From Candidatus Sungiibacteriota bacterium (GTDB taxonomy: Bacteria > Patescibacteriota > Minisyncoccia > Sungbacterales > HO2-52-23): a stretch of DNA of 38,509 nucleotides. The position numbers and the translations under genes were made by a program. Numbering within the stretch: the stretch's first letter is position 1; each line of letters begins with the position of its first letter. Shown here piece after piece: positions 1 through 38,509 of this stretch. Below the pieces are notes generated by a model, which had not been told where the DNA came from, searched no databases, and was given only the letters and a program-made list of their open reading frames with translations. Where the stretch lies: NCBI GenBank assembly GCA_016181585.1, contig JACOYX010000018.1, positions 1-38,509 on the forward strand. Direction: 5' to 3'.

Positions 1-99
1 AATTTCGAGGCCTATCGGCTTAGATAAGTCAAGAAATTTTGAAGCGATTTTGGCCTAAATTAAGAAATTGCAGTAGAAGTATCTTTACGCAGTAGGTCT
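1..99. repeat. Family A MITE-like repeat, copy 1 (truncated by window start)
   Basis: Near-identical to the right part of 30949-31107 (ggcctatcggcttagataag[tc]caagaaattttgaagcgattttggcctaaattaagaaattgcagtagaagtatctttRcgcagtaggtct). Confidence 0.85.
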
Positions 100-181
100 C
101 TTAAGTAAATCTCCGTATCATCCAAACTATTACCATTCGTAGCGTGGAGAAAAGCGGGCGTCAAACCATCGCGTGTGGATA
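60..181 (-). pseudogene. Possible ankyrin-like ORF fragment ending inside the family A repeat
   Basis: Minus-strand frame reads ...STRDGLTPAFLHATNGNSLDDTEIYLRDLLRKDTSTAIS*; no start codon, repeat supplies the C-terminus. Confidence 0.3.
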
Positions 182-193
182 ACACAAAGAACC

Positions 194-222
194 TTGACAA
201 TTGTTTATAAATAAAGTATTGT
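194..222 (+). promoter_or_regulatory. sigma70-like promoter (TTGACA-17-TATTGT) overlapped by inverted repeat GTTTATAAATAA-N7-TTATTTATAAAC (203-233)
   Basis: Hexamers upstream of the 267 ORF; perfect 12-bp inverted repeat arms. Confidence 0.6.
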
Positions 223-266
223 TATTTATAAACTAAGAATGTTCTTTACAAGGAAAGGATGGGGAT

Positions 267-779
267 ATGAGTAAAACCCACAGGTTTTTCATTTGTTTTT
301 TATGTTCGGTTGCGTTCGTGTTAAACGGATGCTCCGGAACTAATTATCGCGGGGAAGGTGCTGTTTTGGGCGGACTTATTGGCGCCGGAGCGGGACTTGC
401 CGCATGCAGAGGAAACCCAATATGCGCAGGAGCCGCTGGTGCGGGCGGTGCTGTGTTGGGAGCGGGACTTGGTATGATGTTCGACAAAAAGGAGGGGAAA
501 TACGAGCAACAACTCTCTTTGAGAGCAAAGGAGCTCAAGCTCTATGAAGAATGCGTGCGGCTCGTGGAATATCAACCTTCTGAATTAGCTTTGCAGAGGT
601 ATGAAGTATACGGCGGACATCCGTCGCAATACTTACCTCCGCAACAACTGGCAAAAATCGGAAAGTGCCGGCAAATGTTTTCTCAACTATTTTCTCCTTC
701 ACTAGAAGAAGAACAAGAGGAAGAAACAAGGCAATATCAACAACACTACGAAGAGGAGAGTGAATATGAAGAAGAGTAG
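267..779 (+). CDS. Glycine-zipper lipoprotein
   Basis: Lipobox-like signal (FVLNGCSG), Gly-rich zipper GAVLGGLIGAGAGLAACRG...GAVLGAGLGMMFD, acidic C-terminus. Confidence 0.75.
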   Translation: MSKTHRFFICFLCSVAFVLNGCSGTNYRGEGAVLGGLIGAGAGLAACRGNPICAGAAGAGGAVLGAGLGMMFDKKEGKYEQQLSLRAKELKLYEECVRLVEYQPSELALQRYEVYGGHPSQYLPPQQLAKIGKCRQMFSQLFSPSLEEEQEEETRQYQQHYEEESEYEEE

Positions 780-1731
780 CGTGGTAATCGTTTTTCTATT
801 TTTTTTATGTATTATTGTGGAGCATGCGAACGCGGCGGGGATTGCGTTTGCAAAGAAAGAGCTTACAAAAGATTCACTTGCGGACGCGCTAGAAGCGGAG
901 GAACTAGCCGCTCGTGAAAAACGAGCTGATGAAAAAAAATCTTTATTGGCCGTCCGCGATGCGCTTCTGAATGCTACTTGCGGCCAGTATGTGCAGGGGA
1001 TGGAGATTCTTCACCCAAAAGCAGGGGTGGAGAGTTGTGAAGGGATGCGGGCGTATGTAAGCGACTTAACAGAGGAACGAATCCCTGTTGATGCAAAAAT
1101 AAGTTCGTGCCGGCTGATGGTGCCTGGCCGCAGTGTTGATTGTAATTATGTAAGGCCGGTAAGGCCGGGCGAACGAGGACTATACGACCGCAGTATGCAG
1201 AAATTTGTAATTTCCGCTACCTGCGGGAATGTGATCAAAGTTTTGGTAAAAAAGGTGCGTAAAACAAAACAAGGAGAATATGCTCGTCCACGGATGAAAT
1301 TGAGTACATATAGGCCCATGCGGATGTCGCGACCAATGTTTGCTCCAAGTCAGGTAGATTTTGGAGTAGCATACCGTGATTGCCCAGACGGGAGCGATTG
1401 CTGGAGCGCCAATGTGCTCGCAGGGCATGTGGTTGAGGCGGCGGGATTTGTTGGAGGAATGGGAATTCTGGACATTCCGGATACGAACATTTCAAATGAC
1501 TCGTATTCCACTTCGAATGCGACAGCGTCTGGCGGGCGGGCTACAGCAAACGGCGGGAATGTGGTGTTTCAAAAAGGGCAACAACCTGTGCATCCCCACC
1601 CACCCACACCTCCCGGAGGACCAATACATCCCAACCCACCTGACCCGCCTAGGCATATTGGAGGACCGGTACATCCGTATCCTCCTTATGAGTATGGAGG
1701 CGGAGGAGGATATTTCTCTCCTCAACCATAA
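766..1731 (+). CDS. Secreted hypothetical protein with Pro/Gly-rich C-terminus
   Basis: Signal peptide MKKSSVVIVFLFFLCIIVEHANA; overlaps the preceding ORF; PHPHPPTPPGGP tail. Confidence 0.7.
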   Translation: MKKSSVVIVFLFFLCIIVEHANAAGIAFAKKELTKDSLADALEAEELAAREKRADEKKSLLAVRDALLNATCGQYVQGMEILHPKAGVESCEGMRAYVSDLTEERIPVDAKISSCRLMVPGRSVDCNYVRPVRPGERGLYDRSMQKFVISATCGNVIKVLVKKVRKTKQGEYARPRMKLSTYRPMRMSRPMFAPSQVDFGVAYRDCPDGSDCWSANVLAGHVVEAAGFVGGMGILDIPDTNISNDSYSTSNATASGGRATANGGNVVFQKGQQPVHPHPPTPPGGPIHPNPPDPPRHIGGPVHPYPPYEYGGGGGYFSPQP

Positions 1732-1751
1732 GAAGTATAGAGAGTAACACT

Positions 1752-1786
1752 AAACACATGGCGCGGCTTGTCCCGCCATGTGTTTT
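1752..1786 (+). terminator. Intrinsic terminator-like hairpin
   Basis: acacatggcg...cgccatgtgt followed by ttttcattt. Confidence 0.6.
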
Positions 1787-1798
1787 CATTTACTATAT

Positions 1799-1911
1799 AA
1801 CCTCCTGCGCAAATATTTTTCTACTGCAATTTAATAATTTAGGCCAAAATCACTTCAGTGATTTTGGCGCGAATTGAAATTTTGTCACGAAAATCTTTAC
1901 GCATTAGGTCT
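1799..1911. repeat. Family A MITE-like repeat, copy 2 (diverged)
   Basis: acctcctgcgcaaatattttt...gattttggcgcgaattgaaattttgtcacgaaaatctttacgcattaggtct matches parts of copy 3. Confidence 0.75.
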
Positions 1912-1956
1912 TATGTTTCAATATGGGTAAAGCGCAGGAAAGGCGCTCTGTATAAT

Positions 1957-1985
1957 TTGACTTATATATAGTATTTTGATATAAT
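1957..1985 (+). promoter_or_regulatory. sigma70-like promoter TTGACT-17-TATAAT
   Basis: Hexamers and 17-nt spacing upstream of the 2099 CDS. Confidence 0.55.
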
Positions 1986-2098
1986 AATATTATTAATAAA
2001 AAACGTCGTATTTTGCTTTATATAAACTAAAAAAGCCTTAATTAAGGCCTAATATGGATAATGGTAGGAGGGAAGAGGCGGGGGGATTATATCTATTT

Positions 2099-4324
2099 AT
2101 GAACACCATGAAGACTACATTTATACGGAGCATCTCGGCTTCCGCCGTGCTGTTTTTTGCTTTAGCACTCACCATAAACCCTGTTTTTGCGGTAGTATTG
2201 AACAACGACCCGCAAGATCCGGCTACTTTGCGTGCTATGAATTTTACCCGGCAAGGGATAACCAATACTCAATGGTTCACCTCTGTCAACGGAAGTCAGA
2301 ATGAGGTTATAAGTTTCGCTATTTATTATCATAATACTTCAAGCGAAACCGCACAGAATGTGCGTATCACTTTGAATCCGCAGTCCACTTCTGTAGGCGT
2401 CAATCATTCTTTTAATGCAACGGTGCGCGCAAGCAATGCGCCGACAGTGTCGGGCGCGGCTTCAGTCAATATTTCAAGCGCGCAATCTATGGCGTTTGTC
2501 CCGGGATCGGTCGTGTGGCGCCCAAACCAGACAGTGGCGGGATCGCAGACGCTTCCTTACGGGCAAAACGGCAGTGAAATTTTCACCTCAAGCGGTTTGC
2601 GCATCGGCGATATAGCTCCAGGCTGGAGCACGCAAGGATCGGTTGTTTTGCATTTCAAAATTTCCGGCGCACAATCAACGCAAGCGCCGACTGTTTATCT
2701 CTCGGCAAACCCCACTTCGATTAACCAAGGATCATTTTCAACACTCTCGTGGAATTCGACGAATGCAGGTTCTTGTTTTGCATCAAACGGGTGGTCCGGA
2801 CAAAAATCCCTTTCAGGTTCGGAGCAAGTAAACCCTTCGTACACTACTTCATATACTATTACTTGCACAAACTCACAGGGACAGAGTGCCACACAGAGTG
2901 TGACGGTTTTTGTGAATCAGCAACAGCAGGATCTTCCGACTGTTTCTATTACTGCCAGTCCAACTTCTGTTTCCCAAGGGCAATCAACGGTATTAACATG
3001 GACTTCGTCCAATGCGACTTCTTGTTCTGCTTCATTTAGTTGGTGGGGCACAAAACCGCTTTCGGGAAGCGAAGTGGTTGTGCCGGTGAATGTCAGTGGA
3101 AGCAATATCTATCGCATAATGTGCAGTAATTCATTTGGATCGCGCTCGGATGAGATAAACGTGGACGTATATCAAGCGCAAAATTTGAGCGTATCGCTTA
3201 CCGCGAGTCAAACCAGCGTGAACGCGGGAAATCCAGTCACTCTTTATTGGAGTTCCACCAATGCAAATTCCTGTTTTGCCACCAATGGGTGGTCGGGCAC
3301 AAAAACATTTTCTGGAAATGAAATCGTCTACCCACAGACTACTACGACATATACTATTACTTGTCAGGGTTCGAGTAACCAACAGCGCTACGAAAGCGTA
3401 ACTATTACCGTCAATCAGCAAACGCCCACGGTTTCAATTACCGCAAACCCAACACAAATTTATCAAGGAGGATCTTCTGTGCTTGTTTGGAATTCAAACA
3501 ACACTAATTCCTGCTACGCGACCGGCGCATGGTCAGGATCAAAATCAACTTCAGGATCGCAGACGGCGTATCCTTCGGTAACCAGCACCTATACAATCGT
3601 TTGCACCGGTTCAGCCGGGTTGCAGACTCAATCGAGTGTTACGGTCTCCGTAATTCCTACCACAACCCCTCCTCCGCCAACACAAATTTTTAATGCGGCA
3701 TGCGTTCCGGATTCTTCGGTAGTGCGCGTGGGACAGCGGGTAGAATTTTTTGCGGGAACATCTGACGGGGCGCGGCCGCTTTACTACAGATGGAGCGGTG
3801 CGGTAAACGGTTCTTCGGAATCGGTAAGCACGACATTCAACTCAACCGGAACTAAAACCGCATACCTTACTATTACCGATGCTACAGGAAAAAAGGCGAG
3901 CGCAAATTGTTCAGCGAAGGTGCTTGCGGCGGTGGTGACTAGTGCTACTCCGAAACCCAAACCAGTTCCGCCTCCGGCACAGCCCCCCTGCACTTACTAC
4001 TGCATTCCGGTCATTATGCAGGGAGGGGTGATGTATCCGGCATATCCGAATATGCCGCAAGGACAGGCGCCAGAGCAATGGCAAATGTCTCCGACATGGC
4101 AGGTTCCGCCGGGACAAATTGATCCGAGCAGTGGTTTTGGTGCAAATACAGCCAAAAATAACGGAAGCGAGAAATCAACGCTCGCATCGATTCTTTTAAC
4201 CGATGATGGCGCGCCGCGCAGTGGAATAATGTTCCTATTCTATCTTTTCCTATTATCAATCCTAGCACTGATTATTTTCGCGATTTACTCCATGATCGTA
4301 CGTTCGCGAAAGCCGATGATTTAA
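2099..4324 (+). CDS. Surface protein with four Ig-like tandem domains, a PKD-like domain and C-terminal TM anchor
   Basis: Signal peptide; repeats TVSITAxPTxxxxGxSxxLxWxSxNxxSCxAxxxWSGxKxxSGSE...YTITC; C-terminal FLFYLFLLSILALIIFAIYSMIVRSRK. Confidence 0.8.
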   Translation: MNTMKTTFIRSISASAVLFFALALTINPVFAVVLNNDPQDPATLRAMNFTRQGITNTQWFTSVNGSQNEVISFAIYYHNTSSETAQNVRITLNPQSTSVGVNHSFNATVRASNAPTVSGAASVNISSAQSMAFVPGSVVWRPNQTVAGSQTLPYGQNGSEIFTSSGLRIGDIAPGWSTQGSVVLHFKISGAQSTQAPTVYLSANPTSINQGSFSTLSWNSTNAGSCFASNGWSGQKSLSGSEQVNPSYTTSYTITCTNSQGQSATQSVTVFVNQQQQDLPTVSITASPTSVSQGQSTVLTWTSSNATSCSASFSWWGTKPLSGSEVVVPVNVSGSNIYRIMCSNSFGSRSDEINVDVYQAQNLSVSLTASQTSVNAGNPVTLYWSSTNANSCFATNGWSGTKTFSGNEIVYPQTTTTYTITCQGSSNQQRYESVTITVNQQTPTVSITANPTQIYQGGSSVLVWNSNNTNSCYATGAWSGSKSTSGSQTAYPSVTSTYTIVCTGSAGLQTQSSVTVSVIPTTTPPPPTQIFNAACVPDSSVVRVGQRVEFFAGTSDGARPLYYRWSGAVNGSSESVSTTFNSTGTKTAYLTITDATGKKASANCSAKVLAAVVTSATPKPKPVPPPAQPPCTYYCIPVIMQGGVMYPAYPNMPQGQAPEQWQMSPTWQVPPGQIDPSSGFGANTAKNNGSEKSTLASILLTDDGAPRSGIMFLFYLFLLSILALIIFAIYSMIVRSRKPMI

Positions 4325-4334
4325 TGTGTACTGC

Positions 4335-4368
4335 ACAAAAACCCCTCGCCGCGGCTAGGGGTTTTTGG
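4335..4368 (+). terminator. Intrinsic terminator
   Basis: aaaaacccctcgccgcggctaggggttttt. Confidence 0.75.
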
Positions 4369-4559
4369 TTTGACTTTATTGGTTTTGTATGCTATGCTTA
4401 AAGAGTATTCTTTATCAATTGCTTAACCTTGTCGGCGCTGTGTGTGTTGGAGTGAATGCACATAATCAAAAAGCATGGCCGATATTGGGGCTTGAAGTGG
4501 TTTGGGTCATAATATCGGCAGTGGGTTTAATACGAATTTTTTGCGGAAGGGAGTGAAAA

Positions 4560-4949
4560 ATGGTAAGAGGATTAGTTTTTGTGTTCTTTATGGTGGTTTG
4601 TGGCGGGTGCGCCGCGGCGCTGGATCCGGTAGGATATTACGATTCCACGCCGCGGTATGGCACATATTACGGTCGCGATGTATATGGGCGGCCGTATTAC
4701 GAGCGGATGCGGGGTGATGATCATCGGCGTCATCATAAAAAAAAGAAGAGACACCATCATTCTAGTGTTCGTGGAGGAACCTCGTATGGCGGCGGCCGTA
4801 TTCCTGGGCCACCAAATATGCAACGTGTTATCCCTCCGCCTTCGGGTTCTCGGTATGGCGGCGGAGGATATTCTGGCGGAGGGAGCATGACGCCAGCCGG
4901 CCGTGAGTTTCGAGGTAGGCGGGTCAGACCGCGGCAAAGACAGAGGTAA
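4560..4949 (+). CDS. Small lipoprotein-like His/Arg/Gly-rich protein
   Basis: MVRGLVFVFFMVVCGGCAAALDP lipobox-like N-terminus; low-complexity HHKKKKRHHH and GGGYSGGG. Confidence 0.55.
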   Translation: MVRGLVFVFFMVVCGGCAAALDPVGYYDSTPRYGTYYGRDVYGRPYYERMRGDDHRRHHKKKKRHHHSSVRGGTSYGGGRIPGPPNMQRVIPPPSGSRYGGGGYSGGGSMTPAGREFRGRRVRPRQRQR

Positions 4950-4987
4950 AAACTGCCTAGCATCATCAGAAGATGCTAGGCCACAAC

Positions 4988-5025
4988 AAAACCGTTATTT
5001 CTTCATTGAAATAACGGTTTTAATT
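4988..5025 (+). terminator. Intrinsic terminator (preceded by a second hairpin at 4953-4982)
   Basis: aaaaccgttatttcttcattgaaataacggttttaatttt. Confidence 0.7.
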
Positions 5026-5052
5026 TTCCCAAAAATACGCTAGGGTAGTGAT

Positions 5053-5517
5053 ATGGAGAAGGCAGTCATTCATACAAAAAACGCCGAGGAGACGCAAAAA
5101 ATTGCCAAAAAATTTGCTGAATCGGTAAAAAAAATCAGTTCGGATAATGCGGTAGTAATCGCGCTTGAGGGAGAATTGGGTGCGGGAAAAACAACCTTTG
5201 TGCAGGGGTTTATGCAAAGTTTCGGCATTACGGAACATGTGGTGAGCCCTACCTTTGTTGTTATGAAAATGTATGCCGTAAAAAAAGAGACGCGCCATCT
5301 TGTGCACATAGATTGCTATCGCCTCGATTCGCCGCAGGAAATTTTGCATTTAGGGTTTGAAAATATACTTCAAGATCGCGATGCGGTAATTTTGATCGAA
5401 TGGGCGGAGAAAATTAAAGAATTATTGCCGGAAGATGCGATATGGATAAAATTTGAGTATGGCGGCAAGCCGGAGGAAAGAATTCTTCAAATTAAAAATG
5501 AGAAAATCAAAGTGTAA
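5053..5517 (+). CDS. tsaE: tRNA threonylcarbamoyladenosine biosynthesis ATPase TsaE
   Basis: Walker A GELGAGKTTFVQGF, SPTFV, HIDCYRLD, LIEWAEKI. Confidence 0.93.
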   Translation: MEKAVIHTKNAEETQKIAKKFAESVKKISSDNAVVIALEGELGAGKTTFVQGFMQSFGITEHVVSPTFVVMKMYAVKKETRHLVHIDCYRLDSPQEILHLGFENILQDRDAVILIEWAEKIKELLPEDAIWIKFEYGGKPEERILQIKNEKIKV

Positions 5518-5598
5518 AATTATGGTATCCGGTCCGCCGCGGCGGGCGGTATGGATTTATGTCATTTTGCATTTTGATTTTTTATTTTTAATTTTTTT

Positions 5599-8265
5599 AT
5601 GAATCGCTTTATTTTAATAGACGCGCACGCCATCATTCACCGCGCGTATCACGCGCTTCCGCCGTTGACCAGTTCTTCGGGCGAGCCGGTGAATGCGGTG
5701 TATGGTTTTACCACCATTCTCTTGCGGATGCTCCGCGAATTGAAACCGAATTATGTTGCGGCGGCTTTTGATTTGGCGGGGCCAACTTTCCGCCATGCGG
5801 CATACGAGCGTTACAAAGCGCATCGGCCGGAAACGCCGAGCGATCTTTCTAGCCAATTCAATAAAGTTAAGCGCGTGCTCGATTCGTTCGGAATTGCGAT
5901 TTTCGAAAAAGAAGGATACGAGGCGGATGATATTATCGGCACCATCGCAAAAAAAACCGCAAAAGATAAAGAGCTTGAGGTTATTGTGGTGACGGGAGAT
6001 ATGGACACACTGCAATTAATCCGCCCGCGCCTCAATGTGTATGCCATGAAAAAAGGTGTGAGCGATATTATGATCTACGGCGCGAAGGAAGTAAAAGAGC
6101 GCTACGGCGTCACTCCCGAAGAGATGATTGATTTTAAAGGGCTTAAAGGCGATCCTTCGGATAATATCCCGGGAGTAAAGGGTATTGGCGAAAAAACCGC
6201 AACACTCCTTATTCAAGAATTCGGTTCGATCGAGGGAATTTACGCGGCGCTCAAAAAAAAGAACAAAAAAATTTCTCCCGCGGTTGCCGCGCGCCTCGAG
6301 GCGGGAGCGGAAGAAGCAAAATTTTCGCGTGATCTTTCAACTATTGAGACCAATGTGCCGATTAGTTTTGACCTTGAAAAAGTCCGCTATCAAGATGGTG
6401 TTCCCGAACGTGCGCTTGATCTTTTTCAGAATTTCGGTTTCCATGGTCTTCTGAAGCGCATTCGCGGCGAAGCGTCTCCTGCGGCTAAGTCAGGAAAAAA
6501 AGAAAAAGCTGTCACCATGCAAGTTGCTATGTTTGGGGATGCGGGAGGCGAGCGCAAAACCGCGGTACTTGCTCCGGAAAGCGAAAAAGAGTGGAGCGCG
6601 TTTTTTGCGCGCGCAGGAAAAAGCAAGGTTGGGCTGATTCTTTATTCCGCAGACACTGAAGGCGCTCCTCAACTTTTTCTTATTGCCGAAGATTTGAAAG
6701 ATGTGCTTCAAATATCCCCGAAAATTTTGCGCATCGCCTCGGTTAAAAAATATTTTTCCGAGCATGCCGGTATTTGGACATACGGCGCAAAGGCAATCAT
6801 TCATTTTTTCCGCGCATTTGGCATAGAACTTGCGGAAGTGCGCTATGATCTGGAGCTTGCCGCCTATTTGACCGGAGAATTCAGCAGGGATTTTTCGTAC
6901 ATCGGCATTGCGAGCCGCGAGTTGGGTCGTTTGGTTAGTCAAGATCCGCGGGAAGAGTTTGCTCATTTTTTTGAGATTGCGCATATGCTAGAAAAAAAAC
7001 TTGCCGAACGAAATTTGGGGAAGGTCATGTTTGATATTGACTTGCCGCTCATGCGGATTCTCGCAGAAATGGAGGAACGCGGGGTACTGCTCGACTGCGG
7101 TTTTTTGGAAAAACTTTCAGTGGAAATTGGCGGGGAAATTGATACGCTTACCAAAGAAATTTATAAACACGCGGAAGAAGAATTTAACATAAATTCCTCG
7201 CAGCAGCTGTCAAAAATTCTTTTTGAAAAACTGGGTATAAAAACGCACGGGCTTCGCAAAACGGAAAAAGGAGGAGTTATTTCAACAAGCGCTTCCGAGC
7301 TCGAAAAGTTGCGCAATCTGCATCCGGTGATCGATCTGATCCTCCGCTATCGCGAGCTTGCCAAACTCAAAACAACGTATGTGGACGCACTGCCGCGCTT
7401 GATTAACAAAAACACCGGCAGGCTTCACACCACCTTTCATCAGACAGTGGCCGCTACGGGACGGCTTTCTTCTTCAGATCCCAATCTGCAGAATATCCCG
7501 ATTATGTCCGAGGATGGCCGAGAGGTGCGTAAAGCATTTGTTGCGGAAAAAGGGTTTGCGTTGGTGGCGTTTGATTATTCGCAAATCGAACTTCGCGTAG
7601 CGGCGTCTCTGGCAAAAGACGAAAAAATGACCGATGCCTTTCGCAAAGGAATCGATATTCACGCGCTTACGGCATCTGAAGTGTACAATGTGCCGCTTGA
7701 GAAAGTTACCGCCGATCTCCGCCGCGCCGCCAAAACGCTCAATTTCGGTATTCTCTACGGCATGGGGCCGCAGTCGCTTGCGGAGCAGACTGGTATGGCG
7801 CGCGACGAGGCAAAGAAATTTATTGAAGAATATTTCCGCGATTTTTCCGGCGTACGGACATTTATCGAAGCGACAAAAACCAAAACGGAGCAGGATGGCT
7901 ATGTAGAAACACTGTTCGGGCGCAGGCGCTATATTCCGGAAATTTATTCCGCGAATTGGCAGTTGAAACGTGAAGCGGAGCGGATGGCGGTGAATGCGCC
8001 GGTGCAGGGTACGGCGGCGGATATTGTAAAGCTTGCGATGATACAAGTTGCAGGATGGATTAAAAAAAACAAAAAAGAAGATAGTGTACTGCTTTTACTG
8101 CAGGTGCACGATGAACTGGTATTTGAAATCAAGGAAGGTATAAAGGATGCGGTGATTTCTGAAATAAAAAAAATAATGGAGCAAGCGGCTGATATTGGCG
8201 TGCCTTTGGTGGTGGATGTTAAGGTGGGGAGGAACTGGGGGGAGATGGACGTGTTCGCATGTTGA
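5599..8265 (+). CDS. polA: DNA polymerase I
   Basis: 5'-3' exo domain (DAHAIIHRAYHA...GVKGIGEKTA), pol A motifs (DYSQIELRVAA, RRAAKTLNFGILYG, VHDELVFE). Confidence 0.97.
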   Translation: MNRFILIDAHAIIHRAYHALPPLTSSSGEPVNAVYGFTTILLRMLRELKPNYVAAAFDLAGPTFRHAAYERYKAHRPETPSDLSSQFNKVKRVLDSFGIAIFEKEGYEADDIIGTIAKKTAKDKELEVIVVTGDMDTLQLIRPRLNVYAMKKGVSDIMIYGAKEVKERYGVTPEEMIDFKGLKGDPSDNIPGVKGIGEKTATLLIQEFGSIEGIYAALKKKNKKISPAVAARLEAGAEEAKFSRDLSTIETNVPISFDLEKVRYQDGVPERALDLFQNFGFHGLLKRIRGEASPAAKSGKKEKAVTMQVAMFGDAGGERKTAVLAPESEKEWSAFFARAGKSKVGLILYSADTEGAPQLFLIAEDLKDVLQISPKILRIASVKKYFSEHAGIWTYGAKAIIHFFRAFGIELAEVRYDLELAAYLTGEFSRDFSYIGIASRELGRLVSQDPREEFAHFFEIAHMLEKKLAERNLGKVMFDIDLPLMRILAEMEERGVLLDCGFLEKLSVEIGGEIDTLTKEIYKHAEEEFNINSSQQLSKILFEKLGIKTHGLRKTEKGGVISTSASELEKLRNLHPVIDLILRYRELAKLKTTYVDALPRLINKNTGRLHTTFHQTVAATGRLSSSDPNLQNIPIMSEDGREVRKAFVAEKGFALVAFDYSQIELRVAASLAKDEKMTDAFRKGIDIHALTASEVYNVPLEKVTADLRRAAKTLNFGILYGMGPQSLAEQTGMARDEAKKFIEEYFRDFSGVRTFIEATKTKTEQDGYVETLFGRRRYIPEIYSANWQLKREAERMAVNAPVQGTAADIVKLAMIQVAGWIKKNKKEDSVLLLLQVHDELVFEIKEGIKDAVISEIKKIMEQAADIGVPLVVDVKVGRNWGEMDVFAC

Positions 8266-8347
8266 AAGGGCAAGTAAGTTTATTTTGAAACGCGATCGGC
8301 CGCTTCCCGCGGCGGCTGAACTAATCAGCGGGTCTAAGGAATAATAT

Positions 8348-9151
8348 ATGCCGGAGTTGCCAGAGGTAGAAACAATTGTCCGTGCGGTGAAGCCCTATGC
8401 GGAGGGCAAGAAAATACAGGCGATTCGTTCCGATACGCCGCGGCTTTTTCGCGAGTGCAAAAGTTTCGGGGCGGTTAAAAAAGCGGTTGAAGGAAAACGC
8501 ATTATAGCATTGGAGCGCATCGGTAAAAATATTGTTTTCCGGCTCGACGGCGAGTATGATTTGTGGCTCCATCTCATGATGTCGGGGAGTTTACTTACGG
8601 GTCGCGAAGCGGGCAAGGAAACATATATTCGTATGGAAATCGAGCTGGATAACGGCAAAAAAATACTTTTCCGCGATATTCGAAAATTCGGAAGAGTGCG
8701 TTTGGTGGAAAAAATTGACACCAGTATGCGACTTGGTCCGGATGCGTTGGTTGTTTCATTTTCGCAGTTTGCTTATATAATCCAGAGAAAGAAAAAGGCG
8801 GTTAAAACGGTGCTTCTGGACCAGTCGCTTGTATGTGGTATTGGCAATATCTATGCCGATGAAATTTTATGGTATGCAGGAGTTATGCCTTTGCGTAATA
8901 CTGATTCGCTTTCTATGGAAGAGATAAAAAAGATTTACAAATATATGAATACGGTGCTCTCCGCCGCGATTCGCGTCGCGGGAACAAGCTTTCGCGACTA
9001 CCGCAAACCGGACGGAAGCGAAGGAGGGTATTTTGCCGCGCGTAAAGTATATCAGCGGACGGGAGAGGCTTGCGCCAAGGACGGTGCGCTTATTCAACGT
9101 ACAATAATAGCACAGCGGGGAACGCATTTTTGCCCCGCGCATCAATTATGA
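8348..9151 (+). CDS. mutM: Formamidopyrimidine-DNA glycosylase
   Basis: MPELPEVETIVR N-terminus, LLDQSLVCGIGNIYADEILW, C-terminal QRGTHFCP. Confidence 0.95.
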   Translation: MPELPEVETIVRAVKPYAEGKKIQAIRSDTPRLFRECKSFGAVKKAVEGKRIIALERIGKNIVFRLDGEYDLWLHLMMSGSLLTGREAGKETYIRMEIELDNGKKILFRDIRKFGRVRLVEKIDTSMRLGPDALVVSFSQFAYIIQRKKKAVKTVLLDQSLVCGIGNIYADEILWYAGVMPLRNTDSLSMEEIKKIYKYMNTVLSAAIRVAGTSFRDYRKPDGSEGGYFAARKVYQRTGEACAKDGALIQRTIIAQRGTHFCPAHQL

Positions 9152-10077
9152 TATTTGTTTTTCACGGCAAAGACACCTACCACAGTCGCCGCGCTTTAAA
9201 CGCGCACATTCGAGAATATCAAAATAACAACGGTTCAGCGCTGAATATGCACCGGATCGATTGTGAAGAAGAAGGTGTTGGCGATATAAAAAATCTGTGC
9301 GGCGCTGAATCTCTTTTTTCCGCAAAAAAACTAATTATTGCGGAAAACTTTTTGCATAACGGCGCGGAATTCGAAAATATTTTGCCGTCCGTTTCGGCTA
9401 TAGCCGAAACTTCCGATACGACTCTTTTTTTGTGGGAGCGGGCGATTGGCAAGGATTTGAAAAAAAAGTTTTCTAAATTATTTGCCGCGGCGAAGGTAGA
9501 GGAATTTGAAGAATATACGGTAGCGGAGAAACAGAAATTTATTGAAAGTGAAGCAGAAAAACGCGGCATCGTGCTCTCGCGGGAGGAGAGGGAACGGCTT
9601 TTTTTGTGCCGCGATGCATGGGGAATCATAAACACGCTTGACATGCTGATGCTTGGGCGTGATCAAGAGAATGGTAAGGGCGCCGCACTTCCTTTACAAA
9701 TTTTTGCGCTGGGCGATACGTTCCATTCCGCAAGCCCGGGCAGAGCGCTTTCGACGCTATTTGATCTTATTCGCCAAGGGGAAGATGATTTTGGCGTGTT
9801 TGGATATATTTCCGGCCACACCAGAACACTCCTAATTGTGAAAGCATTTGCGGAAATGCGCGAGCCGCTGCCCGCTTCTTTCGGCATACATCCTTTTGTA
9901 ATTAAAAAAACAGCGGCCATTGCGCGCAATGTGCCGATCAGCGAAGTTATTCGTTCATATACTTCTTTTTTTGAAGAAGATGTGCGCATAAAAACCGGCC
10001 TTACCAATCCACAGCACGCTTTGGCATCCATGCTTTGCTCGCGCGCTTTGAGGGGTTTGTTGCCAAATAGCCTGTGA
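9148..10077 (+). CDS. holA: DNA polymerase III delta subunit-like
   Basis: MIFVFHGKDTYHSRRAL start overlapping mutM stop (ATGA); HolA-like fold pattern LFSAKKLIIAENF, FDLIRQGEDDFGVFGYISGHTRTLL. Confidence 0.75.
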   Translation: MIFVFHGKDTYHSRRALNAHIREYQNNNGSALNMHRIDCEEEGVGDIKNLCGAESLFSAKKLIIAENFLHNGAEFENILPSVSAIAETSDTTLFLWERAIGKDLKKKFSKLFAAAKVEEFEEYTVAEKQKFIESEAEKRGIVLSREERERLFLCRDAWGIINTLDMLMLGRDQENGKGAALPLQIFALGDTFHSASPGRALSTLFDLIRQGEDDFGVFGYISGHTRTLLIVKAFAEMREPLPASFGIHPFVIKKTAAIARNVPISEVIRSYTSFFEEDVRIKTGLTNPQHALASMLCSRALRGLLPNSL

Positions 10078-10083
10078 AGTAAT

Positions 10084-10118
10084 AAAAATACCTCCGACTT
10101 AAGGAGGTATTTTTATTG
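10084..10118. terminator. Bidirectional terminator between convergent holA and rpsT
   Basis: aaaaatacctccgacttaaggaggtattttt. Confidence 0.8.
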
Positions 10119-10119
10119 T

Positions 10120-10383
10120 TTATTTTTTGGGCTGAATAAGTTTGGTAAGGCGCGATTTCAAACGGCTTGCTTTGTTGGGTTTGATGACATGAGTTTTGGC
10201 CGCCTTGTCCAATGCTTTATATAGTGCGGAAAGTTTCGCCGCGGCTTCCGACCCACTACCTGCTTCGACGAGCGTGCGCACGATTTTAACCGCCTCTTTA
10301 TAGGCATCTTTTCTTTTAATGTTTTGTGCGCGGCGCCGGACCGACTGGCGCAGAGCTTTTTTCGCTGATTTGGTAATAGGCAT
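10120..10383 (-). CDS. rpsT: 30S ribosomal protein S20
   Basis: MPITKSAKKALRQSVRRRAQNIKRKDAYKEAVK...LDKAAKTHVIKPNKASRLKSRLTKLI. Confidence 0.95.
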   Translation of the reverse strand: MPITKSAKKALRQSVRRRAQNIKRKDAYKEAVKIVRTLVEAGSGSEAAAKLSALYKALDKAAKTHVIKPNKASRLKSRLTKLIQPKK

Positions 10384-10459
10384 AGTTTTTTAAGTGTAGC
10401 TTAATTTAATAAAAAAGTCAAAAATAAAACCCATTCTGATATTCAGGAATGGGTTTTGG

Positions 10460-11674
10460 TTATTTCGCGATATAAAACTGCGGATGACAGCGGTCACACA
10501 CGGTTTTTGCTTTTATGAGATGTTTTTTCACTTCAGGGTCCATATCTACCCAGTTGGTATGAACCCGAACGCGGGGGCAGGAAGGTTCAGGGCATACCGC
10601 ATTAATGAGTTGTGCCGGTAGTTCGATCGGTCTCGAGAAATATCCCGATACCCAAACGGATTGCTGTTCCGCGAGGATTGTTCGTATGTCGAGCGTTGGC
10701 ACGAAAATCAGTTTTAGAAGCGCCATGCGCACAAAAAAACCATTGTCCGCTTGTTCATAGTGGATAAACCGCGAATCCATTAAATCAATTTTTTCCGGAT
10801 ATTCTTGATTTGCGGGGAGCGGATGCAGAAACCAGGAATCAGTTCTTGCGTATTTGCGAATACTCGCGCCGTACACTCTGATGTAGTGTTCGATTTGTTT
10901 TTTGCTTAACCTTTTTCCTTTTCGGAGGTTGTCCTGAATGCGTGTTATGTACCAATAATCCACCAAGGCGGCGATGTCTCGCGGGTTTATGATTTTTTCA
11001 ACAGAGATTTTATTGGTGTCTATTTCAGAAAAAACCCAATCAGGAACATTTTCTTCCTCTGGTCCCACGAGGAAAACTTTGCCGCCAAATTGCGAAAGCC
11101 CGATAAGATTCGAATGAATGGTGCGGCTATGTGACAGATCGCCGACCAGCGCCAGCGTAAGTTCTCCGTTCATGAATCGCAGTTTGTCCCGTCTCCAGAT
11201 GGTGTAAGGATCGACCAGAGCTTGTGTTGAATGTTGTCTACTGCCACTTCCGCCATCAATAACAACAGTTGCAAGTCCGTATTCCTCAGCCGCTTCTGCC
11301 ATTTTTTTTGCGGCATAGTCGTCTTTGTCATCGCGGATGATGATGCAATCACAGCGCGGGCCGTGTATGCGGAGCGTGCTTCGGTGGGTTTCCCCTTTGG
11401 CGGCAGATGAAAATTCAAGCGGGTTTGTTTTTACTTCTCCGCCCATTGTTTCTATCGCGTCTTCAAACGAGCCGATGGTGCGCGTGCTTGCGCCGGAGTA
11501 GAGAATTCTAAATCGAAACGCTTCGCCGTTTGCTTTTTTAAGAAGATACATGAGCGATAAGCGTTTTACAGGATCGTTGTATATTGCCCGCAACTCTTCT
11601 GCGGTTCGGAAAATTTCCAAAAAATCTAGAAAGCCGAAATCTTTGGCGCTGGTGATATGGCGAAGTTCTGCCAT
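10460..11674 (-). CDS. pyrB: Aspartate carbamoyltransferase-like protein with C-terminal PyrI-type zinc motif
   Basis: STRTIGSFEDA, HSTQALVDPYTI, VGDLSHSRTIHSNL, HPLP, QADNGFFVRMALL; C-terminal CPEPSC...CDRC. Confidence 0.85.
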   Translation of the reverse strand: MAELRHITSAKDFGFLDFLEIFRTAEELRAIYNDPVKRLSLMYLLKKANGEAFRFRILYSGASTRTIGSFEDAIETMGGEVKTNPLEFSSAAKGETHRSTLRIHGPRCDCIIIRDDKDDYAAKKMAEAAEEYGLATVVIDGGSGSRQHSTQALVDPYTIWRRDKLRFMNGELTLALVGDLSHSRTIHSNLIGLSQFGGKVFLVGPEEENVPDWVFSEIDTNKISVEKIINPRDIAALVDYWYITRIQDNLRKGKRLSKKQIEHYIRVYGASIRKYARTDSWFLHPLPANQEYPEKIDLMDSRFIHYEQADNGFFVRMALLKLIFVPTLDIRTILAEQQSVWVSGYFSRPIELPAQLINAVCPEPSCPRVRVHTNWVDMDPEVKKHLIKAKTVCDRCHPQFYIAK

Positions 11675-11711
11675 TGTGCCTCCTTTTCTTGTGGTAAGAG
11701 CCTCACGAGTT

Positions 11712-13667
<1,956 letters not shown>

Positions 13668-13725
13668 TTTATTTTAAACATGCTTAACCACACGCAGTTT
13701 TTTTATGTGTACACTGGGGTTATAT

Positions 13726-13977
13726 ATGTCTAGTGTGGAAAAGAAATACCGATTGCAAGTGGATTTTGGCGAGGAACCATATATAGAGCTATGTGTTTTG
13801 GAGAAGCAATCAGGTAATACTTCAAAGGCGGATGTCATAAGCGATGCGCTGGGTGTTTATAAATGGGCGCTAAAAGAAGTGCGTGCGGGTAGTAGGATTC
13901 TTATAGAAAGAAAAAAAGATGATGGACAAAAGGAAACAGAAGAAGTAGAGTTTCCTTTTATAAAATCAAAACTCTAG
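13726..13977 (+). CDS. Small hypothetical protein, possibly ribbon-helix-helix-like
   Basis: MSSVEKKYRLQVDFGEEPYIELCVLEKQSGNTSKADVISDALGVYKWALKEV; followed by gccgagttatctcggc terminator. Confidence 0.5.
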   Translation: MSSVEKKYRLQVDFGEEPYIELCVLEKQSGNTSKADVISDALGVYKWALKEVRAGSRILIERKKDDGQKETEEVEFPFIKSKL

Positions 13978-14033
13978 AATTTGCCGAGTTATCTCGGCTT
14001 TTTATTTTTTTAAAAAACCGGTACGATAAATGT

Positions 14034-14615
14034 ATGATTGCATCACTCGAAGGAATAGTTGAATTAAAAGGCGAAAAATTTCTTGTTTTAAACGTTTCCG
14101 GTGTCGGCTACAAAGTTTTTGCCAATATTGATACGCTTCAAAAAATACCAGAAAAAGGAGTAAAAGTCAAATTATGGACACATCAGCATGTGCGGGAAGA
14201 TGCGATATCGCTCTACGGATTTTTATATTTTGCAGAGCTTGATTTATTCGAAACACTCATCGGAATTTCTGGTATTGGACCAAAAGGGGCGCTGGGTGTT
14301 TTGGGAGTAGCGCCGGTGGATACTTTAAAAAAAGCGATTGCCGCAGGCGATACGTCGTATTTGACGCGTGTTTCGGGAATAGGAAAAAAAATGGCGGAAA
14401 AAATTGTTTTGGAGCTTCGCGAGAAAATGGCTGGGCGCGGCATTTCGGTGGATGCGCCGGAACTGCAGTCGGAAGCCGATGCGCTTGAGGCGCTGGTAGC
14501 GCTTGGGTATACACAGCGCGATGCGAGGGAGGCTTTAAATATGGTTTCGGGAGAGATTACAGAAGTGGGGGAACGCGTGAGACAGGCGTTGAAGAAATTG
14601 GGGAAATCGAGGTGA
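14034..14615 (+). CDS. ruvA: Holliday junction helicase subunit RuvA
   Basis: MIASLEGIVELK, HhH GIGPKGALGVL and GIGKKMAEKIVLELREKM, C-terminal UBA-like ALVALGYTQRDAREAL. Confidence 0.95.
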   Translation: MIASLEGIVELKGEKFLVLNVSGVGYKVFANIDTLQKIPEKGVKVKLWTHQHVREDAISLYGFLYFAELDLFETLIGISGIGPKGALGVLGVAPVDTLKKAIAAGDTSYLTRVSGIGKKMAEKIVLELREKMAGRGISVDAPELQSEADALEALVALGYTQRDAREALNMVSGEITEVGERVRQALKKLGKSR

Positions 14616-14638
14616 TGGAATAATTATAAAAATTGAGA

Positions 14639-15535
14639 ATGACTTATTCATTTCTACAATCCCTCGAATGGGAGAATATACAAAAAAAACTGGGGAGAAA
14701 AACATGGAGAGTTGGCGGGTGTTTAATTATTGAACATTGTCTTCCATTCGGTTTTAAATATCTCTACGCTCCGCGCCCTGATATTGCGGACGAGGACAAG
14801 TTTTTTTATTCGGCGGCAGAGATAGCGGGAAAAGGAGGGCATGTTTTTTTAAAAATAGATCCGGTGAGTCCGGTGGTTTTTAAAAATAAAATAGCGGCGC
14901 ATTCTTTTCAACCGCGCGATACGATTATATGCGATCTTCAAAAAAGCGAACCGGAACTTCTTGCGGCCATGCATGAAAAAACGCGCTACAACATCCATCT
15001 GGCGGAAAGAAAAGGGGTACACATCAAGAATCATGAATCAAGAATCATGAATCAAGGGGAAGCGCAAGAAATATTTTGTAATTTACTAAACGAAACGGCA
15101 AAGCGAGACAGGTTTCATCTTCATCCGCCGCGTTACTACAAAGTTCTTTTAGAGATACGTTCCGAATGTTTCTCTAATGAACTTTTTTTTGCGGAGTATC
15201 AAAATAGGCCTATTGCCGCAGCGCTTATCAATTTCTATCGAAGTGAGACTTCAATAGATGGTGGTACGGCGACTTATCTTCACGGCGCCTCAAGCTCGGA
15301 ACAGCGAAACCTTATGGCACCTCACCTTCTGCACTGGGAGGTTATGCGAAGAGCAAAACAGATGGGGTTTTTGCAATATGACTTCTGGGGCGTGGACGAG
15401 AAGCGCTGGCCGGGGGTTACGCGGTTTAAGCGCGGGTTTGGCGGCAAGGAAATGATATATCCCGATTCTTTTGATATTATATATAGAAAGAGGTACTATA
15501 CACTCTATTCTTTGGCCCGCGCATATAGGAAGTAA
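14639..15535 (+). CDS. FemAB/GNAT-fold peptidoglycan bridge peptidyltransferase-like
   Basis: KTRYNIHLAERKGV, TAKRDRFHLHPPRYYKVL, GATYLHGASSSEQRNLMAPHLLHWEVMRRAKQMGFLQYDFWGV. Confidence 0.85.
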   Translation: MTYSFLQSLEWENIQKKLGRKTWRVGGCLIIEHCLPFGFKYLYAPRPDIADEDKFFYSAAEIAGKGGHVFLKIDPVSPVVFKNKIAAHSFQPRDTIICDLQKSEPELLAAMHEKTRYNIHLAERKGVHIKNHESRIMNQGEAQEIFCNLLNETAKRDRFHLHPPRYYKVLLEIRSECFSNELFFAEYQNRPIAAALINFYRSETSIDGGTATYLHGASSSEQRNLMAPHLLHWEVMRRAKQMGFLQYDFWGVDEKRWPGVTRFKRGFGGKEMIYPDSFDIIYRKRYYTLYSLARAYRK

Positions 15536-15540
15536 CGGTC

Positions 15541-16830
15541 ATGGCTATAATCATAAAAAAAGTAATTCCTCTTTTTCTTTTTTCTGCGCTTCAACCGGCG
15601 TATCATTTTCTGCTCGCGTTTTTTTCAACGCTTTGGTACGGTTTTCCTTCGCGAAATCTGGTAGTAATCGGTGTGACCGGCACCAAAGGCAAAACCTCGG
15701 TTGTGGAACTTTTGCATGCTGTTTTTTCCGAAGCGGGGTATGCGACTGCATCGCAGTCTTCCTATGCTTTTCGCATTAAGGATAGCGAAACCAAAAATGA
15801 CAAAAAAATGACTATGCCGGGGCGTTTTTTTGTGCAAAAGTTTTTGCGCGATGCGAAAAAAGCGAAGTGCCGGTTTGTGATTTTGGAAGTCACTTCGGAG
15901 GGAATCAGGCAGTATCGGCATCGCTTTATTAATTTTCACGCGGCTGTTGTGACCAACATTGCGCCGGAGCATATCGAGTCGCATGGAGGGTTTGAGCCCT
16001 ATGTCCGCGCTAAGCTCGATCTTTTTATGCGCCTGCCTCATGATGGTTTTGCAGTCATAAATGCGGACGATAATGAGTGTCCTCGATTTTTAGCGGCTAC
16101 CAGCGCAAAAAAAGTTTTTTACGGGAAAGAAAAAGTAGAGTTTTCCGGAAAAAAAACTTTGGTGAAAGACATCGAGGCGGGCGAAAAAGGGATCGAGTTT
16201 TCAATAGACGGCAAAGCAGTGACATCTCCGCTGAAAGGGGAATTCAATGCATATAATTTGCTTGCGGCATATACTGCGGCCGCGGTTTTTCATGTATCTC
16301 CTGAAAAAATTATTTCCGCATTCGAAAAATTTAAAGGAGTTCCGGGAAGGATGGAGTATGTATTACACGATCCTTTTCATGTGGTGGTGGATTACGCGCA
16401 TACGCCGGATTCGCTTAAAAGCGTGTATTCATTTTTAAATTCGCAGAAAAAAGGAAAAATGATTTGCGTGCTTGGATCCGCAGGAGGCGGACGCGACAAA
16501 TGGAAGCGTCCCGAGTTCGGAAAAATTGCCGGGGAATTTTGCGATGAAATTATATTAACCAACGAAGACTCCTACGATGAAGATTCTCAAAAAATTCTCG
16601 AGGAGATTGCGGCGGGATTACCCGCAACGCGAATCATGAAGTATAAAAACATACTTGATCGCCGCGGAGCGATTCATGACGCCCTAATGTTAGCAAAACC
16701 CGGCGATACGGTAGTTATAACCGGCAAAGGATCGGAGCCGTGGATCATGGGTTCCAATGGCGCTAAAACCCCATGGGACGATCGGGAAGCGGTGAGGGAA
16801 GAATCCCAAAAAATTGACGTGAAAAAATAA
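15541..16830 (+). CDS. Mur ligase, MurE-like
   Basis: GVTGTKGKTSVVELL, EVTSEGIRQYRH, NIAPEHIESHG, GVPGRMEYV, VDYAHTPDSL, GKGSEPW. Confidence 0.88.
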   Translation: MAIIIKKVIPLFLFSALQPAYHFLLAFFSTLWYGFPSRNLVVIGVTGTKGKTSVVELLHAVFSEAGYATASQSSYAFRIKDSETKNDKKMTMPGRFFVQKFLRDAKKAKCRFVILEVTSEGIRQYRHRFINFHAAVVTNIAPEHIESHGGFEPYVRAKLDLFMRLPHDGFAVINADDNECPRFLAATSAKKVFYGKEKVEFSGKKTLVKDIEAGEKGIEFSIDGKAVTSPLKGEFNAYNLLAAYTAAAVFHVSPEKIISAFEKFKGVPGRMEYVLHDPFHVVVDYAHTPDSLKSVYSFLNSQKKGKMICVLGSAGGGRDKWKRPEFGKIAGEFCDEIILTNEDSYDEDSQKILEEIAAGLPATRIMKYKNILDRRGAIHDALMLAKPGDTVVITGKGSEPWIMGSNGAKTPWDDREAVREESQKIDVKK

Positions 16831-16872
16831 AAAACCTACTCTAGCGGTAGGTCTTTATATGGGAGGCAACTA

Positions 16873-17607
16873 ATGTTGCTTAAATCATTTGAGGGAAATT
16901 TGGAAGCTGTACGGGAAATGGCGAAGCATCAAATGGGAACGATTAATCCTTCGGAATTGGGAAGATCGATGACGCAATCATTTATTGTGGAATTTCGGGC
17001 GGCACTTCACGGCCAGCCCATACATCGTGGTGTATTTCCGGAGTCAAAAGAAGTGGAGCTCGTCCATGTAGGTAAATTGCTTCGAAATAAAAATGTTCTT
17101 ACCTTTGTTCCCTACGATGAATTGCGCAAGGATGCGGCGGAACGAATATGTAAACTTGGGACATTTTTAAGGAAATGGCTCAAAAGTGAGCATTCAAATT
17201 TTTTGGGCGCATTTACATGGGGTACGGTTTTTTATAAGTCACGTCTCCATTTTGGCCCCGCATTTTTGCCGTGTTACGACATGTTGGTGCATCTCGGAAT
17301 AGATATTCTTGGGCGGTTAATGAAAAAAGATAAAATGCTCAAACGCATTTCCCTCGAAAAATGCGAAGAAGCCTTTTGTTTATATATACACGATGCGATT
17401 GCTTCGGGATGCGGAATCGAAATTGAATGGCTAGGAGTTATTAAACCCGATTTTTCTCTTGAGATTGATGCGCGGTTTGAGGAAGAATTGAAGATTTTAC
17501 ATAATCCGCCGCCCGTAGCGAAGGATCCCGACTTCTTTTTTTCTGATCTCAAAACAGGATCACTTCCGCGGTTTTCACACGGAGGACTGGTAACAAAGAA
17601 ACATTAA
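16873..17607 (+). CDS. Hypothetical protein
   Basis: 244-aa ORF between terminators (16833-16858; 17609-17637), no confidently recognised domain. Confidence 0.6.
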   Translation: MLLKSFEGNLEAVREMAKHQMGTINPSELGRSMTQSFIVEFRAALHGQPIHRGVFPESKEVELVHVGKLLRNKNVLTFVPYDELRKDAAERICKLGTFLRKWLKSEHSNFLGAFTWGTVFYKSRLHFGPAFLPCYDMLVHLGIDILGRLMKKDKMLKRISLEKCEEAFCLYIHDAIASGCGIEIEWLGVIKPDFSLEIDARFEEELKILHNPPPVAKDPDFFFSDLKTGSLPRFSHGGLVTKKH

Positions 17608-17608
17608 A

Positions 17609-17637
17609 AAACACACGCGGGCCCCCGCGTGTTTTAT
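17609..17637 (+). terminator. Intrinsic terminator
   Basis: aacacacgcgggcccccgcgtgtttt. Confidence 0.75.
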
Positions 17638-17737
17638 TGTTGTGTTATTTGTAGCATATCTGTTGACGCCTCTTTGTATCTAAGGTATGGATGAAGCAGA
17701 TAGTGCATCTTTGACAATTGAATAAAAGGGAGATTTT

Positions 17738-20044
17738 ATGCACCAAAAAGAATTTTCACTGATGCTACACAGGATCATGGCGCGGACACGCGCTACTACT
17801 GAAATGCTGATTTTGCATCGCTCCGATATATTTGGGGCGTTTCTTACCGGGCTCGGACAAGAAGCCGTGGCCGCAGGCATTATGGGTGCATTGCTCGACA
17901 TGGGCATTGCCATGCAGTCGCTGAAAAACGGAGATCATCGAAACCAGTGGGCGCTTGCCGCGGGGCTGGATGAAATTACCAGAGTCTCGGGGCATAACCA
18001 CATGCTCGAGATTATGAAAAACCACTTGTGTAAGGCGACGAGCGCAAACAAAGGGTTAGATGGAAATATTCATTGGGGCTGTCTTGATTGCATGCTTTTG
18101 CCGTTCCTCTGTTCAGATATGGGGCGCTTGCCGCCGGTTATTTGCGGTATGGCGGAAGAAATTGCGCGGCGCGATACATGGCGCACAATGCCTGTGCGTG
18201 ACCGCCCGGTGGGTGTAGTATTTTTCGGAGAAGGTGCGGATTCGCAGGGTGTAGTGCATGAGACCAATGTCATGACTGCCGCTTCGAACTGCAAAAGAAG
18301 TGAAAAGGAAACTGCGCCATATTTGAAATATGGCGATCCACTGCTTCCGGTGTCGGGAGTGCTTCGCGGAACGCCGCTTGTCGAAATTGTGATGGTAAAT
18401 GAGCATTCTATTTATACCGATCCCGCGGATGAACATGGGCATTCAGACTTAGCCGCTAGAGCAAAGGGGTACGGCAATATGGCAGGCATCAACGTTGGTG
18501 GTGATGACGTGGAGGCGATATGTTCCGCGGGGCGTAGTGCGGTGTATTCGGCGCAAGAATTTGTGGCAACCCGCATGGTGGTGCATACCTATCGCCGCAC
18601 AGGTCACAACGAAGATATGATTCGCCGAAATCCCACTGTGCTTGAGGAGGCGCGTGAAGCGTTTCGCAAAGGCAATTGGGGACATGCGATTGACTGGGCG
18701 GATGGGAAGATTGAAGGAGTTGACCCCGAAATTTTTAGAGAAAAATGGAAACGTGAACCATTGCGCCTGCATCGCAAAAAATTAATCAGCGCCGGACTTG
18801 CTAGCGAGAAGGAACTTGATGAAATTATCTGTAGTGCGCGGGAAGAGGCGTGGGAACTTTATACAAAAGCAAAAGCGGAGCCCGATGTTACGCCGGAAGA
18901 TCATAAAAACCATACTTCTGTTTTGATGCCGTTTCCGCAGTGGACTTTGTCCGAAGAAAAGCCGAGGGTAGCTACCAAACATAAGCGGCTTGGATATAAC
19001 GATGCATATATAGAAATTTTAAGGGAGGTGCTTGAAAAGGACTGGCGGGTTACATTTTTTGGGCAAGATGTGCGTACGGGAGGCGTGCTGGTGCCTACAC
19101 GCAAACTCGCGGAACAATTTGGGCCACTGCGCGTATTTAATACGCCAATCACCGAGGAAGCCACGCATTCAAATGCCGCGGGTCGCTCGCTTGTGGGCGG
19201 TCGGCCGATTGTAGAGGTACAACAATTTGCCCCATTTTCCGCCGATGCGTTTGCTTCCATGCTCACAGTGGTTGCAAATAACTTCTACCAGAAAAACTTG
19301 AGGTTTCCGTTTATCAATATTTTCCATTGCGGTGTGGTACGCGACGGCGGCTCGGGGGAATATCATGAAATGATGCCAGAAGCCTTTATCACCGCGATGC
19401 AGGGTATCGTGGTAGTGGCGCCGGCGGATGCATATGATCTTATCGGTCTTATGCGCGCGGCGCATGAGTACGAAGGACCGGTGGCGGTGATTTTGCAGAT
19501 TCATGCGGCAAATAAAGATGAATTTGCATCAGATATTCCGGCGGAAAGCTATTGCATTCCTCTTGGGAAAGCAAAAGTAAAACGCGAGGGAAGCGATTTC
19601 ACTGTCATTGCATATGGCGCTTCCTGTGTCAGGACAGCGCTAAACGAAGCGGAAGAGCTGGCCAAAGAAAATATAAGTGTTGAAGTAATCGATATGCGCA
19701 CTGTCTGGCCGTTTGATCTCGATACCCTGCGGAGATCTATTAAAAAAACACGGAGGTTCACCGTATTTCAAGAAGACCGCGAATCGCGCGGAGTGGGGAA
19801 CACGCTTGTTTCCGCGCTTTTAAAGGGGAAGGACAGTGTACTTACTTATCTCAACATGGAATCGGTCGAGGTATTGGGCGCGCTTGACGTCCCTGCACCG
19901 ACCGCTCGTGCGCTTGTCTGGCATCGTTTGCCGTACGAGGTGGTCAATGTAGAAAAACTCGATCATAAAAACCGGCCGATCTGGAAACCCATTCATCGCT
20001 CGCCAAAGCTTGCGCGAATGATTAAGGTTTCGTGCGGCGCATAA
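17738..20044 (+). CDS. Fused alpha+beta E1 component of a 2-oxo acid (pyruvate-type) dehydrogenase
   Basis: Alpha-type TPP motif GEGADSQG...NVMTAA, YRRTGHNEDM loop; beta-half FGQDVRTGGV, TPITEEATHSNAAG, PADAYDLIGLMRAA, VIDMRTVWPFDLDTL. Confidence 0.9.
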   Translation: MHQKEFSLMLHRIMARTRATTEMLILHRSDIFGAFLTGLGQEAVAAGIMGALLDMGIAMQSLKNGDHRNQWALAAGLDEITRVSGHNHMLEIMKNHLCKATSANKGLDGNIHWGCLDCMLLPFLCSDMGRLPPVICGMAEEIARRDTWRTMPVRDRPVGVVFFGEGADSQGVVHETNVMTAASNCKRSEKETAPYLKYGDPLLPVSGVLRGTPLVEIVMVNEHSIYTDPADEHGHSDLAARAKGYGNMAGINVGGDDVEAICSAGRSAVYSAQEFVATRMVVHTYRRTGHNEDMIRRNPTVLEEAREAFRKGNWGHAIDWADGKIEGVDPEIFREKWKREPLRLHRKKLISAGLASEKELDEIICSAREEAWELYTKAKAEPDVTPEDHKNHTSVLMPFPQWTLSEEKPRVATKHKRLGYNDAYIEILREVLEKDWRVTFFGQDVRTGGVLVPTRKLAEQFGPLRVFNTPITEEATHSNAAGRSLVGGRPIVEVQQFAPFSADAFASMLTVVANNFYQKNLRFPFINIFHCGVVRDGGSGEYHEMMPEAFITAMQGIVVVAPADAYDLIGLMRAAHEYEGPVAVILQIHAANKDEFASDIPAESYCIPLGKAKVKREGSDFTVIAYGASCVRTALNEAEELAKENISVEVIDMRTVWPFDLDTLRRSIKKTRRFTVFQEDRESRGVGNTLVSALLKGKDSVLTYLNMESVEVLGALDVPAPTARALVWHRLPYEVVNVEKLDHKNRPIWKPIHRSPKLARMIKVSCGA

Positions 20045-20109
20045 CAATAAAAAGCTTAGCTTACTCGCTCGAGGCTAAGCTTTTTTAAACCAAAGAAGAG
20101 GAGATACCG

Positions 20110-21690
20110 ATGACCATAAAATTCGGGTTTTTTGTTTCGGCAGGCGGATCAGGGGAATACGGAGGACTAACGGAAGCAGAAATAAAAGAGTGGTATGTGA
20201 AGCCGGGAGATGCGGTGAAAAAGGGAAGTCTTTTGTGCGCTGTGGAATCGGATAAAGCATCGTTCGATGTTGAAGCAATATGCGACGGGATTATAAAGAC
20301 ACTCAATTATGAGGCGGGCGAGAAATGGCAGAGGGGACCGGAAGAGGAGACGCCCTATGGTGCGCTGTTATTGCCGGAACTTGGCACTTTCGACCCGCTA
20401 GAGGAAAATGCCAAAAATATGAACGTATTGCCGCTAAGTGCAACGACGAAGCCAATAGAAAAAGAAGCAAGAAAACCATTGATTACCGCGCTCGCGAGGA
20501 GAAAAATAGACGAACATAATATATCGTTCGATGAATTGAAAAAAGTTTTTCCAGAAAAAGACAGGATTGAGGCGGAGGACGTCGATCGGTATATGGAATT
20601 ATGCGGGAAACTGCAAGAATTGGCAGAACAACTTTCGGGACAAACCACAGAAGCAAAATCGGAACAAATGAAAAAAAAGAGTGAGCCGACTGAAGAAGAA
20701 TTAATGGCGGCGGAAGAACGTATGCGAGAACGCATAAATGTGCATGTTCAAAAAACACTCGCACGCGCAGTGCCGGCAGCACGCAAGCGTGCGGAAGAGC
20801 TCGGTGTTTGGCTTGGTGATGTTGTGGGAACGGGAAGTGACGGGTTGATTACCGTACAGGATGTGGAAAATAAAGCCGCGGAGCAAGAAAAGGGGATACC
20901 ATCCTTGCCGACGAATGCGCCAATGTCGCGGCTTATTCATCCATCGTTTGAAAATGCGGAACTTATTGAAACACCGACGCCTTTGCGAAAAGCGATTGCA
21001 CGGAATCTTAAGCTCTCGAAAGATAACATTCCGCACGCCGGAGATGAGGTAGTAGTGGATATGACGAGGTTGGTGCAAAAACACAATGCGATAAAAAAGA
21101 TTTGGGAGAAAGCGTTTACTGCCGAACTCAAATATGACCACTATATCATGTATTTTGTGGCACAAAATATTTTACGTCCGGAATTCAAAATTCTCAACGC
21201 CTACTGGGATATTAATGATCCGGCAAATCCAAAAATCGTCTGCATACCTCATGTGAATTTAGGCATTGCGGTAAAGACCTCCGACGGACTCATTGTGCCG
21301 GTGGTGCAAGAGGCCGAGAAATTGGGATTTCCGGAGCTTGCGCGGAAAGTAAACGAGCAGGTGAAAAAAACGATTGAACGCAAACTTATGCCTGCGGATT
21401 ATCATAATCTTTCAGTGACTGTAAATCGCGCGGCATATTTCGATGCAACATTTGGTGAAATAATCGGCGGCGAACGCCCCGAACCGATTATTCCCTATAC
21501 CACAGGGATAAATGGAGAACGCTCGACTACGCTGATTCTTGCGTTCGGAAAAATGCAGGAGCAAAACGGAAAACATCTTTTGAGGATTGTGTTTCGGTTT
21601 GACCACCGCATCGTGGACATAAGCCCCCCGCTTCCTTTTGTGTGGAAGTTGAAACAGTTTCTTGAAAAAGATATTTTTGAACTTTTTTAA
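20110..21690 (+). CDS. E2 dihydrolipoamide acyltransferase
   Basis: Lipoyl domain with ESDKA, two E3-binding-like segments, acyltransferase domain ending RFDHRIVDIS. Confidence 0.9.
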   Translation: MTIKFGFFVSAGGSGEYGGLTEAEIKEWYVKPGDAVKKGSLLCAVESDKASFDVEAICDGIIKTLNYEAGEKWQRGPEEETPYGALLLPELGTFDPLEENAKNMNVLPLSATTKPIEKEARKPLITALARRKIDEHNISFDELKKVFPEKDRIEAEDVDRYMELCGKLQELAEQLSGQTTEAKSEQMKKKSEPTEEELMAAEERMRERINVHVQKTLARAVPAARKRAEELGVWLGDVVGTGSDGLITVQDVENKAAEQEKGIPSLPTNAPMSRLIHPSFENAELIETPTPLRKAIARNLKLSKDNIPHAGDEVVVDMTRLVQKHNAIKKIWEKAFTAELKYDHYIMYFVAQNILRPEFKILNAYWDINDPANPKIVCIPHVNLGIAVKTSDGLIVPVVQEAEKLGFPELARKVNEQVKKTIERKLMPADYHNLSVTVNRAAYFDATFGEIIGGERPEPIIPYTTGINGERSTTLILAFGKMQEQNGKHLLRIVFRFDHRIVDISPPLPFVWKLKQFLEKDIFELF

Positions 21691-21693
21691 CAA

Positions 21694-22437
21694 TTAAAAA
21701 CCGTTCCTATACGCAGGAGCGGTTTTATTATTCGTGTCCATTTTTTCAAAACATATGCCGTAAGGGGCATATAGTTTGGAAAATGCGCGGACAATGAGGA
21801 GAAGCACTTCTTTGCATGTGATGCGAATACCAAGCTCTTCCTCAAGCGAGGTCATGGGAATATCAAGTCCGCAAGGGAAGATATAAGAAAAATAGCGGAG
21901 ATTGGTTGATACATTGAATGCAAAGCCGAAACGGGTAATGAGGTGTCCATCTGGCGCGCGCAGCGCTGAAATGGCGCGCTGGGTAATTTTGCGTTTTCCG
22001 GTAATCCATACGCCCTTTGCATAATGATATTGTGAAAGTTCGGAATGGGGTGTCGGTGCGGCAGAGAGTCCGAGTCCCGAAAGAAAGCCGATTATTCCAT
22101 CGATGAGCGACGTGCTAAATTCGATAAAATCAAAAGGCAATACGGTGATATCAAGTATCCAATAGGCGACAAGCTGTCCGGGGCCGTGATATGTTGCATT
22201 GCCTCCGTGGCGGACTTTTATAATCGGCACATTGAGGTTTGCAAATATTTCGTACGGCACGCGGAGCTGCGTTTCGATCGGCTTATTATGGCTATAGGTA
22301 AAACAATGCGGATGTTCCGCGAATAAAAGCATATTTTTTCTTTCCCCTGCGTAATTTTTTTGAAAGAGCGCATCTTGAAACGCTAGTACGGATTCAATCG
22401 GTTGCATGCCAAGCCAATCCCAATAGATGGTGTGCAT
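21694..22437 (-). CDS. lipB: Lipoyl(octanoyl) transferase LipB
   Basis: RHGGNATYHGPGQLVAYWILD, GKRKITQRAISALRAP, FSYIFPCGLDIPMTSLEEE. Confidence 0.93.
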   Translation of the reverse strand: MHTIYWDWLGMQPIESVLAFQDALFQKNYAGERKNMLLFAEHPHCFTYSHNKPIETQLRVPYEIFANLNVPIIKVRHGGNATYHGPGQLVAYWILDITVLPFDFIEFSTSLIDGIIGFLSGLGLSAAPTPHSELSQYHYAKGVWITGKRKITQRAISALRAPDGHLITRFGFAFNVSTNLRYFSYIFPCGLDIPMTSLEEELGIRITCKEVLLLIVRAFSKLYAPYGICFEKMDTNNKTAPAYRNGF

Positions 22438-22468
22438 AGTACCCCCTCTTTTCCTTTGGTTCTGTTAT

Positions 22469-23365
22469 ATGGTAATTTACCATAAAGAACAAGCAGTATA
22501 CGAAGCTAAGCTTCGTGTGTTACAATGTTTCGTAGATATGCAAGAAGAATATAACAAAGAACGGTTTCATCCGTTCGCTCAAAAAGAGGTTGCTACGCCG
22601 CATGACCCGGGAAAAGAATTTCAATCGTTTATGGAAGAACGCATGCGGCTTTTGCTTGCGGAAAAAGAAAAGTATCGCGGTCCCGATGTACCCGTAGAAA
22701 AAGTAATTTCTGCATTGTATACAGAAAGCGAAATTGGCCGTCTGGTTCGGGAAAATCCTCGATTGCAATTTAGCGTCACTCAAGCGCGGTGGACCGGATC
22801 ATTCGCGTCAATGGCGGAGCGGGGCAATTATTATCTTAAGAAAACGCTTGCGGAATTTTTATTTAACCAAGAAATGCGCAAAAAAATTAATCTCGGGCTT
22901 GCCTATCACGGAGTTGCGGGAGAGGTGATGGCGCGCCAAGTGCTGGAGAAAAGCGGTGTGGCAACCGCCCATGCGCGTCCCGAGCTTGATGCGGCATGCG
23001 GGGTTGATTTGTTGGGATATAAAAAAACAACAGACGGCAGGGAATTGTATTTTGCCATCCAAGTTAAAACAAATCCGACGAGCGAAAAAGTACGTTTTGA
23101 AAAATTGACGAAAGAATCAATGCAGGCGTTGAAAAGCAAAGCCGCTCGGTCGCCGGATGAAGAAGAAATTGTAAACAGCGGGGATCGGGCTATTGAAGCG
23201 GTATCACACATGCGGCGGTTATCTCAAAAACCATACGAGCCGTTTCTTTTTGTCATGCCATCAATTCGTGTGGTACATGACATGCATGCGGTTAATTTAG
23301 GGTCATTTAAGCTGAACCCGGAACTAGTTGACAAATTCGCTCAAAATGTGTTAAAAATTAGTTAG
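22469..23365 (+). CDS. Hypothetical protein with PD-(D/E)xK nuclease-like core
   Basis: GEVMARQVLEKSG...CGVDLLGYKKTTDGRELYFAIQVKTNP resembles an E-D-QxK arrangement; start codon uncertain. Confidence 0.5.
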   Translation: MVIYHKEQAVYEAKLRVLQCFVDMQEEYNKERFHPFAQKEVATPHDPGKEFQSFMEERMRLLLAEKEKYRGPDVPVEKVISALYTESEIGRLVRENPRLQFSVTQARWTGSFASMAERGNYYLKKTLAEFLFNQEMRKKINLGLAYHGVAGEVMARQVLEKSGVATAHARPELDAACGVDLLGYKKTTDGRELYFAIQVKTNPTSEKVRFEKLTKESMQALKSKAARSPDEEEIVNSGDRAIEAVSHMRRLSQKPYEPFLFVMPSIRVVHDMHAVNLGSFKLNPELVDKFAQNVLKIS

Positions 23366-23381
23366 CTATTAAAGGAAAAAT

Positions 23382-23567
23382 ATGGCCGACAATAATAAAC
23401 AAGATGATCTTTTTACGCCTTTTGGGGCGATGTCCATGACCAAAGAAGAAGAGGATGATTTTTTGGCAAATTTTGCAAAAGCGGGGGAAATTTTATTTGG
23501 AGAAGATGAATCATCCGTTTCTTCAGAAGAAAACAAAAAAACAAAGAAACAAAACAATCCGCAGTAA
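23382..23567 (+). CDS. Small acidic hypothetical protein
   Basis: 61-aa ORF with SD (aaaggaaaaat), followed by hairpin aatccgcag...ctgcggatt. Confidence 0.5.
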   Translation: MADNNKQDDLFTPFGAMSMTKEEEDDFLANFAKAGEILFGEDESSVSSEENKKTKKQNNPQ

Positions 23568-23578
23568 AGCTCTGCGGA

Positions 23579-23636
23579 TTTTATATTCTCACCACCTAAT
23601 CGCGCGATCGCGCGATTAGGTGGTGAGAATATAAAA
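23579..23636. repeat. 58-bp perfect gapless palindrome
   Basis: tttatattctcaccacctaatcgcgcgatcgcgcgattaggtggtgagaatataaa around centre GATC; arms complementary base by base. Confidence 0.95.
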
Positions 23637-23640
23637 AATA

Positions 23641-23680
23641 AACACCCCTCTCCAAAGAGAGGGGAATGGGTGTTTTTTAC
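23641..23680 (-). terminator. Nested hairpin terminator at the end of the minus-strand array
   Basis: aacacccctctccaaagagaggggaatgggtgtttt. Confidence 0.65.
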
Positions 23681-24036
23681 GGATACCATAGATAGTATCC
23701 TATCGCAACTCCGGCGAAAATGCCGAGAATCGCAAAAAGAACAGGGAGTGGGTTATGTATGGCTCCATGAAAGAGCCATACGATTACCTGCCACAGGTGG
23801 GGAATAAGCCATCGAAAGAAATTCCATACCTGCCCGATGACCCATGAAATCAGGCCGAGAGCGAGGTGGACAAAACCTTCGATGGTGCGGGCGGCGAGAC
23901 GGCCAGTCCACCGAAAATAGGGGGCGGGATTTCCGTGATTCCGATGAATGGAGATCACGAGTCCAAAACCCCAGAAGAAAACAACAAATCCTAGTACTGA
24001 CGCGACGAGCCGCCAGCAATAATCCATTTTTACCAT
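23677..24036 (-). CDS. Small membrane protein
   Basis: Hydrophobic segments YCWRLVASVLGFVVFFWGFGLVI and PLPVLFAILGIFAGVAIGYYLWY; overlaps the upstream ORF stop. Confidence 0.6.
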   Translation of the reverse strand: MVKMDYCWRLVASVLGFVVFFWGFGLVISIHRNHGNPAPYFRWTGRLAARTIEGFVHLALGLISWVIGQVWNFFRWLIPHLWQVIVWLFHGAIHNPLPVLFAILGIFAGVAIGYYLWYP

Positions 24037-24173
24037 CCTTGCCTTCTGTAAAACTCTTTCTGTTTTTTCCGGTTGTACCCCTTATTGCCCTTTGGTGATC
24101 CTTGCGGACCGCCAGTTTTTTGCGGCAAAGGAATTCTGCCGAGCTCAATTTTCCGTTTGGCTTCTTTCCTCAT
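24030..24173 (-). CDS. 47-aa basic small protein (not in supplied ORF track)
   Basis: aaaaggagaagagaaaaggATG; MRKEAKRKIELGRIPLPQKTGGPQGSPKGNKGYNRKKQKEFYRRQGW; TAA overlaps next ATG (ATGGTAA). Confidence 0.5.
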   Translation of the reverse strand: MRKEAKRKIELGRIPLPQKTGGPQGSPKGNKGYNRKKQKEFYRRQGW

Positions 24174-24313
24174 CCTTTTCTCTTCTCCTTTTACTAGTTT
24201 TCAAAAATCTATCCTCCCATCAAAATTTCCGATTGTTCAGAATCTTTGATGGATGCTCAAGATTGTTTCTTGAGCAGATTTTTTCATCTCCATTGTTTAA
24301 AAAAAGTCACAGA

Positions 24314-24580
24314 CTACTGCTTCCGGAAACCGAGAATGGCGGGAGTTTTTTGAACTGAAGATTTTACTGTCTCAAACTCCCGTTCCAGTAAACTCCACTC
24401 CTCGTCCGAAAGTTCGACGGTTGCGTCGATGTCGGGATATTTTTCTGGTGGAAACTTGTCGATGTTCCGTGCACCGATTTTGTTGAGTTTTTGGAAGAAC
24501 TCGAGTTGCTCTTCCATCCACTCGTGATAAGGCGGCAGTTCTTCCTCTACCATTTTCTTAAAATCACGAACGGTTCCCAT
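24314..24580 (-). CDS. Small acidic hypothetical protein
   Basis: 88 aa with SD aaaaaggaggaatcATG. Confidence 0.55.
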   Translation of the reverse strand: MGTVRDFKKMVEEELPPYHEWMEEQLEFFQKLNKIGARNIDKFPPEKYPDIDATVELSDEEWSLLEREFETVKSSVQKTPAILGFRKQ

Positions 24581-24984
24581 GATTCCTCCTTTTTATTTTC
24601 CGTAAAGATCTTTAGGGTTTCCCCCTTTCAGAAATTTGAACTATTCAAATCTCTGAAAGGGAGGCGAGTCTTTTCTCGCGCTCCGGTTTTTTGAAAGGGT
24701 TTGGGGCTCCCGGATAATATGCGTGCTCTCGCACTGCATCAGCGAAATGCTGTGGACATGTCTCCGTCGAGCGATGACAATAGCCCAATTATCCGAGGAG
24801 TTGTTCCCCTTACATTGCACCCTTGGGCAACGCACGCGGCTTGGCATTTCCGCGCGTGGGTTTTGGTGAGTGTCTTATATGACCCGGCTTTTATTATATG
24901 TTCAAGAGCTGCCAACTCTCTCCCATATACGCCCAAAACCGGGTGACACCACCTCTCGAGGGACCCATCGACCCCCGAACCCTT

Positions 24985-25197
24985 CTACTCGACAGGGCCG
25001 CCGCATTTGTGACCGCAATGATGACCAAATGCTTTTCCCTGCCGGCGGAGCAGCCGCTTCACTTTGCGTTCATCACGCTTGGTGAGTTTTAACGGCTTGC
25101 CCCTCGCAACCGCCATATCCTGGTAGCAGTCATAGCGGAACGACACGGAGATTTTTCTTCCCCGGTACCAAACCGATTCACCGCAATACCATGCCAT
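24985..25197 (-). CDS. Small basic Cys/His-containing hypothetical protein
   Basis: 70 aa with SD aaaaaggaggatcgccATG. Confidence 0.55.
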   Translation of the reverse strand: MAWYCGESVWYRGRKISVSFRYDCYQDMAVARGKPLKLTKRDERKVKRLLRRQGKAFGHHCGHKCGGPVE

Positions 25198-25639
25198 GGC
25201 GATCCTCCTTTTTCAAAATTTTAAATAAAATTAAAGAACAACGGACGAGAGTGTGGCGTGGCGGCGCCGTACTCCCTGGGGACACCGCGACTTGCGTCGC
25301 GTGTCCGCGGGCGATAATTTCATCATTTTTATATTTATCGCCTAGCCCCATTGATTTGCTACCGCCATAACTCCCCGAAGGGATTTCAAGTAATCCATGA
25401 TGAGCGCGGTTATTCAGGGGTTTGGTCCGCGCTACGATTGGGAACTTCTCCCATCAAAATCTTTATCTTTCCTTTTACAAAAGAAAAACTTTTATGGAAG
25501 CCCGAACTTTGATTTATTCGTTCGGGCACTTTTGCGCAATACGGTCTCGCTCATGCTTATAAGAATATGGCTAGTATTCTTTTATTTCACATGAATCCCC
25601 GTTCACGTGCCTTGCGTTGGCACGGGAGGTTTCGAAACT

Positions 25640-25936
25640 CTAGTATTCCGATTCCAGAGTTTCGGCAATCTTTCGATGCAATTCTCCACTTGCAATCATG
25701 CTTTTAGGCAGATTACAAAGGAATGCTCCGAGAGGATTGCATGACCCATCACATCTACCCCTTACAATGCTCGTAAGATGTTGTGCGTGGACCACGCGCT
25801 CTTCCTCCATATAAATGACGTCAAGCGAGTCTGCGTGGAAATCACCATTGCATCCGTGATTCCACTGGAGCTTTCCGTCATCTTCCGTCATACCATGTTC
25901 AGTGGTCTGACGATAAGTTCGGAATTTTCCTTGCAT
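25640..25936 (-). CDS. Small hypothetical protein
   Basis: 98 aa with SD aaagaaagggggtgaaccATG; stop lies in a hairpin cgaaactct...agagtttcg. Confidence 0.55.
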   Translation of the reverse strand: MQGKFRTYRQTTEHGMTEDDGKLQWNHGCNGDFHADSLDVIYMEEERVVHAQHLTSIVRGRCDGSCNPLGAFLCNLPKSMIASGELHRKIAETLESEY

Positions 25937-26090
25937 GGTTCACCCCCTTTCTTTCTCCTGCGAGCCACCGCAGGATTGGTTTTGGTAAAAAAGAATTTTC
26001 GGAACTTCTCCCATCAAAATCTCTTAATGATTAAGAAACTTTGATGGGAGTCCGATGATCTTGTGAATCATCGGACAAACTAGCAGTGTT

Positions 26091-26294
26091 TTACTCAGGG
26101 ATTTTGTTTGCCACCGCCGCGAGACGGTCGGCTTCCGCCCGGAGTATGTTCACTGCTTCTACCAACGCGACTTTGCAGCCACGCTGGTCGGGGTACACAT
26201 TCAAACCGCATCCTGCCTCCTGCGCTTTATGTAAGGCATTGAGCGTGTTACGTACCCCACTGAAAATTTCATGTACTAAACCTTCATTAACCAT
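26091..26294 (-). CDS. Small helical hypothetical protein
   Basis: MVNEGLVHEIFSGVRNTLNALHKAQEAG... with SD aaaaggaggagaagATG. Confidence 0.55.
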   Translation of the reverse strand: MVNEGLVHEIFSGVRNTLNALHKAQEAGCGLNVYPDQRGCKVALVEAVNILRAEADRLAAVANKIPE

Positions 26295-26342
26295 CTTCTC
26301 CTCCTTTTGGTCCTCTTTTTGGTTGGCCAATGGTTTGTTTAA

Positions 26343-26660
26343 ATTTTGTTTTGTATAAAAGAACTTTGGAATGGCCAGCGGAGCCGCAAAAAATACGCGG
26401 ACGCTGGCTATAAAATATGCGGCTAGGGCATCTCCGTTACTGGTCTCGCACAGGCTACCTCCTTGCCCGAGCTCCAGTTCCCACTAAAACCTTTGCGGCC
26501 GCTTACGCAAAGGGGTTTCCCAAGTATCCATCGGGGCAGCGATGGATCGCTCCCGTGGGAGTGCTTGGGATTCCGGCCTCAAAATGCCGGAAGGAGATGT
26601 TTCGCTTACCGGTTCTTACTGAAAGAACCGCTTGCGTCTCGAGGCCTCGTCCCCGAGAAT
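26343..26660 (-). ncRNA. Dense hairpin cluster (candidate structured RNA / long leader)
   Basis: Hairpins include gccagcg...cgctggc, cctttgcggccgcttacgcaaagg, atccatcggggcagcgatggat, ctcccgtgggag, ccggcctcaaaatgccgg, ggttcttactgaaagaacc. Confidence 0.45.
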
Positions 26661-26787
26661 AAGCAAAAACGTTGGGTTTCAGATCTCCCATCGAAGCAAG
26701 AGAGCGTAACGAATAATTATATAAGGTTCGCTCTCGCGCTTCGATGGAAGCAGAAGGCGCTGGTCGCTTTCTGCTGTTGCGGGGTTT

Positions 26788-26949
26788 TTACTTACTACGC
26801 GGGTCCTCTGCCTCCCGCGCCTCCAGCCAGCTTTCGCGGCTGGAGTGGACAACACCCCGATTGTCGGTGACATATTGATAATCGACGGGGCGGACCCCCT
26901 CAACGATCATCGCTAGCCGCTCCTCCAACGTAATTGTGGTGTTTTCCAT
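26788..26949 (-). CDS. Small hypothetical protein (first ORF of the array)
   Basis: MENTTITLEERLAMIVEGVRPVDYQYV... with SD aaaaggaggaaggaaaATG; same frame continues upstream to GTG at 27000. Confidence 0.5.
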   Translation of the reverse strand: MENTTITLEERLAMIVEGVRPVDYQYVTDNRGVVHSSRESWLEAREAEDPRSK

Positions 26950-26994
26950 TTTCCTTCCTCCTTTTCTAAGAACATAGAGAGATTGTAAATTTTC

Positions 26995-27093
26995 TCCCAC
27001 CGAAGTAGCGACTGGTTGTTAGCCACTAGAAGTTAGTAATTTTTTAGTTTACTAGTGGCTAGGAACTAGTTGCTAGTCGCTATTTCGGTGGAA
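26995..27093 (-). promoter_or_regulatory. Long leader hairpin
   Basis: tcccaccgaagtagcgact...tagccactag / ctagtggcta...agtcgctatttcggtgg. Confidence 0.75.
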
Positions 27094-27170
27094 GGGGATA
27101 GAATTACCCATCCCTCAATCCCCACCTCCTTCTTAAAATGTTTAAGTTTTTCCCAAACCGTTATGCCTAC

Positions 27171-27198
27171 ATTATACACAATCTATATAATTTGTCAA
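27171..27198 (-). promoter_or_regulatory. Consensus sigma70 promoter (TTGACA-16-TATAAT) for the minus-strand small-ORF array
   Basis: Minus strand ttgacaaattatatagattgtgtataatg. Confidence 0.75.
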
Positions 27199-27439
27199 GT
27201 AGCGATGACATAATGAAGAAGTAATCCCTAAAAAATGGCTTATATAAAGCAAAAATTAGAGATAAATATTTTTATCTCAAGTAAAACATTTTATCTTTTT
27301 AAAACCGAAGATAATTAAAAATTAACTTACTCTTCACCAAAGGTGCATCGGATCTTTCCATTTTATAAGTAAGAAATAGTGTGAGAGGTATGGGCAAATA
27401 TCTAGACTGGCGCACTTCAGGCTTGAATTTTACATTTAC

Positions 27440-27468
27440 TTGACACCACATGTATTTATGTATATAAT
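27440..27468 (+). promoter_or_regulatory. Perfect consensus promoter TTGACA-17-TATAAT
   Basis: ttgacaccacatgtatttatgtatataat. Confidence 0.8.
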
Positions 27469-27474
27469 ATGGGT

Positions 27475-27750
27475 AGATGCCGCGCACTAAGGGCGGCATC
27501 TAACTGGTTCTTTCTGGAGGGTTCTTGAGTAAATGTCTTCTCTACTGGATTCCTGCGCATGGCAGGAATAACAGAAGAGGGTGCTCAAGGAATTGGTGAG
27601 CGAGGGCGTGTTCTCGACCACTTAAGTCCGACCGGACGGGTTTAGGACATGCTCAAAAAGTTTTTTCAAGCTCGCCATTTTTTTGTTCTCCTGTATGGCG
27701 AACAAAAAAAGAACCCCCTCCGATTCAGAGAGGAGGGATAATATAATGGG
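27475..27750 (+). ncRNA. Candidate structured ncRNA
   Basis: Consensus promoter, no ORF, gatgccg...cggcatc, then nested rod cttgag-tcttct-attcctgc/gcaggaat-agaaga-ctcaag; 3' boundary uncertain. Confidence 0.5.
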
Positions 27751-27852
27751 CGGCATGTAATTTTTTGGTCCCTTTTATATTTTTGGAAAATTTAAAAAAA
27801 AAGAAAAACGACGGAAAAAGAAAACAAAAACAAATTGGTATAATTAAAAGGG

Positions 27853-27880
27853 GACTACGCAAACGCGTACCCCCTTTATT
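27853..27880. terminator. Bidirectional terminator-like hairpin
   Basis: aaaaggggactacgcaaacgcgtacccccttta. Confidence 0.6.
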
Positions 27881-27881
27881 T

Positions 27882-28634
27882 TTAATCAGTGGGTCTTATT
27901 AATTTCCAAAAAAGCATGAAAAGACTTCGAAAAGAATCCGCAACGCTCGAATGCTGGATAATAGTGCCTGATGGTTTACCTTTAAGGGCGGCAATTCCTA
28001 TCTTGTCATCATAGATGGTGAGATCGATATTAATGGGCAAATCCTGTGCTGACACATATTTTGATTCACGAAGCGATGCATTATCTTTTTCTTTCAAGAA
28101 GTCGCCGCGAGAAGAGGTATAGATAAGCGATGAATGGATGCCGTGTTTTACCCTTTCTGAAATATAAGTACTCGGATGTTCCGGAAAAATATCAAGCACG
28201 TTGTCCGCGGAGGCAATGGAATATATATGTTTTTCCTTTGTTGATAAAAAATCTTCCTGCATTCTCAAAAGCCCTTCTCTCCCTTCAAAAAAACGCACTT
28301 GCGGTTTTGAGTCTGAAAGGCGAAAGAGCGCCTCGAGTTCGGGGAGGAACTTGGCAAGTTCCTCTTTTTTGTGTTCGGCGGCTTTGCGTTCTTCTTCGAT
28401 GACGGACAGGAGCTGGTTCGGATCCTCCGCGATGAAAAATTGTTTTTTGCCTTTGGTCTGCGTGCTTGCGAGACCAAGTTTTTTCAAGCGTTCGATTTGG
28501 ACATAGGCGGTAGGGCGGTTGATTTCCGCTTTGGTGGAAATCTGGAGCATGGTCGAGGGACCGAGCTCGAGCATGGCAAGATATACCCGCGCCTCGTTTT
28601 CCGAGAGGCCCATTTGTCGGAGTTGATTAAGCAT
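27882..28634 (-). CDS. TrmB-family transcriptional regulator
   Basis: LRQMGLSENEARVYLAMLELGPSTMLQISTKAEINRPTAYVQIERLKKLGL wHTH; effector-domain-like C-terminus. Confidence 0.88.
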   Translation of the reverse strand: MLNQLRQMGLSENEARVYLAMLELGPSTMLQISTKAEINRPTAYVQIERLKKLGLASTQTKGKKQFFIAEDPNQLLSVIEEERKAAEHKKEELAKFLPELEALFRLSDSKPQVRFFEGREGLLRMQEDFLSTKEKHIYSIASADNVLDIFPEHPSTYISERVKHGIHSSLIYTSSRGDFLKEKDNASLRESKYVSAQDLPINIDLTIYDDKIGIAALKGKPSGTIIQHSSVADSFRSLFMLFWKLIRPTD

Positions 28635-28712
28635 GTTGGATTTACTATAGTTTGAGTATACCATATAAAAATGGAAAGCGAAAATATAAAAACAAACTTT
28701 TAAACTTTAAAC

Positions 28713-28812
28713 TTTAGGACTTACGCGTTTGAAAAGGAATACTTTTTTATATAGATTGCCGAGTCCAGATAGTAATCGTGACTCGCAATGACATCAAACG
28801 CGTAAGTCCTAA
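28713..28812. repeat. Family C MITE-like element
   Basis: Terminal inverted repeats taggacttacgcgtttga ... tcaaacgcgtaagtccta. Confidence 0.8.
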
Positions 28813-28822
28813 CTATGTAGGC

Positions 28823-29740
28823 ATGCCCAACACATTTGATCTCCAAATTCAATCCACCGCATCCGATGGTAAACACACTCCGCGTGAGATTGTCATTATG
28901 GCAAAAGAGCTCGGGTTGCAGACGATCGCGCTTACCGACCATGATACGGTGTCGGGGATTGCCGAAGCGCTTGCGGCGGGCGCGGAATGTGGCGTGCGTG
29001 TGATTCAGGGGATCGAAATGTCGGTGGAAGAATACGGCGCGCATATTTTGGGATTTGGCGTGAATCATGAAAATGCGGATTTTTTGGCTGAATTGCAAAA
29101 ATTTAAAGAAGGCAGGCTGGAGACTGCAAAAACAATGGTGGAAAATTTGAAGCGAGCGGGATTTGCGGTGGATTGGGAAGATGTGGAGCGGGAAAAAACG
29201 GGTGAGGTGGTGGCGCGGCCTCATCTGGCGCGCGCGGTAATGAAGCGGCCGGAAAACAAAGAAAAACTATCGGGTGTCCAGTCGGTGCATGATTTTATCG
29301 AACGATTTTTGGCAAACGATAGTCCTAATTATGTAAAACGCACGGCGATTTCCGCAAAAGATGCGATTGCACTTTTGCATAGCGCCGGGGGTGCGGCGGT
29401 GTGGTCGCATCCGGCTATACATTTTAAAGGAAATTATGAAGAGCTTGAAAGTTTTTTAAAAAAGTTGATTGAGTGGGGCATCGACGGCATTGAAGTGTTT
29501 AATGCTCCGCATACGGAAGATGACGCGGAATTTTTGCAGGGTCTTGCCGTGCAGTACAATCTCTTGCGGACGGCTGGTTCGGATTTCCACGAAAAAGGCG
29601 ACCATCCTGCCGATCCTGAAACGGGCTTGCACTCCGCACGGACGCTTGGCGACTACGAAACATACGGCTTTGATACGAATGATATTGTTGAAAAATTGGA
29701 TCAGATAATGAAGCAAAAAATTGACATCTCTGGCGGTTGA
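28823..29740 (+). CDS. PHP-domain metal-dependent phosphoesterase
   Basis: STASDGKHTPREIV, ALTDHDTVSGI, GIEMSVEEYGAHILGF, AVWSHPAIH, GSDFHEKGDH. Confidence 0.9.
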   Translation: MPNTFDLQIQSTASDGKHTPREIVIMAKELGLQTIALTDHDTVSGIAEALAAGAECGVRVIQGIEMSVEEYGAHILGFGVNHENADFLAELQKFKEGRLETAKTMVENLKRAGFAVDWEDVEREKTGEVVARPHLARAVMKRPENKEKLSGVQSVHDFIERFLANDSPNYVKRTAISAKDAIALLHSAGGAAVWSHPAIHFKGNYEELESFLKKLIEWGIDGIEVFNAPHTEDDAEFLQGLAVQYNLLRTAGSDFHEKGDHPADPETGLHSARTLGDYETYGFDTNDIVEKLDQIMKQKIDISGG

Positions 29741-29781
29741 TTTTATCCTGAAGCCAGAACTTTGCTTTTTCAGGAGCCCCT

Positions 29782-30186
29782 GTGCAATACGAGGCAGAGC
29801 CAAAGACGTTGGTGGTGGTTTACGATTGGTGTATTCCCTTAAGGCAATTCCAGAAGATAATACCTCCCCGCGTTGAATTTGCGAAGCATATTTTCGCATG
29901 TTTGGCGATAAAGCAGGATTTGCTGCGGATCAATGACTACGCATTTTTTGCGCATGTGGCGGATGTTTATTGCGTCAAATATCCAAATTGCAGGATCGTG
30001 ATTATAACGCAGGATCAGAGTTTTTCAGACGAGGTGGAACGGCATAAAGCATACAAAGATGGTACTGTCGAAGTGGTGACCATCATTCCCTGCAATAGTG
30101 AAATTATGAATAATAAGCGCGCCGAAGAAGTTGCGGGGATGCTAATCAAAAAATACGCCGCAAAAAAGGCGGAAGCGGCGGTTTAA
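29782..30186 (+). CDS. Hypothetical protein, possibly PIN-like fold
   Basis: VVVYDWCIPLRQF...NCRIVIITQDQSFSDEV resembles an acidic strand pair of PIN-like proteins; weak. Confidence 0.45.
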   Translation: MQYEAEPKTLVVVYDWCIPLRQFQKIIPPRVEFAKHIFACLAIKQDLLRINDYAFFAHVADVYCVKYPNCRIVIITQDQSFSDEVERHKAYKDGTVEVVTIIPCNSEIMNNKRAEEVAGMLIKKYAAKKAEAAV

Positions 30187-30288
30187 CGCTTTTTTAACGT
30201 AGCGGGGACATAATTTCTAAAACCGCGCGCAATCGGCTGCGCGGTTTTTATTTTTTTATACATTGTGGTATAATATTTCATAATTTAT

Positions 30289-30963
30289 ATGAAAGAGCGG
30301 GTTACGCTAACTACGAAAGATAACTATACTCTTGCCGCAGATTTTTATCCGGTTGAAGCTTCGGAAACCGGAATTATTTTGTTGCACATGATGCCCGCGG
30401 ACAAAACAAGCTGGACTGCTTTTGCGGAGAAGCTTCAAACGCGGGGCTTCCATGCGCTTGCTGTTGATTTGCGCGGCCATGGCGAATCGCAAGATGGTCC
30501 GCAAGGATATGAGCGGTTTTCCGATGCCGAGCATCAAGATTCGTATCGCGATGTCGAGGCCGCCGCAGATTTTTTACACTCACGCGGAATAAAAAAGGTG
30601 AATCTAGCTGGCGCTTCCATTGGCGCGAATCTGGCGCTTTGGTATTTGGCGGATAATCCGGAAATTCGCTCCGCAATTTGCTTATCTCCGGGACTTAATT
30701 ATCGGGGCATCGAAACGGAGCCTTTAACGAAACGAGTGGGCAAGGAGCAAGGGGTCTATTTTGTCGGATCGAGCGAAGACGAGAGGTCTTCAGGAATTTC
30801 GGCGGCTCTTGCCGCCGAACGCCTTTACGAATTGTGCACAGGGGGAAAAGCATTGAAAATTTTTGACGGCGCGGGGCATGGCACAGTCATGCTTGAGCGG
30901 AATCAGGATTTCATGGATATTCTTGTTGGCTGGCTAGAAAAAAGAAATAGACCTACTGCGTAA
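30289..30963 (+). CDS. Alpha/beta hydrolase
   Basis: HMMPADKTSW, VDLRGHGES, LAGASIGANLAL, DGAGHGTVML; C-terminal RPTA* encoded by the family A repeat. Confidence 0.88.
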   Translation: MKERVTLTTKDNYTLAADFYPVEASETGIILLHMMPADKTSWTAFAEKLQTRGFHALAVDLRGHGESQDGPQGYERFSDAEHQDSYRDVEAAADFLHSRGIKKVNLAGASIGANLALWYLADNPEIRSAICLSPGLNYRGIETEPLTKRVGKEQGVYFVGSSEDERSSGISAALAAERLYELCTGGKALKIFDGAGHGTVMLERNQDFMDILVGWLEKRNRPTA

Positions 30964-31107
30964 AGATTTTCGTAACGAAATTTCAATTCGCGCCAAAATC
31001 GTTGAATAAATTTTGCGGCCTATCGGCTTAGATAAGCCAAGAAATTTTGAAGCGATTTTGGCCTAAATTAAGAAATTGCAGTAGAAGTATCTTTGCGCAG
31101 TAGGTCT
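30949..31107. repeat. Family A MITE-like repeat, full-length copy 3
   Basis: agacctactgcgtaaagat ... atctttgcgcagtaggtct terminal inverted repeats, 159 bp. Confidence 0.9.
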
Positions 31108-31119
31108 AATACATAAACA

Positions 31120-32562
31120 GTGAATAAAACAAATAAAAAGCGGGCGCATACTATTCTTACTCTTTTTATCTGCATAGCGCTTCTCGGAGCGATATTTTTT
31201 GTTTTTTCATTTTTTCGTATTTCGGAAAAAAAGCTTGGAGACGGTAAAGAAATGGAAATGCCTGTCGGCGAAGCGGCAAAAGAATCTTTTGTCGAATTTG
31301 CGGATGCAAAAGTTTCGGTTGCCATCGCCGATACGCCCGCACTCCGCGCGCAGGGCCTTTCCGGGGTAAAAGAATTGCCGCAAAATAGCGGACTGCTTTT
31401 TCTTTTGAACATGCCAGCTTTCCATTCGTTTTGGATGAAAGATATGCTGATACCGATTGATATCATCTGGCTTCGCGGCGGGACGGTGGTAGACGTAACG
31501 GCTCGTGCCATGCCGGAGCCCGGCAAGGCTTTACAGGATCTTACTATATATATGCCGCGAAAAGAGGCAGACACGGCGCTTGAAGTGAATGCCGGTTTTG
31601 CCGCGGCGCACGGCATCAAGGAGGGGATGACGGCACATATCGCGGTGAGGGGAGAGGAATTGAGCGCACCGCTTGAAAAAAGCGCGGCCGCGCCGGTTTC
31701 CGGTTCCGCTTTTTTTATTTCAGCATTGCGTTCGCGCGAACGCGCGGGAAACGATTTGAAAATTGAAAAAACGCTGGCGGAAACCGAGGTGTATACAAAA
31801 TATCTGATTTCGTATTTTTCTGACGGTTTGAAAATAAGCGGTATTATGAATGTGCCGAAAGGGGACGCGCCGAAAAACGGTTTCCCCGTGCTTATTTTAA
31901 ACCATGGCCTTATCGGCAAAGATATTTATTTTCCCGGCAGAGGATCAAAACGCGAGCAAGATTTTTTTGCGCGCCACGGATATGTGGTTATTCACCCCGA
32001 TTACCGCGGGCTCGGAGAATCGTCTGACGATATTTCAGCACATCATGATTTTTATGTGGGATATAGTTTGGATGTGGCGCATCTTGTGGATGCGGTAAAA
32101 GAGCGGGATTTTGATTTTATTGACGAGCGAAGAATCGGCATGTGGGGACATTCAATGGGAGGCGGCATTGCGGCGCGGGTTTTGCTCCTGCGTCCGGAAA
32201 TTCGCGCGTTTGTTTTTTTTGCTCCGATAAGCGCGGATGCCGAAGACAATTTTTATGAACTTACCAAAGAAGAAATCGCATGGCTTCGCGAAACCTACGG
32301 TCCCGCGGGGGCGCGAGTGTACCGCGAGATTTCCCCGATTACTTATTTCCATCTCGTTTCTTCGCCCGTGCAGTTGCACCATGGTACTGCGGATAAAGAT
32401 GTGCCGATTTCTTTTTCTGAAAATATGTATACTGTTTTGAAAGGTTACGGGAAATACGTTGAATTTTTTGTATACCCCAACGAGCCGCATGAATTTATCA
32501 AGGAGTGGCCGCTTGCCGCGGAGCGGTCTTTGCAGTTTTTTGATCGGTATGTGAAAGAATAA
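31120..32562 (+). CDS. Membrane-anchored DUF192 domain fused to alpha/beta hydrolase (S9-like)
   Basis: N-terminal TM; DUF192 motifs RAQGLSGVKELPQNSGLLFLL, FWMKDMLIPIDIIWL; hydrolase motifs LNHGLIGKDIYF, DYRGLGES, GHSMGGGIA, HGTADKDVP, EPHEF; GTG start. Confidence 0.85.
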   Translation: MNKTNKKRAHTILTLFICIALLGAIFFVFSFFRISEKKLGDGKEMEMPVGEAAKESFVEFADAKVSVAIADTPALRAQGLSGVKELPQNSGLLFLLNMPAFHSFWMKDMLIPIDIIWLRGGTVVDVTARAMPEPGKALQDLTIYMPRKEADTALEVNAGFAAAHGIKEGMTAHIAVRGEELSAPLEKSAAAPVSGSAFFISALRSRERAGNDLKIEKTLAETEVYTKYLISYFSDGLKISGIMNVPKGDAPKNGFPVLILNHGLIGKDIYFPGRGSKREQDFFARHGYVVIHPDYRGLGESSDDISAHHDFYVGYSLDVAHLVDAVKERDFDFIDERRIGMWGHSMGGGIAARVLLLRPEIRAFVFFAPISADAEDNFYELTKEEIAWLRETYGPAGARVYREISPITYFHLVSSPVQLHHGTADKDVPISFSENMYTVLKGYGKYVEFFVYPNEPHEFIKEWPLAAERSLQFFDRYVKE

Positions 32563-32564
32563 TC

Positions 32565-32591
32565 TCACTTAGCGGTGAAACCGCTAAGTGA
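32565..32591 (+). terminator. Hairpin after the DUF192-hydrolase gene
   Basis: tcacttagcggt-gaa-accgctaagtga. Confidence 0.5.
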
Positions 32592-32597
32592 ACTATT

Positions 32598-32648
32598 AGA
32601 CCTGCTGCGTAAAGATTTTCGTGACGAAAATATTTACGCAGCAGGTCT
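32598..32648. repeat. Family A MITE-like repeat, minimal 51-bp hairpin copy 4
   Basis: agacctgctgcgtaaagattttcgtgacgaaaatatttacgcagcaggtct. Confidence 0.85.
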
Positions 32649-32693
32649 ATTGAAATTATTTGGAAAACATAGTATGATGCTTTCATACTATTT

Positions 32694-33518
32694 ATGAACG
32701 ACGCACGAGACACATTGGTTATAGACCTCGAAACGAAGAAATCGTTTGCGGAGGTTGGGGGCGAGCGCAATATCCGCGAACTCGGGATTTCTGTTGCCGG
32801 AGTATATTCTTATCTAAAGGATAAATTTTTTGCATTTGAAGAGCATGAACTTGCCGAGGTGGAGACTATGCTAAAAACCACGGATCACGTGATCGGTTTT
32901 AATATCAACCATTTCGATATTCCGGTGCTGATGCCTTACTTAAAAGAAGTTACTTTCGACACGATCGCCGTCACGGATATGTTCGCGGATGCGGTGGAAT
33001 TTTTGGGACATCGTGTGGGATTGAATGCGCTTGCGCAGGCCACGCTTAATGCCGCAAAATCCGGCAACGGGCTTGAAGCGCTTGAGTGGTTTAAACAAGG
33101 GAGGATCGAGGATGTAAAGAAATATTGCATTCAAGACGTAAAAATCACCCGTGATTTATATGAATACGGAAAAAAATACGGGCATGTTTTATTTCAATCG
33201 TTTGTCGACCAAAAACAGCACTCGATTCCCGTGCGGTGGGGCTCGCATATAAAAGTGCCTGTTCGAAAAATTTTGGAAGATGCGTTTACACAAAGGGCGC
33301 GGCTTGCTATAGAATATGTGTCTTCCGCGGATGAAGAAGGTCTCGGCTTTAAAAAAGAGCGTCTGATCGATATTTATAAAATCAAAAAGGAAGAGGTGGA
33401 GGCATACTGCCACTTTCGGAAAGGCTTGAGGAACTTCCGCATTAACCGTATTCTCAAAGCGGATCCCATGGCGGAAACCTATGTGGTGCCCGCAGACGTA
33501 CAGAACTCGTTATTTTAA
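32694..33518 (+). CDS. DEDD (RNase H-like) 3'-5' exonuclease with WYL-like C-terminal domain
   Basis: VIDLETKKSF, IGFNINHFDIPVL, YCIQDVKITRDLY; C-terminal RARLAIEYVSSAD...RLIDIYKIKKEEVEAYCHFRKGLRNFRINRIL. Confidence 0.75.
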   Translation: MNDARDTLVIDLETKKSFAEVGGERNIRELGISVAGVYSYLKDKFFAFEEHELAEVETMLKTTDHVIGFNINHFDIPVLMPYLKEVTFDTIAVTDMFADAVEFLGHRVGLNALAQATLNAAKSGNGLEALEWFKQGRIEDVKKYCIQDVKITRDLYEYGKKYGHVLFQSFVDQKQHSIPVRWGSHIKVPVRKILEDAFTQRARLAIEYVSSADEEGLGFKKERLIDIYKIKKEEVEAYCHFRKGLRNFRINRILKADPMAETYVVPADVQNSLF

Positions 33519-33529
33519 AAGGAGAGTGT

Positions 33530-34021
33530 ATGAGCATCGAAGAAGCAATATTTAAAAGCCAAACGTTCGGCACGCTGAAGTTTTCCGAAATGATGGACGA
33601 AACAAAGCGGTTCATCGCGCGCGATCCGGATCGTTTTTATAAAATAATTATCGGCACTGATTCAAACCCGGCAGTTCCGACGGTGCTTGTGACAGCCATT
33701 ACCATCTGGCGCGTCGGCAACGGAGCGATTCACTTTTGGACGGAATCCGAGCGGAGAATGTTTCATTCTATGCGTGAGCGCGTATGGCAGGAAGCAATTA
33801 ATTCCATCACTTTGGCGCAAGAGCTTCGCGGGCATTTGCGCGAACATTTAGGAGAAGACTTTTTCTGGGAAGGCAACGAAATCCATGTGGATATGGGCGA
33901 AAAAGGCCCGACAAAAGAATTTGTCGAAAGCGTGATCGGTATGATTAAGGGGTATGATTTTTTGCCCGTTATAAAACCCTATGCTTTCGGCGCGTCCGTT
34001 GTGGCGGACAGGCATACATAA
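33530..34021 (+). CDS. DUF458/YkuK-like RNase H-fold protein
   Basis: FYKIIIGTDSN, HVDMGEKGPTKEFVESVIGMIKGYDF, IKPYAFGASVVADRHT. Confidence 0.75.
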   Translation: MSIEEAIFKSQTFGTLKFSEMMDETKRFIARDPDRFYKIIIGTDSNPAVPTVLVTAITIWRVGNGAIHFWTESERRMFHSMRERVWQEAINSITLAQELRGHLREHLGEDFFWEGNEIHVDMGEKGPTKEFVESVIGMIKGYDFLPVIKPYAFGASVVADRHT

Positions 34022-34097
34022 AACCGGAGGCTGGGGGGGGTTAGAGAATGGAAACCGGAAAAAACTTCCCAAATGGGAAGTTTTTAAAATTCTTTTA

Positions 34098-34176
34098 TGG
34101 GACTGTTGCCGAATTGCACTTTGTCGCGAAATTTCAGAAATTCGAGGCAAATACTCACACAAATTTTGCGGCCTTA
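34098..34176. repeat. Family B MITE-like repeat, truncated/diverged copy
   Basis: gggactgttgccgaatt...aaattcgaggcaaat...aaattttgcggcc, same terminus as 35784-35932. Confidence 0.65.
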
Positions 34177-34184
34177 ACGCACGG

Positions 34185-34646
34185 CTATTTAAATTCTTCG
34201 AATGCTTTAAGTACGTCATAGCGGCTTACGACGCCGATGACGTGTTTTTTCGTATCGATAACGGGAATGGGATTTACGCGATGATGGTCTTTAAAGGCTT
34301 TCACCGCTTCTTCATAAGTGGCGTTTTCGGCAAGAGTGAGAGGATCTTTGTTCATCACATCTTCCACTTTTAGCGATGAGATTTCCTGCACTTCTTTTTG
34401 AAACTGTGATTTATCTTTTTGGAATACTTTTAGATTTTGCAGTACTGTCTGCAGAGTGGGGAGATGGATTGCGGCGCTTGAAACCATGTCATATTCGGTG
34501 AGGATGCCCACCAAAACATTCGAAGCATCAATAACGGGAACCCCGTCAAAACGATGCTCGGCAAGTATTTTGGCCGCATCGGAAATGGGTGCGTTTGGCG
34601 CGATCGATATTACCTCTTTTGTCATGATGTCTGTTACGGAAAGCAT
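34185..34646 (-). CDS. Tandem CBS-domain protein
   Basis: VTDIMTKEVISIAPNAPISDAAKILAEHRFDGVPVIDASNVLVGILTEYD and second repeat VEDVMNKDPLTLAENATYEEAVKAF... Confidence 0.93.
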   Translation of the reverse strand: MLSVTDIMTKEVISIAPNAPISDAAKILAEHRFDGVPVIDASNVLVGILTEYDMVSSAAIHLPTLQTVLQNLKVFQKDKSQFQKEVQEISSLKVEDVMNKDPLTLAENATYEEAVKAFKDHHRVNPIPVIDTKKHVIGVVSRYDVLKAFEEFK

Positions 34647-34672
34647 AAGAAAAATTTTAAAATGAAAATATC

Positions 34673-34708
34673 AAAATGCAAATTGGCGTTTCGCGCCAAT
34701 TCGCATTT
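34673..34708. terminator. Strong hairpin downstream of the divergent intergenic region
   Basis: aaaatgcaaattggcg-tttcg-cgccaattcgcatttt. Confidence 0.4.
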
Positions 34709-34772
34709 TACATCGGCATTTTTAAGGTTAAGAGCCTGCTCAAGTATACCAATCTTTCAAAATAGAGCTATA

Positions 34773-34801
34773 TTGACATATATTTAAATTTGGTGTATAA
34801 T
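34773..34801 (+). promoter_or_regulatory. Perfect consensus promoter TTGACA-17-TATAAT
   Basis: ttgacatatatttaaatttggtgtataat. Confidence 0.8.
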
Positions 34802-34911
34802 TAACGTGTCTTTGAAATATATCATTTTTTTATATTCGGGGCTTTGAAACAGCCTTACCGACCCTCCTCGGTATGGTTTGTCTCTCTCTTTCTGGGAGTT
34901 TTTAAAGACTA

Positions 34912-34964
34912 AAGACATCTTGCATAATAAATTTCGTTACGAAATTTATTATGCAAGATGTCTT
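34912..34964. repeat. 53-bp near-perfect palindrome, possible diverged family A copy
   Basis: aagacatcttgcataataaatttcgt-t-acgaaatttattatgcaagatgtctt; 26-bp perfect arms, AGAC...TTTCGTNACGAAA...GTCT layout as in 32598-32648. Confidence 0.8.
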
Positions 34965-35109
34965 AGATTGGGAAGTCTTTTTGTTAGCATGAAATCAAGT
35001 AAGATATAGTTGTTCAGAAGCGGACATAAGCTTTCAGAAAGAGAGAGGCTAGGGGCCTCGAATATAAGGAAAGGATTGCTTGACGGCTTCAGCCTCCAAT
35101 TGGGGCAAA

Positions 35110-35141
35110 AGTAACGAACACAAAGTTCGTTGCTTTTTTTT
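35110..35141 (+). terminator. Intrinsic terminator
   Basis: agtaacgaac-acaaa-gttcgttgct followed by a T-run. Confidence 0.8.
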
Positions 35142-35196
35142 GGGAAGGCAACCATCCATGTTTCCCTTAATTCAGGGTTTGCTGTATAATGAACGC

Positions 35197-35595
35197 ATGG
35201 AAAACCTGACGGAAAATAACCCTATTATACTTCTTGTCGAAGATGACAAGTTTTTGCGAAATATCATATCCCAAAAATTAACGCAGGCGGGTTTCCGCGT
35301 GGAAGAGGCGGTAGACGGCAAAGAAGCGCTCAAGAAAGTGGAATCCAAGGCTCCGAAGCTTGTACTGCTTGATCTTCTGCTTCCAGAAATAGACGGATTT
35401 GCGGTCTTGAAGCGTCTTCAAGAAAATAATGATCTCAAAAAAATTCCAGTCATTGTTTTAAGCAATCTCGGCCAAGACGAAGATGTGCGGAAGGCCAAAG
35501 AACTTGGCGCCAAGGACTACATGGTAAAAGCCTATTTTACTCCAACCGAAGTAATCGAGCGCGTGCAAAAAATTCTCCGCGAAGTGTATTTTTAA
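35197..35595 (+). CDS. Stand-alone response-regulator receiver domain
   Basis: IILLVEDDKFLRNIISQKL, LVLLDLLLPEIDGFAVL, PVIVLSNLGQ, KELGAKDYMVKAYF; tgtataat just upstream. Confidence 0.92.
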   Translation: MENLTENNPIILLVEDDKFLRNIISQKLTQAGFRVEEAVDGKEALKKVESKAPKLVLLDLLLPEIDGFAVLKRLQENNDLKKIPVIVLSNLGQDEDVRKAKELGAKDYMVKAYFTPTEVIERVQKILREVYF

Positions 35596-35695
35596 TTCGT
35601 TTGTGCGTGGTATAAAATTATGATACGGTTTCCGTGGGCTGATGCCCGCGGTTTTTTATTATTAGGGAGCAAGTCTATCGGGACAGTTTCATCTT

Positions 35696-35767
35696 GTCCC
35701 CGTAGCTCAATGGACAGAGCGCAGGCCTCCGAAGCCTGAGATTGAGGTTCGATTCCTCATGGGGACA
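35696..35767 (+). tRNA. tRNA-Arg (anticodon CCG)
   Basis: GTCCCCGTAGCTCAATGGACAGAGCGCAGGCCTCCGAAGCCTGAGATTGAGGTTCGATTCCTCATGGGGACA; CAGGC-CTCCGAA-GCCTG anticodon arm, GGTTCGATTCC T arm. Confidence 0.95.
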
Positions 35768-35783
35768 AAAAATGAGTCATAAT

Positions 35784-35932
35784 GGGACTGTTGCCGAATT
35801 ATCTTTGGCTACAATTCCATAAATTCGGTCAAATTTTCCAAAAAATTTCTTGGCTTACCTTGCAGGTAGGCCTCGAATTTTGTTTGAAAAATTTGCCTCG
35901 AATTTCTGAAAAGATAATTTGGCAACAGTCCC
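35784..35932. mobile_element. Family B MITE-like element, intact
   Basis: TIRs gggactgttgccgaattatctt ... aagataatttggcaacagtccc, flanked by direct ATAAT (35779-35783; 35933-35937). Confidence 0.8.
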
Positions 35933-36032
35933 ATAATAGCACAAATTTGAGTGTGCGCACGGAGCGCAAAAACTCTCTGTGGAAAAGTCTTTTTATGAGT
36001 TCTTTACAAAAAGGTGTACTATAAAAGCACAT

Positions 36033-36332
36033 ATGCATAAACATTTGTTGAAACATTCAAAATGGTATGTAGGCGGGGTTATTGTTTTTGTTTTGGCTGT
36101 TTTATTTTTTTTGAATCAATTAGTAACGCGGCCAGCGGGTAATGATAAAGATGGCACTCTATTAACCGAAGACTTGCTTCTTAAACAAGATATGGAGTTG
36201 TTAAGCGCTTTTAGCGCCGCCCATAGCGAAGCCGTAAATAACCAGGACGAACAGGTGGTTCTTAAACAGGAAATGGAATCTTTAAAAAATTTTGAAAGGA
36301 CCAATCAGGATTCTTTATTTCAGGAAAAATAA
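36033..36332 (+). CDS. Small single-pass membrane protein
   Basis: MHKHLLKHSKWYVGGVIVFVLAVLFFLNQLV then acidic coiled region. Confidence 0.6.
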   Translation: MHKHLLKHSKWYVGGVIVFVLAVLFFLNQLVTRPAGNDKDGTLLTEDLLLKQDMELLSAFSAAHSEAVNNQDEQVVLKQEMESLKNFERTNQDSLFQEK

Positions 36333-36383
36333 ATTTAACAAAAATAAGTATTCTTTTAAATAGGTTTTTAATTATTCATTTTT

Positions 36384-37754
36384 ATGGACAAAACACGTAT
36401 TTTTTTTATTGTTTTCGTTGTGCTTGCATTGGTAGGGGTATTTTCGCAAACACAAGCCGTGCATAATGTTTTTTCGTTGTCGCGCTTTGACTTTGCCGCA
36501 ACAGCAATCACTGCAACATCTAAGCCTCTATGCGATCCTCCTAATTGCAATACTCCGGAACCTCTTAATGTTGGCGCCGTTACCCAACAAAAATTGTATA
36601 ATGCTTCCACAGGGCAGGGCGATATTGCGATGAGCGGAAACTTAACTGTTCGTAGAAATATATTATTTTCCACTGTGTTGGGGACGCGTTTGATGCTCGG
36701 TGCGACTAGTCCGGAGGAAGTTTTTCATCCCGGTGTCAAATTGGATATTACTTCAGCTCCCGGGCGCGCTCCGAACTCACAAGTCGGCATGTATATACGG
36801 AACACAGGTACTGTGGGTGATACCGGTCTCGCCATTCAAAAGGGCGGTACTTGGGATGCGGCTATGTTTGTTGCAGATGACCGTACGTTGGTGATTAAAA
36901 GCCGAATTGGAACCAAGGCAACGGGGAAGCCCCCTACGCCTATCAGCTTTAATACCGACGATATTGGGCGTCTTTATATTACCGGTGATGGTAAGGTAGG
37001 TATTGGTACCTTAAGTCCTGAGGCTAGGCTGGAAGTGAATGGCAATTTCTCTGTGATAAACGGCAATGTAGGCATCGGCACCAATGCTCCCGCCTACTTT
37101 TTTGATGTTACAAGACCAGGTTTTGCGCACTTTGCCGGAAATAACTCTGGCGTTATTCCCGCAAGCAGTGCTAGCGGCGGCTTATTGATTGGCTGGAATA
37201 AATCTGGTGGTGCGGCGGAAGTTAATTTTTTCAACGCATACAACAACGCCTCAACTGCGTTTATGTTCAGTCAAAAAACGGGTGCCAGTACTCTGACCGA
37301 TCTTATGGTTATCAGGGGGAATGGCAACGTGGGTATTGGGGTTACAAACCCGACGGCAAAACTGGAGGTAAATGGAAGTTTTAAAGCAACAACAAAAAGT
37401 TTTCTTATTGCTCATCCGGCAAAACAAGGCATGCTTTTGGAACATGGCAGTTTAGAAGGACCGGAGCATGGGGTTTTTTACCGCGGCGAGGGGAAATTGC
37501 AGAATGGCAAAGTAATAATAGAGCTTCCCGATTATTTTGAATCACTCACTAGAAAAGAAGGGAGAACTGTTTTGATAACTCCGAAAATGGAAATGGATGA
37601 CGAAACAGTGAGCGCGCTTGCCGCATCTTCCGTGAGGGATGGGGTGTTTATCGTGCGGTCAATTGGCGGCAACAACCAAAACCAAGCATTCTATTGGGAG
37701 GTAAAAGCGATACGGGCTGATGTACCTCTCATGCGGGTGGAACAGGCGCAGTAG
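36384..37754 (+). CDS. Secreted surface/tail-fibre-like protein
   Basis: Signal-like N-terminus; repeated GNVGIGTxxPxAxLEVNG motifs. Confidence 0.75.
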   Translation: MDKTRIFFIVFVVLALVGVFSQTQAVHNVFSLSRFDFAATAITATSKPLCDPPNCNTPEPLNVGAVTQQKLYNASTGQGDIAMSGNLTVRRNILFSTVLGTRLMLGATSPEEVFHPGVKLDITSAPGRAPNSQVGMYIRNTGTVGDTGLAIQKGGTWDAAMFVADDRTLVIKSRIGTKATGKPPTPISFNTDDIGRLYITGDGKVGIGTLSPEARLEVNGNFSVINGNVGIGTNAPAYFFDVTRPGFAHFAGNNSGVIPASSASGGLLIGWNKSGGAAEVNFFNAYNNASTAFMFSQKTGASTLTDLMVIRGNGNVGIGVTNPTAKLEVNGSFKATTKSFLIAHPAKQGMLLEHGSLEGPEHGVFYRGEGKLQNGKVIIELPDYFESLTRKEGRTVLITPKMEMDDETVSALAASSVRDGVFIVRSIGGNNQNQAFYWEVKAIRADVPLMRVEQAQ

Positions 37755-37774
37755 ATTCTCCATATCCTACTTTT

Positions 37775-38509
37775 ATGAAGCGATTTAGCCATAATGCCAT
37801 TATATTTCCTTTTATTGTGTCTGTAGCGGCAGGCATGATGTTGGCTTTGATTGTTTCTTCTCCTTTAAGCTCGTTAGCTTCCACTAACGAGCTTTCCGGA
37901 TGGGCGTGGTCTTTGAATATCGGCTGGATCAGTTTTAATTGTCAGGACACGGGCAATTGTAGGGCATCTCAATATAGTGTGGTGGCAGAGGGAACGGGAT
38001 CGGTAAAAACACTATCGGGATATGCATGGTCTCCAAATATCGGCTGGATTACTTTTAATAGTGCAGAATTGAGCGGCAGGCCTCCGGTAAGTGTGAATAC
38101 GCAAAATGGTGTTGTAGATGGATGGGCGCGTGCATATTCATGCATTAACCCGGGTTGTCAAGGCTCCCCGAATGGATGGGACGGGTGGATTGATTTCAGG
38201 GGTACAAATTTTGCTGTAAAGTTTAACAAAACAACGTGCGCTCTTGAGGGCTGGACGTGGGGCGGAGGAGACGATTCTAATTTTGTAGGATGGACAGCGA
38301 TTTCCGGTGATAATTTTAGAGTTAATTTGCCCGAATATTTATGCGAGTCCGCCATCCCCGCACCCGCCCCAAGCGCCCAATGCCCGACAGGACAATCATT
38401 CGGCAATCCTAAATCATTGGGAGGAGCAACTCTTAATCAAGGAGTGGTAGAAAACTTCGGATCCGGAGACCGCTTGATTATCGCTGTTCAAGGCACCAAC
38501 AACGGAGTG
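37775..38509 (+). CDS. Secreted surface protein, incomplete at window end
   Basis: Open frame from ATG to window end; MKRFSHNAIIFPFIVSVAAGMMLALIVSSPLSSLAS; repeats GWAWSLNIGWISFN / GYAWSPNIGWITFN; absent from ORF track because no stop. Confidence 0.8.
   Translation, partial: MKRFSHNAIIFPFIVSVAAGMMLALIVSSPLSSLASTNELSGWAWSLNIGWISFNCQDTGNCRASQYSVVAEGTGSVKTLSGYAWSPNIGWITFNSAELSGRPPVSVNTQNGVVDGWARAYSCINPGCQGSPNGWDGWIDFRGTNFAVKFNKTTCALEGWTWGGGDDSNFVGWTAISGDNFRVNLPEYLCESAIPAPAPSAQCPTGQSFGNPKSLGGATLNQGVVENFGSGDRLIIAVQGTNNGV

Follow-up and report, generated by a model that had tools for sequence, protein, structure and literature searches.

A hairpin-punctuated array of small genes beside a TrmB-family regulator, apparently undescribed and recurring in distantly related Patescibacteria

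The window, by which we mean the whole 38,509-nt stretch analysed (contig JACOYX010000018.1 of Candidatus Sungiibacteriota bacterium assembly GCA_016181585.1), carries a run of seven small open reading frames on its minus strand. All seven, which a first-pass annotation had marked out as an array, were present with ATG starts: ORF1 (26788-26949, 53 aa), ORF2 (26091-26294, 67 aa), ORF3 (25640-25936, 98 aa), ORF4 (24985-25197, 70 aa), ORF5 (24314-24580, 88 aa), ORF6 (24030-24173, 47 aa) and ORF7 (23677-24036, 119 aa). A recognisable Shine-Dalgarno (SD) sequence precedes six of them and the seventh, ORF7, overlaps ORF6, which agrees with the strong SDs reported for most of the ORFs. A sigma-70-type promoter (TTGACA-16-TATAAT) that matches the consensus at 12 of 12 positions is aimed into the array from 27198-27171, and an intrinsic-terminator-like stem with a T tail lies at the array end on the same strand (23664-23645), both as annotated. 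A divergent consensus sigma-70-type promoter was identified by sequence match on the plus strand at 27440-27468. Similar CTTGACA..TATAAT promoters were found at most of the other arrays described below, and in 8 of the 12 arrays examined a divergent promoter (at least 11 of 12 positions) lies 104-241 nt from the array promoter.

The seven products share no visible sequence similarity with one another, and no Pfam family was reported for them at E<=1; a single insignificant PHROGs match was the only other hit, so the description of the ORFs as unrelated and without recognisable domains was borne out. ORF3 contains a CDGSC motif, ORF4 has the pattern MAWYC...CxHxCGGP, ORF6 has the pattern PLPxKTGGxxGxxKGxKGYxR, and ORF7 is hydrophobic and probably a membrane protein. 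When the seven proteins were joined and searched in 384 genomes of the class, distant homologues of ORF3 to ORF6 were recovered, and no homologue was found for ORF1, ORF2 or ORF7. The ORF3 homologue lies in G319; among 55 relatives ORF3 was found in the window itself only. ORF4 has homologues in G105 and G100 with 64-66% identity, distant homologues of ORF5 lie in G121 and G083, and ORF6 is the most widespread array protein found. Among 135 array ORFs the recurrent families included nine ORF6-like proteins (a count biased by the use of ORF6 as search query), nine CxxC zinc-ribbon-like proteins and three ORF4-like proteins, as well as others. Searches of array proteins against Pfam, PHROGs, NCBIfam and PADLOC returned nothing beyond scattered single matches, and matches to phage protein families were of this kind for a set of 94 array proteins. 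The predicted structure of ORF4 (mean pLDDT 66) was too poor for a fold search. For the conserved ORFs dN/dS was about 0.2-0.25 where dS was measurable, and most changes fell at third codon positions. Purifying selection, whose absence was to have counted against the candidate system, is therefore evident in these ORFs.

A search for repeats returned the recurring word CTCCCATCAAA, which is an arm of the hairpins that precede six of the seven ORFs. The six hairpins belong to one family with the stem base CCAYCAAAG...TTTTGRYGGGAG, and each lies 5' of an ORF. In order of transcription on the minus strand they are H1 (26992-27095, CCACCGAA...TTCGGTGG), H2 (26683-26751, CCATCGAAG...CTTCGATGG), H3 (26006-26051, 53.8 bits), H4 (25446-25501, 43.3 bits), H5 (24620-24663, 42.3 bits, CTTTCAGAG...TCTGAAAG) and H6 (24212-24256, 47.7 bits). 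A second, GC-rich hairpin often stands directly 5' of the family hairpin, as it does at H3, which is followed by AAGTTCC. The strict hairpin core, TTTGATGGGAG, occurs in this array alone within the 867-kb genome. In the window and six array loci, only tRNAs reached the gathering threshold of Rfam 15, and matches within the array were all below it. The first-pass annotation had overlooked that the hairpins are a single family, along with the GTTCTTT motif and the adjacent TrmB-family regulator described below.

The hairpin stem covaries strongly, the contrary of which had been named as grounds for rejecting the system. Among 32 distinct hairpins taken from eight arrays, the arms show changes on both sides at 11 of 14 pairs, and the 46 two-sided cells compare with 13.2 in shuffles (0 of 500 as high). 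Full hairpins aligned with a covariance model built from several arrays had compensatory changes on both sides at 14 of 17 pairs; pairing was one of the grounds on which these hairpins were chosen, and this raises the percentage paired but not the compensatory types. Held-out matches to the model covaried as well, with 182 two-sided cells versus 71; their alignment was made by fitting to the model, and many sites enter it on both strands. In the sense direction, G-U and U-G pairs persist at fixed positions, and scores from the covariance model are higher on the ORF strand at almost every site. These two results indicated that the RNA of the ORF strand is the conserved entity.

Of the 384 genomes of the class, 66 contained matches to the covariance model, often in clusters; among 287 genomes of the phylum 10 did, some of them in other classes. 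Hairpins were also found singly, before isolated small ORFs. The hairpin pattern matched one other genome, G105, where a homologue of H6 lies directly upstream of the ORF6 homologue. The loci of G105 and G100 (a Parcubacteria MAG, VMFT01000014.1) follow the plan of the window, with a TrmB-family gene, a promoter and small ORFs with hairpins, and further arrays were found in G196, G022 and G015. The first-pass annotation had proposed to look for conserved or shuffled gene order in related genomes. Conserved order was found for ORF4, which comes before ORF6 in the window as well as in G105 and G100; gene content differs between genomes.

This variation in content, together with one hairpin per ORF and unrelated ORFs on one strand, is what would be expected if the hairpins were single-stranded DNA recombination sites that shuffle small ORFs, as attC sites do in integron cassette arrays, which likewise consist of unrelated one-strand small ORFs separated by hairpins. 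We give that reading very little credence. Wobble pairs at defined positions and the higher sense-strand score fit RNA rather than DNA, the order of ORF4 and ORF6 is fixed in three genomes, and the hairpin precedes its ORF with a sequence motif between the two, unlike the arrangement of integron cassettes. On the strength of the gene order and the RNA-type wobble pairs, the cassette array or mobile locus that the first-pass annotation had entertained is disfavoured, and its other suggestion, a regulated small-protein operon or RNA-processed polycistron, is favoured.

Phage early regions typically contain small ORFs of unknown function, strong SDs and strong promoters, and a stretch weakly similar to ORF6 is encoded in three viral contigs. 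It is nonetheless most improbable that the locus represents the early genes of a prophage or satellite, whether intact or as a decayed remnant, the latter having been singled out as a refuting outcome. No window ORF had a significant PHROG match, ORF3 was absent from phage records, and neither ORF4 nor the strict hairpin pattern was matched in 2.9 million viral contigs; the three contigs with the ORF6-like stretch lack the hairpin. The flanks read as housekeeping genes, no virion or replication genes were seen beside the arrays in the loci read, and purifying selection on the conserved ORFs and the recurrent TrmB neighbour also argue against a prophage. A prophage and an attC-like cassette array are both unlikely, and the covariation, the purifying selection and the lack of prophage signs support the proposal that this is a candidate undescribed system.

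A short sequence motif accompanies the hairpins. In a count made without prior choice of a motif, GTTCTTT was the commonest heptamer upstream of 27 ORFs from three arrays, present in 12 regions versus 0.2 expected. At loci found by the hairpin alone, 23 of 47 held-out hairpins have GTTCTTT in the 60 nt that follow them (0.7 expected); the upstream control had 3 and the antisense strand 0. The consensus from 81 sites is A-GTTCTTT-nnAAAA, and the motif sits between hairpin and SD, 19-74 nt ahead of the ORF start. In G554, a genome in another class, both clustered hairpins are followed by the motif too. Within the window, exact copies are present in only two leaders on the minus strand, at 26358-26364 (70 nt before ORF2) and 25233-25239 (42 nt before ORF4); the other leaders have a degenerate form, such as ATTCTTT at 25990-25996 before ORF3, or none. 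Hairpins without the heptamer also occur in the arrays of G177, G031 and G117. A further GTTCTTT at 26622-26628, inside a predicted stem, was excluded from the boxA-like sites.

The motif conforms to the boxA-type pattern of G(C/T)TCTTT followed by an A-rich element. It equals the natural boxA of the Legionella pneumophila Lens CRISPR array, GTTCTTTAAAA, which raised transcript from a synthetic array about tenfold (PMC7862264). The rRNA leaders of four relatives contain related boxA-like forms, CCCTTTAACAAAC, GCCCTTTGACAA, AACTTTGAAAA and CATCTTAACAAAC, and not GTTCTTT; no 16S gene was found in the bin of the window genome. No conserved site complementary to AGTTCTTT was found in the 16S rRNA of four relatives. 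NusB (PF01029) is encoded in 12 of 13 array genomes, the window genome (E=4.3e-37) among them. Rho (PF07497) was found in none of the 13, although 9 of 14 control genomes gave a match in the same search. BoxA is best known for suppressing Rho. Since Rho was not found in any array genome, its suppression cannot be the purpose of the motif. For this reason, and because the rRNA-leader boxA of relatives differs, we describe the motif as boxA-like only and refrain from classing the array as a Nus antitermination unit.

The same two observations speak for a quite different role, in which the hairpin and AGUUCUUU form a cis-acting element that governs translation or the stability of the mRNA, works on each cistron separately with no Nus factors and is served by a dedicated lineage-specific RNA-binding protein or a nuclease (punctuation of the RNase III/Y type). 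The position of the module, between hairpin and SD of individual ORFs, suits such an element, as do the single hairpins before isolated small ORFs, and UUCUUU could pair with the AAAGGA part of the SD. However, GTTCTTT is rigid and the SD varies in sequence and distance, so simple SD pairing fails to explain the heptamer, and the A-rich tail matches the boxA of other bacteria. We consider the cis element a real possibility, if a somewhat doubtful one.

Much of the sequence between the ORFs is predicted to be highly structured, which corroborates the report of non-coding DNA packed with stable hairpins. Compared with dinucleotide shuffles, the regions 26300-26787 (z = -6.8), 24640-24990 (z = -5.9) and 25200-25640 (z = -4.8) fold more stably, and in each case 0 of 100 shuffles was as stable. 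On the minus strand, the segment at 26365-26682 contains a core (ACTGGAGC...CCAGTAA and TTGGGAAA) in common with the G015 array, and that at 24664-24984, downstream of ORF4, contains a core (AAAACCC...GCGTTGC-loop-GCAATGT) in common with G105 and G100; a third segment (25240-25445) lies before ORF4. Such segments, 200-390 nt long with cores kept in other genomes, could themselves be the main products, non-coding RNAs transcribed together with small RNA-binding proteins to form ribonucleoproteins, as the basic or CxHxC-like character of ORF4 and ORF6 might suggest. This appears improbable, given that each RNA has only two or three homologues, that several cistrons have no such segment between them, and that RNA binding is guessed from the make-up of the proteins.

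Upstream of the array on the same strand lies a gene for a TrmB-family regulator (27882-28664). Its PF01978 DNA-binding domain was matched at E=2.6e-14 and 53.2 bits, compared with a cut-off of 25.6, and Pfam reported no TrmB sugar-binding sensor domain for it at E<=1. The match is the only one to PF01978 in the genome. Of 15 loci with enough flanking sequence, 12 have a TrmB gene close to the array or ORF6 homologue, where about 0.7 would be expected by our own estimate from gene counts, and such a gene is close to 8 of 20 loci found by the hairpin alone. No TrmB gene lies beside the arrays of G015, G018 and G019. A decamer, AAATGGCTTA, is located upstream of the array promoter at 27233-27242 (plus strand), and the same decamer lies upstream of the array promoters of G105, G031 and G177; in G100 it stands upstream of the TrmB gene, and a hairpin separates the two. 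The decamer was picked after looking at the sequences, and its distribution is only suggestive of a candidate operator to which TrmB may bind. A winged-helix TrmB domain beside a promoter that it presumably controls is shared with TrmB-family regulators (PF01978). Unlike in classical TrmB systems, the presumed target here is a small-protein array and not sugar genes, and no sugar-binding domain was reported.

The reading best supported by these results is a regulated small-protein polycistron with a conserved RNA module at most of its cistrons. The module is probably read by an RNA-binding complex that acts on the polymerase or on the RNA. The array would be a single polycistronic unit, running from the promoter at 27198-27171 to the terminator at 23664-23645, and the neighbouring TrmB-family regulator probably switches it through an operator of the AAATGGCTTA type. 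At most cistrons the leader presents the family hairpin, often with the GC-rich hairpin directly before it, then, in about half of the cases and within tens of bases, AGTTCTTTnnAAAA, and finally the strong SD and the ORF. Once transcribed, the module may recruit a complex to RNA polymerase, as boxB-boxA of rRNA leaders recruits NusB-S10, which would allow the polymerase to cross the long structured untranslated segments. The RNA would then fold and be cut or stabilised at each hairpin, leaving each small protein with its own leader. This explanation, a TrmB-controlled polycistron on whose hairpin and boxA-like modules a Nus-type complex, or some other RNA-binding complex, is loaded, we hold to be partly supported and slightly less likely than not. 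Counting against it are the failure to find Rho, the other boxA forms in rRNA leaders of relatives, the leaders and arrays that lack the exact heptamer, and the three arrays with no TrmB neighbour.

Known boxA systems resemble the array in part. In rRNA operons (boxB-boxA, with or without boxC) and at the CRISPR boxA, too, a hairpin is followed by GTTCTTT or GCTCTTT with an A-rich element, the RNA has long structured stretches that are not translated, and NusB is encoded. In contrast, the array module is repeated before many small protein genes, the base of its hairpin stem is conserved in sequence, Rho was not found in the array genomes, and the heptamer differs from the rRNA-leader boxA of relatives. 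The nut sites of lambdoid phages likewise combine a hairpin and boxA in one RNA module. The array differs from them in the order of hairpin then box (as in rrn), in the many copies of the module per transcript, and in that no N-like protein was identified and there are no phage genes.

Arrays of this apparently undescribed kind turn up across many Patescibacteria that are only distantly related. No match to the RNA module, to the arrays or to most of the proteins came from the libraries searched (Rfam, Pfam, NCBIfam, PHROGs and PADLOC). A survey of the literature on TrmB, RNA motifs and Rho in the group returned nothing on the subject; subscription journals were mostly outside its coverage, and a prior description is possible.

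The Patescibacteria form a very large group, most of it uncultured, and their genomes are tiny. For them to retain kilobases of structured untranslated RNA and small proteins across many families, the arrays must pay off. We tentatively propose, at somewhat less than even confidence, that they belong to a hitherto undescribed, lineage-wide Patescibacteria expression system, found where Rho was not, in which a dedicated RNA signal (a covarying hairpin and AGUUCUUUnnAAAA), read by a Nus-derived or lineage-specific complex, would mark rapidly evolving small proteins and structured RNAs, whose pool is open, and regulate them jointly under a single TrmB-type switch. The hairpin model provides a handle for finding such arrays in any genome and for asking about the function of the small proteins; a boxA-like signal in genomes where Rho was not found would bear on roles of boxA and NusB besides opposing Rho.

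A near-perfect divergent promoter was identified opposite the array promoter, 104-241 nt from it, in eight of the 12 arrays examined, and shuffled sequences placed the chance of finding such a promoter at approximately 1% per locus. In the window, the divergent promoter lies on the plus strand at 27440-27468 and is followed by the region 27469-27760. Counterparts were located in other arrays, on the plus strand at position 9127 of L021, 11952 of L057, 10015 of L118, 8603 of L126 and 9484 of L121, and also in L028 and L063. The divergent promoter would drive an unannotated transcript, heading to the 3' end of the gene for the TrmB-family regulator in arrays that have this gene upstream. The predicted divergent transcripts of L118 and L126 are similar to one another, and both contain a tiny ORF led by a Shine-Dalgarno sequence.

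Adjoining the array in the window is a gene (22427-23365, plus strand) encoding a 312-aa protein of unknown family, which had no match in Pfam or PHROG. The Rho RNA-binding domain (PF07497) was found in none of the 13 array-bearing Patescibacteria genomes tested, including that of the window.

The array leader of one relative, G177 (L062, 10190-10160, minus strand), contains CCTTTGACAA, the same ten bases as the boxA-like site in the rRNA leader of that genome, an agreement noted in this one case. In two relatives of the same order, G015 (L075/L141) and G019 (L077), the 16S rRNA genes are apparently broken by intron-like insertions near the 5' end.

The array of another relative, G105 (L020), carries two copies of a near-identical 144-nt non-coding segment, at 4036-4167 and 4873-5004, both of which end in the 5' arm of the array hairpin. 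As judged from sequence, the paired segments represent a putative RNA element that was recently duplicated.
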